64,000 nt of DNA, from contig NZ_AP012273.1 of the NCBI RefSeq assembly GCF_000828615.1, positions 1,488,001 to 1,552,000 of the forward strand, given 5' to 3'. A program made the position numbers and the translations under genes. The notes under the pieces are model-generated. The model saw nothing but the letters and a program-made list of their open reading frames with translations, searched no databases and had not been told where the DNA came from. Position 1 is the stretch's first letter. Every line of letters begins with the position of its first letter. The stretch comes from Thiolapillus brandeum. Its GTDB lineage: Bacteria > Pseudomonadota > Gammaproteobacteria > Chromatiales > Chromatiaceae. This document shows positions 1 to 64,000 of this stretch, piece after piece.

Positions 1-1
1 C

Positions 2-394
2 ATGGGGTATCTGATTCAGCCGGGCATTACTATTCCTGAAAATGCTCAAAGTATTACCGTGGGTTCTGATGGCACGGTTTCAGTGGTTACGGCCGGTACG
101 GCAACACCCACTCAGGTTGGGAATATTCAGCTTGCCGACTTTATCAATCCTTCCGGCCTGCAGGCGGTTGGGGACAATCTGTTTGTCGAATCTGCTTCCA
201 GTGGTTCTCCTCAGACCGGTACTCCCGGACTGAACGGCCTGGGTACCCTGATACAGGGGTCACTGGAGAGTTCGAATGTGAATACAGTGGAAGAACTGGT
301 GAACATGATTGAGACCCAGCGAGCCTACGAGATGAACTCCAAGGCCATATCCACGGCAGATCAAATGCTGCAGTATGTCAACAACAACCTATAG
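2..394 (+). CDS. flgG: Flagellar distal rod protein FlgG (C-terminal part only)
   Basis: Only the last 130 residues are present; the gene begins upstream of the window, so the first in-frame ATG at position 2 is not its start. FlgG forms the distal rod of the flagellar basal body. The C-terminal 40 residues carry the typical rod/hook helix ([19 protein letters not shown]), which packs into the axial coiled coil shared by rod, hook and hook-associated proteins. It lies directly upstream of flgH in the standard flgG-H-I-J order. The identification is firm from the C-terminal signature and gene order; the full length cannot be judged. Confidence 0.96.
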
Positions 395-407
395 GGGAGC
401 GAGGAAG

Positions 408-1082
408 ATGATCTTCAAACAAAGGCGCCCTTACATCCTTCTCTGCCTGATCGCCCTGGCGGGAACTTTGACTGGCTGTGCCACGCCAAAGGGAGGAGAT
501 ACAAAATACCTGGCCACCCGGCCGATCGAGGTGGCGCCAGTGAAAAACAATACCGGATCAATCTATCAGGCAGGTACTTCCCTGGCGTTGTTTGAGGACA
601 TCAAGGCCAAACGGGTTGGTGATATCCTGACCATCGTTCTGGATGAGCGCACCAATGCAGAAAAAACCGCGGATACAACGGTGGACAAATCCTCGGAGAC
701 CGGTATCGGCGTCCCCAAGTTGTTTGGGCAGGTGGTTCCGGAAATGGAAAACAGTTTGAGTGCCGGGCACAAGTTTGAAACCGAAGGGGACAGCAAGCAG
801 AGCAACAAACTGGAAGGAAGCATCACGGTTACCGTGGCCAGAGTATTGAGTAACGGAAACTTGGTCGTACAGGGAGAAAAATGGATAACCATCAATCACG
901 GCGAGGAATTTATAAGAATCCGGGGCGTCGTGCGTCCCATGGATATCGGCTCGGACAACAGTGTTTCTTCGACAAAGGTGGCAGATGCCCAGATTCTCTA
1001 CAGCGGTAAGGGAACTCTGGCACGTGCCAACAAGCCTGGATGGTTGACAGAATTCTTCCTCAGTCCCCTGATGCCGTTCTAA
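408..1082 (+). CDS. flgH: Flagellar L-ring lipoprotein FlgH
   Basis: 224 aa with the chosen start at 408, preceded by a strong GGGAGCGAGGAAG ribosome-binding region. An in-frame ATG at 375 lies inside flgG and would spoil the signal peptide. The N-terminus is a lipoprotein signal with lipobox LTGC and lipidated Cys24. The mature protein would form the outer-membrane L ring around the rod. Family features include [11 protein letters not shown] and the late RGVVRPMDI segment followed by a short conserved C-terminus. It lies 13 nt after flgG and 16 nt before flgI, in one transcription unit. Confidence 0.97.
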
Positions 1083-1098
1083 GGCAGGAACAGGACCT

Positions 1099-2214
1099 AT
1101 GAACACTTTGAAAACCATAACCGTGATTCTTTTCCTGGCAATGGGAATTCTCACCTTTCCACTCCACGCAGAAAGAATCAAGGATCTTACGTCCATATCA
1201 GGAGTCAGAGAGAACCAGTTGGTCGGTTATGGCCTGGTCGTGGGGCTGGATGGTACCGGGGACAAGACCAGTCAGACCCAATTTACGGCACAGAGCTTAA
1301 AGAGCATGCTGGCCCAGCTTGGTGTAGTCGTCCCTCCTGGGGTCAACCCAAAACCCAAGAATGTTGCAGCGGTAATGCTCAGTGCCAAGCTTCCTGCTTT
1401 TGCCAAGCCTGGCCAGGCTATCGATGTCACTGTTTCTTCTCTTGGAAATGCCAAGAGCCTGCGGGGAGGAACTCTGCTGATGGCCCCTCTAAAGGGCGCA
1501 GACGGAAACGTCTATGCCATTGCACAAGGTAATCTTGTGGTTGGTGGGTTGGGTGTGGAAGGAAGTGATGGTTCCAAGATTACGGTCAATATTCCCAGCG
1601 TAGGACGTATTCCCAATGGCGCCATAGTGGAACGTTCTGTTCCCAGCCCTTTCTCCAGTGCTGATCACCTTGTTCTCAATCTGCATGATGCAGACTTCAC
1701 CACTGCCCACAGGATCGTGAAAGCGATCAATGGCGTGATTGGCGAGGGAACCGCCAAGGCACTGGATGGAGGATCCGTGGAAGTGAGAGCTCCCAGGGAT
1801 GCCGGACAGAAGGTGGGATTTGTTTCCATATTGGAAAATATCGTCCTGGAACCCGGTGAGGCACCTGCCAAGGTTGTGGTGAATTCCCGCACCGGCACAG
1901 TAGTTATCGGCAGTCATGTGCGGGTAATGCCGGCAGCTGTAGCCCATGGAACTCTCATCGTGACCATCTCTGAAGACACAGCGGTCAGTCAGCCCGGGCC
2001 ATTTGCCCGGCGGGGTTCCACTGAAGTTGTGACCAAATCCAGTGTTCAGGTCAATCAGGAAGATGCGAGGATGTTTCTGTTCAAGCCGGGAGTCAGTCTG
2101 AACGATATTGTGGAAGCGGTAAACCGGGTAGGCGCAGCTCCAGGAGATCTGGTAGCCATTCTGCAAGCCCTCAAGGAAGCCGGTGCCCTGCGGGCAGAGC
2201 TGATTGTCATCTGA
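1099..2214 (+). CDS. flgI: Flagellar P-ring protein FlgI
   Basis: 371 aa, the usual FlgI length. A Sec signal peptide (hydrophobic [11 protein letters not shown], cleavage near HA-ER at about residue 24) directs it to the periplasm, where it assembles into the P ring in the peptidoglycan layer. Recognisable family blocks are [23 protein letters not shown] near the mature N-terminus, the central [14 protein letters not shown], and the C-terminal [18 protein letters not shown]. It sits between flgH and flgJ, with flgJ starting 12 nt later. Confidence 0.97.
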
Positions 2215-2226
2215 GGGAGCGAACGG

Positions 2227-3144
2227 ATGGCATCGGTGCTGCACAATGCGGGAATCTATACCAGTTTTACTGGTCTTGCGGAGCTGAAGCGTGGCGCACA
2301 TGAACAGTCTCCGCAGGCCAGAAAGGAGGTCACCCGCCAGTTTGAGGCAATGTTTATACAGGTGATGCTCAAATCCATGCGTGAAGCCTCAGAGCCGGGA
2401 AATGAGGGTAGTAGCGACCAGGTTCGCTTTTACCAGCAGATGTTCGATCAGCAGATTGCCCTGGACCTGGCACGACACAGGAGCATCGGGTTGGCGGAAA
2501 GTCTGGATAGCCACCTGCAACCCATGAGTGGTGCTGATGCCAGGGCCGCACGGCAGCTGCCGGAGTACAGGCTTCCTGATGTTAGCCAGCAGAAACCACC
2601 GGCGCAGAACATGGACTCCGCCCCCGGGGAGCCTGTGCAGGAAGTTTCGCAGTGGATGCCTGCCACACCAAGGGACTTTGTTGAACGCCTTTGGCCGGCA
2701 GCCCGAAAGGTAGCGCAAAGTCTCGGTTTGGTTCCCGAGGTGCTGGTGGCACAGGCTGCTTTGGAAACCGGATGGGGCAGGAAGATTCCGGCAGACAGTA
2801 ATGGCAGCAGCATGAACTTGTTTGGTATCAAGGCGGATGCCAGGTGGAAAGGGGAAAAAATCGGCATATCCACACTGGAATACAAGGAGGATGTGCCACA
2901 CAGAGAGCATGCGTATTTCAGATCCTATGCTTCCCCGGAAGACAGCATGCAGGACTATGCCAGGTTTTTGCGGGAAAACCCGCGTTATGAGAAAGCCCTC
3001 CAGAGTGCCGGGGATTCACACCGCTATCTTCAGGAACTGCAGAAGGCGGGTTACGCAACAGACCCGGGTTATGCCAGCAAGATCAGGTCAATCATGGATA
3101 GTGAGCGGTTTACAGGCATTGTAGGGCAGTTAAGACGCATCTGA
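2227..3144 (+). CDS. flgJ: Flagellar rod assembly protein / muramidase FlgJ
   Basis: 305 aa, the two-domain FlgJ form. Residues of about 35-90 are the rod-binding domain (EAMFIQVMLKSMREAS). Residues of about 150-300 are a glucosaminidase-type peptidoglycan hydrolase (VLVAQAALETGWGRKI with the expected catalytic Glu, then NLFGIKAD). It caps rod growth in the periplasm and opens the peptidoglycan locally. It is the last gene of the flgG-H-I-J run; a 175-nt gap holding a sigma-28 site separates it from flgK. Confidence 0.96.
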   Translation: MASVLHNAGIYTSFTGLAELKRGAHEQSPQARKEVTRQFEAMFIQVMLKSMREASEPGNEGSSDQVRFYQQMFDQQIALDLARHRSIGLAESLDSHLQPMSGADARAARQLPEYRLPDVSQQKPPAQNMDSAPGEPVQEVSQWMPATPRDFVERLWPAARKVAQSLGLVPEVLVAQAALETGWGRKIPADSNGSSMNLFGIKADARWKGEKIGISTLEYKEDVPHREHAYFRSYASPEDSMQDYARFLRENPRYEKALQSAGDSHRYLQELQKAGYATDPGYASKIRSIMDSERFTGIVGQLRRI

Positions 3145-3191
3145 TCAAGTCTGGGCGCCAGCGGCGAGTTCATGAATGATTCAGAGGTTCC

Positions 3192-3218
3192 TTAAGCTAC
3201 CTGGTATTCCGCCGATAG
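3192..3218 (+). promoter_or_regulatory. Sigma-28 (FliA) promoter upstream of flgK
   Basis: TTAAGCTA, 11 nt, GCCGATAG fits the FliA consensus TAAAGTTT-N11-GCCGATAA, with an exact match in the first seven bases of the -10 element. It lies about 100 nt before the flgK start and would place flgKL in the late, FliA-dependent class. Read from sequence only; no transcription start is known. Confidence 0.8.
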
Positions 3219-3319
3219 AGCTTATGGAAGCATGAGAGCAGCGCAAACCCCGGCTTTACCATGGTTTTGCCATCCGGGAACAGGAAGAGCACGCTGCAAG
3301 ACAAACTAGGAGATATCAA

Positions 3320-5293
3320 ATGGCCAGTGGAAGCAGCCTGTTGGGAATCGGAATATCCGCCTTGCAGGCGTATCAGCGCTCATTGAACACGACCGGACAC
3401 AATATTGCCAACGCGAGCACACCGGGGTATAGCCGTCAGCGGGTCAATCTGACCTCTGCGCCGCCGCAATTTACGGGATATGGTTACGTAGGAACCGGTG
3501 TGCGCACCAGTTCTGTACAACGGTTCTATGATGCGTTTATTGGCACGCAGGTTCAAAGCTACACCTCTTCCAGTACGGAATTTGCCACAATACATCAGTA
3601 TGCTTCACAGGTGGATAACGTACTTGCCGATCCTGATGCGGGTCTGAGTACGGCCATGCAGCGTTTCCACAATGCCGTGCAGGATCTTGCCAATGATCCG
3701 GGTTCCCTGGCGGCCCGGCAGGTTCTGGTCAGTGAAGGGCAGGGGCTGGTAGACAGGTTTCACAGTCTGGGAAACTGGCTGGATGATCTCGATGCCCAGG
3801 TCAATAGTGAGCTTCGTGCCAGTGTCACTGATATCAATCGCCTGTCGGCCAGTATCGCTGACCTGAACGAGAAGATTGTTCTGGCTTACGGAGCAGGTGC
3901 CGGGCAACCGCCGAATGACTTGCTCGATCAAAGAGATGTGCTGATTGGACAACTCTCTGAGGAAGTAGGCGTAACAACATTGGAACAGGAAGATGGTGCC
4001 ATCAATGTCATGATTGGCACGGGGCAGGCACTGGTGGTGGGTAACACCAGTAATACACTCGATACCTATAAAGGGCCAGGTGTTCATGCCCCACAGATGA
4101 TTTCCCTGCACATCGGTGCCAATGGCAATGTTCCCATTACGGATCAGCTGTCCGGTGGACGTATCGGGGGACTTTTGGGTTTTCGTGAAAGGGTATTGGA
4201 ACCCACCGCCAATGAGTTGGGGAAAACCGCTATCGGCCTGGCCCGATTCTTCAATGAGCAACATGAGAAAGGTGTGGATATCAATGGACAGCTTGGCAGA
4301 TCTTTCTTCAGCTTTCCTGATCCCCAGTGGGACAGCTATCCCGGTGTCAACAGTAGTCTGTCTGTTTCCTGGAACGATGTAGGCCAGATAACGGGAGCCA
4401 ACTATAAGCTTCAGTTTGATGGAGGCGCCTGGTCCATGACCCGGGCCGACACGGGTGAAAGTGTCGCAATGACCGGTTCGGGTACTGCGGCAGATCCTTT
4501 CGTGGCTGATGGGTTGAATATCGTTGTGGATCCTGCCGCAGTCGCCGGGGATACCTTCCTGGTGCAGCCAACCCGACAGGGTGCGATGTCATTACAGGCA
4601 CTTATAGATGATCCGGGACTGGTGAGTGCGGCCTTCCCGGTACTTGCTACGGAATCGGCGACCAACACTGGTAGTGGAAACATCACGGTTTCAGAAATTG
4701 TAGATGTCAGCAACCCGGCGTTTCAAACCACTCCCGGAAGCCTGTCACCACCACTGATGATTCGATTCACGGGGCCAAACACCTATGATATATACGACAA
4801 CAGCAATCCCTCATCTCCAGCCCTGCTGGAATCGGTGAGCGGATATGATCCGGCCCTGGGTGCTGACGTGTTTCCAACCCCCGGGGGACTGGATTACGGA
4901 TACCAGGTGCATCTGACTGGAGATCCGGCAGCAGGTGATGAATTCACCCTTGCCTACAATAGTAATGGTAACGGAGACAATAGAAATGCCATTGCTCTTG
5001 GGCAAGTGCTGACGGGAAAGATCATGGGGAATGGCAGCGAAAGTCTTTCAGACGTGTACAACAGCCTGGTATCGGATGTGGGGACGACGACCCGCCAAAC
5101 AGCTCTGGCGGAAAAATCTCATGAGCAACTGCTGCAACGTTCCATGGATGCCCGGGATGCTGTCTCCGGCGTCAATCTTGATGAAGAGGCAGCAAATCTC
5201 GTGCGTTTCCAACAAGCCTATCAGGCCGCAGCACAGGTGATTGCCACGGCTAACGAGATGTTCGACACATTGCTCGGCGCAGTGAGGAGATAA
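3320..5293 (+). CDS. flgK: Flagellar hook-associated protein 1 FlgK
   Basis: 657 aa; FlgK joins hook to filament. The N-terminus (SLLGIGISALQAYQRSLNTTGHNIANASTPGYSRQ) and C-terminus (NLVRFQQAYQAAAQVIATANEMFDTLL) are the classic axial-protein helices. The middle (about residues 330-580) is less conserved and makes this FlgK larger than the enterobacterial one. The start follows AGGAGATATCAA. A sigma-28 site lies upstream and flgL follows after 5 nt, so flgKL is one operon. Confidence 0.97.
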   Translation: MASGSSLLGIGISALQAYQRSLNTTGHNIANASTPGYSRQRVNLTSAPPQFTGYGYVGTGVRTSSVQRFYDAFIGTQVQSYTSSSTEFATIHQYASQVDNVLADPDAGLSTAMQRFHNAVQDLANDPGSLAARQVLVSEGQGLVDRFHSLGNWLDDLDAQVNSELRASVTDINRLSASIADLNEKIVLAYGAGAGQPPNDLLDQRDVLIGQLSEEVGVTTLEQEDGAINVMIGTGQALVVGNTSNTLDTYKGPGVHAPQMISLHIGANGNVPITDQLSGGRIGGLLGFRERVLEPTANELGKTAIGLARFFNEQHEKGVDINGQLGRSFFSFPDPQWDSYPGVNSSLSVSWNDVGQITGANYKLQFDGGAWSMTRADTGESVAMTGSGTAADPFVADGLNIVVDPAAVAGDTFLVQPTRQGAMSLQALIDDPGLVSAAFPVLATESATNTGSGNITVSEIVDVSNPAFQTTPGSLSPPLMIRFTGPNTYDIYDNSNPSSPALLESVSGYDPALGADVFPTPGGLDYGYQVHLTGDPAAGDEFTLAYNSNGNGDNRNAIALGQVLTGKIMGNGSESLSDVYNSLVSDVGTTTRQTALAEKSHEQLLQRSMDARDAVSGVNLDEEAANLVRFQQAYQAAAQVIATANEMFDTLLGAVRR

Positions 5294-5298
5294 CTGTT

Positions 5299-6201
5299 AT
5301 GCGTATTTCAACCGCTCAGTGGTACCGGCAAGGTGTGGATGCCATGCTGCGCAACCAGGGAGATCTGTCAAAGACCCAGTTGCAACTGGCCTCCGGGCAA
5401 CGCCTGCTTTCACCAGCGGATGATCCTTCAGCCGCCACCCGTGTTCTGGAACTGGATTCCATGTTGACGACTGTCAGCCAGTATCAGAGAAATGCTGATA
5501 TGGCTGAGTCCCGCCTGCGTAGGGAGGAGGATGTGCTGGGTGGTGCGGGAGAAATCCTGCAACGAGTACGGGAACTGGCAGTACGCGCCACCAATGGCTC
5601 CTTGAGTGCCGGGGATCGCCTGGCCATTGCAGAGGAAGCCAGACAACATCTGGATGGACTGCTTGCGCTTGGGAATGCTACAGACACCAATGGCGAGTAC
5701 ATATTTGGTGGATATAGAACGGATACGCCTCCCTTTGCCGACAACGGTAGCGGCAACTACAGCTATCAGGGCGATCAGGGGCAACGCTTGTTGCAAATAG
5801 GAAGTTCCCGCCAGGTCGCCAGCAATGATCCTGGCGACAGTGTATTCATGGGGATTGACGACGGTACAGGTGGCAGCAGCAATACTTTTTCAATTCTTCA
5901 CGGCTTTATTACTGACCTTGAAAACAACACGCCCTCAGGAACCGTGTTGACCGCCCTGGACAATGCCCTGGATAGGGTGCAGGGTATCCGAACCAGGCTG
6001 GGTGGTCGCATGAATGCTATTGATAATCAGCGTGGAATCAATGATTCCTTCAGTCTCGTCATGGAGCAGAATCGCTCAGATCTTGAAGACCTGGACTATG
6101 CTGCAGCGGTAAGCCGGTTGCAACAGCAGCAGCTGATTCTCCAGGCCTCACAGCAGAGTTTCATGAAAGTGGAAGGCCTTTCTCTGTTCAACATTCTCTG
6201 A
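5299..6201 (+). CDS. flgL: Flagellar hook-associated protein 3 FlgL
   Basis: 300 aa; second hook-filament junction protein. The N-terminus (MRISTAQWYRQGVDAMLRNQGDLSKTQ) and the flagellin-like segments QLASGQRLLSPADDPSAA and LAVRATNGSLSAGDR identify it, as does the C-terminal helix ending SLFNIL. The AGGAGATA ribosome-binding site overlaps the end of flgK. No terminator with a T-tract follows directly; a structured repeat begins about 250 nt downstream. Confidence 0.96.
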   Translation: MRISTAQWYRQGVDAMLRNQGDLSKTQLQLASGQRLLSPADDPSAATRVLELDSMLTTVSQYQRNADMAESRLRREEDVLGGAGEILQRVRELAVRATNGSLSAGDRLAIAEEARQHLDGLLALGNATDTNGEYIFGGYRTDTPPFADNGSGNYSYQGDQGQRLLQIGSSRQVASNDPGDSVFMGIDDGTGGSSNTFSILHGFITDLENNTPSGTVLTALDNALDRVQGIRTRLGGRMNAIDNQRGINDSFSLVMEQNRSDLEDLDYAAAVSRLQQQQLILQASQQSFMKVEGLSLFNIL

Positions 6202-6454
6202 ACCCGTGGATTGTCTTCTTCCCTGACAAACAGGACGATTGGTGTCCGCCAGGTATGTATCTTTTCGGGAAGAGCCCAGTGAGTGCTTTGGGTGGTCGCT
6301 GCAATCTTTACCTGGTTCCGGAAGCCTTCGGATACAAACTACTCAGCCCGGAATACATCATGGCTTCTTGAGAACTCAACGCTCTCAGTGTTCCCGGGAC
6401 GTCACAGGGAAACTCCCATTGGGTTCTGAATTTCTCAAGCTGGTTGTTTTCGCC

Positions 6455-6631
6455 TAACAAGGATGTTGAAAAAGCCCTTCCTCGGGCTTTTTCAACTCGG
6501 AAAGACAAAAAGGCGATTTTGTCTTTCCTCCATTTTCAATGACTTATGGTCATTGAAAATGGCCGCACATCCTTGTGCGGCAATCAGGCTGCCGAAAAAT
6601 GGTGTTTTTCAACGGCCTGCTAAAAAGTTTT
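6455..6631 (+). repeat. Structured five-hairpin repeat, copy A
   Basis: Reading from TAACAAGGATG, the element contains consecutive inverted repeats: a 13-bp stem (GTTGAAAAAGCCC/GGGCTTTTTCAAC), a 12-bp stem (GGAAAGACAAAA/TTTTGTCTTTCC), a 13-bp stem (CATTTTCAATGAC/GTCATTGAAAATG), a short CCGCAC/GTGCGG stem, and an imperfect stem starting CAGGCTGCCGAAAAA and closed by TTTTTCAACGGCCTG. Closely similar copies occur at 11146 and 25664, an inverted deleted copy at 7763, and a fragment at 57478. The rest of the 6202-6640 gap shows no coding signal. Confidence 0.85.
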
Positions 6632-6642
6632 TTGGAGATTCC

Positions 6643-6669
6643 TTAAGTTTCCTTTCCTTAGGGCGATAA
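6643..6669 (+). promoter_or_regulatory. Sigma-28 (FliA) promoter of flagellin gene 1
   Basis: TTAAGTTT, 11 nt, GGCGATAA: a near-consensus FliA promoter about 104 nt upstream of the first flagellin gene. The downstream leader shares the block ATGTCCGCTAAAGACAAA with the leader of the second flagellin gene. Confidence 0.88.
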
Positions 6670-6772
6670 ATAACATGGAAGCGGAAATTATCTAGTCAGC
6701 AAACAGGTATGTCCGCTAAAGACAAACAGCCAACCGGAACCTCCGGTTGTGTGATCTTGGGAGATTACGACC

Positions 6773-7621
6773 ATGCCAATGGTAATCAATACGAACGTAA
6801 TGTCGCTGAATGCTCAGCGCAACGTCAACAAGACGAACAGCCAACTGGCCACATCCATGCAACGCCTGTCCTCCGGTCTGCGAGTGAATAGTGCCAAGGA
6901 TGATGCTGCCGGTCTCTACACAATCAATCGTATGACAGCGGATATCAAGGGTTTGAACCAGGCTTCCCGGAATGCCGCGGACGGTATTTCCCTGGCCCAG
7001 ACTGCAGAGGCAGCCCTCGGCCAGATCGGTGACAACCTGCAACGTATTCGGGAACTTGCTGTACAGTCCGCCAACGGAACGGTAGAGGATCGTACCGGTA
7101 TGCAGGCGGAAGTGGATCAGTTGAATGCAGAGATCACCCGTATCGCAGACAATGTCAAGTTCAATGGTGTGTCTCTGTTGGATGGCAGTACAGCATCCAT
7201 TACATTCCAGGTGGGCCAGGATGCCGGTGAAACCATTAGTGTCAGCCTGACCGACATGACGACCCTGCAAGGCTATGACAGCGGTGTTGGTGCCGCCACG
7301 GATGGCTTTGATATCAGTACCCAGGCTGCGGCTCAAGCCGTGTTGGATGCTACTGACCCAACCAGCATCGATGCCGATATTGACGCCGTTTCAAGTGCCA
7401 GAGCTACATTTGGTGCGGTGCAGAATCGGTTTGAGACGGTGATCAGCAGTATTGGCAGTTACACCGAAAACCTGTCGGCATCCCGTAGCCGTATCCAGGA
7501 TGCGGATTTCGCTGCCGAAACCGCCAACCTGACCAAGGTGCAGATCCTGCAGCAGGCGGGTACAGCAATGCTGTCCCAGGCGAATGCTGCGCCTCAGAAT
7601 GTTCTTTCTCTCCTGCGTTAA
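6773..7621 (+). CDS. fliC: Flagellin 1
   Basis: 282 aa, a short flagellin with conserved D0/D1 domains and only a small variable middle (about residues 145-200). The N-terminus ([41 protein letters not shown]) and C-terminus ([44 protein letters not shown]) are textbook flagellin. It starts after GGGAGATTACGACC. It is a tandem paralogue of the next gene, each with its own sigma-28 promoter, and is followed by a strong intrinsic terminator, so it is probably monocistronic. Confidence 0.97.
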
Positions 7622-7643
7622 TTTGGTGAAAATATCGCCCGTT

Positions 7644-7671
7644 GGGGGCTCTCAGGAGCCCCCCTTTTTTT
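7644..7671 (+). terminator. Intrinsic terminator after flagellin 1
   Basis: GGGGGCT, a short loop, AGCCCCC and then a run of seven to eight T. This is a classical rho-independent terminator 23 nt after the flagellin stop. Confidence 0.92.
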
Positions 7672-7762
7672 GCCTTGTGTTTCCCCGGGTATCGGCCTCT
7701 CAACAGTATGTCCTTGAGCCTGGTACACCTTGCCTGCCTTCAATTCCCCGCGTCAGCAAGCC

Positions 7763-7835
7763 AGCAGCCTGAATGCCGCACAGAGAAGTCCGGGATGAAA
7801 AAGACCATGGAAGGGTTTTTTCAACATTTTGTTAA
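7763..7835 (-). repeat. Structured repeat, copy E (inverted, internally deleted)
   Basis: Read on the minus strand, it starts TTAACAAAATGTTG, forms the first-stem hairpin (GTTGAAAAAACCC... GTCTTTTTCATC), and then jumps to the right-hand block GTGCGGCATTCAGGCTGCTG found in copies A-C. The second and third hairpins are missing. Its left end overlaps the first bases of the -35 element of the next sigma-28 promoter. Confidence 0.7.
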
Positions 7836-7858
7836 GTTTTCCTGATCTCTGGCGATAA
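7832..7858 (+). promoter_or_regulatory. Sigma-28 (FliA) promoter of flagellin gene 2
   Basis: TTAAGTTT, 11 nt, GGCGATAA: identical in both boxes to the promoter of flagellin 1. The first bases of the -35 box belong to the end of inverted repeat copy E. Confidence 0.88.
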
Positions 7859-7958
7859 GGTAACTGGAAGCGGTAATTGTCTGTATTCAAAGACATGTCC
7901 GCTAAAGACAAATGACACGGGTGGTTTGTACCGTCCGTGGAACCTAGGAGATCGAACC

Positions 7959-8792
7959 ATGGCAATGGTAATCAATACCAATATCATGTCGCTGAATGCA
8001 CAGCGCAATGTAAACAAAACCAACAGCATGCTTGCAACTTCCATGCAGCGTCTGTCATCCGGGCTGCGAGTCAACAGCGCCAAGGATGATGCTGCAGGTC
8101 TCTACACAATCAATCGCATGACCGCCGATATCAAGGGACTCAATCAGGCTTCGCGCAATGCAGCGGATGGAATTTCCCTGGCGCAGACAGCCGAGGCTGC
8201 TCTTGGTCAGATTGGTGACAATCTGCAACGCATTCGCGAGTTGGCGGTGCAGTCGGCCAACGGAACTGTCGAGGACCGTACTGGTATGCAGGCAGAGGTC
8301 GACCAGCTGACTGCGGAGATCTACCGCGTGGTGGGTAGTGCCAAGTTCAACAATGTCCAACTTCTCGATGGTACTTCCGGCGCCATTACCTTCCAGGTAG
8401 GTCAGGACAATGGCGAAACCATCTCCGTGGCCCAGGGAGATATGACGGGTCTCAACTCATATGGCGCTGCAGCCAATACCGTAGACATCAGCTCCCAGGC
8501 TAACGCTCAGGCGGTACTTGCCAGCGGTGCCGGCGGTATCGACGCGGATATTGATGCCGTTTCCAGTGCCCGGGCTACCTATGGTGCGGTACAAAACCGG
8601 TTTGAGACGGTTATCAGCAGTATCCAGAGCTACACCGAGAACCTGTCAGCTTCCCGCAGCCGAATCCAGGATGCTGACTTTGCGGCGGAAACTGCCAACC
8701 TGACCAAGGTTCAGATTCTGCAGCAGGCAGGTACGGCTATGCTGTCTCAGGCGAATGCGGCGCCGCAGAACGTGCTTTCATTGCTGCGCTAG
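7959..8792 (+). CDS. Flagellin 2
   Basis: 277 aa from the ATG at 7959, which follows CCTAGGAGATCGAACC and gives the standard N-terminus [17 protein letters not shown]. An in-frame ATG at 7926 lies before the ribosome-binding site and adds a non-flagellin tail. The first about 115 and last about 75 residues are nearly identical to flagellin 1, while the middle differs (about residues 118-200). DNA divergence at synonymous positions shows that this is not a very recent duplication. A hairpin follows the stop, and flaG follows in the same direction. Confidence 0.96.
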
Positions 8793-8805
8793 TCATACTG
8801 ATCGG

Positions 8806-8837
8806 CGCCCTGATGGTTGTTTTCATCCATCAGGGCG
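8806..8837 (+). terminator. Hairpin after flagellin 2 (terminator-like, no clear T-tract)
   Basis: CGCCCTGATG and CATCAGGGCG form a perfect 10-bp stem 14 nt after the stop codon. It lacks a clean run of T after the stem, so it may stabilise the flagellin transcript or cause partial termination before flaG. Confidence 0.5.
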
Positions 8838-8861
8838 TTCCGGACAGCAAAGGACAGGACA

Positions 8862-9236
8862 ATGACCAATGAAATCAATTCCACGGGAATTCCCTTTCTG
8901 AAAATTGCTGTACCCACCGACAGTCCTGTTGCCCAGGGGATGTCAGGTGTGGAAAAAGGACAAAATTTGCCGGTTGGGGGTAAATCCCTGCCACAGGAAG
9001 CCGACACTCCGTCTCGAGAGCATCTGACTTCGGCCGTCGACAACCTGAACAAATATGTCCGGGCCATACGTAGAGAGCTGCAATTCAGCATCGATGAGAA
9101 CAGCGGAAGAACCGTCATCAAGGTTCTGGATGCTGAAACCAAAGAGATTATCCGGCAGATACCACCAGAAGAAGTAGTGTTGCTGTCAAAGAATCTGGGT
9201 AAGCGGGAAAGTGTAATTTTCTCCAAGGAAACCTGA
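8862..9236 (+). CDS. flaG: FlaG family protein
   Basis: 124 aa from the ATG at 8862 (AGGACAGGAC upstream); an ATG at 8817 lies in the preceding hairpin and is disfavoured. The C-terminal 80 residues match the FlaG family: LNKYVRAIRRELQFSIDENSGRTVIKVLDAETKEIIRQIPPEEV. The N-terminal 50 residues are low-complexity and probably disordered. FlaG genes typically lie between flagellin and fliD, as here, and influence filament length; its precise role is unclear. Confidence 0.92.
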   Translation: MTNEINSTGIPFLKIAVPTDSPVAQGMSGVEKGQNLPVGGKSLPQEADTPSREHLTSAVDNLNKYVRAIRRELQFSIDENSGRTVIKVLDAETKEIIRQIPPEEVVLLSKNLGKRESVIFSKET

Positions 9237-9238
9237 GT

Positions 9239-9254
9239 TGGCATAGCAATTGCT
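9239..9254 (+). promoter_or_regulatory. Sigma-54 promoter upstream of fliD
   Basis: TGGCATAGCAATTGCT has the GG-N10-GC spacing required for RpoN promoters, in the form TGGCA...TTGCT, about 36 nt before the fliD start. It would bring fliD-fliS under FlrC/RpoN control, as in Vibrio and Pseudomonas flagellar systems. Confidence 0.82.
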
Positions 9255-9289
9255 AATTGTTTTGTATAGAAATCTGCAGTGAGGCAACC

Positions 9290-10639
9290 ATGATTACAGC
9301 ACCGGGAGTGGGATCAGGTCTGGATGTGCAATCCATCGTCAGCCAGCTCATGGCTCTCGAGCGTAGGCCGCTGGAGGCACTGGCCAGGAGGCAGGATCAG
9401 TATGAGGCCCAGCTGAGCGCATACGGTCAACTCAACAGTGCCTTGTCCAGTTTCCAGGATGCCATGGAGGCGCTTGGTACCACGGACTCGTTCAAGGTAT
9501 ATGCGGCAACTTCAGCTGATGAATCTGCCCTGAAAGTGTCCGCCAACAGCAATGCCTCTCTGGGAACCTATAATGTGCGCGTGGAACGCCTTGCTTCCAA
9601 CCACAAGATGGCGTCCGCAGAGTTTCTCGATACGACTACCTTTGGGGGGAATGCTGGAGACGGGCTCACCATACAGGTTGGTGACACAGCTGCCAATGCC
9701 GTTTCCATAGATCTCAGTACAGCCGCTACCATGGAGGAGATCCGCGATCTGGTGAACGAAGATCCCGGCAATCCGGGGGTTACGGCAACCATCATCGATG
9801 GAAACAATGGCAACCAGAAGCTGGTTCTGACATCGGATGAGACAGGCACAGCGTCTGCCATCACCCTTTCCTATGCAGGAACCATCGATGCTGCCACATT
9901 CGGCATGCAAACCCTCAACGACATTGGTGGCGACCTGAGTCTGCTGGATTCCCGGATCAGTGTCGACGGGTACGACATTACCCGCTCCGGGAATACGCTG
10001 ACCGATGTGATTCAGGGAGTATCTCTGGATCTTCAGGCAGCCCGGCCGGGTGTGGATATCCAGATTAAGGTCGAGCGAGACACTTCATCGGTGAAAGAGT
10101 CTGTGCAGGGATTTGCCGATGCCTATAACGATTTGCGTACATCGATCCGTAGTCTGCGTGAGGGACAACTGGAGGCGGACAGCACCCTGTTGAGCATTGA
10201 GCGGGGCCTGTTGGGCATTCTCAACAATCCGACCGGAGGAGGAGCTTTCACGCATCTGACGGAAATCGGTGTTTCCCTACAGAAAGACGGCACCATGAGT
10301 GTAAACAGCAGTAGCATCGATGATGCACTGAATAGTGATTATTCAGCAGTCGCCGATCTTTTTGCAAATTCTGAAAATGGTTATGCCGTGCGGCTGGGTG
10401 CTCTTGCCGGTACCTGGCTGGAGGATGGTGGACTGATCGAATCCCGTACAGATGGACTGGATTCACGTATCGAAGACCTACAGGACAGGCAAATCGCCAT
10501 GGATCGCCGTCTTTCCCAGGTGGAAGCACGCTATCTGAAACAGTTTTCCAGCCTGGATTCCCTGATGTCCCAATTACAGGGAACCAGCAGCTTTTTGACA
10601 TCCCAGCTTGCCTCCCTGCCGGGGGCTGGCACCCGGTAA
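9290..10639 (+). CDS. fliD: Flagellar filament cap protein FliD
   Basis: 449 aa from the ATG at 9290 (MITAPGVGSGLDVQSIVSQLMALERRPL), the standard FliD start. Upstream in-frame codons overlap the sigma-54 site and are not used. The N-terminal domain has the MALERRPLEAL segment and the C-terminal helical region runs from about residue 355. FliD caps the filament and folds exported flagellin. It is followed after 51 nt by fliS, its usual partner gene. Confidence 0.96.
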   Translation: MITAPGVGSGLDVQSIVSQLMALERRPLEALARRQDQYEAQLSAYGQLNSALSSFQDAMEALGTTDSFKVYAATSADESALKVSANSNASLGTYNVRVERLASNHKMASAEFLDTTTFGGNAGDGLTIQVGDTAANAVSIDLSTAATMEEIRDLVNEDPGNPGVTATIIDGNNGNQKLVLTSDETGTASAITLSYAGTIDAATFGMQTLNDIGGDLSLLDSRISVDGYDITRSGNTLTDVIQGVSLDLQAARPGVDIQIKVERDTSSVKESVQGFADAYNDLRTSIRSLREGQLEADSTLLSIERGLLGILNNPTGGGAFTHLTEIGVSLQKDGTMSVNSSSIDDALNSDYSAVADLFANSENGYAVRLGALAGTWLEDGGLIESRTDGLDSRIEDLQDRQIAMDRRLSQVEARYLKQFSSLDSLMSQLQGTSSFLTSQLASLPGAGTR

Positions 10640-10690
10640 GATCGTACATTCTTGAATTCCCAAAACATATGGACCTAGCGGAGAAACACC

Positions 10691-11140
10691 ATGAGTTATC
10701 TTGCAACACCCAGTGCGGCTGAGCACTACAGTCAAGTTGACACATACACGGGGGTCACCGGCGCGGATTCACATCGCCTGGTGCTTATGCTACTCAATGG
10801 CGCCCTGAGCAACATTGCCGTCGCCAGAGGAACCATTGAGCATGGTGATGTATCAGCCAAGGGTGAATCCATCAGCCACGCCATTTCCATCATCAATGGC
10901 CTGCGTGGCAGTCTCAACCTGAAGCTTGGGGGAGAGCTGGCAGAAAATCTCGATCGTCTCTATGACTACATGGAAAGGAGACTTCTGGAAGTAACACTGC
11001 ATGGCGATGTGGAGATCCTGGAGGAAGTATCCAGCCTGCTGCATGAAATCAAGGAGGGATGGATGGCCATTCCCGAAGAGGTTCGCGCCGACCCGGTTAA
11101 GGCAGCCAGTGCAGAGCGATCTGACACCAATACACAGTGA
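10691..11140 (+). CDS. fliS: Flagellin export chaperone FliS
   Basis: 149 aa, slightly longer than the 130-aa norm. Family features: an N-terminal Y-x-Q-V-x-T segment (YSQVDTYTGVTGADSHRLVLMLLNGAL), AISIINGLRGSLNL and a helical C-terminus. FliS binds flagellin C-termini in the cytoplasm and holds monomers export-ready. The GCGGAGAAACACC ribosome-binding site is good. A structured repeat (copy B) begins immediately downstream, before the fliT-like gene. Confidence 0.95.
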   Translation: MSYLATPSAAEHYSQVDTYTGVTGADSHRLVLMLLNGALSNIAVARGTIEHGDVSAKGESISHAISIINGLRGSLNLKLGGELAENLDRLYDYMERRLLEVTLHGDVEILEEVSSLLHEIKEGWMAIPEEVRADPVKAASAERSDTNTQ

Positions 11141-11145
11141 GTTCT

Positions 11146-11314
11146 CTTAGCAGGATATTGAAAAAGTCCCTCCATGGGCTTTTTCAACTCAAAAAGACAA
11201 AAATGCGATTTTGTCTTTCCTCCATTTTCAATGACTTACAGTCACTGAAAATGGCCGCACATCCTTGTGCGGCATTCAGGCTGCCGAAAAACGGCGTTTT
11301 TCAGCAGCCTGTTG
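11146..11314 (+). repeat. Structured five-hairpin repeat, copy B
   Basis: It begins TTAGCAGGATATTG six bases after the fliS stop. It keeps the first stem (imperfect: TTGAAAAAGTCCC/GGGCTTTTTCAA), the GACAAAA/TTTTGTC stem, the ATTTTCAATGAC/GTCACTGAAAAT stem, CCGCAC/GTGCGG and the closing pair CAGGCTGCCGAAAAA/TTTTTCAGCAGCCTG (14 of 15 paired). The differences from copy A are often compensatory or confined to loops. Confidence 0.85.
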
Positions 11315-11333
11315 GCAGATGCCGGATTCCTGA

Positions 11334-11687
11334 ATGAACACAATGACCGATCAGTTGCACGAATTGCTTTCCCTGCATGGGCTTATGCTGGACTGGGCAA
11401 AGCTTGGAGAATGGGAGGATGTGGCAGCGGCTGAAAAGAGACGGCAGGAACTCCTGAGACATATATTTCAGGAGCCGGTACGGAAAGAGCATGTGGAAGA
11501 AGTCAGGTCTGCACTCGAAACCATGTTGAGCATCAACAAGCGTATCATGATTCTGTTGAAGAAGAGCCAGGGAGGAATAAGCAATGATATCGGCTCGATA
11601 CAGCAAGGGCGCCGCGCTCTGGCCGCATACACACAGAACGCAAAGCCCATGCAGTCGTCGGGCAGGGAAAGGGTCAACTCGGGCTAA
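11334..11687 (+). CDS. fliT: FliT-like flagellar export chaperone
   Basis: 117 aa, predicted mostly helical, with the FliT-type pattern of short helices (LLSLHGLMLDWAKLGEWEDVAAAEKRRQELL then MLSINKRIMILLKKSQ). FliT chaperones the cap protein FliD in the cytoplasm; the position right after fliD-fliS fits that role. Sequence conservation in this family is low, so the assignment leans on context and helical pattern. Its stop overlaps by 4 nt the 3' end of the convergent minus-strand gene. Confidence 0.75.
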   Translation: MNTMTDQLHELLSLHGLMLDWAKLGEWEDVAAAEKRRQELLRHIFQEPVRKEHVEEVRSALETMLSINKRIMILLKKSQGGISNDIGSIQQGRRALAAYTQNAKPMQSSGRERVNSG

Positions 11688-12175
11688 TCGTTGCTCCAGA
11701 TCTGTTCTTCAAGTCCGTTTTCACGAGTCCAGACCAAGTCGCTGATTGCCTCGAATTTGGCTACGGACATTGCGCCCCGCCGGCTTCGTTTCCCCGAGGA
11801 GTCTGCCAGTGCTTCGAGCACGGCTTCCCGATGAATTTCATGGATGCGGTAAGGTTCGAAGTTTGCATCCAGTAGCACAAGGGCAACATGCGTCCAGTCG
11901 CCGCTGGTGTTCAACTGTCCGATACGATATCCGGATTTCCCTTCGTTGAAAATCACTCGCCCCTTGATCTGATACCGCCTGTCGGCATGCGCCCCCGAAC
12001 CCACGGCATCTACGCCGGGTTCTCTCGGCTCCAGTGGTATCAAATTCAGATGCCTGGCGGCATCAAACCGCGCAATTTCACCAGTGACGGGCAGCGTTTG
12101 ACCGGTTGTTTCACGGTATCTGGCGGCCAGAGCGCGGGTTTCCGCAATCAGTTTTTCCAGCTCGTATAAGGGCAC
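11684..12175 (-). CDS. Conserved protein of unknown function, DUF6998-like
   Basis: 163 aa, minus strand, convergent with fliT. The centre (about residues 52-75) reads GVDAVGSGAHADRRYQIKGR. An Asp followed by Q-x-K after a short spacer recalls the core of PD-(D/E)XK nuclease folds and a group of small proteins I recall as DUF6998 that share R-Y-Q-I-K-G-R. The N-terminal 40 residues are helical and the C-terminal 60 include VALVLLDANFEPYRIHEIHREAV. No signal peptide or membrane segment. It interrupts the flagellar cluster between fliT and flrB and has no evident flagellar role. Confidence 0.7.
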   Translation of the reverse strand: MPLYELEKLIAETRALAARYRETTGQTLPVTGEIARFDAARHLNLIPLEPREPGVDAVGSGAHADRRYQIKGRVIFNEGKSGYRIGQLNTSGDWTHVALVLLDANFEPYRIHEIHREAVLEALADSSGKRSRRGAMSVAKFEAISDLVWTRENGLEEQIWSND

Positions 12176-12470
12176 TAATGGAGTTCCTTTTGTTTGGAAG
12201 GTGTTTCCCGAAGGACAATCATAGCAAAGCAGAGCACAGGCTTGTCTGCAACATGCGGAAAAGAAGAAGTCATCAACATCAGCGTTGCTGCTGCCATTCA
12301 GTCATTTCCTTGACGCAATCGGAACAATTGGCTTTTTCTGGCGTGACAATTCCTTGTCAGCGTATTGATATGGATTCTAAGGTATTGAAAATAAAAATAT
12401 AAAAAATAGGCATGGTTTTTGCTTTCATGAAAGTACAGAGATAACTGAACTGACCAGGGGCATATTGATC

Positions 12471-13718
12471 ATGGGAGCAAGCACGCCGACAGCCAAGCAA
12501 CTTGAAGATGCCTTTCAGGCCTTCAATCAGCTCAGCAGGGAACTGTCTGGCTCTTACAGCGATTTGCAGAACCAGGTGGTCAAACTGACGGCAGAGCTCA
12601 ACCGGGCTCGTGATGAAAAGCTCACAGAGCTTCTGGAACGGGAAAGACTTGCCGAACGGCTTGACAAAATGCTCCAGGCTTTACCGGCCGGTGTACTGGT
12701 GCTGGATGCCCGGGAAAAGATCCTCGATGCAAACCGCCAGGCCCGGGAAATGCTGGGAACAGGGCTCATTGGCGGCAATTGGAGCGAGACATCCCTGTCT
12801 GCGTTTGTTCATGGAGGAAATGAACTGCGTCTCAAGGATGGACGCTGGATAAGCATATCCACAAATCACCTGGACAACGATGGCGGGAAAATCGTCCTTC
12901 TCACGGATATCAGCGAAACCCGCCGCCTGCAGCATCTGCTCAATCAGCACCAAAGGCTCACTGCATTGGGAGAAATGTCTGCCAGACTTGCTCATCAGGT
13001 GCGAACGCCTTTGTCCACTCTACTGCTTTATTTGCCTCAACTGGAGAACGAGTCTCTGGAGCAGGGCAAAAGGAAGGAGCTGGTTTCGAGAATGAGAGAT
13101 TGCCTGCACCATATGGAGCAAACCACACTCAATATGCTGGCATATGCCCGCCGTGACCATGAACGGCGAGAGCCGATAGTGCTTCGGGAAGTCATAGACA
13201 GCCTGCTGGATACCATGGCCAATGAACTGGAGCGTCGAGAGGCAGCGCTGGAGATCTTCCAGGAGGCAGGAGATATCAGCGTCATGGGTAATCGGGATGC
13301 ATTTCTCGGTGCCTTGGTCAACCTGTTGGACAACGCCCTGGAGGCCTGTGAGACACAGCCCAAGCTGAAGCTGAAGGTATGGTGTTCTGAAGGCGGCATT
13401 GTCGCTGTTGATCTTCTGGACAATGGTGTGGGAATACCGGAAACGGCCATAGGCCACGTATTCGAACCATTTTTCACAACACGCAGTTCGGGTACAGGGC
13501 TGGGTCTGGCTGTTGCCAAGGCGGTTATTCATGGTATGGGCGGCACTATCGGCTTGCAGTCTGCTCCGGGGGAGGGAACCCGGGTTCGGATTCGTATTCC
13601 CACCAGGGAATCACAACCCGCGCTACCCGCACAAATGTTGCCCCGGGAGATATCCCCGGAATCCGGCAAGGCAATCCCTGTTTTGGAGGTTCCCGTAACG
13701 ATGGAGAACATGGCATGA
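12471..13718 (+). CDS. flrB: Flagellar sensor histidine kinase FlrB/FleS
   Basis: 415 aa, cytosolic (no membrane segments), as for FlrB/FleS. A coiled-coil N-terminus (about 10-65) leads into a PAS-like domain (65-145), HisKA with phospho-acceptor His in ARLAHQVRTPLS (about residue 177), and HATPase_c with N-box LVNLLDNALEA and GTGLGLAVAK. It phosphorylates the downstream regulator FlrC to switch on RpoN-dependent hook/basal-body genes. The ATG at 12471 follows CAGGGGCA; a TTG six bases earlier is possible. Its stop overlaps flrC by 4 nt. Confidence 0.93.
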   Translation: MGASTPTAKQLEDAFQAFNQLSRELSGSYSDLQNQVVKLTAELNRARDEKLTELLERERLAERLDKMLQALPAGVLVLDAREKILDANRQAREMLGTGLIGGNWSETSLSAFVHGGNELRLKDGRWISISTNHLDNDGGKIVLLTDISETRRLQHLLNQHQRLTALGEMSARLAHQVRTPLSTLLLYLPQLENESLEQGKRKELVSRMRDCLHHMEQTTLNMLAYARRDHERREPIVLREVIDSLLDTMANELERREAALEIFQEAGDISVMGNRDAFLGALVNLLDNALEACETQPKLKLKVWCSEGGIVAVDLLDNGVGIPETAIGHVFEPFFTTRSSGTGLGLAVAKAVIHGMGGTIGLQSAPGEGTRVRIRIPTRESQPALPAQMLPREISPESGKAIPVLEVPVTMENMA

Positions 13719-15061
13719 GTGATGAAGTGATTCTAATCGTTGAAGATGACAAGCCTTTGCAAAAGGCGTTGAGCGAAACCCTGGAACTGGCCGGGTACAA
13801 GGTTTACTGCGCAGGTGACGGTGATCAGGCGTTGACGGTTCTGGAGCGCCATGCAGACATCAGCCTGGTGATTACCGACATACAGATGCATCCCATGGAT
13901 GGGTACACGCTGCTCAATAACATCCGGCGCAAATACAGAAACCTTCCGGTCATCATAATGACTGCCTACGGCACCATAGACAACGCGGTGAAAGCGCTCC
14001 ACGAAGGGGCCGTGGATTACCTGGTGAAGCCCCTGGAAGCTGAACATCTTCTCAAGATGGTGGAAAAACACGTTATCCCGGTAGGATCCGACAAGGATGG
14101 AATCATGGTCGTAGCGGATCCCGTCAGTCGAGAGTTGGCGCGATTGGCCAAGCGTGTTGCAGGCTGTGATGCCACGGTGATGATTACAGGTGAATCCGGC
14201 ACAGGTAAAGAAGTGCTAGCACGATACATACATGCTCATTCACCACGTTCCCGGCAACCTTTTGTGGCCATAAACTGCGCAGCTATCCCGGAAAATATGC
14301 TTGAAGCGGTATTGTTCGGTTATGAACGAGGTGCTTTTACGGGCGCCCACCAGTCATCCCCGGGGAAATTCGAACAAGCCCAGGGAGGCACCCTGTTGCT
14401 GGATGAAATCACGGAGATGGATGCAGGCCTGCAATCCAAGCTCTTGAGAGTGCTCCAGGAAAAGGAAGTGGAAAGGCTTGGAGGTCGGCACATGATCAAG
14501 CTGGATGTTCGGGTATTGGCCACGAGCAACAGGGATCTTGCACAGGCCGTCAGGGATGGGTGTTTCAGAGAGGACTTGTATTACCGGCTCAACGTGTTTC
14601 CCCTGGAGTTGCCTCCTCTCAGGAAACGCAGGGAAGACATACTCCCCCTTGCCAGAAGATTTATATCCCAATATCTGAACGGCGAGTCCTACCCGGAACT
14701 CGGTAGAGGGGCCATGGGAAAGTTGCAGGACTATGACTGGCCTGGAAATGTCAGGGAACTGGAAAATGTCATACAGCGGGCTCTGATTCTGAAGAGAGGA
14801 ACAAGGATTGCCGCAGAGGATATCCATTTTGAACAGATGACTGCCAGCGCATTGCATGAAAATGAACATCTTCAGTCAGATGCCGTTACCCGGGAACGTC
14901 TGGGTAGTGCGCTTCGCCAGCAGGAAGCCGACATCATTATCACTGCCCTGGAAGAAGGCGGCAGTAGGACCGAAGTAGCAAGAAAACTGGGCATTAGCCC
15001 ACGAACATTGCGCTACAAATTGGCGAAGCTGCGTGATGCCGGAGTATGTGTTCCGGCCTGA
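13715..15061 (+). CDS. flrC: Sigma-54 dependent flagellar response regulator FlrC/FleR
   Basis: 448 aa. The receiver domain (1-120) has the acidic pair EDD, phospho-Asp in VITDIQMHPMDGY and Lys in KPLE. The AAA+ domain (about 135-360) has Walker A GESGTGKE, the sigma-54-contact motif GAFTGA and Walker B LLLDEI. The C-terminus is a Fis-type HTH (GGSRTEVARKLGISPRTLRYKLAKLR). It would activate the RpoN promoters seen before fliD, fliK and fliL. FlrA/FleQ, the usual master regulator, is not in the window. Confidence 0.95.
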   Translation: MSDEVILIVEDDKPLQKALSETLELAGYKVYCAGDGDQALTVLERHADISLVITDIQMHPMDGYTLLNNIRRKYRNLPVIIMTAYGTIDNAVKALHEGAVDYLVKPLEAEHLLKMVEKHVIPVGSDKDGIMVVADPVSRELARLAKRVAGCDATVMITGESGTGKEVLARYIHAHSPRSRQPFVAINCAAIPENMLEAVLFGYERGAFTGAHQSSPGKFEQAQGGTLLLDEITEMDAGLQSKLLRVLQEKEVERLGGRHMIKLDVRVLATSNRDLAQAVRDGCFREDLYYRLNVFPLELPPLRKRREDILPLARRFISQYLNGESYPELGRGAMGKLQDYDWPGNVRELENVIQRALILKRGTRIAAEDIHFEQMTASALHENEHLQSDAVTRERLGSALRQQEADIIITALEEGGSRTEVARKLGISPRTLRYKLAKLRDAGVCVPA

Positions 15062-15111
15062 TGGATCCATTTCCTGTCACAGAAACGAATATCCAAGTAA
15101 AGGAGAGCAAC

Positions 15112-15432
15112 ATGAGTGCTGTTGATGTCAACCAGCTTCTAAACCAGATGAAACACGTGGCTGCCCTGGCCGATAGAAAACCTGAGGTTAACCCGGGAAA
15201 CAGCCAGGGCCTGGATTTTGCTGAAGTGCTTCGCGGATCGGTAGAGGCCGTGAATGATTTGCAGAATCATGCTTCCGACATGTCTCAAAAATTTGAGCTT
15301 GGGGATCCATCCGTGAATCTGACGGAGGTCATGGTAGAGCTTCAGAAAGCCAATGTTTCCTTTGAGGCCATGAAACAGGTCAGGAACAAATTGCTCACTG
15401 CCTATAAAGACGTCATGAGTATGCAGGTATAG
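15112..15432 (+). CDS. fliE: Flagellar hook-basal body protein FliE
   Basis: 106 aa from the ATG at 15112, which has a strong AAGGAGAGCAAC site; an earlier in-frame ATG at 15046 overlaps flrC and lacks family sequence. FliE is the adaptor between MS ring and rod. The C-terminal half is diagnostic: FELGDPSVNLTEVMVELQKANVSFEAMKQVRNKLLTAYKDVMSMQV. It opens the fliEFGHIJ operon; no clear RpoN site is seen in the 50 nt before it. Confidence 0.95.
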   Translation: MSAVDVNQLLNQMKHVAALADRKPEVNPGNSQGLDFAEVLRGSVEAVNDLQNHASDMSQKFELGDPSVNLTEVMVELQKANVSFEAMKQVRNKLLTAYKDVMSMQV

Positions 15433-15454
15433 ATTCAGAGAACCGGGTGAAATC

Positions 15455-17146
15455 ATGGCACTGGTAAAGACAGAAAAGATGCTTGAACAGATACAGGGAT
15501 TTGGTTCCCTTTCCCTGTGGCGTCAATTGGGACTCATGGTGCTTCTGGCAGCTATTATTGCTATCGCAGTAGCAGTGGTTTTGTGGTCCAGGACGCCGAA
15601 CTACAGCATATTGTTTGGAAATCTCCCGGCATCCGAGCTGGTTGAGATTGCCAATGCGCTGGATGCTGCCAATATTCCGTACAAGGTGGAACATGCCAGC
15701 GGTTCAATCACAGTTCCCCGCAGCAGGATTCATGAAACGCGCATTCGCCTGGCAACACAAGGACTTCCCAAGGGCAAAGCTGCCGGCTATGAGCTGCTGG
15801 ACAGGAAAATGGAATTTGGTACGAGCAGATTTCTGGAAAATGCCCGTTACCAGCAGGCATTGGAGGGTGAGCTGGCACGCACCATCAGCGCCCTGGATGA
15901 CGTACAGCAGGCAAGGGTGCATCTTGCCTTGCCCAAGGATTCTGTATTTGTTCGTGACCGGGTCAGGCCGGAGGCATCAGTCCTGCTGCAACTCGCATCC
16001 GGACAGGAACTGGAACGAGCACAGGTGGCGGGTATCGTTCATCTGGTGGCTTCCAGTATTCCCAAGATGAAGCCGGAAGACGTTGCGGTAGTGGATCAAC
16101 AAGGACATCTCCTGAGCGAAAAAAAGGAAGAAAACAGCCTGGCCCTGAATACCAGTCAACTGGACTACACACATCAACTGGAAGCGATCTATGTACAACG
16201 TATCAAAGATATTCTCAGTCCATTTGTGGGCAGCGGTGGCGTGCGTGCACAGGTTGTAGCCGACCTGGATTTCACGGTGTCCGAGCAGACACAGGAGCAA
16301 TACGTTCCGGAAAAAAACCTGGTACGCAGCGAAGATATACGCGAGGAGAAAAATGATCTTGCCAATCCCGTGGGGATACCAGGGGCGTTGACCAACCAGC
16401 CTCCCCGTGGGGGTACCACAGGAGAGTTGCCTGAAAACAATGGCGACAAGACAGTTGACGTTCGTTCCAAGCACGTCGTCAGGAACTATGAGCTGGATCG
16501 CACCATCATTCATTCCCGGCGCCTACCGGGTCAGGTTCGCAGGCTATCTGTGGGTGTGGTAGTCGACTACAAGAAGAAGATTCTGGATGACGGAACCATT
16601 GAACAGGTAGCTCTTACGGAGCAGGAACTGCAGCATGTCACTGCACTGGTCAAGGAAGCCGTGGGGTTCGATGAAACCCGAAAAGACAGTGTGAATGTCA
16701 TCAATACTTCTTTCCAGGGGGTTCAAAAGATGGAACCGCCGGAGGAAGTACCTCTCTGGCAGCAGACCTGGGTATGGGATTTGGCCAAGCCGGCATTGGG
16801 TGGTTTGTTTGTGCTGATTCTTGTGTTCGGGGTGCTTCGCCCGGCGTTGAACAATCTGTCAGAAGCCGGGCGCATCGCCCATTCCGGTACCGAAGGCGAG
16901 GTGCTCCTGGCATCTGATGGCGGAGCTGCCGTGGCCGGCCTGCCCACACCTGATGGTGCAGTGCCAGCTGGTCAGGGGACACAGGACAACGACGATGTGG
17001 CCGTTGCCGAGGGCAGCCATGAGCCTGGAGAGGAATTTGGACAGAAGCCACCTGCGCTGGATATTGAAACCGCAAGAAGCATGGTTCAGAAGGATCCTCG
17101 AAGAGTGGCACAGGTGGTAAAAAACTGGGTGGCAGACAATGAGTGA
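15455..17146 (+). CDS. fliF: Flagellar MS-ring protein FliF
   Basis: 563 aa, normal length. Two membrane segments bracket the large periplasmic region: about residues 27-48 (LGLMVLLAAIIAIAVAVVLW) and about 443-465 (PALGGLFVLILVFGVLRP). Conserved blocks include YSILFGNLPASELVEIANALDAANIPYKV and the LEGELARTISALDDVQQARVHLALP ring-building segment. The acidic C-terminus (DIETARSMVQKDPRRVAQVVKNWV) binds FliG. The stop overlaps fliG by 8 nt. Confidence 0.97.
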   Translation: MALVKTEKMLEQIQGFGSLSLWRQLGLMVLLAAIIAIAVAVVLWSRTPNYSILFGNLPASELVEIANALDAANIPYKVEHASGSITVPRSRIHETRIRLATQGLPKGKAAGYELLDRKMEFGTSRFLENARYQQALEGELARTISALDDVQQARVHLALPKDSVFVRDRVRPEASVLLQLASGQELERAQVAGIVHLVASSIPKMKPEDVAVVDQQGHLLSEKKEENSLALNTSQLDYTHQLEAIYVQRIKDILSPFVGSGGVRAQVVADLDFTVSEQTQEQYVPEKNLVRSEDIREEKNDLANPVGIPGALTNQPPRGGTTGELPENNGDKTVDVRSKHVVRNYELDRTIIHSRRLPGQVRRLSVGVVVDYKKKILDDGTIEQVALTEQELQHVTALVKEAVGFDETRKDSVNVINTSFQGVQKMEPPEEVPLWQQTWVWDLAKPALGGLFVLILVFGVLRPALNNLSEAGRIAHSGTEGEVLLASDGGAAVAGLPTPDGAVPAGQGTQDNDDVAVAEGSHEPGEEFGQKPPALDIETARSMVQKDPRRVAQVVKNWVADNE

Positions 17147-18152
17147 TCAGGAACAAGTAACTGTGGATGGCCTTGAAAGAGCCGCGATCTTCATGATGAG
17201 CCTGGGTGAGAAAGAGGCCGCGGCCATTATCCGCTACATGGAGCCCAAAGAAGTGCAGCGTGTGGGATCAGCCATGGCGGCCCTGTCTCATGTCACCCAT
17301 GAGCAGATCGACCGGGTGTTGGGAAGTTTTGCCGAGGCCGTGGAACGGGAAACCGCCCTGGGTCTGGATTCAGAGGAATATGTAAGAAATACGCTCGTTG
17401 AAGCCTTTGGTGTGGAAAAGGCAGTAAACCTGATTGATCGAATTCTGACCAAGCCGAATTCCAAGGGGATTGAGTCCCTGAAATGGCTGGATCCGCGGGC
17501 CATAGCAGAAATTTTCCGTTTCGAGCACCCTCAGATTGTATCCATTGTTCTTTCATATCTGGACAACGACCAGGCGGCAGAAGTTCTCAAGTATTTCCCG
17601 GAGGAAAGGCGAGCGGACGTGCTGATGCGCATTGCGACTCTTGATGGCGTTCAGCCATCTGCCCTTCAGGAACTGGATGACATACTGGAGCGTCAGTATG
17701 CCGGAAGTTTCTCCCTTACCAGCCCGGCGTCCGGAGGAAAGGAAACCGCAGCCAACATACTCAACTTTCTTGATGCGGATGCAGAGCAGAAGATTACGGA
17801 AGCCATTCAGAAGGTTGACGAGGCACTCGCGGAGGAAATCCAGAACCTCATGTTCGTCTTCAGCAATCTGCTCGATGTCGATGATCGTGGTATTCAGACC
17901 CTGTTGCGTGAGGTGCCCTCGGATACCTTGTTGCTGGCCCTCAAAGGAGCCGATCAGGACGTTCAGAACAAGATTTTCAAGAACATGTCCAAGCGTGCTG
18001 CCGACATGTTGCGTGATGACCTGGAGGCCAAGGGCCCGGTTCGCCTCAGTGAAGTCGAGGAAGCCCAGAAGGCGATACTGGCCGTAGCCAAGCGGTTGGC
18101 GGATGAAGGTGAAATCGCTCTGGGTGGATCCGGAGGTGATGAATTTGTCTAA
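17139..18152 (+). CDS. fliG: Flagellar motor switch protein FliG
   Basis: 337 aa. The N-terminal FliF-binding domain (LERAAIFMMSLGEKEAAAIIRYMEPKEVQ), middle domain with the EHPQ motif (FEHPQIVSIVLSYL) and C-terminal torque-generating domain (MFVFSNLLDVDDRGIQTLLREV) with its charged helix (KNMSKRAADMLRDDLEAKGP) are all present. It transmits torque from the stator to the C ring. It overlaps fliF upstream and fliH downstream. Confidence 0.97.
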   Translation: MSDQEQVTVDGLERAAIFMMSLGEKEAAAIIRYMEPKEVQRVGSAMAALSHVTHEQIDRVLGSFAEAVERETALGLDSEEYVRNTLVEAFGVEKAVNLIDRILTKPNSKGIESLKWLDPRAIAEIFRFEHPQIVSIVLSYLDNDQAAEVLKYFPEERRADVLMRIATLDGVQPSALQELDDILERQYAGSFSLTSPASGGKETAANILNFLDADAEQKITEAIQKVDEALAEEIQNLMFVFSNLLDVDDRGIQTLLREVPSDTLLLALKGADQDVQNKIFKNMSKRAADMLRDDLEAKGPVRLSEVEEAQKAILAVAKRLADEGEIALGGSGGDEFV

Positions 18153-18777
18153 CCAGAAGACTTTTGGCAATGCGGTTCGTGCCTGGCAGGCTCCCTCACT
18201 GACTTCCGGCGAGGATGCAGGAAGTCATGATGAAAAAGTTGTTCTACCCACGGCAGATCAGATTGAAGCTCTACAAAACGCAGCCCATGAGGAAGGTTTT
18301 GCGAGGGGATACCAGGAAGGTCTGGCTGCGGCTCAGGAAAAGATCCAGACACGTGTCGATCACCTGGATTCGTTACTGGACTGCCTGGGCCGCCCCCTGG
18401 CGCAGCTGAGTAGCCAGGTAGAGGAGGAACTGGTACTTCTTGCCCTCGCCATAGCCAAACAGTTGGTTCGAAGGGAATTCAAGGTGGATCCTGCGCACAT
18501 CATTGGAGTGATACGTACGGCTGTTGCCCAATTACCGGTGTGTAACAACCGGGTTGTCATTGAGCTTCATCCCGAAGATGCGTCCCTGGTGAGGGAAATG
18601 CTGAACCTCGATGAAGAAGCAGAGGCAAGCTGGCGCATCAATGAAGTGCCAACACTCACCCGTGGAGGCTGCCGGATAGACAATGGGGAGTCGCATATCG
18701 ATGCCACGGTAGAGACCCGTATCAACCAGGTTGCGGCCAGCCTGTTCGGGGGTGAACGGGCGGTGGATGACGAATGA
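18139..18777 (+). CDS. fliH: Flagellar assembly protein FliH
   Basis: 212 aa from the ATG at 18139. GGAGG lies only 2 nt before that ATG, so the in-frame TTG at 18145 (8-nt spacing) is an equally likely start. FliH regulates the export ATPase FliI. Typical features: a region rich in Gly and charged residues ([22 protein letters not shown]) and a V-ATPase E-subunit-like C-terminal domain ([24 protein letters not shown]). It overlaps fliG by 14 nt and fliI by 4 nt, so translation is probably coupled. Confidence 0.92.
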
Positions 18778-20162
18778 ATACCCCAAACAACGAGTGTAGA
18801 GCCGCTATCGGCACCCAATGGGAAACAAATCTCAGAAAGTATCGTGAGCATGCCAGCAATGCTGCCACAATGGTTGTGGAAGGCAGGGTCAAACGAATCG
18901 TTGGCCTCACCATAGAAGCTGTGGGCATCCATGCTCCGATTGGTGCGCGCTGCCGGATTCATACGGACAATACTGCGGTCGAATCTGAAGTGGTAGGGTT
19001 TGCCGGATCCAGCACCTATCTCATGCCGGCCGGCGACAGCCGTGGGCTGATGCCCAATGCCCGGGTGGTTCCGGGTGAGTCGTCCTATGATGCCAGGGTT
19101 GGTGACGGACTTCTGGGGCGCGTAGTCGATGCATCGGGCAATCCTTTGGATGGCCGGGGGCCTATCAACTACAGCCGCCGTCGTGCGTTGCTTGGACATC
19201 CGGTCAATCCCCTGAAGCGATGGCCCATCGATACACCTCTGGATGTGGGCGTGCGTTCCATCAATGCCATGCTGACCGTCGGGCGGGGGCAGCGCATCGG
19301 CCTGTTTGCCGGAAGTGGAGTCGGAAAGAGTGTGTTGCTGGGCATGATGACCAAATACACCAATGCCGATGTGGTTGTTGTAGGGCTCATCGGTGAACGT
19401 GGCCGGGAGGTAAAGGAGTTTGTAGAAAACATCCTTGGTGAATCCGGGCGCAAAAAGGCCGTAGTGGTGGCCAGTCCCGCCGACAATCCGCCTCTGTTGC
19501 GCATGCATGGTGCGTGGCTGGCCACTTCCATCGCTGAATATTATCGGGATCAGGGGAAGCATGTTCTGTTGCTGATGGATTCTCTCACCCGTTTTGCCCA
19601 GGCCCAGCGGGAGATTGCCCTGGCTATTGGTGAGCCTCCCGCAACCAAAGGTTATCCCCCATCGGCTTTTGCACGTCTTCCCCAACTGGTTGAAAGAGCA
19701 GGCAATGGTGAGCAGGGTGGGGGATCCATCACGGCGTTCTATACGGTACTGGCTGAAGGAGATGACCAGAATGATCCGGTAGTGGATTCCGCCAGAGCCA
19801 TTCTGGATGGACATGTGGTTCTATCCCGGGAACTTGCAGAAGGTGGGCATTATCCCGCCATTGATATCGAGGCATCCGTAAGCCGTGTCATGGGGGATAT
19901 CGTACCTGAGGAGCACATTCAGGCAGCCAGGCGGTTTCGTCAGTTGTATTCCACGTATCACAAGAATCAGGATTTGATCAGCGTTGGCGCCTACAAGTCC
20001 GGCAGTGACCCAAGAGTGGATGAAGCGATTCAGTATTACCCCAGGCTGGTTCATTTTCTGCAACAAAACCGTACTGAAGCAGAAGCCTTTGAGCAGAGCA
20101 TTCGGAAACTTCTGGCTGTGATCGGTCCGGATCAGAGTAAAGAGGAGCATGAAACAGAATGA
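18774..20162 (+). CDS. fliI: Flagellum-specific export ATPase FliI
   Basis: 462 aa. F1-beta-like hexameric ATPase of the export apparatus. Walker [18 protein letters not shown], Walker [19 protein letters not shown] and the catalytic [13 protein letters not shown] are intact. The N-terminus has the usual KIVGL-type segment ([13 protein letters not shown]). It lies between fliH and fliJ with 4-nt overlaps at both ends. Confidence 0.97.
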
Positions 20163-20605
20163 ACCATGGGGATTCTCTTAAAACTGTTGCTCGCGTCGTG
20201 GGAAATGAAGAGCGTGAGATGGCCCGTAGAATGAGCGACTGCAGGACGAAACTGGAGACCGATGAGGAGCGGCTATTGTCTTTGCGCCAGTATCGGAAGC
20301 AGTATTTGAAAGGATTTCATGGGATGGAGGGTTGTTGTCTCAACCCGGTTCAGCTTCAGGACTACAGGGCTTTTCTGGCGAAACTGGATCAGGCTATTGC
20401 TGAGCAGCATCATATGGTGGAACAAAGCCGAGCAGCCTTCGAGTCCCTGCAACTCCAGTGGCAGAAGCTGCATGGTGAGAACAAGGCGCTACAGAAACTG
20501 ATTCTCAAACGACAGAAAAGCCAGCTGCTGGAACAGTCACGTAGAGAACAGAAAGAACTGGATGAACGAGCAGGCTGGGCGCATCGGAACAATGGGATGT
20601 CCTGA
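20159..20605 (+). CDS. fliJ: Flagellar export protein FliJ
   Basis: 148 aa, almost wholly coiled coil: [36 protein letters not shown], then long heptad-like helices to the C-terminus. FliJ is the central stalk of the FliI ATPase ring and an export chaperone. The assignment rests on coiled-coil character, length and the ATGA overlap with fliI. Last gene of this operon; the next gene is convergent, 10 nt away. Confidence 0.9.
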
Positions 20606-20615
20606 ACAGGGTTTG

Positions 20616-23585
20616 TCAGGAACAGGCTGCGAGCCTCTTGTTTTTGGATCCGGCCATGAAATGCTGTGTTGCCAGCTGTGGTATATGCTCTGGTGGCACC
20701 GGCTTGCTGAAAAGATAGCCCTGTACCAGGTCACACGCCGTTTTTCTCAACACATCCACTTCCTGATCCTGCTCTACGCCTTCGGCAACCACCAGGTATC
20801 CCAGAGCATGGGCCAGATCAACGATGGAATGAAGCAGAATCGTTGAGTTGGTATCCTTGAACATATTGGAAATGAATACACGATCGATCTTGAGACTGTC
20901 GATGGGCAATGATTTCAGGGATGCCAGGGAAGAGTAGCCGGTACCAAAGTCATCGATACTGATCCTTACGCCCAGATCACGCAGTTTCTGGAAGATGCCA
21001 ATATTGTTTTCCGTGGTTTGCACCACATTTTCCGTGATCTCCAGTTCCAGACTGCTGGGAGACAGCCCGGTTTCCTCAAGGATGGACTCTACGGCAGGCA
21101 AGAGGGATGGATCGTTGAAATGCAGTGGCGATATGTTGACTGCCATGCGCAGCTCCGGAACGCCCTTCTCCTGCCAGTCTGCCACTTGCTTACAGGCGGT
21201 TTTCAGCACCCAATCTCCAATTGCGCGAATCATTCCGATCTGCTCTGCCAGATCGATGAACTGATCCGGAGGAATGAGTCCTCGTTCCGGATGCTGCCAG
21301 CGGATCAGTGCCTCCACACCGACTATCTTTCCCTGTTTCAGATCGATTTGCGGTTGATAGTACAGGGTCAGCTGGTCCAGTTCGATGGCCCTGCGCAGAT
21401 CCTGTTCCATTCGTAGCCGCTGCTCAGCTTCACGCGTGTGGGTTTTCTCATAGAATACATAGCGGTGTTTCCCCTGGTTTTTGGCGGCATACATGGCGCT
21501 GTCCGCAGCCTTGATGAGGGTATGAAGGTCACGGCCATCCTTGGGATAGCGGGCAATCCCGATGCTACACCGGGGGCGCAATTCCCCTGTCGATAGCACT
21601 ACCGGACGATTGATGGCCAGCAGGCTGCGGCGGGCCACCTCTGCGGCATCATTTTTCTGATTGACTTCGTTGATCAGAATGAAGAACTCGTCACCACTGA
21701 CACGAGCCAGGAAATCAGTTTCCCTCACTACACATTGCAGGCGCCGGGCAACTGCTTTAAGCAGTTTATCACCAACATTGTGGCCGAGGCTGTCGTTGAT
21801 GTCCTTGAAACCATCCAGGTCAAGGCAGAGCAGGGCAAATTCTCTTTGGTGTTTTTCGGCTGAGTGAATGGTATTGGTCATGTATTCATAGAAACAGGTT
21901 CTGCTGGCCAGACCGGTGAGTTCATCGGTGGTGGTCAGTTGATGCATTCTTCTTTCCGTGGCCTGTTTTTGCGTAATATCCTGCACCGTGCCAAGCAGCA
22001 CCTGAGTGGAATTGGGTGCCATTTCCAGTTCTTGATGTACCGTAATATTCGGACGGCCCTTCACGACCAACTGGTAGTTGAAAGGCTCCATTCTGTCCCC
22101 TGCAGTGGTGGCGATTATGGCGCTCCTCAAGTAGTTGCGATCCTTGCTGTGAACGTGCGCCAGATAGCGATCCAGGGAATATTGCTGTTCCTCTGCGGGA
22201 AGATTGAGCATTGCCGCCAGGTTTTCCGAGATTTCAAGGCTGTCGGCGCGGGAGTCCCATCTCCAGTAACCTAGCCCGGCCATGCGTTGTGCACTCAACA
22301 GCTTTTCCTGGTTTTCCAGGAGTTTTTTTGCATTCTGGCTGGCACGCAACTGAAAGCGTATGTGCTGCAGGAGCTGGGGATAGTTGACAGGTTTTATGAT
22401 AAAGCCGGATGCTCCCGCGGCATAGGCTTTTTCCACTGATTCATGGTTGTCCAACCCGGTAACCATTATCACTGGTATATCAGAAAGAGACGGGAATTTG
22501 AGCATGCGTGTGCAAACCTCATATCCATCCATGTTCTCCATGACCGCATCCAGCAGCACAAGATCGGGTTGATGACGCAGTGCCAGGGAAAGTGCTTTCG
22601 TGCCATAAGCTGCTTCCAGTACTTCATATCCGGCAGTGCTCAGGATGTCCCTGGTATTTTTTCGAAAGACCTGATCATCGTCCACTATCAGTAGTCTCTC
22701 CCTGTGAGAAGTACGGGACAGAGAGGCAAGGTGCTTTGATGATCCCGTTTGTTTTTCCAGAGCCTCTCGAAGAGCATCCATTGTAGGGGGCATGTTCTTG
22801 TCCATGTCCCTGGCAAGTCCCATCAACTCATCCCAGGATCCGGCTTGGGACAGTTTCTCCAGCAGCCGGCATTGTTCTGTCAGCTTGGTTGCCCCCAGCG
22901 TTGCGCTATAGTATTTCAGGTTGTGGGCAAGAAACCCCAGCCGTTTTCGATCCTGGTCTTTCAGGGCTTCCCGCACGGCATTCATGTCTTTTGGAGCTTG
23001 CTGCAGAAAATGGTTGATGGTGCGGGCCAGAATATCGCTTCCTGTTTCCTGCTCCAGTTCACGCATGCGTTCAATGGCGCGCCCATCCAGTGTCTTTTTC
23101 TTTGTGGTGGATTCGATGGCTCTTGTCTGGCTGTGTGTGGAAGACAAACCACAATCCCATACCATCAGCCAGTGGGCCAGTTTTCTTTCCAGATCCTGCT
23201 TTTTCAATGGCTTGCTGAGGAAATCATCCATTCCCACAGCCAGGCAGGCATTCCGCGTCCTATCGTCATCCGAAACCGTGAGGGCAATGATGGGGACTGG
23301 AGGGATACCTGCCGCTTCCTCCATATCGCGGATTCTCGTTGTGGCTTCCAGACCATCCGTGCCCGGCATGCGATAGTCCATGAGCACCAGATCGTACTTT
23401 TTTCTGGAATGGGCCTGTACTGCGTCTTCCCCGTTACAGACGATATCCACATCGCAACCCAGGGATTTCAGCATGACGCTGGCTATTTGCTGACTGACCT
23501 TGTTGTCTTCGGCCAAAAGTACAGTAACCCCACTTTCCGCTGAAGAATGTTTCCCAATAGTGGCGTGAAGATGATGATTGTCCAT
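20616..23585 (-). CDS. Multidomain phosphorelay / cyclic-di-GMP protein: REC-HPt-REC-PAS-GGDEF-EAL
   Basis: 989 aa, no membrane segments. Receiver 1 (about 20-140; acidic pair ED at 26-27, phospho-Asp70, Lys125). HPt (about 165-275; phospho-His221 in FLAHNLKYYSATLGA). Receiver 2 (about 296-412; DDD at 302-304, Asp346, Lys398). PAS-like region (about 435-540). GGDEF (about 550-715) with the variant SGDEF at 630-634. EAL (about 725-980) with VEALIRW, ITENVV, DDFGTGYSS and EGVE intact, so phosphodiesterase activity is likely and cyclase activity possible. No kinase domain: it must receive phosphate from a separate kinase. It lies on the opposite strand between fliJ and fliK, which suggests control of motility by c-di-GMP. 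Confidence 0.93.
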   Translation of the reverse strand: MDNHHLHATIGKHSSAESGVTVLLAEDNKVSQQIASVMLKSLGCDVDIVCNGEDAVQAHSRKKYDLVLMDYRMPGTDGLEATTRIRDMEEAAGIPPVPIIALTVSDDDRTRNACLAVGMDDFLSKPLKKQDLERKLAHWLMVWDCGLSSTHSQTRAIESTTKKKTLDGRAIERMRELEQETGSDILARTINHFLQQAPKDMNAVREALKDQDRKRLGFLAHNLKYYSATLGATKLTEQCRLLEKLSQAGSWDELMGLARDMDKNMPPTMDALREALEKQTGSSKHLASLSRTSHRERLLIVDDDQVFRKNTRDILSTAGYEVLEAAYGTKALSLALRHQPDLVLLDAVMENMDGYEVCTRMLKFPSLSDIPVIMVTGLDNHESVEKAYAAGASGFIIKPVNYPQLLQHIRFQLRASQNAKKLLENQEKLLSAQRMAGLGYWRWDSRADSLEISENLAAMLNLPAEEQQYSLDRYLAHVHSKDRNYLRSAIIATTAGDRMEPFNYQLVVKGRPNITVHQELEMAPNSTQVLLGTVQDITQKQATERRMHQLTTTDELTGLASRTCFYEYMTNTIHSAEKHQREFALLCLDLDGFKDINDSLGHNVGDKLLKAVARRLQCVVRETDFLARVSGDEFFILINEVNQKNDAAEVARRSLLAINRPVVLSTGELRPRCSIGIARYPKDGRDLHTLIKAADSAMYAAKNQGKHRYVFYEKTHTREAEQRLRMEQDLRRAIELDQLTLYYQPQIDLKQGKIVGVEALIRWQHPERGLIPPDQFIDLAEQIGMIRAIGDWVLKTACKQVADWQEKGVPELRMAVNISPLHFNDPSLLPAVESILEETGLSPSSLELEITENVVQTTENNIGIFQKLRDLGVRISIDDFGTGYSSLASLKSLPIDSLKIDRVFISNMFKDTNSTILLHSIVDLAHALGYLVVAEGVEQDQEVDVLRKTACDLVQGYLFSKPVPPEHIPQLATQHFMAGSKNKRLAACS

Positions 23586-23759
23586 GAAACCAAGCCCTTA
23601 GCCGTTATGTATGACTTTTCTCCTATCCGATAGTCAGGATAAAAGCATCGCTGTCCGGGAATGCTATCGGCCATGCCGTATTTTTCTTAACGAACTTTTG
23701 GAAGGAGGTGGGGCTGTTCCGGCATCCCGGGACAAAACATGCCTATCCGCCATAGGAGT

Positions 23760-23775
23760 TGGCATTGATATTGCT
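23760..23775 (+). promoter_or_regulatory. Sigma-54 promoter upstream of fliK
   Basis: TGGCATTGATATTGCT has GG-N10-GC spacing and the TGGCA/TTGCT core, 44 nt before the fliK ATG. It closely resembles the sites before fliD and fliL. The rest of the 23586-23818 gap shows no other feature. Confidence 0.82.
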
Positions 23776-23818
23776 TTATCAATGCATAGACACAATCACC
23801 ATTTGCGGGGCATGTGGA

Positions 23819-25666
23819 ATGGATTTTTCGTTTTTAGGGCTTGGCTTGTCATATTCCGTTGATGGTGGCGACTATGCCTCCTCGGAGATGGAAGATGGCA
23901 AGCAGCTGTTATTCAAAGACAAACTCCTTTCTGACAAACATGCCGGAGGGTTTTCGGAGGTTTTCAGGCATACCTTGAGCGCTGGTTTTGGAAATGGTTT
24001 GCCCGGTGCTCTGCCACCGGAAGCTTTGCCATCAACCGGCAAGACCTTGCCGGAGGGCAATGACATGAATGCTGAAACGGATAGGATTCCGGTCAATATC
24101 CTGGAGTTTGATACGGACGACTCCCTATACCTGGAAGATGACAACGAATCATCCGAAGACTTGGCCGATGGGGAAATTCTGGAATCCTGGTCAAATGGCC
24201 CGGCTAGTCCCCTGGTTCAGGATGTCAACCTATCAATTTTACCTGAAACTGCCGAAGACAAAGGAGAACTGGCCCTTTGGAGGATGGAAAACGCAACCAT
24301 GCATCCATTTTCCGGGAAGCTGTCCCGGGAAGAAACTTTCCCGAAGGACAGTTCGATGAATGGCCTGGCTGCTGCTGAAACCACGGATCATTTTTGGGAT
24401 GACGGGATATTTCCAGCAGTGAAGGATTCGGTGGCAGGGATGAAAAGTCGCTGGCTACAGAAGGAAACACCGGGTCTCATTGGTGAAAAGCTATTGCCGC
24501 ATGAAGGAATGTCCGGGAATATTCTGAGCGCAACAATCCCAACCTCTTCAACAACGAAGCTTGTGTCCGCAGGTTATGCACCTGGGATTTCAGCCGGAGA
24601 GGTATCCAGGGGGATCGGATCCGTTTCTTCACCATGGGGAGACGATGGCGTAACCGTATCAATAATGGGAGGACGCGCAGGGAAGGGGAGAAACGACAGT
24701 AGCATCTCCCTCTCAGTCCTCCAGAAGGAAGATATGAAGGCGGTCTCAAGCAACGGGCGGGCAGATGGGGCTCATAACCGCTACAACCTCGCCGAATTGT
24801 CTCCGCCGGGTTTGCAGCGTATACCAATGGGGCAACCGGCAACTACACAGATGGGCGTTGAGACTGATGTGGCAGCGGCTATTCCGCTAGGCTCAGGTGG
24901 GCCTGGTGCTCCACAATCAATGATCGGCAAAATCTCTGGTGAGGGGAAAAGAGGCGAAAAGTTGAATGATTCCAGGGCAAATTTGAACATGTCTCATGAT
25001 TCACTTTCACAGCTTCAGGATTCCCGGAAAACACCGCCAGGCTCGACCCTTGAGGCACCTGCGGTGTCAACAGCCACAAGGAACCCTCCTGAGTCAGCAG
25101 CGCCGGTCAGCCTGCGGGGGGAACGGCAAGACAGTCTTGCAGCATTGGCGGCAGGGCAGGTTTCCGTACATGGTGGCGCAATGTCCGATAACTCAGTAAC
25201 TGGTACCATGCCGAAGCAAGTGGAAATCGGCGTCCCCCTGGGGCACATGGCCTGGGAGCAGAATCTTGCCAGACAGGTATTGCAGGCAGGAAAGAAGCAG
25301 CTTCATCAGCTGCATATCAAATTGAATCCGTCACACCTGGGAAGTCTTGAGATCAAACTGCATGTGGATGGCGACTCGGCCAATATTGCCTTTTCCAGTC
25401 AACATGCAGCGGTTCGGGAAGCTGTCGAAGTGAGCCTTCCACGACTCAAGGAAATGTTTGCCGGTAGTGGTATCAATCTCGGTAATGTTGATGTGGGTGG
25501 GCAGGACACCGGCAGAGAGGGGGGGCAGGGCATGCAGGGTGGAGATTCCCTCCCTGATGGAACGTACCCGGTAGAGGGCAATGAAGAGTATCCAGGCACC
25601 GCGGAAAAACTGACTGCTTCCCAAAGCAACGGTGCCGGGGATCAATTGCTGGACTATTACGCTTAA
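23819..25666 (+). CDS. fliK: Flagellar hook-length control protein FliK
   Basis: 615 aa from the ATG at 23819 (MDFSFLGLGLSYSVDGGDYA); earlier in-frame codons lie on the sigma-54 site. As usual for FliK, the long N-terminal and central part (to about residue 470) is low-complexity and unconserved. The C-terminal domain (about 475-565) is recognisable: RQVLQAGKKQLHQLHIKLNPSHLGSLEIKLHVDGDSANIAFSS. FliK acts as molecular ruler and switches export from hook to filament proteins. Its TAA stop is the first codon of structured repeat copy C. Confidence 0.93.
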   Translation: MDFSFLGLGLSYSVDGGDYASSEMEDGKQLLFKDKLLSDKHAGGFSEVFRHTLSAGFGNGLPGALPPEALPSTGKTLPEGNDMNAETDRIPVNILEFDTDDSLYLEDDNESSEDLADGEILESWSNGPASPLVQDVNLSILPETAEDKGELALWRMENATMHPFSGKLSREETFPKDSSMNGLAAAETTDHFWDDGIFPAVKDSVAGMKSRWLQKETPGLIGEKLLPHEGMSGNILSATIPTSSTTKLVSAGYAPGISAGEVSRGIGSVSSPWGDDGVTVSIMGGRAGKGRNDSSISLSVLQKEDMKAVSSNGRADGAHNRYNLAELSPPGLQRIPMGQPATTQMGVETDVAAAIPLGSGGPGAPQSMIGKISGEGKRGEKLNDSRANLNMSHDSLSQLQDSRKTPPGSTLEAPAVSTATRNPPESAAPVSLRGERQDSLAALAAGQVSVHGGAMSDNSVTGTMPKQVEIGVPLGHMAWEQNLARQVLQAGKKQLHQLHIKLNPSHLGSLEIKLHVDGDSANIAFSSQHAAVREAVEVSLPRLKEMFAGSGINLGNVDVGGQDTGREGGQGMQGGDSLPDGTYPVEGNEEYPGTAEKLTASQSNGAGDQLLDYYA

Positions 25667-25825
25667 CAAGGATGTTGAAAAAGCCCTTCCATGGGCTTTT
25701 TCAACTCGGAAAGACAAAAATGCGATTTTGTCTTTCCTCCATTTTCAATGACTGATGGCCATTGAAAATGGCCGCACATCCTTGTGCGGCAATCAGGCTG
25801 TTGAAAAAGTCCTTCCCTGGTCTGT
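25664..25825 (+). repeat. Structured repeat, copy C (right end altered)
   Basis: It starts TAACAAGGATGTTG, with the TAA serving as the fliK stop. Stems one to four are intact (GTTGAAAAAGCCC/GGGCTTTTTCAAC; GGAAAGACAAAA/TTTTGTCTTTCC; CATTTTCAATG/CATTGAAAATG; CCGCAC/GTGCGG). The fifth stem's left arm CAGGCTGTTGAAAAA is followed by GTCCTTCCCTGG, resembling the left end of another unit rather than the usual closing arm. The rest of 25830-26250 has no supported gene. Confidence 0.85.
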
Positions 25826-26251
25826 TCAATCACCAGGCCCCAGGCTTCCGCCGTTACCTGTTTCCCTGAATCATTGTAAACAATGGGCCGATGATTCAAG
25901 GAACAGGAACAACGCACTTCCCTCGTGACTGGGACTGCGCATCTCTTGAGAGACAAGTCTATAAACCGTCTCCTTCTCCTATATATCCGTCAAGTAACTG
26001 GCATGCCACCGACAATTATTCAACGCACCTGGGTACGTCCGGGATTGATACTCTCAATCGACCGGGCAAGGTGAACCGTACTGTCACTTGCCTGATCAGC
26101 CGCAACATGCCCGAAGAAAAAATAAAAAATAATATTTTCAAGAACATGCGATGAATCCGGGGTGTTTTTCTGTGTGGGTCTATGAGTTGTGGCCATGAAC
26201 CGGGAACCCATTCTGTTTCCTGAAGGGACAAATGTTTTTCAAACCCACAGT

Positions 26252-26267
26252 TGGCATGACTCCTGCA
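26252..26267 (+). promoter_or_regulatory. Sigma-54 promoter upstream of fliL
   Basis: TGGCATGACTCCTGCA shows the GG-N10-GC RpoN pattern 41 nt before fliL. It would drive the long fliLMNOPQR-flhB unit and may reach further. The upstream part of the 642-nt gap is the repeat plus AT-rich DNA without coding signs. Confidence 0.82.
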
Positions 26268-26308
26268 TTCCATAAACACATGAATGTAATTGTCTGGAAG
26301 GACTAATC

Positions 26309-26860
26309 ATGGCGAAGAAAGAAGATCTGGATCTGGATGTGGAGGGAAAAGGAAAGAAATCCTCCAAAAGCAAACTCATTGTCATTCTTCTCGTGGGAAT
26401 TCTGGTTCTGGGAGGTGGTGGTGGTGCCGCCTGGTATTTCCTGGTAATGAAAGGCGATGCATCAGCACAAGATGTTGATGCAGATATGGAAGATGTTGAG
26501 CAACCCGTAGTAAGAAAGAAAAAGAGGAGGAAGAGTAACGAGCCTCCGCTGTTTACCGGCCTGGATCCGGCGTTCGTCGTGAGCTTCAAGGATCAAAGTC
26601 ATGCCCGCTTTATGCAGCTGAGTGTAGAGCTGATGTCCCGGGACCCTGAGGTAATCGAAGCGGTAGACCAGTACAAGCCCATGCTGCGCAATAACCTGTT
26701 GCTACTGTTCAGTTCCCAGAAGTATGAGGACGTGATTACCCGTGAGGGAAAGGAAAAACTGCTGGAACAGTCTCTGGAAGAAGTGAATCGCACCTTGGCT
26801 GATGAAGCAGGTATGGACGGTGTCGAAGCGGTTTACTTTACCGCTTTCGTGGCCCAGTAA
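26309..26860 (+). CDS. fliL: Flagellar basal body-associated protein FliL
   Basis: 183 aa. A charged cytoplasmic start (to about residue 24) precedes one membrane segment (KLIVILLVGILVLGGGGGAAWYFLV), a Lys/Arg-rich linker and a periplasmic FliL domain (FTGLDPAFVVSFKDQSHARFMQLSVELMSRD). FliL surrounds the stator units. The start follows GGAAGGACTAATC. fliM begins 5 nt after the stop. Confidence 0.95.
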   Translation: MAKKEDLDLDVEGKGKKSSKSKLIVILLVGILVLGGGGGAAWYFLVMKGDASAQDVDADMEDVEQPVVRKKKRRKSNEPPLFTGLDPAFVVSFKDQSHARFMQLSVELMSRDPEVIEAVDQYKPMLRNNLLLLFSSQKYEDVITREGKEKLLEQSLEEVNRTLADEAGMDGVEAVYFTAFVAQ

Positions 26861-26865
26861 TCGCC

Positions 26866-27885
26866 ATGTCAGGGAAAAGCGTACTTTCTCAGGAAGAAAT
26901 TGATGCCCTGCTGGTTGGGGTAGAGAGTGGTGAGGTAGAAGCGGGCACTGGGCTTTCCGGAGCAAATATGGAGATCCAGCCCTTTGATTTCAACGACCAG
27001 GAGTATCTGCCGAGAAATCAGCTGCCAGTGCTGGATACCATCCATCAGCGTTTTGTTCGGCATTTCACCATCAGCCTGTACCGGCTATTGAAGCATACGC
27101 CGATTATGGCCTTGGGTGAACCCAAGCTTATCAAGTACGCCGAATACATGGACACGCTGGATATGCCATCCAGCATCAATCTTCTCCAGTTGAACACCCT
27201 GGCCGGCAAGATGCTACTGGTAATGGATGCCAACCTGGTGTTCATCGCCGTGGACAACTACTTTGGCGGTGAGGGACGTTTTCAGACCGGCCGGGTGAGT
27301 GCTGAGTTCACGCCTACCGAGCGAAGGGTTATTCAGCTTATCGTTGATCTGGCCATGGATGATCTGGCCAAGGCCTGGGCACCGGTTGCTCCCTTGACGT
27401 TTGACTACGACAAAATGGAAGCCAATCCCCATTTCGTGAATATCACAACACCTTCCGAACTGGTAGCAGTGACCAGCATGGAGATAACCCTTGGTGGAGG
27501 AGGTGGTGTATTTGAGTTGGCCATACCCCTGAATTTGCTGGAGCCGCTCAGGGACCGCATGGAACCGGGCATGCCAACGATGGAAAGTGAAGATGACAGC
27601 TCCTGGCGTAAGGCATTGCAGGCCGATCTGCTCCAGGCCAGGGTGGATCTGGACAGTGCCCTGGTCGAGATACCCAAAACCCTGGGAGAGATTCTGCGTC
27701 TGCAGCCGGGCGATGTCATACCCATAGACCTGGATGACTGTGTAAGCCTCAAGGCCGCAGGAGTGCCTGTGGTCAAGGGCGCTTTTGGCATTGCTAAAGG
27801 CAGGAATGCCATAAAGATACTGGAACCGCTTTCTCATGAGCGGTCACAAGCAACAGGTAAGAGTACAGGAGCCAATTATGAGTGA
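26866..27885 (+). CDS. fliM: Flagellar motor switch protein FliM
   Basis: 339 aa. The extreme N-terminus carries the CheY-binding motif (LSQEEIDALL), the middle is the CheC-like FliG-binding domain (GRFQTGRVSAEFTPTERRVIQLIVDLAMDDLAKAW), and the C-terminus is the SpoA domain that pairs with FliN (LGEILRLQPGDVIPIDLDD). The intact CheY motif implies chemotaxis control although no che gene is in the window. fliN overlaps its last 8 nt. Confidence 0.97.
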   Translation: MSGKSVLSQEEIDALLVGVESGEVEAGTGLSGANMEIQPFDFNDQEYLPRNQLPVLDTIHQRFVRHFTISLYRLLKHTPIMALGEPKLIKYAEYMDTLDMPSSINLLQLNTLAGKMLLVMDANLVFIAVDNYFGGEGRFQTGRVSAEFTPTERRVIQLIVDLAMDDLAKAWAPVAPLTFDYDKMEANPHFVNITTPSELVAVTSMEITLGGGGGVFELAIPLNLLEPLRDRMEPGMPTMESEDDSSWRKALQADLLQARVDLDSALVEIPKTLGEILRLQPGDVIPIDLDDCVSLKAAGVPVVKGAFGIAKGRNAIKILEPLSHERSQATGKSTGANYE

Positions 27886-28342
27886 GCAAGCAGCTACGAA
27901 TTCAGCGGAATCAGAGGTGTTTTCAGAAGTGGAAATGTCGCCGCCCAAGGATATTGATAAAGATGCTCCCTCATCACCCACAGAGGCTGAAGCCCCGGGA
28001 ACGGATGAGGGTAGCAAAGAGCCGGAGTACCGGAATGCGGAATTCGAGCCCCTTGAGAATGAAGCTGGACTTGAGAGCATTGAGCCCAATCTGGATGTCA
28101 TTCTCAACATACCCGTGACCCTTTCCATGCAGATCGGCAAAACAAGAATGACCATCGAGGAATTGATGCGTTTGAATCGGGGATCTGTAGTCAAGTTGGA
28201 CAGAATGGCAGGTGAACCCATGGATGTCCTGGTGAATGGAACCCTGATTGCTCATGGTGAAGTGGTAGTGGTGAATGACAAATTTGGAATACGGCTTCTG
28301 GATGTCATTAGTCCTGCTGAAAGAGTGAAGAAACTGCGATAG
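27878..28342 (+). CDS. fliN: Flagellar motor switch protein FliN
   Basis: 154 aa from the ATG at 27878 (CAGGAGCCAATT upstream), overlapping fliM by 8 nt. The N-terminal 75 residues are an acidic, Ser/Pro/Glu-rich extension. The C-terminal SpoA domain is typical: ILNIPVTLSMQIGKTRMTIEELMRLNRGSVVKLDRMAGEPMDVLVNGTLIAHGEVVVVNDKFGIRLLDVIS. It builds the lower C ring with FliM. Confidence 0.96.
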   Translation: MSEQAATNSAESEVFSEVEMSPPKDIDKDAPSSPTEAEAPGTDEGSKEPEYRNAEFEPLENEAGLESIEPNLDVILNIPVTLSMQIGKTRMTIEELMRLNRGSVVKLDRMAGEPMDVLVNGTLIAHGEVVVVNDKFGIRLLDVISPAERVKKLR

Positions 28343-28356
28343 GACATACAGGGAAG

Positions 28357-28788
28357 ATGCATCTGTTTTCATACACAAGCCTGGTAACGAGTGCGCCGGT
28401 GGATGGCGGTAGTCTTTCAGGGGATACCGTAACCGGGACAGGCAGCGCTGGAATGGATGTTGGCCATCAGCTGGTCCAGGTACTGGGCAGTCTTGGAATC
28501 GTGCTGGCACTGGTACTGGTGCTGGCCTGGCTGGCCAGGCGTCTTTCCAGTTCGCGAATCATGCAGACCAAGGGTCTGCGCCTGATGGGAGGGATATCGT
28601 TGGGTGGTAAGGAACGAATCGTACTGGTTCAGGTTGGAGACAGGCAACTGCTGATTGGTGTTGCTCCTGGCAACCTGCGAACTCTGCATGTATTGGATCA
28701 GCCATTGAATGGCAAACTCTCCCAGGCGGGCGGATTCGAAGAACAGATCTCGCAGCTCATGGATAAGCCGCAGGGAAAGGAGGGCTGA
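28357..28788 (+). CDS. fliO: Flagellar biosynthetic protein FliO
   Basis: 143 aa. A short N-terminal periplasmic segment, one membrane segment (about 42-63: [22 protein letters not shown]) and a cytoplasmic domain with [37 protein letters not shown], the FliO family signature. It helps to assemble the FliP core of the export gate. It lies between fliN and fliP, and fliP starts 1 nt after the stop. Confidence 0.93.
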
Positions 28789-28789
28789 C

Positions 28790-29581
28790 ATGCTTGTGGA
28801 ACCAGGTGCCTTTGTTCAGAGGATCATTTCCGGGAACGGGAAAAGATTGTTGCTGTTCTGCGTCATTGGCGTAGGGCTGTTGTTCAGCAATGCGGATGCG
28901 CAAACAGGCTTTGCCGCAGTGACGGTTACGCCAGGAACAGGTGGTGCGCAAACTTACTCTGTAAGTATTCAGATTCTGTTGCTCATGACGGTATTGAGCC
29001 TGCTGCCCGCTGCCTTGATCATGATGACCTCCTTCACCCGCGTGATCATCGTACTTGCGATTCTGCGCCAGGCACTTGGTACGGCGCAGACACCTTCCAA
29101 TCAAATACTCATTGGTCTTGGGCTGTTTCTTTCCCTGTTCATCATGGCTCCGGTTTTTGAGCAGGCCTATGACACCGGCTTGAAGCCGTACCTGGATGAG
29201 CAGATCGATGCCGAGCAGGCGGTGGAAAATGCGGCCAAGCCATTTCGCCAATTTATGCTCGATCAGACCAGACAGGCCGACCTGCTCATGTTTACAAGAA
29301 TTTCAGGACGCAGCAGTTTGCCGTCGCGTGATGAAGTACCGTTTACCCTGTTGCTGCCATCTTTCGTTACCAGTGAGCTTAAAACGGCATTCCAGATCGG
29401 CTTTCTGATATTTCTGCCCTTTCTCGTGATAGACCTGGTGGTTGCCAGTGTTCTCATGGCCATGGGAATGATGATGCTTTCGCCCATGATTATCTCATTG
29501 CCATTCAAACTCATGCTGTTTGTACTGGTTGACGGATGGTCTCTGATCATGGGAACCCTGGCGTCGAGTTTCTATATGTGA
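28790..29581 (+). CDS. fliP: Flagellar export gate protein FliP
   Basis: 263 aa from the ATG at 28790; the upstream in-frame ATG at 28709 lies inside fliO. It begins with a signal-like hydrophobic stretch ([20 protein letters not shown]), then the conserved [52 protein letters not shown] and the C-terminal [22 protein letters not shown]. It is the pentameric core of the export channel. Confidence 0.97.
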
Positions 29582-29633
29582 TGGAGAAGGAGCGGATGGG
29601 GTCAACAGTCACACAAGGCAGGGGCAACGGATC

Positions 29634-29909
29634 ATGACGCCGGAAACCATTTTGGCCGTTGGGCAAAACGCCCTTACCGTAACCATCATGCTGGCAGCGC
29701 CCCTGCTGATTTCCGCCCTGGTAATCGGCCTTCTCATTGGCGTGTTGCAGGCGGCCACACAAATACAGGAAATGACACTGAGCTTTATCCCCAAACTCAT
29801 GGTGCTGGTGCTGGCGTTGGTGGTTGCCGGGCCATGGATGCTTGGGCTGATCACGGATTTCACCATACAGCTGTTCCAAAGCATTCCGGAACTTGTTGGG
29901 GGTGGTTGA
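29634..29909 (+). CDS. fliQ: Flagellar export gate protein FliQ
   Basis: 91 aa, two membrane helices. Family sequence: MTPETILAVGQNALTVTIMLAAPLLISALVIGLLIGVLQAATQIQEMTLSFIPK. It packs around the FliP-FliR core of the export gate. It starts 52 nt after fliP, and fliR begins 5 nt after its stop. Confidence 0.97.
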   Translation: MTPETILAVGQNALTVTIMLAAPLLISALVIGLLIGVLQAATQIQEMTLSFIPKLMVLVLALVVAGPWMLGLITDFTIQLFQSIPELVGGG

Positions 29910-29914
29910 ACAAC

Positions 29915-30691
29915 ATGCTGCAATTCAGCGCTGGAGATATTCTCAACACTACGGCAGGGCTTCTGTGGCCGTTTATGCGTATTGGCGCCATGATGGTTGC
30001 CGCACCCGTTTTTTCCGCTTCAAGCCTGCCACTGAGAGTGCGGATACTGTTGGCCGTGCTCGTCGCCTGGATTCTTCTGCCGGTATTGCCCAATCCGCCC
30101 AGGGTTGATCTGATCAGTGGGCAAGCGTTTCTGATCGGTTTCTACCAGATCCTGATAGGACTGGCCATGGGGTTTATGCTGCAACTGGTATTCGCTGTTT
30201 TCATCATTGCGGGACAGAGCATTGCCATGGCCATGGGACTGGGATTTGCTTCGGCTGTGGATCCTCAGAATGGTGTTCAGGTTCCAGTGATCAGCCAGTT
30301 TCTGCTGATCATGGTAACCCTGATATTTCTCTCTCTGGATGGCCACCTGGTGTTCCTGGACTTGATGGCGGAAAGTTTTCGGTTGCTGCCCGTAGGAATG
30401 ATGCATCCACCAGTGGATCAACTCAAGGCTTTGGCTTACTGGGGAACATACATGTTTTCCAGTGGTCTTCTGGTAGCCCTGCCAGCGGTAACCGGGCTGT
30501 TGCTGGTAAACATCGCATTTGGCGTGGCATCAAGGGCTGCACCGCAGCTCAACATATTTGCGGTTGGATTTCCCGTCATGATCATGGCGGGATTCTCGCT
30601 GCTGGTTCTGATCGCGCCCTCTCTCACGGATCATTTTTCCAACATACTGGTAGATGCTCTGGGTTTCATCCGGCGTCTGCTGGTCATTTGA
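29915..30691 (+). CDS. fliR: Flagellar export gate protein FliR
   Basis: 258 aa from the ATG at 29915; a TTG at 29906 is an alternative. Upstream in-frame codons lie within fliQ. Highly hydrophobic, about six membrane helices, with PFMRIGAMMVAAPVFSASSLPLRVRILLAVLVAWILLP near the start and the AMGLGFASAVDPQNGVQVPVISQF family block. It forms the export gate with FliP and FliQ. Confidence 0.96.
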   Translation: MLQFSAGDILNTTAGLLWPFMRIGAMMVAAPVFSASSLPLRVRILLAVLVAWILLPVLPNPPRVDLISGQAFLIGFYQILIGLAMGFMLQLVFAVFIIAGQSIAMAMGLGFASAVDPQNGVQVPVISQFLLIMVTLIFLSLDGHLVFLDLMAESFRLLPVGMMHPPVDQLKALAYWGTYMFSSGLLVALPAVTGLLLVNIAFGVASRAAPQLNIFAVGFPVMIMAGFSLLVLIAPSLTDHFSNILVDALGFIRRLLVI

Positions 30692-30704
30692 CGGGACGCT
30701 ATGC

Positions 30705-31829
30705 ATGTCTGGTGGAAATGCCGAAGAACGTACCGAAAAACCTACTCCAAAACGTCTTAGGGAGGCGCGTGAGAAAGGTCAGGTACCACGTTCCCGAGAG
30801 CTCAACAGTACCCTGGTAATGATGGCCTCAGCACTATGTCTGTGGGGATTGGGATCCATGCTGGTTGGAGATCTGGCGGAAATTATGCGTGATGGACTTG
30901 CCGTGGAGCGTAGCATGGCCATGGATCCGGTAGCATTGGTACAAAGGTTTGCTTCTCTTGTGGGAAAGGGGATGTGGGTACTGTCTCCTCTGTTTCTCAT
31001 ACTGATGGTGGCCGCCCTGGTGGGGCCCGCCAGCATGGGAGGGATGGTATTCAGTGCCAAAGCCATCAGTTTCAAGGCCGAAAAAATCAACCCTCTGAAA
31101 GGCATTGGACGAATTTTCTCGGCCCGGGCGCTAATGGAACTGCTCAAGACCCTGGCCAAATTCTCACTGGTGGCTGCTGTATCGGTAGCGCTGCTTTGGT
31201 CTCTGAAGGATGAACTGCTTTTCCTTGCCGGGGAACCCATGCATAGAGCCCTTGGACATGCGGGCACACTGTTTGTCAAAGCTTTCCTGACTCTAAGCTC
31301 GGTACTGATTCTGGTCGTGCTCATCGATGTTCCTTTTCAGATCTACCAGCACAACAAGCAGTTGAAGATGTCGATGAAGGAGATCAAGGATGAGAGCAAG
31401 GAGACTGAAGGCAGACCGGAAGTAAAGGGAAAGATACGTGCCCTGCAAAGGGAAATGTCTCAACGCCGCATGATGGAACGCGTACCAGAGGCGGATGTGG
31501 TCATTACCAATCCTACTCACTATTCCGTGGCCCTGGCATATGACAGGGAAGCGAGTGGCGCTCCAAGGGTGCTGGCAAAAGGAGCCGATCTGGTGGCTCT
31601 GCGTATACGGGAGGTTGCGGGAAAACATGGGATAGCGGTGGTATCTGCTCCTCCATTGGCACGGGCCTTGTATGCGACCACAGAGATCGATGAAGAAATA
31701 CCAGGAGAGCTGTATGTGGCTGTGGCGCATATTCTGGCCTACGTATATCAGCTGAACCAGGCGCGCTCCGGTAATGCTGAAGAACCATCACTGCCAACAG
31801 ATCTTCCGGTACCGGACGAGTTCAAGTGA
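30705..31829 (+). CDS. flhB: Flagellar export switch protein FlhB
   Basis: 374 aa from the ATG at 30705 (MSGGNAEERTEKPTPKRLREAREKGQVPRSREL). Four membrane helices fill about residues 35-210. The cytoplasmic domain carries the autocleavage motif NPTH at about residue 268, followed by HYSVALAYDREASGAPRVLAKGADLVALRIREVA. Cleavage here, with FliK, switches substrate specificity from hook to filament proteins. Confidence 0.97.
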   Translation: MSGGNAEERTEKPTPKRLREAREKGQVPRSRELNSTLVMMASALCLWGLGSMLVGDLAEIMRDGLAVERSMAMDPVALVQRFASLVGKGMWVLSPLFLILMVAALVGPASMGGMVFSAKAISFKAEKINPLKGIGRIFSARALMELLKTLAKFSLVAAVSVALLWSLKDELLFLAGEPMHRALGHAGTLFVKAFLTLSSVLILVVLIDVPFQIYQHNKQLKMSMKEIKDESKETEGRPEVKGKIRALQREMSQRRMMERVPEADVVITNPTHYSVALAYDREASGAPRVLAKGADLVALRIREVAGKHGIAVVSAPPLARALYATTEIDEEIPGELYVAVAHILAYVYQLNQARSGNAEEPSLPTDLPVPDEFK

Positions 31830-31861
31830 ACACACGAATACATAGGAAAGGGTAATCAATC

Positions 31862-33961
31862 ATGCAGACACAGGAATTCATGGGTCACCTGAAAGCGTTG
31901 CAACATCAGGGCTTGGGTACGCCGTTGTTGCTGGTTGTCATGCTGTCGATGATGGTTCTTCCCCTGCCTCCCATGGCTTTGGATGTGCTGTTCACCTTCA
32001 ACATCGCCATTGCATTGATGGTGATACTGGTGGTTCTGTATACCCACAGGCCCCTGGATTTTGCGGCCTTTCCTACGGTCTTGCTTGTGGCCACCTTGTT
32101 ACGCCTTTCCCTGAATGTGGCATCCACACGGGTCGTACTTCTGGAAGGTCACAATGGAGGAGATGCCGCAGGCAAGGTCATACAGGCGTTTGGTGAATTC
32201 GTTGTCGGTGGAAATTATGCCGTGGGTCTTATTGTCTTTGCCATTATCACCATTATCAATTTTGTCGTGGTTACCAAAGGCGCGGGACGTATTTCCGAAG
32301 TGAGTGCCCGATTTACCCTGGATGCCATGCCCGGAAAACAGATGGCAGTTGATGCTGATCTGAATGCAGGACTGATAACCCAGGATCAGGCACGGGCACG
32401 GCGCGAAGAAATTGCCAGTGAGGCGGATTTCTATGGCGCCATGGATGGCGCCAGCAAGTTTGTCAGGGGAGATGCCATTGCCGGTATCCTCATACTGCTG
32501 ATCAATGTTATCGGAGGTTTGGCTATTGGCATGGCCCAGCACGGCCTGGATTTTTCCCAGGCGGCGCACAACTATGCCTTGTTGACCATTGGTGACGGAC
32601 TGGTGGCGCAGATTCCTTCCCTGGTGTTGTCCACGGCAGCGGCAATCATCGTCACCCGGGTTACCGCAGCCAGGGATATGGGCCAGCAGATCGCCGATCA
32701 GTTGTTGAGCAATCCAAAGGCGCTGCTGATCACAGCAATCATTGTAGGGGTGCTTGGTTTGGTTCCTGGCATGCCCAACCTGGTATTTCTTTTGCTTGCC
32801 GGGCTTCTGGCGGGAGGCGCATGGTTGTTGCAGAAGAAACAGCTCATGCCCGAAGCCGAGGCGACTGAAGTGGATCAACCGGAGGCCATGGAAGGCAAAG
32901 AAGCCGAACTGAGCTGGGAAGAAGTGGCTCAGGTGGACACGGTTGGCCTGGAAGTCGGTTACCGGCTGATTCCCCTGCTTGATAAGGCACAGGGTGGTCA
33001 GCTGATGAACCGGATTCGGGGAGTGAGAAGAAAGCTTTCCCAGGAGCTGGGGTTTCTGGTGCCTGCTGTGCATATACGTGACAACCTCGAGCTCGCTCCC
33101 GGGGCCTATCGCATTACGCTCATGGGTGTGCCTATTGGTGAGGCGGAGGTGTATCCGGATATGGAACTGGCCATCAATCCTGGTCAGGTATATGGGGTGC
33201 TGAAGGGGATCGACACGGTGGATCCGGCCTTTGGTCTGGAAGCCGTATGGATTGACAGCTCCCTCAAGGATGAGGCTCAGACCCTCGGCTATACCGTCGT
33301 CGATACCAGCACAGTCATAGCGACGCACTTGAGCCACCTGCTCCAGCAACATGCCCATGAATTGCTGGGATACGAAGAGGTTCAGCAACTATTGGATATT
33401 CTCAAACAGCATTCTCCAAAGCTGGTGGAAGACCTGGTGCCAAAATTGTTACCTCTGGGAACCGTGTTGAAGGTTCTGCAGAACCTGTTGTGGGAAGGCA
33501 TACCCATTCGGGATATGCGGACAATTGCAGAAACTTTGGCGGAGTATGGTCGTGACAGTCAAAACGCTGACACATTGACTGCCGCAGTAAGGCGAGCGCT
33601 TTCCAGGCAAATATTCCAGAAAATCAATGGTATGAAGCAGGAAATTAAAGTCATTACTCTTGATCCAAATCTGGAACACATCTTGCAACAGGCAGTACAG
33701 GGAGCACAGAACGGAGGTATGGGAATGGAACCAGGCATCATGGACCGTCTCATGACTGACATGAAAGAAATCGTACAGGAAAGAGAAATGAATGGAGAAA
33801 CTGCGGTATTGCTGGTCAGCCCCTCTTTGAGGCCTTTGTTGTCACGTCTGCTGCGCAGCTCGTTGCCAAGTCTGAATGTTGTGTCTTACGAGGAAATCCC
33901 GGACAACAAGCAAATCATGGTGACTGCCCATGTAGGGCGCCAACTGGAGCAGGCTGTATGA
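31862..33961 (+). CDS. flhA: Flagellar export apparatus protein FlhA
   Basis: 699 aa, normal length. About eight membrane helices in residues 20-320 include the FHIPEP-type block (RLSLNVASTRVVLLEG, GRISEVSARFTLDAMPGKQMAVDADLNAGLI). The C-terminal cytoplasmic domain (about 350-699) docks substrates and chaperones. The start follows AGGAAAGGGTAATCAATC. It lies 32 nt after flhB and is followed by flhF. Confidence 0.97.
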   Translation: MQTQEFMGHLKALQHQGLGTPLLLVVMLSMMVLPLPPMALDVLFTFNIAIALMVILVVLYTHRPLDFAAFPTVLLVATLLRLSLNVASTRVVLLEGHNGGDAAGKVIQAFGEFVVGGNYAVGLIVFAIITIINFVVVTKGAGRISEVSARFTLDAMPGKQMAVDADLNAGLITQDQARARREEIASEADFYGAMDGASKFVRGDAIAGILILLINVIGGLAIGMAQHGLDFSQAAHNYALLTIGDGLVAQIPSLVLSTAAAIIVTRVTAARDMGQQIADQLLSNPKALLITAIIVGVLGLVPGMPNLVFLLLAGLLAGGAWLLQKKQLMPEAEATEVDQPEAMEGKEAELSWEEVAQVDTVGLEVGYRLIPLLDKAQGGQLMNRIRGVRRKLSQELGFLVPAVHIRDNLELAPGAYRITLMGVPIGEAEVYPDMELAINPGQVYGVLKGIDTVDPAFGLEAVWIDSSLKDEAQTLGYTVVDTSTVIATHLSHLLQQHAHELLGYEEVQQLLDILKQHSPKLVEDLVPKLLPLGTVLKVLQNLLWEGIPIRDMRTIAETLAEYGRDSQNADTLTAAVRRALSRQIFQKINGMKQEIKVITLDPNLEHILQQAVQGAQNGGMGMEPGIMDRLMTDMKEIVQEREMNGETAVLLVSPSLRPLLSRLLRSSLPSLNVVSYEEIPDNKQIMVTAHVGRQLEQAV

Positions 33962-34022
33962 GGCTGAAGTTCCCGCAGTTTTCACGTTTTTGGCTACGGC
34001 CGGGAAGACAGGTACAAACGTC

Positions 34023-35228
34023 ATGAAGATGAAACGCTATTTTGCTCCTGACATGCGTCAGGCTATACGCAGAGTCAGGGAAGACCAGGGACCCAATTCC
34101 GTTATTCTTTCAAACCGGAGGGTTCCCGGAGGCGTGGAGATTATAGCAGCCCTGGATTATGACGAAGCTTTGGTCAACCAGGCCCTTGGGGCGTATGAAA
34201 ACAACTCAAGGGGAGAAGGTGAAGCTGCTGAAGTGCCCTCCGGCATGGACAAACCCTATCCCGGGGAGAATATTGGCGACCCTGCCGCAGAATCCTCCAT
34301 CCAGAGCATTCGCAATGATCTCAAGGCTCTGCGGGATCTGATGGAGGCTCCACTGCTGCAGTTTGGCTGGGGGGAAATGCGCAAGGTACAGCCTTTGCGC
34401 GCAAACCTGCTGAAACGTCTTATGGCCCTGGGTCTGGATGCCACTCTGTGCCGGGAAATCGTGGACAAGGTCGTAGAGAGTGGCCGGATGGAGAATGGTT
34501 GGGCGGCATCACTGAAGCTGCTGGCGGAAATGCTGCCGGTTTCAGACGACGATATTTTGTCAGAAGGCGGGGTCATTGCGCTAGTGGGGTCAACCGGGGT
34601 GGGTAAGACCACTACTGTGGCCAAGCTGGCGGCGCGTTTTGCGTTGCGCCATGGCCGCCGACATGTGGCCCTCATCACCACGGACAGTTACCGCATAGGC
34701 GCTCATGAACAGCTGCGTACCTATGGCCGGATCCTGGGTATTCCTGTACAGACTGCGGGGGACAAAGACGAGTTGGCTGCCGCACTCAATCATGCCCGTG
34801 ACCGAAAACTGGTGCTTATCGATACGGCCGGGGTCAGTCAACGGGACATGCACCTCACAGAGAAGCTTTCCAGTCTGAATACAGGTGGCCAGGAAATCCA
34901 CAACTACCTTGTTCTTTCCGCCACCAGCCAGGCCCAGGTTCAGAGTGAAGTGATTCGCTCGTTCCAGAAGTCGGGGTTGCAGCGCTGTATTCTGACCAAG
35001 ATTGATGAAGCCGGAAGTCTGGGAGGTACCTTGGCCACATTGGCCCATCATGGCCTACCGGCTGCCTATGTCAGTGATGGTCAGAAAGTGCCGGATGATC
35101 TTCATCCTGCCAGGGGAGAAAAACTGGTCAAACATGCCGTCGAACTGATGCAGCAGCGTCAGGAAGCGCTCACAGAGGATGCGCTGGCATTCAACTTTGG
35201 AGGACTTGTCGCAAATGCTCATGTATGA
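34023..35228 (+). CDS. flhF: Flagellar SRP-like GTPase FlhF
   Basis: 401 aa from the ATG at 34023 (MKMKRYFAPDMRQAIRRVREDQGPNSVILSNRRV). An N-terminal basic B domain and an NG GTPase domain with G1 GSTGVGKTTTVAKLAA, DSYRIGAHEQLRTYGRILG, DTAG and TKIDEA are all present. FlhF recruits the first flagellar components to the cell pole. The protein strongly implies polar flagellation when paired with FlhG. flhG overlaps its 3' end. Confidence 0.96.
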   Translation: MKMKRYFAPDMRQAIRRVREDQGPNSVILSNRRVPGGVEIIAALDYDEALVNQALGAYENNSRGEGEAAEVPSGMDKPYPGENIGDPAAESSIQSIRNDLKALRDLMEAPLLQFGWGEMRKVQPLRANLLKRLMALGLDATLCREIVDKVVESGRMENGWAASLKLLAEMLPVSDDDILSEGGVIALVGSTGVGKTTTVAKLAARFALRHGRRHVALITTDSYRIGAHEQLRTYGRILGIPVQTAGDKDELAAALNHARDRKLVLIDTAGVSQRDMHLTEKLSSLNTGGQEIHNYLVLSATSQAQVQSEVIRSFQKSGLQRCILTKIDEAGSLGGTLATLAHHGLPAAYVSDGQKVPDDLHPARGEKLVKHAVELMQQRQEALTEDALAFNFGGLVANAHV

Positions 35229-36120
35229 AACAGCCATGACAACAAAACGGCCCAGGGATCAGGCCATGGGATTGAGAAAGATCAAACAACATCGACCCGT
35301 CAAGGTGATTGCCGTCACCGGAGGAAAGGGAGGCGTAGGCAAGACGAATGTAGCCGTCAATCTGTCCCTTTCCCTGGCGGCTGCCGGCAATGAAGTCATG
35401 TTGCTGGATGCGGATTTCGGGTTGGCAAATGTGGATGTGCAGCTGGGACTGAGCCCCGAGTATGATCTGTCACACCTGATTTCTGGTGAAAGGAATCTTG
35501 AGGAGATCATTATCCAGGGCCCTGGAGGGGTCAAGATCATTCCGGCCTCGTCCGGCATATCAAGAATGGCGGATCTCTCTCACCAGGAACGCGCAGGTAT
35601 CATTCATGCTTTCAGTGAACTTCATTGTGACGTGGACTACCTGGTAGTGGACACATCTGCAGGAATAGCCGATTCGGTCATCAGTTTTTGCAAGGCATCC
35701 CATGAGGTTCTTGTGGTGGTTTGTGATGAACCGGCTTCCATTACCGACGCCTATGCATTGATCAAGGTCTTGAATCGCGAGCATGGCGTGAATCATTTCC
35801 ATGTTCTGGCCAATATGGTGTATTCAAACCGCCAGGGCATGGATCTCTACAACAAACTTTCCCTGGCGGCGAATCATTTCCTGGAAGCCAGCCTGAGTTT
35901 TCTCGGGATAATTCCACAGGATGAACGCTTGAGGCAGGCCGTTCAGAAACAGAAAGCTGTAGTGGCGCTATACCCCAGCAGCCCTTCTTCGTCAGCTTTC
36001 CGCAAGGTGGCAGGCAATATCGAGAAATGGCCGGGCACGCAGAACGCCAGTGGCCAACTGGAATTCTTTGTCGAACGACTCATCAAGAGTGAGAATGAAT
36101 TGAGCAGGCGGGAACCATGA
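35215..36120 (+). CDS. flhG: Flagellar number regulator FlhG/FleN (MinD-like ATPase)
   Basis: 301 aa from the ATG at 35215, spaced 10 nt from GGAGGA. ATG codons at 35221 and 35236 are alternatives. It has the deviant Walker A GGKGGVGKTNVAVNLSLSLA, DADFGLANVDVQLGL and VDTSAGI motifs of the ParA/MinD family. FlhG limits flagellar number by antagonising FlhF and the master regulator. It overlaps flhF by 14 nt and fliA by 4 nt. Confidence 0.95.
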   Translation: MLMYETAMTTKRPRDQAMGLRKIKQHRPVKVIAVTGGKGGVGKTNVAVNLSLSLAAAGNEVMLLDADFGLANVDVQLGLSPEYDLSHLISGERNLEEIIIQGPGGVKIIPASSGISRMADLSHQERAGIIHAFSELHCDVDYLVVDTSAGIADSVISFCKASHEVLVVVCDEPASITDAYALIKVLNREHGVNHFHVLANMVYSNRQGMDLYNKLSLAANHFLEASLSFLGIIPQDERLRQAVQKQKAVVALYPSSPSSSAFRKVAGNIEKWPGTQNASGQLEFFVERLIKSENELSRREP

Positions 36121-36857
36121 ACATTGCAGCCATGTATCAGAAGGCTTCCGAACCACTGGACTATGAAGAACTGGTCGTCAAGCATGCGTCATTGGTCAAA
36201 CGTGTCGCCTATCACCTGATGGCTCGTATGCCTTCCAGTGTGCAGGTGGAGGATCTGATTCAGGCGGGCATGATCGGGCTGCTGGAAGCTATCAACAACT
36301 ATGATCCTTCCAAGGGCGCCAGTTTTGAGACCTATGCCCGTATCAGGATTCGCGGCTCCATGATCGATGAAGTGCGTCGTGGGGATTGGACACCCCGGTC
36401 CGTTTACCATAAGGCAAGAAAGCTGGCCGAGGCTATGCAGACCGTGGAGCACCGTGAGCAACGCCCGGCCCGGGACGAAGAAGTGGCGGCAGAGCTGGGT
36501 TTGGATCTCGCTTCCTATCACAAGATTCTTGCGGATACCAATGGTTGCCATGTGCTCAGCTATGACGATCTGTCTGTGGATGGTTGGGGGCATGAGGAAG
36601 AGGACGGGGTCGAGGATACGGGGCTTTTGCCCGAGTTGCAGAAAAACATGTTCAAGGAAGGATTGTCCGAAGCCATAGCAAACCTTCCAGAGCGTGAGAA
36701 ACTGGTGTTGTCTCTTTACTATGACGATGAATTCAATCTCCGTGAGATAGGTGAAATTCTGGGGGTTACTGAGGCCAGAGTATGTCAGATTCATGGCCAG
36801 GCCCTGACACGGCTGCGCTCCAGGATGCGGGATTGGGTTGAGGAAGATCAGGAATAA
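36117..36857 (+). CDS. fliA: RNA polymerase sigma-28 factor FliA
   Basis: 246 aa. Region 2 (VEDLIQAGMIGLLEAINNYDPSKGASFETYARIRIRGSMIDEVRRGDWTPRSV), region 3 (ARDEEVAAELGLDLASYHKIL) and region 4 with its HTH (EREKLVLSLYYDDEFNLREIGEILGVTEARVCQIHGQALTRLRSRM) are complete. It would read the three sigma-28 promoters found before flgK and the two flagellin genes. The ATG overlaps flhG (ATGA). Confidence 0.97.
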   Translation: MNIAAMYQKASEPLDYEELVVKHASLVKRVAYHLMARMPSSVQVEDLIQAGMIGLLEAINNYDPSKGASFETYARIRIRGSMIDEVRRGDWTPRSVYHKARKLAEAMQTVEHREQRPARDEEVAAELGLDLASYHKILADTNGCHVLSYDDLSVDGWGHEEEDGVEDTGLLPELQKNMFKEGLSEAIANLPEREKLVLSLYYDDEFNLREIGEILGVTEARVCQIHGQALTRLRSRMRDWVEEDQE

Positions 36858-36893
36858 AGGAGCACGGAGTTTTTCATCATGCCGTGGAGAGCC

Positions 36894-37064
36894 ATGTCCA
36901 ATACCACAATCAAGCCGCTATTGCCGGTATGGCCCGTGGCGGCAGTGATCCCCACCGGGAAACAGGAAGAAAAAAAGCCAGGGACGGCACCCGCTCTGAA
37001 ACGGGACAAGCATGGAAGCGGCCGTCGTCCGCGTGGCAAAGGGCATATTGATACTTACGCTTGA
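36894..37064 (+). CDS. Small basic protein, unknown function
   Basis: 56 aa if translated from the ATG at 36894 (GTGGAGAGCC upstream); an ATG at 36879 would give 61 aa. It is rich in Pro, Lys and Arg (GKQEEKKPGTAPALKRDKHGSGRRPRGK) and ends GHIDTYA. Short proteins with an H-I-D-x-x-A end occur in other gammaproteobacterial flagellar regions as I recall them, but I cannot verify this. It sits 36 nt after fliA and 11 nt before the SPOR-domain gene, so cotranscription is likely. Confidence 0.5.
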   Translation: MSNTTIKPLLPVWPVAAVIPTGKQEEKKPGTAPALKRDKHGSGRRPRGKGHIDTYA

Positions 37065-37075
37065 GGGCATCAGCA

Positions 37076-38230
37076 ATGTTCAGGAAAGATACCAGCACCC
37101 AGGCCAGGGACTCCCGCCAGGCGGGGGGGGCGACTGTTTCCCGGTACCGGGATCTCGCTCAGGATAGTGATGCAAAGCAGTCGGGGCAGCTCCTCGAACT
37201 CACTGAGGATAGCGTGGATTTCAGCTCTGTACTCAATACCATCTCGGAAAGCCAGACCATGGATGAAACGCCCCGGCAGCCCCCTCCAGGTTCAGGAAAC
37301 AGGGACCTCAATATCAGTAGTGTCATTGAACGGATTCAGGATGAAGGACCGGCGGTGCTTCGCCGTGATGAAGAATCCCGACCGGATCAGACCCGCAGCC
37401 ACGACATAACCCCCGCAGAGGAGGCAGACAAGGTGCATGAGACGGTGAATGCACCCATACCTCCTACACCTACAGCAGCCGAGATCCGCCAGCTTGCAGA
37501 GTCGGCAGCACAGGAAATTCTGTCTTCACGAGCTGACCAGGAAAATACGCAGTCATCCCGTGGTTCCGGGTGGATGTTGATGATCTTGATGTTGTTTCTA
37601 CTAACTGTTGGCGGTTATATTCTGTACAGGAGCAGTAACGAACTGGCAATGGCCAGGAGTCATATATCCCAGCTCAGCAAACGCCTGTTCAACGCTGAGG
37701 AAGCGCTGGCCGGGATGGGGCGCCAGGTTTCCGGAAATACCCATCGCATTCGAGCTGTGTTGACCCCGCAGGAGATGCACAAGGAGATGCTGGAGTATCA
37801 GAAACAGATATTTCAGGAAGTGGATGACCGCCTGGATTTGACGTTGTTGTCCCAGGGCGGGTATATACCCACAGATCCCCGGCATCCATCTTCAGAGCCA
37901 GCGCCTGTGGCAAGTCCGCCAGAGGAGTCCGTGGCCTCATCCGACCGGAAAATCATAGACAAACCGGAATCGATGCCTGAGTCTACAGGGGACTGGCAGG
38001 TCTATCTGGCATCCTATGCTACTGAAAGCCAGGCAAAAAAGGCTTTGACGAACTATAGTTCAGCAGTGCCCGGGGCGATTGTCCAATCAGCCAATGTGAA
38101 AGGAAGAGAAGTGTATCGCGTAGTCGTTCCGGGTTTGTCCAGCAAGAAGAAGGCAATGATGTATCTTGATGAAGTAAAGAAAAAACTTGGCTTGAAGGGA
38201 AGCTGGATAGGGCGCCACAAAGAGAACTGA
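37076..38230 (+). CDS. Single-pass membrane protein with C-terminal SPOR domain
   Basis: 384 aa from the ATG at 37076 (GAGGG upstream). Residues 1-165 are hydrophilic, Gln/Glu/Pro-rich and probably disordered. One membrane helix follows at about 168-190 (WMLMILMLFLLTVGGYILY), then a short coiled coil, a Ser/Pro-rich linker and a SPOR domain at about 305-378 (GDWQVYLASYATESQAKKALTNY... REVYRVVVPGLSSKKKAMMYLDEVKKKLG). SPOR domains bind denuded septal peptidoglycan. The long N-terminus would be cytoplasmic. Its place after fliA suggests a flagellar or polar cell-wall role, which is inference. Confidence 0.85.
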   Translation: MFRKDTSTQARDSRQAGGATVSRYRDLAQDSDAKQSGQLLELTEDSVDFSSVLNTISESQTMDETPRQPPPGSGNRDLNISSVIERIQDEGPAVLRRDEESRPDQTRSHDITPAEEADKVHETVNAPIPPTPTAAEIRQLAESAAQEILSSRADQENTQSSRGSGWMLMILMLFLLTVGGYILYRSSNELAMARSHISQLSKRLFNAEEALAGMGRQVSGNTHRIRAVLTPQEMHKEMLEYQKQIFQEVDDRLDLTLLSQGGYIPTDPRHPSSEPAPVASPPEESVASSDRKIIDKPESMPESTGDWQVYLASYATESQAKKALTNYSSAVPGAIVQSANVKGREVYRVVVPGLSSKKKAMMYLDEVKKKLGLKGSWIGRHKEN

Positions 38231-38555
38231 GAATTTATTTCTTCGTCACCATCCATCTGGATGGTCACCATCCGCTTGCCACATAGATGCTGTTGACGAA
38301 ACAGGATCGATTGCAGTCTTACATCCCGCCTGTTCGGTAACCGCCGACGCAGCTCTATCTGGTCAGCCTGTTTTGCCTTGAACTCATTGTGCAATCGCTG
38401 AACAGGTTCCTCCAACCAATCATTCAGTATCCGGTTTTCGGAGATTCCCCAGGATCGACAGAAAATAAATGCCAACTGAATCACACACACGGAGGTAAAG
38501 ATTCCTCCCTTCATGCCGAACAGTCTTTGTAAGGAAACTGAACAGGACTGTGACA

Positions 38556-39227
38556 ATGAAAAAACAATGCTTGATATACCCCTCATCCGGTAGGCAAAAA
38601 AGAGGGTTTGAACATCCGGAAACAGCCGTGCCTGCCGTCAATCGCGGGCTGGGTTTGGCAACGGTAGTACTTGTAGCCTTTATGGCCAGCGCCTGTGCAT
38701 CAAAAATACCGGCAAACCAGTGGACAAGGATTGCCGCAAGCCATTATCCCGGTATGACTGATATTCATCAGGAAGTAAATGTCATCGAGGGGATCTACAA
38801 TGGGGAGAAAATCTCTGGGTACATCGACCTGGACGATCGCTGGGTGGAGCTAAGCCGCCATCCGGTGGTGGCAGTGGATGCTGCAGAAGCGGGGCAGATC
38901 GCTGACGTACTGACCACCGGCGTTGGTCTGTCTCAGGGACTGGCTGAAGCCAACCCTTTGAGCGCTGGTATTCTCCCACTGAAATTCATACTGAATGACT
39001 ATGCCGAAAACCAGGGGATCAGGGAGTGTGGCCAGATAAAATCCTTTCTGTCAGCCGCGGGCTGGGGAGCTACGGCTGCCAATATCATTACCATATCCGC
39101 AGGTGCCTTCACTGGTGGAAGTGCTGCTGCGGGCCTGCTTGCGGGCACAGTGGCCTGGAATCAGTTTCCCGGAAAGGATGGCTGTACTGGCTGGGTGGGG
39201 CAGCCTGTGGAGTTGAGCACCCTTTGA
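38556..39227 (+). CDS. Putative membrane-associated lipoprotein, unknown function
   Basis: 223 aa from the ATG at 38556 (AAGGAAACTGAACAGG upstream). Hydrophobic LGLATVVLVAFMASAC resembles a lipoprotein signal with Cys near residue 48, but the preceding 30 residues are unusually long. The C-terminal half has ADVLTTGVGLSQGLAEANPLSAG and a Gly/Ala-rich hydrophobic end, resembling proteins with a D-x-x-T-T-x5-G-x-x-E-x-N-P motif such as DUF5658. The 325-nt gap before it holds no convincing gene; a short hairpin (ACCATCC/GGATGGT) lies at 38248-38265. Confidence 0.7.
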   Translation: MKKQCLIYPSSGRQKRGFEHPETAVPAVNRGLGLATVVLVAFMASACASKIPANQWTRIAASHYPGMTDIHQEVNVIEGIYNGEKISGYIDLDDRWVELSRHPVVAVDAAEAGQIADVLTTGVGLSQGLAEANPLSAGILPLKFILNDYAENQGIRECGQIKSFLSAAGWGATAANIITISAGAFTGGSAAAGLLAGTVAWNQFPGKDGCTGWVGQPVELSTL

Positions 39228-39434
39228 CAGGGTGTTTAGAAAGCCCTTCTTTATTACTCTGACCGGTATCACAATATACCGGCCAGACCTTTGACAGTAG
39301 CTTGACGTTCCTGCCGTTCGGGGCTGCATGACACTGAGGTTGACACGTTCCGGTGGGTCCGGGAGCGGATGAATGCCTGACTCTTCCAGGACAGTAAGGG
39401 GCAGGTTCCATCTTCCAAACAACTCACGCCGGCC

Positions 39435-39671
39435 ATGTACGAGAGCTTGTATGACAAGCTGAAAGGCCGGGCGGAGTGTGTGGCAATACAGGCGGCAGCC
39501 CCCTGAGCAGACGCTACCGGAAAAGACTACAAGGCCGAAATAGTCACAGTGAAGATCGACAAGGCCGCCATCAAGGGAGCCTTGAAAGAGGCAGATAGCT
39601 CAAAGTTCGACCTCCCGGGTCAGACTTTGAATGCGGTCGACGTCTATGGATTCCTCACCCGCCAGGGGTGA
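39435..39671 (+). pseudogene. ORF interrupted by one in-frame TGA
   Basis: A single reading frame runs from ATG 39435 to TGA 39669-39671, broken only by a TGA at 39504-39506. The first part reads MYESLYDKLKGRAECVA and the second KDYKAEIVTVKIDKAAIKGALKEADSS. Both look protein-like and stay in frame, so a nonsense mutation in a small gene is the simplest reading. The last 70 nt overlap the antitoxin remnant on the other strand. Function not recognised. 39228-39434 shows nothing else. Confidence 0.4.
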
Positions 39672-39840
39672 GCGGCGCGTGAAAGCGGCCAGGGATAGAC
39701 CGGTACCGGTCAGCCGCCCATATTGTTGCCGTGACAGAACGACCGCTGCCGGCTTGCGGTGCAGGGTGATTTCCCTGGGGATCTTCATTCCGTGCGTCCT
39801 CGATAACTTCCCTGAATATCTTACATAGCTTACTACAAGG
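39600..39840 (-). pseudogene. Phd/YefM-type antitoxin remnant, frameshifted
   Basis: The C-terminal part is intact in one frame: EITLHRKPAAVVLSRQQYGRLT, then RRSPLAGEESIDVDRIQSLTREVEL, the usual Phd-family ending. The expected N-terminal part (KIFREVIEDARNEDPQ) lies in a different frame, joined at a run of three G at 39773-39775 on the minus strand. Removal of one base restores a continuous protein. The very start is also degraded. No toxin gene follows. Confidence 0.6.
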
Positions 39841-40020
39841 TGAATCGCCCTTGCGCGAGAAAGGGTCCCTGGGGCATTCGCTGCGATCTTCGCCTTGTTC
39901 TTGAGCTCCTCAAACACAGATCTGCTCTATCAGAACTGATAGAGATGCCCTGAAGTAAGTGCCATTCTACTTCTGACTCCAAATGTGCAAATATAAGCTA
40001 GGAAACGTTGGAATTTATTG

Positions 40021-41865
40021 ATGAAGTATGGGAAGAGTATGAGCAAAGCGAATAAGAAAATTATCGATATTGAACCCTGTCCACCGGAGCGCCGGGCAGA
40101 GCGTGAACAATTTTGGAAAGAAAGCATGCTGCCTTATCTCAAATCCAAATGGGGGAGCGGTTTTATCTTTGAGGATGACCATGGCCCACGCGGGCCGGAA
40201 GTGTACCTTTTGTGGCGGCAGATCTTTGTCGAAGGTCGATACGGCCCGGTAGAGCCGGGCGTTGCCAGGCACGAGGAGGCGTGGAGGTATGCTAAAAGGG
40301 CCTATATAGATTTATTTTTGCTGACGCCGGTACAGAATCCTGCCTTCTGGGATGCTTTTTTCAATCGTTACCTACCCGTCAACGATATTACGCCTTTTTC
40401 GCCATCTGTCTATTCAGCAACGAATACCCGATCATTCCCCCTTTGCCCTTTCTTTGGTGATATGTATGGTGGGCTGGACCTGGTCAGACGATACAACTGG
40501 CGTTTGGAGGATGAAGTTGCCTGGTTCCGCCAGATCTATGGCGAGCGTTGGTCTCGCGTTATCGACCTGATGGGGCGTAAGCGTACAAATCCGTATGGTG
40601 CTTTGGAATCGTACGAACAACTGATCTGGCGATGGGTACAGACATTGGGCGGTAAGCATCCCGCAGACAATGTTTGGTTACATCTGTATGATTACTGGAA
40701 ATCCACGTTTGATCAATTTCACATCTATCCGCCTCGATGTGCAGATGCCAAAAGCCGGGCGGCCTATGATGAAAAATTGCGTCTGTTGAAAATCAATCAG
40801 TTCAAGCCCTGTAATCCGGATCCACGGGTGTATGAGGACGAACTTGAAGAAGAATATGGAGATGGCGATCTCACGCTCCTGTTTTATGCGCTGGCCTTTC
40901 CCGAAGAGACTGTGCGTTATCACATGCAAGAGCATGAGCGGATTTGGAATATTCGTAATCACTGCAAGGATGCGTTTCCCTGGCTGATTTACTATCCGCG
41001 ACAGCACATGACATACGAAGAAGTCATGGCGCAGCCTGCTTTGATAGCATTCCGTGGGAGGCTGATAGATGATCTGGAAAATGGTGATCTGCCACAGGGT
41101 ATGAAAGACCTTTGGCAGACCATCAAGGAAGACAAGACCGATCACTATGTCAAGCGAGCGTATCGGGAAAAGGATGAAGAGTATGCCAAAATGATGGCAA
41201 GCAAACGACCGGTGCCGGAAGAAGCTCTGCCTTGGGACAAGACGCGGGTCAAACAGTTTGGCGAGGCCATAGAACCCCTGCGGGCCATGGCCGCAGCGTA
41301 TGGAGTGACAGATATCAAAGCGCCGGTCAAGACCCTGAAACGGCTGGTGAATCTGTTATGGAATCGCCAACGCAAAGCCCGTTTCTTCGCAAACGACGAT
41401 GATCAGACCCTGGAAGACATTGCCGAGGCCGTATTGCTCGACGACGGTTATACAAAACCGGGTTTTGTCATGCCGGAGCAGATACTGCGTCTGGAATACC
41501 CGCCAATCGAAGCATTCGAATCCGATGACCCCAAAACCTACTATCGTGACGCCTGGCGCCAGATCGCCTCAATGGTCAGGCTGGAAAAAAAGAAAGTCGG
41601 TATCGTTTGTCGCAATGCCAAAGAACCGGATCAATGCACGGTCACGGTAAAAGTTGGCAAAAAATCCTACCGTTATCAGTATAGCCTTGAATATGAGGTA
41701 TTCGACGAACAACTGCTGCATGATATAGAAGACTTCGCCGCGAAGGAAAAGCTCAAATGGCGCTTTCATATCGACCGAGACGAAGACCAGGACGGCGTCA
41801 GCGATATGTTTGTGTTCTATCTGCCTGATGAGTTGGCGTCGCTGAGACATTTGGGGTCAGAGTAA
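40021..41865 (+). CDS. Orphan protein, unknown function
   Basis: 614 aa from the ATG at 40021; the ATG at 40039 (MSKANKKIIDIEPCPPERR) is an alternative. No signal peptide, membrane segment or domain that I recognise. It is rich in Trp, Tyr, Arg and Asp/Glu. The last 90 residues hold a short beta-rich stretch (KKSYRYQYSLEYEVF) and the loop DRDEDQDGVSDMF, which fits a D-x-D-x-D-G-x-x-D calcium-binding pattern. The final residues LGSE and the stop are encoded by the left arm of a palindromic repeat, so the original C-terminus may have been longer. It looks like a transferred gene. Confidence 0.75.
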   Translation: MKYGKSMSKANKKIIDIEPCPPERRAEREQFWKESMLPYLKSKWGSGFIFEDDHGPRGPEVYLLWRQIFVEGRYGPVEPGVARHEEAWRYAKRAYIDLFLLTPVQNPAFWDAFFNRYLPVNDITPFSPSVYSATNTRSFPLCPFFGDMYGGLDLVRRYNWRLEDEVAWFRQIYGERWSRVIDLMGRKRTNPYGALESYEQLIWRWVQTLGGKHPADNVWLHLYDYWKSTFDQFHIYPPRCADAKSRAAYDEKLRLLKINQFKPCNPDPRVYEDELEEEYGDGDLTLLFYALAFPEETVRYHMQEHERIWNIRNHCKDAFPWLIYYPRQHMTYEEVMAQPALIAFRGRLIDDLENGDLPQGMKDLWQTIKEDKTDHYVKRAYREKDEEYAKMMASKRPVPEEALPWDKTRVKQFGEAIEPLRAMAAAYGVTDIKAPVKTLKRLVNLLWNRQRKARFFANDDDQTLEDIAEAVLLDDGYTKPGFVMPEQILRLEYPPIEAFESDDPKTYYRDAWRQIASMVRLEKKKVGIVCRNAKEPDQCTVTVKVGKKSYRYQYSLEYEVFDEQLLHDIEDFAAKEKLKWRFHIDRDEDQDGVSDMFVFYLPDELASLRHLGSE

Positions 41866-41934
41866 AAACCTCTAAAAAAAGAGGGTCTGAGCCAAAACAG
41901 CGCACAGACAATGAGTTGTTACTCTGGCCCCAAC
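41851..41934. repeat. Palindromic repeat pair at the 3' end of the orphan gene
   Basis: TTGGGGTCAGAGTAAAAA (41851-41868) and GTTGTTACTCTGGCCCC (41915-41931) are inverted copies with two mismatches, enclosing about 46 nt. That enclosed stretch includes an internal ACCTCT/AGAGGGT hairpin. The left arm supplies the stop codon of the upstream gene. GGGTCAGAGT-type palindromes of this kind are often found beside REP-associated transposases in gammaproteobacteria, but no such gene is present here. Confidence 0.6.
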
Positions 41935-41988
41935 TATGATTCAGGGCATCACTCGGAATCTCCTGGGTATTTATGGGAAGATCGTACC

Positions 41989-42017
41989 ATAAAAAAGCCA
42001 GTTTTTACGCTGGCTTA
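41989..42017 (-). terminator. Intrinsic terminator of ssrA
   Basis: Read on the minus strand: AAGCCAG, an 8-nt loop, CTGGCTT and then a T-run, starting about 33 nt after the tmRNA 3' end. Confidence 0.85.
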
Positions 42018-42049
42018 TGGCTTCTGTTGGATCTTTATGGAAGGGTTGT

Positions 42050-42416
42050 TGGTGGAGGCGGGGGGAATCGAACCCCCGTCCGCGGATCCTCCGCCTTTGG
42101 CTCTACATGTTTAGTCCGGTCTATTAAAATTTAGCCGTTTACCACCCGACGGACAGGGCAGTATAACGACGAGTCCGGTAAGAGTTTAGCGAATCCACCC
42201 CGGACGAGCTTCATCGCGATTCTGTGAGAATCGACGCTTCGGTTCCGGACGCACAGACACGGCTCCGGTGAAGCGGCACCCTACCGTTTCTTAGGCGGCG
42301 AGTGCGTAGTTGTCGTCGTTGGCAACTATCAGTTTGCAGATGGATTAACGAGGGAATCTACATCCTCGACATGCACCTCGGGTTTTGCTATCCGCGTCGA
42401 AATCCGTGTCGCCCCC
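42050..42416 (-). ncRNA. ssrA: Transfer-messenger RNA (tmRNA)
   Basis: About 367 nt on the minus strand. The 5' end GGGGGCGACACGGATTTCGACG pairs with the 3' end CGCCTCCACCA to form the acceptor stem, and GGGGGTTCGATTCCCCC forms the T arm. The tag reading frame at 42323-42291 encodes ANDDNYALAA and then TAA, one residue different from the E. coli tag ANDENYALAA. tmRNA with SmpB rescues stalled ribosomes. The region 42417-42735 upstream of it contains no recognised gene. Confidence 0.97.
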
Positions 42417-42735
42417 AAATGGGTTATGGAAAATATCCCTATTGAGCGGCACAGTGTAGTTCCCGTGCCGATTCCATGCAAGTAACATGAAGGCGGTATT
42501 CGATATTTCAAGGGCTCAGAAGCCTCTGAATCATTCATGAACCCGCATCCTGTGCTTGGCAGGTCCGGTAATTGCGTTGAAATTCCCGGAAACTGTTTCT
42601 TCCTGCGTCCTGAAACAGGCCTATTGGGTTGCCGGGTCGATACTTCAAAGATCCCATACTGAGATTTATCACTGTGATATTGCTCCAGGCGTTCTAGAAT
42701 TCAGCTTATCCACTTCTCCAGACAGGCAAACCGGT

Positions 42736-43218
42736 ATGGAAGTTTCCGAGAGCGAAAAGAAAGCGGCGCGCTGGGCCCATGATCTGTTCGTGCTGAATAT
42801 TTTCTTTTTTCATCTGTTGCTGACCCCGGCCACTATCATGCTGGGTATTGGTTTGGAGGGTTTGCTGATTCCCCTGGCTCTGTCCCTGTCGGTGATTACC
42901 TATATCTACTATCGGGGGCATCGGGAACCACGTTGGTTCGTGGCTGCCCATTGGCGATTGGCCTTCAAGCGCTGCAAGCTGCTGCTCATTGGATATGCCC
43001 TGACAGCGGCGATCCTGTTGCTGGTGGAGTTGTTGACCATGGGAATGAAGGATGCCCACATGGCCAATATCATGGTGACGGTCATCACCCGTATTGCCAT
43101 CATGCCCACGCTGATTATTGTTATGGTGACTGTGGTCATGGAGGCTTCGGCGACTTCCCTGGTAAGCCGGGGAGAGGTGCCTGACAAGATCCTCAAGGAG
43201 TTTCCACCGCATTCCTGA
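42736..43218 (+). CDS. Small integral membrane protein, unknown function
   Basis: 160 aa from the ATG at 42736 (MEVSESEKKAARWAHDLFVLN). Upstream in-frame sequence to 42556 does not look coding. Four hydrophobic segments are predicted, at about 18-36, 40-58, 82-104 and 116-138, with a basic loop (HWRLAFKRCK). No domain recognised. It faces the convergent EamA gene 66 nt away. Confidence 0.7.
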   Translation: MEVSESEKKAARWAHDLFVLNIFFFHLLLTPATIMLGIGLEGLLIPLALSLSVITYIYYRGHREPRWFVAAHWRLAFKRCKLLLIGYALTAAILLLVELLTMGMKDAHMANIMVTVITRIAIMPTLIIVMVTVVMEASATSLVSRGEVPDKILKEFPPHS

Positions 43219-43284
43219 GGCGAAGTTCACGGCGAATGCCGAGAGCTTCAATGCAGTCGTCCAGGCTTTCAGCAGGAAGCGGGT

Positions 43285-44178
43285 TCATGAGTATGTCAGA
43301 GATTCCCTGAGGTTGTTCTGCAGCAATACGCCGGCCACGATGAACAGCAGGCCGATATAACTGGAGACCATGATTTCCTCGCCCACCACAAAATGGATGA
43401 GCACCAGGGACAGAAAGGGTGACAGGTAGATGAGATTGGCGATGCGCACGGTGCTGCGGGTGAGCTGTAGAGCTTTCAGCCAGAGCAGGAAGGTCAGCCC
43501 CATTTCAAACATTCCTACATACATGGCGGCTGCCAGGCCTCTTTGGTCGGGTAGGGAAAAGCCGTCCGTCAGCCACAAGGTCAACGCAATCAAGGGCAGG
43601 GCGAAAAGGAAGTTGCAAAACAGCCCCAGCACCGGATCCACGCGGCTCCAGGTTTGCCATATCCAATAGGCCGCCCATATGAGAGTGCTGCCCAGGGCCA
43701 GCAACACGCCGGGAGCGTTGCTGAACTCCAGACTCAGGGGATCTCCCCGGGTGGCAATGATGAGAACCCCGAAGTAGCTCAGGGCAATGGCGCCCAGTTG
43801 GCGCCTGCGCAGCCTGTGACCCAGCACGGGCACCGCCAGCAGTGACAGGGTGATGGCCCAGCTGTAATTGAGGGGTTGGGCTTCCTGGGCGGGTAACAGG
43901 TCATATGCCTTGAACAGCACCAGGTAGTAGAGCCAGGGGGTGAGTATCCCCGGCAGGCCCAGTTTCAGCAGGGAACCGGGAGGCAGCCACAGCAGATCCT
44001 TCAACTTGCCTTGCAGGACCAGCACCAATCCCAGGACGCATACGGATGTCAGGCTGGCCCAGAACAGGAGCTGAACCGGGGAAAGGTATCGCAGGGAGAG
44101 TTTGAATGCCGAAGCTACCGTGGACCACAGCAATACCGCTGCCAACCCCAGGAATAGCGCCCGGCGTTCATCGAACAC
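43285..44178 (-). CDS. EamA/DMT-family transporter
   Basis: 297 aa from a GTG at 44178, two bases after the stop of the M48 gene; longer in-frame extensions run into that gene and read as low-quality sequence. Ten hydrophobic helices in two repeated halves, with typical EamA blocks (LLWSTVASAFKLSLRYLSPVQLLFWASL and the C-terminal FVVGEEIMVSSYIGLLFIVAGVLLQN). Probably exports a small metabolite; the substrate is unknown. Tight spacing suggests translational coupling with the M48 gene. Confidence 0.88.
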   Translation of the reverse strand: MFDERRALFLGLAAVLLWSTVASAFKLSLRYLSPVQLLFWASLTSVCVLGLVLVLQGKLKDLLWLPPGSLLKLGLPGILTPWLYYLVLFKAYDLLPAQEAQPLNYSWAITLSLLAVPVLGHRLRRRQLGAIALSYFGVLIIATRGDPLSLEFSNAPGVLLALGSTLIWAAYWIWQTWSRVDPVLGLFCNFLFALPLIALTLWLTDGFSLPDQRGLAAAMYVGMFEMGLTFLLWLKALQLTRSTVRIANLIYLSPFLSLVLIHFVVGEEIMVSSYIGLLFIVAGVLLQNNLRESLTYS

Positions 44179-44179
44179 T

Positions 44180-46120
44180 TCAGCTGGGATCGGGAAGGGG
44201 TGGCAGGGGACAGTCCAGCAAGGCGGAAAATGCGCGCAGCAACTCCATTTCCAGGGCAGTGACTTCACCATCTGCCTCGACACAGGCGGCGGCAGCCTTG
44301 AGCAACTGGGGCTTGAGCAGGGGCTTGAGTTGGGCCAGCTTGTCCATGGCGGTATCCAGGTCTTCCAGGCGCAGGTCGGATTCATTCACAAGATGCATGC
44401 CTTCGATTTTCAGCTCCCTGGCGGCTGCCTCGAAAGCATGGAGTGCGTCCATCTTGCTCGCATGGGTGTGATGCGCCAGATAACTGAGCATGATGGCGAT
44501 TTCGTCCTTGAGTTTGGACAGGTGCTTGTAGCGGCCGATATGGGAGATACGGTGTTTGAAATGTGCTTCCAGGTGGCGCAGGATGAGGCGCTGAAGGGCC
44601 CACTCGAAAGCGGTGACCTGGCCGTCCATGTCAATAAGGATCTGCAGGTTCTCCTTGAACAACTCATACTGCTGCGGGGAAAGCTGTCGCAGGGCGGGCA
44701 TGGCCAGATCCACCAGGGTCAGGCGCAGTTTTGGCGCCAGTTTTTTCACCTGCTTCATGTGTTTTTCCGTGAGCATGGCAACGCCGGTGTCCGCCTTGTC
44801 CTGCAGGTGCCAGATCTGTTTCTCCAGCACTTCGTGGTCTTCGTCCAGTATCAGGGCATAGATGAGGGCACGGGCGCCGTGGGGTTCCTCTGCGGCTTCA
44901 CGCAGCTCACCGGGAATGTATTCGAGGACCCTGCGGGCTTCCTGGACACTGACGGTTTCAGGCACCTCGGTCTGGTTGATGTTGTCCAGCACGCTGCTGA
45001 GGATAACGCCTCCCATCATCATGTCCTGGGGGGTGACACGGGGTTGCTCCCTGGCATCCTCCTCCTTTTGAATCTCTGCAAGATCAGGTTTTTGCGGCAC
45101 CAGGAACTGTCCATCCCAGCTGGGTAGCACTTTGCGGATACGCTGTTCCAGGGGAGGGTGGGTGGCGAACAGGGAAGTGAACATGTGTCGGGTGCCTTCC
45201 CCAAAGTAGGCATGGCTCAGTTCTTCCGCGTCCGGATGGTTGATGATGGCACCCTGGGTATCGCCGCCGATCTTCATCAGGGCGCCGGCGATGCCCGTGG
45301 GATCCCGGGTAAACTGTACGGAAGAGGCATCGGCCAGGAACTCGCGCTGACGGCTCACGGCAGCCTTGATCAGATTGCCGAAGAACACCCCCACATAACC
45401 GAGAATGATCAACCCCAAGCCCAGCACTACCAGGGGTATGCCGTTATTCTCCTTGCTGTTTCGGCTGCCGCCAAGAGCGCCCCAGCGGAACAGCAGCCGG
45501 CCAATGAGGGCCACCATGAGAATGCCGAACAACAGGCCGATGAGACGGATGTTGAGACGCATGTCGCCATGGATGATATGGCTGAACTCGTGGGCGATGA
45601 CTCCCTGGAGTTCTGCGCGGTTGAGTTTTTCCAGGGTGCCCTGGGTTACGGCCACCACCGCATCTCCCGTGGTATAGCCCGCCGCAAAGGCGTTGATGCC
45701 CGGTTCATGCTCCATGACATAGACTTGCGGTACGGGCGTCCCCGAAGCTATGGCGATTTCCTCCACCACATTCACCAGGCGGCGTTCCAGGGGAGTGCGC
45801 GGGTTGCCTGATACCAGGCGCCCCCCCATCATCTCCGCCACGGTCTTGCCGCCGCCACGCAGGCTCAGGGTACGAATGCCGCTGCCTGCCAGTACCACCA
45901 CGATGACCCCCAGGCTGATGGCGGTGAAACGTGCCCAGTCGAATTTCTGCCAAAAGGTCATGGGCGTGTGATTCTGCACATAGTAGTCGTTGGAATACTC
46001 CACGAACAACATGATGAACAGGTTGGTCAGCACGACCAGGGATAAAATGGCAAGCACAAACAGGACGATCAACCAGCGCGTCTTGCGCCGGGCGTCGTCC
46101 TGGGCGGAGAAGAAATCCAT
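44180..46120 (-). CDS. M48 family membrane zinc metalloprotease with C-terminal extension
   Basis: 646 aa. Two N-terminal membrane helices (about 17-40 and 65-85). The catalytic zinc motif HEFSH is in VIAHEFSHIIHGD at about residue 178, followed by two more helices, and the third ligand region is FLADASSVQFTRDP. The C-terminal 300 residues are a helical cytosolic extension not found in HtpX. Proteins of this size lie beside lemA in many proteobacteria, as here (15 nt gap). Likely membrane protein quality control. Confidence 0.92.
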   Translation of the reverse strand: MDFFSAQDDARRKTRWLIVLFVLAILSLVVLTNLFIMLFVEYSNDYYVQNHTPMTFWQKFDWARFTAISLGVIVVVLAGSGIRTLSLRGGGKTVAEMMGGRLVSGNPRTPLERRLVNVVEEIAIASGTPVPQVYVMEHEPGINAFAAGYTTGDAVVAVTQGTLEKLNRAELQGVIAHEFSHIIHGDMRLNIRLIGLLFGILMVALIGRLLFRWGALGGSRNSKENNGIPLVVLGLGLIILGYVGVFFGNLIKAAVSRQREFLADASSVQFTRDPTGIAGALMKIGGDTQGAIINHPDAEELSHAYFGEGTRHMFTSLFATHPPLEQRIRKVLPSWDGQFLVPQKPDLAEIQKEEDAREQPRVTPQDMMMGGVILSSVLDNINQTEVPETVSVQEARRVLEYIPGELREAAEEPHGARALIYALILDEDHEVLEKQIWHLQDKADTGVAMLTEKHMKQVKKLAPKLRLTLVDLAMPALRQLSPQQYELFKENLQILIDMDGQVTAFEWALQRLILRHLEAHFKHRISHIGRYKHLSKLKDEIAIMLSYLAHHTHASKMDALHAFEAAARELKIEGMHLVNESDLRLEDLDTAMDKLAQLKPLLKPQLLKAAAACVEADGEVTALEMELLRAFSALLDCPLPPLPDPS

Positions 46121-46134
46121 GGCGTTTCAGGCCC

Positions 46135-46740
<606 letters not shown>

Positions 46741-46798
46741 GTTTCTCCTCCTTGGTTAGAGATGGACGGGCGTCATAATGGTAGCATGTAGCGCTTGT

Positions 46799-47512
46799 AT
46801 GGTTGCAACGGAATACTCAGTGAGTAAAGACAGCATCAGTATCGACTACTACACGGATATTCTCTGTGTCTGGGCTTATTTTGCCCAGATCAAGGTGGAT
46901 GAGCTCAAAGGCGAGTTTGCCGGTCGTGTTCATCTCAATGCCCATTTCATTACCCTGTTCGGCAATACTGAGGTGAAAATCGGCCAGGGATACCAGGATG
47001 GCGGCTTCTCCGGTTATTCCCGTCACGTCCGGGAACTGGGGCGGCATTTTCCCCATGTGGAGATCCATCCGGAAATCTGGACCCGCAACATTCCCGCATC
47101 TTCCATGCCCGTGCATCTGACCCTCAAGGCGGTGCAACTGCTGGAAGCGCAGGGCAGGTTCACCCATGTCGGGTCTGCCGGTAGAAGTGCTTTCGAAGCA
47201 CTGACCTGGCGGCTGCGTCAGGGGTTTTTCCGTGATCTGCAGAATATTGCCCGTTGGGAAGTGCTGTGCGAGCACATGCAAGCTCTGGAAATACCCGTGG
47301 ATGCCGTGCAACAGACCCTGGATGATGGCAGTGCCTATGCCGCCCTGGCCTTGGATGCGGATGAACACCGTAACCGCATGATAGAAGGCAGCCCCACCTG
47401 GATCATGAACGAAGGACGGCAACGGCTTTATGGCAATGTGGGCTACAGGGCGATTGCCGCCAATGTCCAGGAGTTGCTGGAACGCGATATCGATCTGCCG
47501 GACTGGTGTTGA
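46799..47512 (+). CDS. DsbA-family thioredoxin-fold protein, non-canonical active site
   Basis: 237 aa from the ATG at 46799; the GTG at 46820 (VSKDSISIDYYTD) has a better-spaced GGAA and may be the real start. The fold resembles the DsbA/FrnE/HCCA-isomerase family: SISIDYYTDILCVWAYFAQIKVDEL at the start and GSPTWIMNEGRQRLYGNVGYRAI at the end. The usual CxxC is CVWA, with one cysteine, pointing to a glutathione-dependent or isomerase-type role rather than disulfide formation. No signal peptide, so cytosolic. Divergent from lemA. Confidence 0.8.
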   Translation: MVATEYSVSKDSISIDYYTDILCVWAYFAQIKVDELKGEFAGRVHLNAHFITLFGNTEVKIGQGYQDGGFSGYSRHVRELGRHFPHVEIHPEIWTRNIPASSMPVHLTLKAVQLLEAQGRFTHVGSAGRSAFEALTWRLRQGFFRDLQNIARWEVLCEHMQALEIPVDAVQQTLDDGSAYAALALDADEHRNRMIEGSPTWIMNEGRQRLYGNVGYRAIAANVQELLERDIDLPDWC

Positions 47513-47528
47513 TAGAGCGGTTATTCTC

Positions 47529-50500
47529 ATGCCTGATTCACTCAAGCAGCATCTGGGAGAGTGCCTGATCCGGGATCGGCATCGCCTGCGCACCCGGCTG
47601 AACAACCTGTCCCGGCTTCAGTCCCAGGGACAGAACGTGGACGCGGCCCTGGCCGAGGTGGCAGCACGCATTGAAAACTCCCGCCGCAGGGCGCTGGTGC
47701 GGCGCCAGACCTTGCCGGTGCCGGAATACCCGCCGGAACTGCCCATTTCCGCCCGCCGGGATGAAATCCGTCAACTGATTCGCAAACACCAGGTCATCGT
47801 GCTCTGCGGAGAGACCGGCTCGGGCAAGTCTACCCAACTGCCCAAGATCTGTCTGGAGCTGGGGCGTGGCGTGTTTGGCCGTATCGCCCACACCCAGCCC
47901 CGGCGTATTGCCGCGCGCAGCCTGGCCAGCCGGATCTCCAGTGAACTGGGGCGGGAACTGGGTGAGGCAGTGGGCTACAAGGTGCGTTTTCACGATCGGG
48001 TGAGTGATAGCACCCATATCAAACTGCTCACCGATGGCATGCTGCTGGCGGAGATCCAGCAGGACCGATGGCTCAAAGAGTATGACACCATCATTCTCGA
48101 CGAGGCTCATGAGCGCAGTCTGAATATCGATTTCCTCCTGGGCTATCTCAAGCAGTTGCTGCAGAAACGCCGTGATCTCAAACTCATCGTGACTTCCGCC
48201 ACCATTGATCCGCAGAAATTTTCCCGGCATTTCAATGATGCTCCTGTCATCGAAGTGTCAGGCCGCACCTATCCCGTTGAACTGCGCTACCGGCCACCCG
48301 GGGAAGAAGAAGAGGGGGGTGGCGAGCGCGGGGATGCGGTGCAGCAGGCCATCCGTGATGCCGTGGATGAACTGTCCCGGGAGGACCGGGGGGATATTCT
48401 GGTGTTCCTTTCCGGTGAGCGGGAGATCCGCGAAACCGCCGAAGGCTTGCGCAAGCACCGTCTGCAAGTGACTGAGATCCTGCCCCTGTATGCGCGCCTC
48501 AGCCCGGCGGAGCAGGCACGGATCTTCCGACCTTCCGGCCAGCGGCGAATCGTTCTGGCGACCAATGTGGCGGAAACCTCTCTGACGGTGCCTGGCATAC
48601 GCCATGTCATCGATACGGGATATGCGCGCATCAGCCGCTACAGTCACCGCAGCAAGATTCAGCGCCTGCCGGTGGAACGTATCTCTCAGGCATCCGCCAA
48701 CCAGCGCAAGGGACGCTGTGGGCGGGTGGCAGAGGGCATCTGCATCCGTCTGTACACGGAAGAGGACTACGAATCCCGCCCTGAGTTCATGGAACCGGAG
48801 ATTCAGCGCACCAACCTGGCTTCGGTCATCCTGCAAATGAAGATGCTGGGGTTTGGTGATATTGAAAAATTTCCTTTCATCGATCCACCGGACAACCGCC
48901 AGATCAAGGATGGTTACCGGGTGTTGGAGGAAATAGGCGCCGTGGATGGTTTGGGCAGGATCACCCGGCTTGGCAGGAAACTGGCGCGTCTGCCTGTGGA
49001 TCCGCGCATTGCCCGTATGCTCCTGGAGGCTGCCCATACCCATGCCCTGCGGGAAGTACTGGTCATCGCCTCGGCTTTGTCCGTGCAGGATCCCCGGGAT
49101 CGTCCTCACGACAAGCGTGAACAGGCGGACGAAGCCCATGCCCTGTTTGCTCACGAAGCGTCCGATTTCCTGGCCTATGTGGCGCTGTGGAACTTTATCC
49201 GGGAAAAACGCCGGCATCTCACCCAGCGCAAGTTCCGGCGCCTGTGCCGGGAGTATTTTCTGTCCTATACCCGCATCATGGAATGGCAGGATATCCATAA
49301 ACAGTTGCGCACCCAGATGCATGAGATGGGTTACCGGGACAACCAGGAAGATCCCGGCTATGAAACCATTCACAAGGCCCTGTTGTCCGGCCTGCTCAGT
49401 CATATCGGGTTTCGCCAGACGGGCAAGGGTGAGGGTTACCTGGGGGCACGCAACAGCCGCTTCCACCTGTTTCCCGGTTCCTCCCAGTTCAGCACCCGGC
49501 CCAAATGGGTGGTGGCGGCAGAACTGGTGGAGACCAGCAAACTCTATGCCCGGGGGTGCGCCCGCATACAGCCCGACTGGGTGGAGTCACTGGCCGGGCA
49601 TCTGATCAAACACAGTTATTCCGAACCCCACTGGCAGGGTAAGCGGGGACAGGTGGGGGCGTATGAAAAAGTCACCCTGTTTGGCCTGGTGCTGGTGCCC
49701 CGGCGGCGGGTCAATTTTGGTCCTGTGGATCCGAAACAATCCCGGGAGATATTCATCCGCTTCGGTCTGGTGGAAGGGGATCTGAAAACCCGTGCGCCCT
49801 TCTGGCGACACAACCGGGAGCTGGTGGATTATGTGCGGGACATGGAGGCGCGTACCCGGCGTCCGGATCTGCTGGTGGACGAGGAACGTATGGTGGCTTT
49901 CTATGATCAGCGCATTCCCCAGGGCATCTATTCCACCCCACAACTGGAGAAATGGCTGCGCAAGGCCAGTTCCAGTCAGCCGCGTATTCTGCACATGGAA
50001 CTGGAAGACGTTCTGGCCCGGGAAACCGATGCCAAAGCGGAAGCCCAGTTTCCCAAGACGTTGGAATTGCATGGCATGAGTCTGCCCCTGGAATACCGTT
50101 TTGAACCGGGACACCCGGCGGATGGCGTCACCCTGGTAGTGCCTGCCGGGGTGTTGCGCCAGGTCAGCCCCGGGCGCCTGGACTGGCTGGTACCGGGACT
50201 GCTGGAAGAAAAGCTGGTGGCGCTGCTCAAAAGTCTGCCGAAGTCCTTGCGCAAATCCTTCGTGCCGGTTCCGGATTATGCCGCCCGTGCCCTGGTTCGG
50301 TTGCAGGCCTCGGATACGCCACTGGTGCAGGCCCTGGCAACGGTGCTCAAGGAACTGTCCGGCGGGGTGCATATTCCCGAGGATGCCTGGAAGACCGACG
50401 CCCTGCCGGATTATCTGCGTATGCGGGTGCGGGTGGTGGATGCTTCGGGAAAGACCCTGGCGGCAGACAGGAACCTGCTCAAGCTGCAACAACAATACGC

Positions 50501-51440
50501 AGACGTCGCCGAGACGGCACCCCGGCAACAGGCGGCTCATCCCCTGGAGCGTCAGGGCATCAAAAGCTGGGATTTCGGTGAACTGCCGGAGCAGGTGGAA
50601 AGCGAGCACCAGGGCATCCGCCTGACCCTGTGGCCGGCTCTGCATGACGATGGCGACAGCGTGGCCATCCGCTTGTCTGGTTCCCAGGCGGAGGCGCTGC
50701 AGCATCACCGGGCCGGTCTCAGACGCCTGTTCATGCTGGCTTTGCCCCGGGAGATCCGCGAACTGAAAAAACAGCTGCCCGGCCTGCAGAAGATGCGCCT
50801 GCAATACGCAAAAGCGCCCAAAGCGCCGCCTCACCTGCGCAGCAGCCCCCACCAGGATCTGGAGCAGGAACTGGTCGCTTTGGTTCTGGATCGCAGTTTT
50901 CTGCCCCAGGGCGCGGATATTCGCAACGCTGAGGCCTTTGCCGGGCGATTGGAAGCAAACCTCAGGGAGATGCCTGAACATGCCAGGGAAGTGAGCCGGT
51001 TGGCATCAGGCATTCTTGAGCACTATCAGAAGCTGCGCAAGAGCCTGGCCGGCATCCACAAGATCAACTGGCTGGCCTCCACCCAGGACATGCAGTGGCA
51101 GCTCGAACGCCTCGTTTTTCAGGGGTTTCTGCAGATGACGCCCTGGGAACAGCTGCAACAGTATCCCCGTTATTTGAAAGCCCTGTCATCACGGCTTCAG
51201 AAGCTGCAAAACGCCCCTCTACGCGACCAGCAGTTACTGAATGAACTGCAGCCGCTGCAGGATGACTGGCTGGAACGCTGGAAGGCGGCCAGTGAAAAAG
51301 GTGTAGAGGATCCCCGTCTTGAGGAAATACGCTGGATGCTGGAGGAATTCCGCATCTCCCTGTTTGCCCAGGAACTGAAGACGGCCTATCCGGTATCCGC
51401 AAAACGTATCAAAAAGCGCTGGCGGGAATTGGGATTGTAG
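47529..51440 (+). CDS. hrpA: ATP-dependent RNA helicase HrpA
   Basis: 1303 aa from the ATG at 47529; upstream in-frame codons lie in the previous gene. DEAH-box helicase: Walker A GETGSGKST, motif II DEAH in IILDEAHERSLN, SATID, motif V ATNVAETSLTVPGI and motif VI QRKGRCGRV. The large C-terminal domain (about 700-1303, DUF3418-type) is typical of HrpA. It resolves stalled or collided ribosomes and structured RNA. It follows the DsbA-like gene by 16 nt. Confidence 0.96.
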   Translation: MPDSLKQHLGECLIRDRHRLRTRLNNLSRLQSQGQNVDAALAEVAARIENSRRRALVRRQTLPVPEYPPELPISARRDEIRQLIRKHQVIVLCGETGSGKSTQLPKICLELGRGVFGRIAHTQPRRIAARSLASRISSELGRELGEAVGYKVRFHDRVSDSTHIKLLTDGMLLAEIQQDRWLKEYDTIILDEAHERSLNIDFLLGYLKQLLQKRRDLKLIVTSATIDPQKFSRHFNDAPVIEVSGRTYPVELRYRPPGEEEEGGGERGDAVQQAIRDAVDELSREDRGDILVFLSGEREIRETAEGLRKHRLQVTEILPLYARLSPAEQARIFRPSGQRRIVLATNVAETSLTVPGIRHVIDTGYARISRYSHRSKIQRLPVERISQASANQRKGRCGRVAEGICIRLYTEEDYESRPEFMEPEIQRTNLASVILQMKMLGFGDIEKFPFIDPPDNRQIKDGYRVLEEIGAVDGLGRITRLGRKLARLPVDPRIARMLLEAAHTHALREVLVIASALSVQDPRDRPHDKREQADEAHALFAHEASDFLAYVALWNFIREKRRHLTQRKFRRLCREYFLSYTRIMEWQDIHKQLRTQMHEMGYRDNQEDPGYETIHKALLSGLLSHIGFRQTGKGEGYLGARNSRFHLFPGSSQFSTRPKWVVAAELVETSKLYARGCARIQPDWVESLAGHLIKHSYSEPHWQGKRGQVGAYEKVTLFGLVLVPRRRVNFGPVDPKQSREIFIRFGLVEGDLKTRAPFWRHNRELVDYVRDMEARTRRPDLLVDEERMVAFYDQRIPQGIYSTPQLEKWLRKASSSQPRILHMELEDVLARETDAKAEAQFPKTLELHGMSLPLEYRFEPGHPADGVTLVVPAGVLRQVSPGRLDWLVPGLLEEKLVALLKSLPKSLRKSFVPVPDYAARALVRLQASDTPLVQALATVLKELSGGVHIPEDAWKTDALPDYLRMRVRVVDASGKTLAADRNLLKLQQQYADVAETAPRQQAAHPLERQGIKSWDFGELPEQVESEHQGIRLTLWPALHDDGDSVAIRLSGSQAEALQHHRAGLRRLFMLALPREIRELKKQLPGLQKMRLQYAKAPKAPPHLRSSPHQDLEQELVALVLDRSFLPQGADIRNAEAFAGRLEANLREMPEHAREVSRLASGILEHYQKLRKSLAGIHKINWLASTQDMQWQLERLVFQGFLQMTPWEQLQQYPRYLKALSSRLQKLQNAPLRDQQLLNELQPLQDDWLERWKAASEKGVEDPRLEEIRWMLEEFRISLFAQELKTAYPVSAKRIKKRWRELGL

Positions 51441-51452
51441 TGAACATGCCCC

Positions 51453-51734
51453 GTGAAAGATCTACGGGAGGGTATTGGAGTATATCAGGGTATTGGACAC
51501 AGACCCCAGTGGACACATCATTGGAGCAATTGCAGGGTTCATTGTAATGAGATTATGTTCGATGTAGCAGAATATGCAGTAGGACAATTGGCTACAGCCG
51601 GTGGCGCTTTCTCCAAGGCACAGGGAGAGAGTTTTGGCAGTGGCTTTGCGGCGGGGGTATTCAGCAAGCTGGCGGCGGGCAGGATACACGAAAATATCTC
51701 CAGAATAGGGGATAGACCACGATTTACGCAGTAG
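51453..51734 (+). pseudogene. Possible gene fragment after hrpA
   Basis: A 93-aa open frame whose second half looks protein-like: MFDVAEYAVGQLATAGGAFSK, then a Gly/Ala/Phe-rich stretch resembling the linker regions that precede toxin tips in large Rhs or filamentous-haemagglutinin proteins. The first half does not look coding. The 3' end is encoded by the repeat at 51701. Probably a remnant; function not assigned. Confidence 0.25.
51701..51728 (+). repeat. 28-bp repeat R1, downstream of hipA
   Basis: CAGAATAGGGGATAGACC followed by ACGATTTACG. It matches R2 at 53560 in 25 of 28 positions, in the same orientation, and R3 at 53622 in inverted orientation. Together these bracket the hipBA module. 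Confidence 0.7.
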
Positions 51735-51778
51735 GAATTGTGACAGGAGATAGATCATTCGGGCTTTTCGCGTAGCAC

Positions 51779-53149
51779 CTACTTTGCAGTACGGCGCAAC
51801 TGCGCTTGCAGCGTTTCTTTTGCTGCTTTGGCAATAGTGCTCAGCCTCTGATGCTGGCCATCGTTGATGGCGGTGCAATCAGCCACCCGTACCGCGTAAT
51901 CCCTGGTGGTTTCCAAGGCTTGCTCAACAATCGCATCGATTTCCGTCCTGGACAACCCCAGGGCGCCGCCCAGTTCCACGAACACCGAGGCTTCATCGGG
52001 ATACGATTGGGCGTCATAGCCAATGGCGCTGACAAGATCATGCCGCGCCCAGGCCCGCATGGGGGCGGGGTCATAAACTGGGGCCAGCCGGCAGCCGTTC
52101 TTTCCCCCCAGGAGGGACAGGTTTTCCAGGTGAAGGTCGCCGTTGCCCGTCAGATAGGCCAGAATGAAGCGCTGAAACAGCTCGGTGCCGGTGTCCGGAG
52201 CCAGTTCGACCACCTGCGCAAGCCGCCGGAGTATGCCGCCCAAATCCTCCAGCATGACATCCCCCATGCCCTGCACCTGGTGGTCGCCCGTGGCAATCAT
52301 GGAGAACAGCGATTCGACCGGCTGGATGATTGGGCGGTCGAATCGCTCAACCGCCAGGAAGCGTAAATCCTCCTGTTCGAAATAACGATACCCGGGCGTA
52401 TCCAGTCCGTGTTCCCGGTGTATGTCGAGACACAGCGCCTCGAGCGCGAGCAGCCCCTGATATTCGGGAGGTTCAATTTTCAGGAGCACATCGACCTTGC
52501 CGGGGGAGCCGGGCGGATACAGGGTGGTGTCATCCCGCCCCGCATCCCTGGAAACCAGTAACTTCGGGATCATTCCGCCCACCGAGGGGGTGTTCCCCAT
52601 GACATCCCGAAGATCGTGGGGCGTCAGCCCGTTCGATTCATCGAGTATCTGTTCGCGCAGGAATCGCCACAATTCCGAGCGTCCCATGTTCTCGGTGAAC
52701 GGGCGCAGGTTGATTTCACGGCCATACCAGGCCAGGGCGGCCCGGTCATCCTGGAATACATCGACATGCCCGACCCCGCCATGCCCCCCCATCAACAGCA
52801 ACGCCCATTCCGTATCAATGCCTTTCGCCGGCGGCGTTCCCATTTTTCGCTGCAAGGCTTTGAGGTAGTGCGCCCGCTGCAGGTTGCGGGGGTTGTTGCC
52901 CGGCAGCAGGGCGCGCAAGCGTGGCAACATGGGCATCCTTTCCGTCACGGGGTATTCGAAGAAGGGGGCGACTTCCGTGGCGACATCATCGATGAGGCTC
53001 ATTCTCGGCAGGCCCGAGGCCAGGTAGTCCTCATCATAGGTCATCACCATGCGCTCATCCGACAGGACGAGCGTACCCATTTTCTGAGGGGTATCGCTGA
53101 TAGCCGTCCACACCACGGCGGTATAGTGAGGCAATGCCGCCGGGCGCAT
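51779..53149 (-). CDS. HipA-like Ser/Thr protein kinase (toxin)
   Basis: 456 aa from the ATG at 53149, sharing one base with the hipB stop. The kinase core is visible: catalytic loop NGDLHLENLSLL (about residue 336; Asp and Asn expected for catalysis and metal binding), DPAP in the metal-binding position, and upstream PSVGGMIPKLLVS in the Gly-rich loop region. HipA kinases phosphorylate translation factors such as aminoacyl-tRNA synthetases and cause growth arrest; the target here is unknown. The N-terminal about 130 residues are divergent. Confidence 0.88.
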   Translation of the reverse strand: MRPAALPHYTAVVWTAISDTPQKMGTLVLSDERMVMTYDEDYLASGLPRMSLIDDVATEVAPFFEYPVTERMPMLPRLRALLPGNNPRNLQRAHYLKALQRKMGTPPAKGIDTEWALLLMGGHGGVGHVDVFQDDRAALAWYGREINLRPFTENMGRSELWRFLREQILDESNGLTPHDLRDVMGNTPSVGGMIPKLLVSRDAGRDDTTLYPPGSPGKVDVLLKIEPPEYQGLLALEALCLDIHREHGLDTPGYRYFEQEDLRFLAVERFDRPIIQPVESLFSMIATGDHQVQGMGDVMLEDLGGILRRLAQVVELAPDTGTELFQRFILAYLTGNGDLHLENLSLLGGKNGCRLAPVYDPAPMRAWARHDLVSAIGYDAQSYPDEASVFVELGGALGLSRTEIDAIVEQALETTRDYAVRVADCTAINDGQHQRLSTIAKAAKETLQAQLRRTAK

Positions 53150-53433
53150 CACGGTTCCCTGACAAGCTCGAAGAAGCGGCCCTCGCGGATGGCTGTGACG
53201 GCCGCATCATGGGAGCGGCGGGGCTTGAACTCGATGGTCATGTCCAGGGCATTGGCCAGGGCTTCCAGGGTGGACACCTTCAGATCGCCCCGTGCCTTGG
53301 CCTGGGACAGGCCCACCTCACTGATCCCCGCTCGCGCCGCCAGTTCTTTCTGCGAAAACCCTTGCGCTTTTGCCAGAGTAAGCAGGTTTTCCAGTTTATC
53401 GGTTATGCTTTCGCTTAATTTTAGTTTCCTCAT
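53149..53433 (-). CDS. HipB-like HTH antitoxin/repressor
   Basis: 94 aa from the ATG at 53433 (MRKLKLSESITDKLENLLTLAK). An XRE-type HTH is at about residues 25-55 (GFSQKELAARAGISEVGLSQAKARGDLKVSTLEALANAL), with a beta-strand end (MTIEFKPRRS). It should neutralise the kinase and repress the operon. No obvious Shine-Dalgarno precedes the ATG. Direct repeats and a small palindrome just upstream are probable operators. Confidence 0.88.
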   Translation of the reverse strand: MRKLKLSESITDKLENLLTLAKAQGFSQKELAARAGISEVGLSQAKARGDLKVSTLEALANALDMTIEFKPRRSHDAAVTAIREGRFFELVREP

Positions 53434-53434
53434 G

Positions 53435-53469
53435 TCGTTTAATATAGCATGAATTATGCAATCGTTTAA
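53435..53469 (-). promoter_or_regulatory. Probable HipB operator/promoter region
   Basis: Two copies of TTAAACGA (minus strand) lie at 53442-53435 and 53469-53462, exactly 27 nt apart, with the 13-nt palindrome GCATAATTCATGC between them and a TATATT -10-like box overlapping. The arrangement fits autorepression by the HipB protein but is inferred. Confidence 0.5.
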
Positions 53470-53559
53470 CTTTGCGGTTGGCATGGGAAATTCTAGAAAG
53501 GGCGAACGACAGTAACAATCCCAAATCGTCGCCTAATTAACGAAAACGTCGCGAAATCA

Positions 53560-53649
53560 CAGAATAGGGGAAAGATCATGATTTACGAATTTCTTCCTGA
53601 AAGTGCGAAGTGCCGAGCATTGAAAACCGTGGTCTGTCCCCTATTTTCC
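53560..53649. repeat. 28-bp repeats R2 and R3, upstream of hipB
   Basis: R2 (53560-53587) is CAGAATAGGGGAAAGATC plus ATGATTTACG, direct relative to R1. R3 (53622-53649) is an inverted copy, GAAAACCGTGGTCTGTCCCC plus TATTTTCC. R2 and R3 can fold into a large hairpin. AATAGGGGACAGACCACG-type sequences are typical of REP-like palindromes. The remaining 53650-53912 stretch shows no supported gene. Confidence 0.65.
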
Positions 53650-53912
53650 CTACCTATTTTCCCTCTATTTTCATTCATACTGGGCTCCCAATGACTGGAC
53701 GCCGCGCTCGGAGGCCTACTTTGTTTTTCCTCTGGCGCAAGGCGCGCCGGGAAAACAGTGCGGCCTCGCGGCTACTTGGGGACTACTCGCCTTCGCTACG
53801 CTCTCCATGGCTCGCAGCGATGGTCGGTTACGGCTTGTGTGAACCTTTGTAACGAATTGCCTGAATATCCGGTCTTAGTGCACATGAAGGCGGATAGAAT
53901 ACGGAGCAGGCA

Positions 53913-54611
53913 ATGAACATTCCCCGCAGGATACTGATGGCCCTGATGATGAGCCTGAGCTGGAACGCGCAGGCCCTGGAACCCTGGGATGATAACCGGG
54001 CGACTCCCTGGCTGGGAGTCGATGTCGTCGAACCCAAAGAGGGCCTGATCGGAAAGCAGATTGCTGACCTGCCATTCCAGGATCTGCAGGGAAAGCCTTC
54101 TTCCCTGTACCAGGCAGCGGGAAAAAGAGGAACGGTAGTGGTTGTTCGTGATCCTCAATGTCCCGTTTCCCGCCGCTATGGACCCAGAATCGCCAGTATG
54201 GGACGAACATTCTCCTCCCATGGTTTTTCCTTTGTGTTTATTTACCTGAATGAAACGCTGGATATGGAAACCATGGCAGAAGATGCGGCCAGGTTGAATC
54301 TGGCCAATGGCATCATGGTGGGCAAGGGCAGCTTTTTGCTGGCCGAAGCTCTGGGGGTGAAGAGTACCGGGGATGTGTTCGTGCTGGATGAAGCCCATCG
54401 CATCATCTATCGAGGCGCCATCGATGACCAGTATGGTTTTGGTTATACTCAGGACGCACCCACCCACTACTATCTGCGCAATGCCCTTGAAGCTGAGATG
54501 AAAGGCTGGCCGGTAACACCCGCCGCAACTCATGCGCCGGGTTGCTACATCGACGCCGATCCGGAAAAAGACGAACTGTTTCCCGAACCTTTGAATGGCG
54601 CACTGTCCTGA
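53913..54611 (+). CDS. Periplasmic thioredoxin-fold (redoxin) protein
   Basis: 232 aa. A signal peptide (MNIPRRILMALMMSLSWNAQA) precedes a redoxin/AhpC-TSA-like domain: IADLPFQDLQGKPSSLYQAAGKRGTVVVVRDPQCPVSRRYGP with a single active-site Cys (CPVS), and a second Cys near the C-terminus (HAPGCYID) that could resolve it. Such DPQCPVS proteins often carry a fused cytochrome-like domain, which is absent here. Likely a periplasmic thiol peroxidase or reductase; substrate unknown. Confidence 0.75.
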   Translation: MNIPRRILMALMMSLSWNAQALEPWDDNRATPWLGVDVVEPKEGLIGKQIADLPFQDLQGKPSSLYQAAGKRGTVVVVRDPQCPVSRRYGPRIASMGRTFSSHGFSFVFIYLNETLDMETMAEDAARLNLANGIMVGKGSFLLAEALGVKSTGDVFVLDEAHRIIYRGAIDDQYGFGYTQDAPTHYYLRNALEAEMKGWPVTPAATHAPGCYIDADPEKDELFPEPLNGALS

Positions 54612-54672
54612 ACGCGGGTGAAGCTTTATAATTCCTTCCTTCATTCATTGCCATCGTTGAAGGATGCCCCTC

Positions 54673-55161
54673 ATGTCCAGTTGTCCCTGCGGTTCCGGCC
54701 GAGAATATTCCCAGTGCTGTGAACCCATTCACCTGGGAACGGAGAAGGCGCGCACTGCAGAAGCTTTGATGCGGGCCCGTTACACCGCTTACCAGAAAGA
54801 TTGCATTGGGTTTCTTGGCGACAGCCTGCACCCTGACAGCCGTCATGACTGGGATGAAGCCGCTACGCGCAAGTGGGCAGAGCAGTCTGAGTGGCTGGGT
54901 CTGGAAGTACGCGCCACAGAAAAGGGCGCCGAGGATGATCAGGTGGGAACCGTGGAGTTCATTGCCACCTATAGTGAAGACGGGGTACTGCACCAGCACC
55001 ATGAAATCAGCCTGTTCAAAAAGGAAAATGATCGCTGGTACTATGCCGACGGCAAGATGCCGGCACCGGAGACTGTCAAGCGTGAAACACCCAAGGTGGG
55101 GCGCAATGATCCCTGTCCCTGTGGCAGCGGCAGGAAATACAAGAAATGTTGTGGAGGCTGA
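54673..55161 (+). CDS. YchJ family protein with two SEC-C zinc motifs
   Basis: 162 aa from the ATG at 54673, spaced 10 nt from GAAGGA; the ATG at 54664 is an alternative. The N-terminal SEC-C ([13 protein letters not shown]) and C-terminal SEC-C ([13 protein letters not shown]) flank the YchJ/UPF0225 domain ([48 protein letters not shown]). The C-x-C-x8-C-C clusters bind zinc. Function is not established for this family. Its stop is adjacent to the next start. Confidence 0.92.
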
Positions 55162-55908
55162 GTGATCAGACTATTCCTTGCTTTGTTGTTCATCTTGACT
55201 GTGGCACAGGCTGCCGCCGACACCTATGTCTGTACCGATGAGGAAGGCGACACCACGCTGACCAATGTTCCCTGCAACCGGGGATCGATCACCCAAAAAC
55301 ATAACCGTAGCAGCAGGACTCGTCCGCAGAACAATCGCAAGATTATCGGTTACAGCTACCGGTTCGAGGACCGGGAAGGCCGCACTCTGTACACCAACCG
55401 GCGCAAGGCGGGCAAGGGCATGAAACTGGTGTCCCGGCGCCCCATCTATTATTACGGCAAGCCCCGCAGTGGCGGGCCGGCGCCGGTACTCAAGGTATTG
55501 AGGGAAAGGGTGAAGGAATACAAACCCCTGATTCTCCAGGCAGCCAGAGATACCGGGCTGGATGCAAACCTGATTCATGCGGTGATTCTTGCCGAGTCCG
55601 CCTATGATCCACAGGCGCGCTCTCCCAAAGGCGCCATGGGCCTGATGCAGCTCATGCCGGCAACGGCGAAACGTTACGGTGTCGCCAATCCCTATGACCC
55701 CGCACAAAATATTCGGGGCGGTACTCGTTATTTGAGCTATCTGATGAAACGTTTTGGCAATGATCTGGAGCTTGCTGTAGCCGCCTACAATGCCGGGGAA
55801 GGCGCTGTGGAAAAATACAATCGCAGTATTCCGCCCTACAAGGAAACCCAAAACTATGTGGAAAAGGTCAAGGGATACATGGCTCAGGGGATGCTCGCCT
55901 TCTACTGA
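55162..55908 (+). CDS. Lytic transglycosylase with N-terminal DUF4124-like repeats
   Basis: 248 aa from a GTG at 55162, immediately after ychJ. Signal peptide ([18 protein letters not shown]). Two short DUF4124-like segments ([18 protein letters not shown] and [19 protein letters not shown]). The SLT domain spans about residues 125-240, with catalytic Glu in [34 protein letters not shown]. It would cleave peptidoglycan in the periplasm. Convergent with the glycosyltransferase gene. Confidence 0.92.
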
Positions 55909-55933
55909 TGATGGAACTCGTCCGCAAGGCAGG

Positions 55934-56947
55934 CTATCCCACGGCCAGATAATCTTTTCCCGGGGTGTATCCCAGTCCATCGAGTTCCCGGGCAATGTCT
56001 TCCCGGGCACCGTGATTCGCCACATAGATGAGCACCAGGGGATGGCCATGGGTATTGAGCCAGTGGCTGTTCACCACAGGTATTCCCTGGAGCTGATTGC
56101 CGATCTTTTTCGGGTCTATGTCCACCCAGGCATTGGGGCGGAAGCCCTGTTCGAGAAGATGCTTGCAACGCTTGCGTGTCTTGCGCCCGGCGCCCCAGAT
56201 GACAAAGTTGTCGGCGTGGTTCAAGAATCGCGGATCCCTGGCCAGGTAGTGGGCGCGCAGGCGATCAAAGGCCTCCCGGGAACAACGTGGATCCGTGCGT
56301 GATACCCGCGACAGGCTTTCCCGCCACTCCAGAAGCACTTCAGGCAGTTTTTCCATGGGGTGGTCTGAATGAAACAGGCGTAACCACAGGTCATAGTCTT
56401 CAGGGAAAGCTCCTTGCCGGTAGCCTCCCAGTTGCTGAACAGGACGTTTTTTGAACATGACGCTGGGATGGGCAAAGGGCGATTCAATATAGATCTGGTT
56501 GGTGATCGCCGATCTCGTACAACACTGATTCTGCCAGCGGATGTATTCGAGAAAGCCTTTCCGGATCAGATGCTCAGGAAAAAGGCGAACTTGGGTTGCC
56601 GACAACACGAGATCAGGGTTGTGCTGAAAGTGCGAAATCTGCCGGGACAGGCGCTGACCATGCATGATGTCGTCGGCGTCCATGCGCGCCACGAGTTCAT
56701 GCCGGCAGACGGACAAACCGTAATTGAGGGCATTGACCAGGCCTTTGTCCGGGTTGGCGAGAACACGGATACGATGGTCTGCGAGCGCCTGGGCTTGTAA
56801 CCAGCGCGCGGAACCATCCGTGCTCTGGTCATCCACGGCAACCAGTTCCCAGTGCGGGTGATCCTGCTTCCGGATACTGTGCAGGCAGGCGGGCAGCGTG
56901 TCCAGGGCATTGTGGAATGGCAGCAGGATACTGACGAAAGATGACAT
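55934..56947 (-). CDS. Family 2 glycosyltransferase
   Basis: 337 aa from the ATG at 56947 (MSSFVSILLPFHNALDTLPACLHSIRKQ). GT-A fold with VAVDDQSTDGS, the metal-binding MDADD and the acceptor-region motif PEDYDLWLRL, all GT2 features. The C-terminal 90 residues (FVIWGAGRKTRKRCKHLLEQGF) form a small Rossmann-like extension. No membrane segment. The acceptor and sugar are unknown. It is divergent from the TlpA-like gene with only about 11 nt between the start codons. Confidence 0.88.
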   Translation of the reverse strand: MSSFVSILLPFHNALDTLPACLHSIRKQDHPHWELVAVDDQSTDGSARWLQAQALADHRIRVLANPDKGLVNALNYGLSVCRHELVARMDADDIMHGQRLSRQISHFQHNPDLVLSATQVRLFPEHLIRKGFLEYIRWQNQCCTRSAITNQIYIESPFAHPSVMFKKRPVQQLGGYRQGAFPEDYDLWLRLFHSDHPMEKLPEVLLEWRESLSRVSRTDPRCSREAFDRLRAHYLARDPRFLNHADNFVIWGAGRKTRKRCKHLLEQGFRPNAWVDIDPKKIGNQLQGIPVVNSHWLNTHGHPLVLIYVANHGAREDIARELDGLGYTPGKDYLAVG

Positions 56948-56958
56948 TGGAACCTGGT

Positions 56959-57480
56959 ATGAACAGCAAGGCTGACAAGGATAAGACAACCCGCCCCCGT
57001 TGGCGACGCTGGTTTTGGGATATTCTGCTGATCCTGGCGGTGATCATTGGCATCCAGCTCTGGCAAACCCGCAACCTGCCCACGGGGCCTGCGCCTGCAC
57101 TGGAGGGCGTATTGCTGGATGGCACGCCTGTGTCTCTGGCGGATTATCGTGGTCGGCCCGTGCTGGTGCACTTCTGGGCGACCTGGTGCCCGGTTTGCCG
57201 TACAGAAGAGGGAAGCATCAACGCCATCTCCAGGGATTATCAGGTGTTGAGTGTGGCCACCACTTCCGGGGAAGAGCAGGAAGTGGCTGCCTATCTGAAG
57301 AAAAATGGCCTGGATTTCCCGGTGATCCCTGATGCATCAGGGATCACCGGGGTAGCCTGGGGGGTACGCGGGGTTCCCAGCAGTTTCATCATAGACGCCG
57401 ATGGCCGGATCCGTCATGCCGCAGTAGGCTATACCACGGAGCTGGGATTGCGTTTGCGTTTATGGATGGCGGGTTTTTGA
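56959..57480 (+). CDS. TlpA/ScsD-like membrane-anchored thioredoxin
   Basis: 173 aa from the ATG at 56959; an ATG at 56941 is possible but overlaps the divergent gene. An N-terminal membrane anchor (WFWDILLILAVIIGIQLWQ) precedes a TlpA-type domain with active site WATWCPVCRTEEGS and cis-Pro region VRGVPSSFIIDADG. It probably acts as a periplasmic disulfide reductase. The TGA stop is the first codon of a short copy of the structured repeat. Confidence 0.9.
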   Translation: MNSKADKDKTTRPRWRRWFWDILLILAVIIGIQLWQTRNLPTGPAPALEGVLLDGTPVSLADYRGRPVLVHFWATWCPVCRTEEGSINAISRDYQVLSVATTSGEEQEVAAYLKKNGLDFPVIPDASGITGVAWGVRGVPSSFIIDADGRIRHAAVGYTTELGLRLRLWMAGF

Positions 57481-57510
57481 CAAGGACATTGAAAAAGTCC
57501 TTCCATGGGG
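57478..57510 (+). repeat. Structured repeat, fragment copy D
   Basis: TGACAAGGACATTGAAAAAG then TCCTTCCATGGGG. It matches the first 33 nt of copy C apart from four or five substitutions and then stops mid-loop. The TGA is the stop of the upstream TlpA-like gene. Confidence 0.65.
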
Positions 57511-57543
57511 GGCATCAAGTAGATTCCCGGTGCCGCGAAATGA

Positions 57544-57777
57544 TCAGATATCGCCAATCACCCGCTCATCCCGGGGAATACTCAGCAGTTTTTCCGCTTC
57601 CACCTGGTTTTTGGCAAATACCAGGCGGAATTCCTGCTGATCCCGATCAGGATGGGCGTCTCGCTCTTCTTTCACCCTCAGCTTGGCTTCCCGGTACTTG
57701 GGGTAGGTTTCCAGGTAGGTCAGCAGTTTGGCGCCTGAATCCGGGTGAGTGACGACTTCATAGACAAAATACGGCAT
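57544..57777 (-). CDS. Conserved 77-aa protein, unknown function
   Basis: 77 aa, starting after AACAGGAGAATAACC. MPYFVYEVVTHPDSGAKLLTYLETYPKYREAKLRVKEERDAHP suggests a small alpha/beta protein with a charged helix, ending FAKNQVEAEKLLSIPRDERVIGDI. I recall similar short proteins in chemolithotrophic beta- and gammaproteobacteria but cannot confirm it. It lies 39 nt downstream of the Lpd-like gene on the same strand. Confidence 0.75.
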   Translation of the reverse strand: MPYFVYEVVTHPDSGAKLLTYLETYPKYREAKLRVKEERDAHPDRDQQEFRLVFAKNQVEAEKLLSIPRDERVIGDI

Positions 57778-57816
57778 GGTTATTCTCCTGTTTTATCAAT
57801 ATCTTAAATAAACTAC

Positions 57817-59232
57817 CTAATCTATTGATATAAGTTCTGCGATAGGGCCGGCGTTCTTTGCCTCCACCTGGTGGTACAGGGAGGTGAGGGCGGCCTGCAG
57901 GGCTTCTTCCATGACCGGATGGTAGAAGGGCATCTGAATCAGCTCACCTACCGTCATTTCCTTCTGAATGCACCAGGCCAGCAAATGGGCCAGGTTCTCT
58001 CCCCGGGGAGCAACCATCTCCGCGCCCAGCAACCGACCGCTCTGCTTGTCGGCATAGACGCGAATGGTGCCGCGGTTCTTGCCCATGATCAGGGCGCGGC
58101 CCACAGGAGCTATTTTCATTTCTCCCACTTTGAAGCTGTCTGCTTCGAGATCGGCAAATCGGCTTCCCACACTGATGATGTTGGGATCACTGAATACGAT
58201 AGCCAGAGGCGTTTTGCGCTGGAAGGCGCGGATTTCATCATGACCGGCGTTGTACCCGGCGATTTTGCCCTCGTCTCCGGCTTCATGGAGAATGGGGCGG
58301 TCGGCGTTCACATCCCCCGCGAGGAACAGGGGGTGGTCGCCGATCTGCATGGTATTGGGGTTGTAGGCAGGGATGCCTCTTTCATCCAGGGCTATGCCCA
58401 GCTTGTCCAGACCCAGCCTGTCCAGATTCGGACGGCGGCCCAGGCTGGCAAATATCTTGTCCACCACCACGCTGTTCTCACCCGCCGTCACCCTGAGACG
58501 GCCATCAGGTTCTTCGGTGATCTCCGCGCCCTGGCCAAGCCACAGGGGAAACTCCTTGCCAATGACCTCGATGGCGGCCTTGTTGACTTCGGGATCCGTG
58601 ATGCCGCCGATGTTTTCAGACAGGTCGATGCCGGTGACTTTCACCCCCAGGCGGGCGATGGCTTGTCCCAGTTCCAGCCCAATGACCCCAAGGCCGATGA
58701 CCGCCATGGAAGCTGGCAGGTCTTCCAGCTCAAAGAACTCATCCGTGGTAACGATACGGTCGCCAAAGGCCTTCCAGGCTTCCGGGACAATAGGCGTGGA
58801 GCCCGTGGCAATCACAAATTTTTCGGCACGAATGCGCTGACCATCTTCCAGTTCCACCACCCCAGGCTCGACAAAGCGCGCATATTGCTGGATGAATACA
58901 TCCTCGCTCAAATGATCGGTGCTGTTGGACAGAACACGATCGACGAAGTTGTCGCGCAGATCCCGGGTATGCTCCAGTGCCTCGGGAATGTCCATTTTCA
59001 ACTGTTCGCCACCTTCGATGCCTTCCCGTACGAACAGACTGCGGCGATGAAAGTCTTCCGCCACCTGGATAATCGCCTTGGAAGGCATGCAGCCCACGCG
59101 GGCGCAGGTGGTGCCGGGCTCGCCGCCGTTGATGAGCACAAAATCCTTCTCTGCACGCTTTACGCGTCCCATGGCATTGAGGCCGGCAGTACCGGATCCT
59201 ATGATGGCCACATCGACTTTTCTTTCTTCCAC
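57817..59232 (-). CDS. Dihydrolipoamide dehydrogenase-like flavoprotein
   Basis: 471 aa from a GTG start after GAGGAAGAATC. FAD-binding IIGSGTAGLNA, redox disulfide CARVGC (C-x4-C), NAD-binding VIGLGVIGLELGQA, second FAD motif LFLAGDVNADRPILHEAGDEG, and the catalytic HPVMEE near the C-terminus. It resembles the stand-alone Lpd of sulfur oxidisers more than the pyruvate dehydrogenase E3, but no E1/E2, lipoate-binding or hdr genes are adjacent, so its partner is unknown. Confidence 0.88.
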   Translation of the reverse strand: MEERKVDVAIIGSGTAGLNAMGRVKRAEKDFVLINGGEPGTTCARVGCMPSKAIIQVAEDFHRRSLFVREGIEGGEQLKMDIPEALEHTRDLRDNFVDRVLSNSTDHLSEDVFIQQYARFVEPGVVELEDGQRIRAEKFVIATGSTPIVPEAWKAFGDRIVTTDEFFELEDLPASMAVIGLGVIGLELGQAIARLGVKVTGIDLSENIGGITDPEVNKAAIEVIGKEFPLWLGQGAEITEEPDGRLRVTAGENSVVVDKIFASLGRRPNLDRLGLDKLGIALDERGIPAYNPNTMQIGDHPLFLAGDVNADRPILHEAGDEGKIAGYNAGHDEIRAFQRKTPLAIVFSDPNIISVGSRFADLEADSFKVGEMKIAPVGRALIMGKNRGTIRVYADKQSGRLLGAEMVAPRGENLAHLLAWCIQKEMTVGELIQMPFYHPVMEEALQAALTSLYHQVEAKNAGPIAELISID

Positions 59233-59292
59233 GATTCTTCCTCAGGCTTGTTATTTGTAACAGCCGACTATTCTAACGGGTTTGAGGAAGCA

Positions 59293-59574
59293 TCACATAC
59301 CGGGTTGGGGTGTGGGAATCGCCACAGGTGGCCGGGAGCGGGGGGCAGGCGCCAACGGGTAGGGTGGCGGATAAGGCACCGATGGCGGAGTGTTGCGCAA
59401 ATACCAGGAGGGATGCGGTGCCGCAGGGTAGCCCCGGGGGCTGAATGCATGATGCCCGGACCGGTCATGGGAGCCTGCGCCCATGGCAAAGCGCAAACAG
59501 AAAAAAGCCTGGGCCTGTTGCAAAGGCAGCAATACGAGACAGGAAAGCAACAGGATCCTGCGGGTTCCGGGCAT
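59293..59574 (-). CDS. Small secreted Pro/His/Tyr-rich protein
   Basis: 93 aa from the ATG at 59574 (GGAACTTGCC upstream). A clear signal peptide (RRILLLSCLVLLPLQQAQA) is followed by FFCLRFAMGAGSHDRSGHH and a repetitive Pro-rich tail (PPSVPYPPPYPLAPAP). Low-complexity exported proteins of this kind occur in sulfur-storing bacteria among others; there is not enough to call it a sulfur-globule protein. Divergent from htpG. Confidence 0.5.
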   Translation of the reverse strand: MPGTRRILLLSCLVLLPLQQAQAFFCLRFAMGAGSHDRSGHHAFSPRGYPAAPHPSWYLRNTPPSVPYPPPYPLAPAPRSRPPVAIPTPQPGM

Positions 59575-59721
59575 GGCAAGTTCCAAAAAAACGGATGAGT
59601 TCAGAACAGTATGGCAGATTCCGGAGAATTTTCTGCACGGCCTTGAAATTCCCGGGCTGTGCCCCAAGATAAAGCCCGATTCTCTACCATATTCAACACA
59701 TTGATCAGGAGTTTTCTGCAC

Positions 59722-61632
59722 ATGACCGTAGAAGCACACAAGGAAACCATGGAATTTCAGGCGGAAGTCAGTCAGGTACTGAACCTGGTGATCCGCTCTT
59801 TGTACAGCAACAAGGAAATCTTTTTGCGCGAACTGATTTCAAATGCTTCCGATGCAGCGGAGAAGCTGCGCTTCGAGGCGTTGTCCGATGACGCTTTGTT
59901 CGAGGATGACCCAAATCTGCGCATCCGGGTCTGGACAGACAAGGAGGCTGGCACTCTTACCGTGGCAGACAACGGCATCGGCATGACCCGCGATGAAGTC
60001 ATGGATACCATCGGCACCATCGCCAGCTCGGGTACCAGGAAGTTTCTGGAAAACCTCAGTGGTGATGCTGCTCAGGACAGCCAGCTCATTGGCCAGTTCG
60101 GGGTGGGTTTCTATTCTGCGTTTATCGTGGCCGACAAGGTGACTCTGACCACCCGCCGGGCTGGCATGGAGCCGGAGCATGGGGTGCGCTGGGAATCCAC
60201 CGGGGAGGGGAGCTACAGCATTGAAACCCTGGAAAAACCCGAACGTGGCACAGAGATTACCCTGCATCTGCGCGAGGATGAGAAAGAGTTTCTGGACGGC
60301 TGGCGTCTGCGTCAGATCATCAACAAGTTCTCCGATCATCTGACTATTCCCATCGAGATGCCCAAGGAGGCCATGGGTGAAGAGGAGGAAGACAAGAACC
60401 CGGAAACCGAGTGGGAACAAGTCAACAAGGGTGTCGCCCTGTGGATGCGCAACAAGTCCGAGATCACCGATGAGGAGTACCAGGATTTCTACAAGTCCAT
60501 TTCCCATGATTTCGAGGATCCCCTGGCCTGGGTGCACAACCGGGTGGAAGGCAGCAATGAGTACACATCCTTGCTGTTCATTCCCTCCAAGGCGCCTTTT
60601 GATCTGTGGGATCGGGAACAAAAGCATGGGGTCAAGCTTTACGTGCGCCGGGTATTCGTAATGGATGAGGCCGACAAGCTCATGCCTCATTACCTGCGGT
60701 TTGTAAAAGGTGTGGTGGATTCCGATGATCTGCCCCTCAATGTGTCCCGGGAACTGTTACAGCACAATCGCAAGATCGACACCATCCGCAGCGCCAACGT
60801 AAAGCGCATTCTGGGGCTGCTCGAAAAGATGGCCAAGAATGAAGCGGACAAGTACCAGAAATTCTGGACCGAATTTGGCAAGGTGCTCAAGGAAGGTCCG
60901 GCAGAGGATTTCGCCAACAAGGAGCGCGTGGCCGGCCTGTTCCGTTTTGCCACTACCAAATCTGAAGGGGATGGGCAGGTCGTCTCCCTGGATGAGTATG
61001 TCGAGCGGATGGCGGAGAAGCAGGAAAAGATCTACTACCTCACCGCCGATTCCCTGGCGGCAGCACGCAACAGTCCGCATCTGGAGATCTTCAAGAAAAA
61101 GGACATTGAAGTGCTGCTCATGACTGACCGGGTGGATGAATGGCTCATGTCTCACCTGAATGAATACAAGGGCAAGTCGTTCCAGTCTGTTACCAAGGGG
61201 CAACTGGATCTGGGCGACCTCGAAAACGAGGAAGAAAAGGAGCAATTGGAAAAAGTTGCGGAGGAGCACAAGCCGCTGCTGGAACGTATCAAGGAGACCC
61301 TGGGTGATAAAATCAAGGACGTGCGCGTATCCAGCCGCCTGGTGGATTCACCCGCCTGCCTGGTGGTGGATGAGTATGATATGAGCCAGAATCTGGCTCG
61401 GGTGCTCAAGCAGTTGGGGCAGGATGCACCCATGCCCACCCCCATCATGGAGCTCAACCTGGAGCATCCTCTGGTGGAGCGGCTGGAGCAGGAAAAGGAA
61501 GACCCGCGTTTTGCGGAACTGGTGCATCTGCTCTATGATCAAAGTCTGTTGGCGGAAGGCGGCCAGCTGGAGGATCCCGCGGGGTTCGTGCACCGGTTGA
61601 ACCGTTTGATGCTGGATATGTCTAAAGCCTGA
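59722..61632 (+). CDS. htpG: Molecular chaperone HtpG (Hsp90)
   Basis: 636 aa from the ATG at 59722. N-terminal GHKL ATPase (LRELISNASDAAEKLRFEAL, DNGIGMTRDEVMDTIGTIASSGT, GQFGVGFYSAFIVADKV), middle domain with the catalytic Arg segment (DLPLNVSRELLQ) and C-terminal dimerisation domain are complete. It is an ATP-dependent cytosolic stress chaperone. A hairpin follows 82 nt after the stop. Confidence 0.97.
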   Translation: MTVEAHKETMEFQAEVSQVLNLVIRSLYSNKEIFLRELISNASDAAEKLRFEALSDDALFEDDPNLRIRVWTDKEAGTLTVADNGIGMTRDEVMDTIGTIASSGTRKFLENLSGDAAQDSQLIGQFGVGFYSAFIVADKVTLTTRRAGMEPEHGVRWESTGEGSYSIETLEKPERGTEITLHLREDEKEFLDGWRLRQIINKFSDHLTIPIEMPKEAMGEEEEDKNPETEWEQVNKGVALWMRNKSEITDEEYQDFYKSISHDFEDPLAWVHNRVEGSNEYTSLLFIPSKAPFDLWDREQKHGVKLYVRRVFVMDEADKLMPHYLRFVKGVVDSDDLPLNVSRELLQHNRKIDTIRSANVKRILGLLEKMAKNEADKYQKFWTEFGKVLKEGPAEDFANKERVAGLFRFATTKSEGDGQVVSLDEYVERMAEKQEKIYYLTADSLAAARNSPHLEIFKKKDIEVLLMTDRVDEWLMSHLNEYKGKSFQSVTKGQLDLGDLENEEEKEQLEKVAEEHKPLLERIKETLGDKIKDVRVSSRLVDSPACLVVDEYDMSQNLARVLKQLGQDAPMPTPIMELNLEHPLVERLEQEKEDPRFAELVHLLYDQSLLAEGGQLEDPAGFVHRLNRLMLDMSKA

Positions 61633-61713
61633 ATCCATTAGGTCATCAGAGTGCAGCCTGCCCTGCGCCCTCTCTGAACTGCGGATTCAGGTGAACGATA
61701 TATCCTGGAGAGT

Positions 61714-61748
61714 AGGAAGCCGCGCACACTTTCGTGTCACGGCTTCCT
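61714..61748 (+). terminator. Hairpin after htpG
   Basis: AGGAAGCCG and CGGCTTCCT form a 9-bp stem, extended by an inner CACAC/GTGT pairing. No T-run follows, so intrinsic termination is uncertain. The rest of the 61633-61853 gap is unremarkable. Confidence 0.45.
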
Positions 61749-61853
61749 GCTACCCTGTTTATGGCTGGCGCTTGCCGGTATTTGAATGCCGTTTGATGGC
61801 AGGATTCAAGTTCATGACTTGATCGAAGATCCCCAAGGGAAGGTGTCGATATT

Positions 61854-62459
61854 ATGCAAAAATCCATGAGGAAACTGTGGCTACTGCTGGTCATTTGCCT
61901 GATGCCGGGTTTATTGCCGGCTTCCAGCATTAAACGTGCGGACATGACAGAAATAACCCGCGACTCCCAGTTGGTCTTTGAAGGGCGTGTTATTGGTACG
62001 CGGGTGGAGCAGTTGCCAGGGGAACGATCCCTTCATACCTGGGTTCGATTCGAGATACTGGATGTCATCAAGGGCAGCTACAATAAACCTTTCATCGAAC
62101 TTTCTTTTCTCGGTGGAACCCGGGGTGACCTGACCGTCAAGGTGTCAGACATGCAGATTCCCCACATGGGTGAACATGGCATATATTTTGTGGAAGATAC
62201 CGGACGGCGCCTGGTCAATCCCCTGGTGGGGTGGTCCCAGGGGCACTTTCTGGTGAAGTACGACCGGAAGCTGAAGCGTCAGACCATTACCACCCTGGAT
62301 GGGCAGGTTGTCCGTGACATCGATACCACGGCCCGTAAGTCCAACATGGCGGAACTCAGCCACGGTATTGCCTACGGTGTCATCACCCGGGGAGGTGCGG
62401 AAAAATCTTCCATCGGCCCGGAAGATTTCAAATCACTGATCAGGGGGATGGCCCAATGA
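61854..62459 (+). CDS. Secreted protein of unknown function, partner of the matrixin
   Basis: 201 aa. Signal peptide (MRKLWLLLVICLMPGLLPAS). The mature part contains LVFEGRVIGTRVEQ, WVRFEILDVIKGSYNKPFIELSFLGGTRGD and GEHGIYFVEDTGRRLVNPLVGWSQGHF. I recall this pattern in uncharacterised exported proteins encoded next to matrixin-like proteases. Its stop overlaps the matrixin start (ATGA), so the two are translationally coupled. It could act as a propeptide, inhibitor or chaperone of the protease; this is inference. Confidence 0.75.
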   Translation: MQKSMRKLWLLLVICLMPGLLPASSIKRADMTEITRDSQLVFEGRVIGTRVEQLPGERSLHTWVRFEILDVIKGSYNKPFIELSFLGGTRGDLTVKVSDMQIPHMGEHGIYFVEDTGRRLVNPLVGWSQGHFLVKYDRKLKRQTITTLDGQVVRDIDTTARKSNMAELSHGIAYGVITRGGAEKSSIGPEDFKSLIRGMAQ

Positions 62460-63619
62460 CAGCAAGAGCAATGATTGCCACCCTTATCCTTGGTCTGAGT
62501 GCAAACCACCAGGCCAGCGCCTATGTGCTGGACGGCTCCAGCTGGCCGGACGGCAAAACCACATTTCATATTGGCATCACCAACCATGGTTCGGCTAACA
62601 GCCCCAGCGGGATTTCCTGGAATACCGCATTCCGCGAAGCCGCAGGCAAATGGAATGCCCAATCCAACTTTGTATTTACCGTAGATGAAAACGACCCTTC
62701 AAACCCTTGCGCCGGCGTGGGCAGTTATCCCCAGGATGGTTTCCGCAACGGGGCGGATTTTCGTCCCAAGGTATGCAACCAGGTGGACGGCACCGAAGAC
62801 GACTACGGCAACAAGACCCTTGCAGTGACCGTCAGCTATGTATTCACGAGTAAGCCGGAGGAGAAAGTCGAAACCGACATTTTTTTCAATGATGCTGAAT
62901 CCTGGGATATCTACGACGGGGCCGCGCGCGCCAGTTTTGACTTCAGGCGGGTGGCTTTGCACGAACTGGGCCATGTCATGGGACTGGGCCACGAAGAGAG
63001 CAACCCCGCGATCATGCAGCCTACAATAGGGGACAACTACAGCCTGTTGGCGGATGATATTGCCGGTGCACAGGCATTGTATGGAACCGGTAGTGGCCCC
63101 GGGGATCCGCCCATACGCATGTCTATTGAAGAGCCGTTCAATGGCGATGTAAAAAGCGGCATCAGCAACTTTCGCGGCTGGGTGGTTTCCAAGAATCCTC
63201 TGGTATCCCTGACCCTTTACCGGGATGGCGTGCTGTTCGATACCCTGGATCACAATGGCAAGCGGGTGGACGTGGGCAACCAGTTCCCGGATTATCCGGG
63301 ATCGGCCAATTCCGGCTTCTCATTCACCACCAATTTCGGCCTCCTGTCCGCCGCTCAGCATCAATACCGGCTGGTGGCCAGGGATAATCAGGGAAACACC
63401 CTGGAAAAGACCGTTTCCTTTGATGTGGAGCGTTTCGACAACGCCTGGGTAGGTGATGACAACCTGATTTCCCTGGATAACGCCAGCACTCAGATCAGTG
63501 GAAGCCGGGAAATCAGGATTAACGGGATGATTCATGATGGCAAGGAATATCAAGTTATATTAAACTGGAAGAAAGCGCGGCAAGGATTTGATATAAAAGA
63601 AATAAACAGGACACAGTAA
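62456..63619 (+). CDS. Secreted matrixin-like zinc metalloprotease
   Basis: 387 aa. A signal peptide (about residues 1-21, ending near QASA) precedes an M10-type domain with the zinc motif HELGHVMGLGH (HExxHxxGxxH, about residue 167) and a downstream Met (AIMQPTIGDNYSLLADDIAGAQALYG) as the Met-turn. The C-terminal 170 residues look like an Ig-like beta domain (SGISNFRGWVVSKNPLVSLTLYRDG). No cysteine-switch propeptide is visible. Coupled to the preceding gene by a 4-nt overlap. Confidence 0.88.
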   Translation: MTARAMIATLILGLSANHQASAYVLDGSSWPDGKTTFHIGITNHGSANSPSGISWNTAFREAAGKWNAQSNFVFTVDENDPSNPCAGVGSYPQDGFRNGADFRPKVCNQVDGTEDDYGNKTLAVTVSYVFTSKPEEKVETDIFFNDAESWDIYDGAARASFDFRRVALHELGHVMGLGHEESNPAIMQPTIGDNYSLLADDIAGAQALYGTGSGPGDPPIRMSIEEPFNGDVKSGISNFRGWVVSKNPLVSLTLYRDGVLFDTLDHNGKRVDVGNQFPDYPGSANSGFSFTTNFGLLSAAQHQYRLVARDNQGNTLEKTVSFDVERFDNAWVGDDNLISLDNASTQISGSREIRINGMIHDGKEYQVILNWKKARQGFDIKEINRTQ

Positions 63620-63646
63620 GTCTGGATCAGGTGTGTCCGGCCATAA

Positions 63647-64000
<354 letters not shown>

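Follow-up and report, generated by a model that had tools for sequence, protein, structure and literature searches.

What is a 614-codon gene with no recognisable family doing beside ssrA in the chromosome of Thiolapillus brandeum, a deep-sea sulfur bacterium? The gene lies in a 64,000-nucleotide stretch of contig NZ_AP012273.1 (positions 1,488,001 to 1,552,000 of the forward strand; hereafter the window). A sequence-only reading of the window had described it as a large orphan without a recognised domain, lying alone in an accessory spot between decayed mobile DNA and ssrA, and had named it a good candidate for a new defence or effector function. The features discussed below are collected in Table 1.

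Table 1. Features at the orphan locus, in window coordinates
Feature	Position	Strand	Description	Basis
g38550	38550..39227	+	conserved left-flank gene, function unassigned; ends the fleN-fliA-SPOR gene block	same place in 6 relatives of the genus, at 61-80% identity
Degraded DNA left of the orphan	39228..40020		includes open fragments 39381-39503 and 39507-39668 (+)
Antitoxin gene remnant	39600..39917	-	Phd/YefM type	PF02604, E 0.011, 15.9 bits against a cut-off of 29.8
Orphan gene	40021..41865	+	protein-coding, 614 aa; no family, structure or sequence relative	ORF and codon-model scores
C-terminal stretch of the orphan	41521..41862	+	residues 501-614; predicted helix - three strands - helix - two strands	AlphaFold2, low confidence
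REPIN	41849..41938		inverted arms GGGGTCAGAGTAA (41853-41865) and near-complement (41919-41931)	hairpin, motif spread, RAYT flanking
ssrA (tmRNA)	42050..42416	-	right flank	ARAGORN and Rfam

The reading frame and its product

The orphan is a real coding gene. Its frame runs from an ATG at 40021 to a TAA at 41863-41865 (622 codons from stop to stop), with an in-frame TTG one codon upstream (40018) and a second ATG at 40039 as alternative starts. Across 300 base shuffles of the sequence, open runs reached at most 200 codons, compared with 614 in the real one. A codon model trained on nine neighbouring genes gave the orphan frame +0.20 bits per codon, against -0.02 to -0.62 for the remaining five; in 300-bp blocks the orphan frame was the best in every block, with one block close to zero. 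GC content by codon position (58/37/55%) was similar to that of the neighbours. The large open reading frame picked out by the sequence-only reading is thus confirmed as far beyond shuffle lengths, with a coding signature in its own frame only, and the gene is probably intact today. Neither a clear promoter nor a clear ribosome-binding site was apparent. The overall GC content is 50.0%, against 56.3% for the T. brandeum chromosome (PMC4136832). In GC and codon use the orphan is only mildly atypical for the window, several of whose flagellar genes lie at 50-53% GC.

The predicted product is an acidic protein (pI 5.8) of ~73 kDa. Its Trp and Tyr residues together make up 9.1% of the sequence, the highest value among the 52 window ORFs measured, in line with the aromatic richness first ascribed to it. 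The absence of a membrane sequence was also borne out, the 19-residue hydropathy maximum being 0.85. The segment DEDQDGVSD, previously noted near the C-terminus as a possible calcium loop, is indeed there; it occurs once, at residues 587-595, and fits D-x-D-x-D-G-x-x-D. Because this pattern arises in 0.27% of whole-protein shuffles of the orphan, the calcium role proposed for the segment is suggestive at most. Likeness to DxDxDG calcium loops (EF-hand-like, dockerin, thrombospondin type 3) consists of this one segment. Unlike the proteins that carry such loops, the orphan has a single-copy motif with no flanking helix-loop-helix predicted (in a poor model) and no Pfam match; it also lacks a membrane segment, and the sequence-only reading noted no signal sequence.

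Run on the single sequence, AlphaFold2 modelled the whole orphan with a mean pLDDT of 35.6 and residues 501-614 with one of 46.1. The two models share a mostly helical body and a C-terminal stretch of helix, three strands and helix; the model of residues 501-614 (pLDDT 46) places DEDQDGVSD in the turn between two further strands. Foldseek gave no match at E < 0.02 with either model, the C-terminal one being searched against PDB and BFVD. The scattered, unrelated folds that it returned are not interpretable at pLDDT 36 and 46. Structure prediction followed by Foldseek, which the sequence-only reading had proposed as a check, thus produced low-pLDDT models from which no known fold emerged; since single-sequence AlphaFold failed (pLDDT 36, and 46 for the C-terminal stretch), we claim no fold for the orphan.

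A search for relatives

Among everything searched, the orphan is specific to T. brandeum. Pfam, NCBIfam and PHROGs held no family for the whole protein at E up to 1, and when fragments of it were searched at E up to 10 nothing came near a curated cut-off; the sub-threshold matches that did appear (UbiD_N, TreT_GT1, TIGR04150 and phrog_10571) were judged to be chance. PADLOC profiles gave no match even at E = 10. With all four libraries silent, the description of the protein as an orphan without a recognised domain stands, and no nuclease, NTPase, protease or membrane part is recognisable in it by any profile library. PDB sequences likewise gave no match, nor did phage and plasmid records searched by tblastn at E up to 1.

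GTDB and IMG/VR contigs scanned with exact 8-residue patterns from the orphan, which reach close relatives only, gave no match. Two degenerate queries were also built from alignments of the orphan, in full or over a long stretch, with scrambled decoys in which chosen W/Y/F/G/P/C/D positions alone were preserved; the decoys are a pattern device and not relatives. Contig scans with these queries, two patterns each, found no relative of the orphan. Whole genomes were searched without profiles. The sets comprised 141 relatives, among them 14 of the genus, and 210 genomes from the order, 369 from the class, 399 from the phylum and 337 from another class. These sets overlap, and altogether they sample more than 1,000 Pseudomonadota genomes. 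The searches, which included the 14 other species of the genus, returned the window's own orphan and chance matches only. The weak matches were no more numerous than predicted by E <= 0.01 per genome, and those rejected comprised a FlgA-like protein (L002), a DNA topoisomerase I (L003), a GGDEF response regulator (L026) and two short matches with stop codons (L085 and L086). Throughout, 'no homologue' means none within the collections searched, at the sensitivities used.

The sequence-only reading had held that a clear match to a housekeeping family, or conservation at the same locus across the order, would speak against it; both were looked for and neither was found. Orphan status is itself common in this genome: the published chromosome (3,129,661 bp, accompanied by two plasmids) has 438 CDSs without significant database similarity (PMC4136832).

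The REPIN and the junction beside ssrA

The palindromic repeat that had been named among the neighbours of the orphan forms a hairpin (DNA fold z = -5.4). It belongs to a RAYT-linked repeat family, as a REPIN in the sense used by PMC3116915. This identification follows from the hairpin of inverted arms together with the motif pairs that flank RAYT genes. Of 274 genomes of the class, 29 contain the 15-mer TGGGGTCAGAGTAAA, in up to 15 copies, and none contains the reversed control. Many of the copies are inverted pairs; five of these, ~770-800 bases apart, enclose a RAYT gene (Y1_Tnp, PF01797; L078, L090, L091, L092 and L093), while at a sixth locus (L080) the RAYT adjoins a motif pair. The bracketed RAYTs are 55-72% identical to that of L078. 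The TGGGGTCAGAGTAAA family, RAYT-linked as it is, is thinly spread over many genera of the class.

The two inverted arms, the hairpin and the motif that brackets RAYTs in the class are shared with the REPINs of known RAYTs. T. brandeum differs from these in copy number and in its transposase-like gene. Its genome holds one two-arm copy, with one isolated arm at 3090745 and an incomplete match at 1757750, and dispersal of the REPIN in many copies was not found there; its intact Y1_Tnp gene is 39% identical to the L078 RAYT and has no motif beside it. T. brandeum thus retains one REPIN without a matching RAYT. The left arm encodes the last residues of the orphan, G-S-E, and its stop codon. The result is small but firm: the palindrome is explained, and a mobile repeat forms the last codons of the orphan. 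A half motif at 39254-39266, considered as a second REP bounding the orphan, was dropped, two-mismatch matches being present elsewhere in the window.

The 2.8-kb junction that holds the orphan (39228-42049) was seen in the T. brandeum genome only, and a DNA search of it against plasmids gave no match. On its left, the block fleN-fliA-SPOR gene-g38550 is kept across the genus; on its right, so is the block ssrA-g42736-(EamA gene)-htpX-lemA. ARAGORN and Rfam both support the ssrA neighbour named by the sequence-only reading (42050-42416, minus strand). The genes that follow g38550 are leuC and leuD in two relatives (G004 and G001) and hipA in a third (G009), and the window contains no match to leuB, leuC or leuD. 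In G009, moreover, a 130-kb contig (C9; L031 and L055) carries ssrA at one end and the flagellar-cluster gene g38550 at the other, whereas the two are 2.8 kb apart in T. brandeum, which points to chromosomal rearrangement at the g38550-ssrA junction.

Of the broken antitoxin reported to the left of the orphan, the fragment is there, and its family match is weak (PhdYeFM_antitox, E 0.011, below the curated cut-off); no toxin gene lies beside it. In G009 a hipA toxin-like gene (L055 4754-6040) occupies the place of the antitoxin debris and orphan of T. brandeum. The open fragments at 39381-39503 and 39507-39668 were identified by no tool. They adjoin each other and look like one decayed gene (39381-39668; MYESLYDKLKGRAECVAIQAAAP and ATGKDYKAEIVTVKIDKAAIKGALKE...), for which the one hint is a PHROG match, below threshold, to Mu Gam-like end protection (E 0.15).

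Alignments of genus members end at or a few bases from 42050, the 3' end of ssrA (~65 bases further in one relative), and the sequence beyond that end is different in every relative read. In G013 a tyrosine integrase gene stands directly beside ssrA (L028 9676-11016), followed by what looks like phage genes. The ssrA gene appears to be in active use as an attachment site within the genus. It is in general a preferred integration site of genomic islands (PMC4131195), and this preference, the variable ssrA 3' edge and the G013 integrase together support an element edge at this position. The accessory character first attributed to the spot is borne out by the genome-specific junction, the degraded DNA, the mobile palindromic repeat and the variable ssrA edge. 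Like the ORFan cargo of ssrA genomic islands, the orphan is a lone gene without relatives, has a GC content below that of the chromosome, is accompanied by mobile-DNA debris and adjoins the variable 3' end of ssrA. It differs from such cargo in that no integrase, attachment-site repeat or delimited island is left, and in that the junction may be a rearrangement. Specifically, the T. brandeum junction contains no integrase gene, and the 3' end of ssrA has no second copy in the window as a direct repeat and a single match genome-wide. An inverted repeat (I4, 39941-39954 / 41940-41953) was considered as a pair of element ends and dropped, one or two such 14-base pairs being expected by chance per 4.5 kb.

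What the orphan may be

We tentatively read the orphan as foreign, soluble, single-gene cargo, brought in by an integrative element that targeted the 3' end of ssrA and has since been mostly lost, and we give this reading close to an even chance. Unclassified cargo, or the remains of a lost element that targeted ssrA, is the description that fits best; it is plausible but unproven. The coding signal, the absence from 14 relatives in the genus and from every genome sampled in the family, order, class and phylum, the lowered GC content (50.0% against 56.3%), the continuation of the g38550 flank into leuC-leuD or hipA in relatives, and the RAYT-flanking repeat all argue for cargo. Against it are the lack of an ssrA 3' repeat in the window and of an integrase in the junction, the chance that the g38550-ssrA join is a rearrangement (compare G009), and GC and codon use that are only mildly atypical.

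On the cargo reading, the orphan would have arrived on a prophage or island with the ssrA 3' end as its attachment site, most of that element would later have decayed or been lost, and the REPIN, landing later at the 3' end of the gene, would now supply its stop codon. Our weakly held guess is that the product acts inside the cell as a stand-alone soluble cytosolic protein, in which a largely helical, aromatic-rich body might recognise a partner and a small C-terminal alpha/beta domain might carry an acidic, possibly metal-binding loop. A role in protecting the element or the host (anti-phage or anti-element) is possible, judging by the location and by the type of gene found at such sites; for a single large gene at an element site, such a role would be the commonest reason.

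The orphan could instead be a species-specific chromosomal gene, fast-diverging or new, that lies at a rearrangement breakpoint and whose relatives are lost or beyond detection; its role could then be in ordinary metabolism or regulation. The junction does resemble a breakpoint, with g38550 followed by leuCD in two relatives and no leuB/C/D in the window, codon use fits the neighbours, and the 438 chromosomal CDSs without any match provide ample company. However, the 14 other species of the genus show no trace of the gene, and a 614-residue protein this aromatic rarely arises de novo, which also counts against such an origin. We regard it as rather unlikely. A functionless neutral passenger, left over from a phage or island, still undecayed but with its last codons overwritten by the REPIN insertion, would account for the G-S-E-stop supplied by the REPIN arm, for the decayed DNA around the gene and for the lack of a clear promoter or ribosome-binding site. 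The long unbroken frame with its coding signature speaks against a passenger, as does the absence of relatives from phage collections and PHROGs, and we consider this account improbable.

The defence function put forward by the sequence-only reading would make the orphan a single-gene anti-phage or anti-element protein of an undescribed family, with a helical sensor and a C-terminal effector domain. Consistent with this, the gene is large, stands alone, encodes a soluble protein and lies among antitoxin debris at a site prone to elements, and large orphan genes at element attachment sites have been an earlier source of new defence and conflict proteins. The orphan resembles the single-gene anti-phage proteins covered by PADLOC in its size, solubility, stand-alone organisation and accessory location, but differs from them in matching no profile at any threshold and in lacking both a known effector domain and defence neighbours. 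PADLOC stayed silent up to E = 10, the flanking genes are flagellar and housekeeping ones, with no defence genes among them, and no nuclease, NTPase, protease or membrane part could be recognised in any profile library. Nor were there homologues whose neighbourhoods could be read, so the suggested comparison for defence-island association had nothing to work on. The billing as a good candidate for defence or effector function therefore did not hold up, and we think a defence protein of this kind a poor prospect. No test run here favours defence over an ordinary species-specific gene or a passenger. That the orphan founds both a new family and a new fold, as a stand-alone defence or conflict protein of ssrA-targeting elements in sulfur-oxidising gammaproteobacteria, is a long shot.

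Without a second sequence, the orphan adds one entry to the known pool of unexplained T. brandeum genes; it is nonetheless a clean, well-delimited case and a reasonable target for cloning.

Two further genes in the conserved block to the right of ssrA may be mentioned. Between g42736 and htpX there is an EamA-type transporter-like gene (window 43285-44385), which some genus members have (G003, G004, G008, G012 and G014) and others lack (G006, G009 and G011). Next to it, the HtpX-like M48 peptidase (window 44180-46120, 646 aa) has a long C-terminal extension and is conserved across the genus beside lemA.
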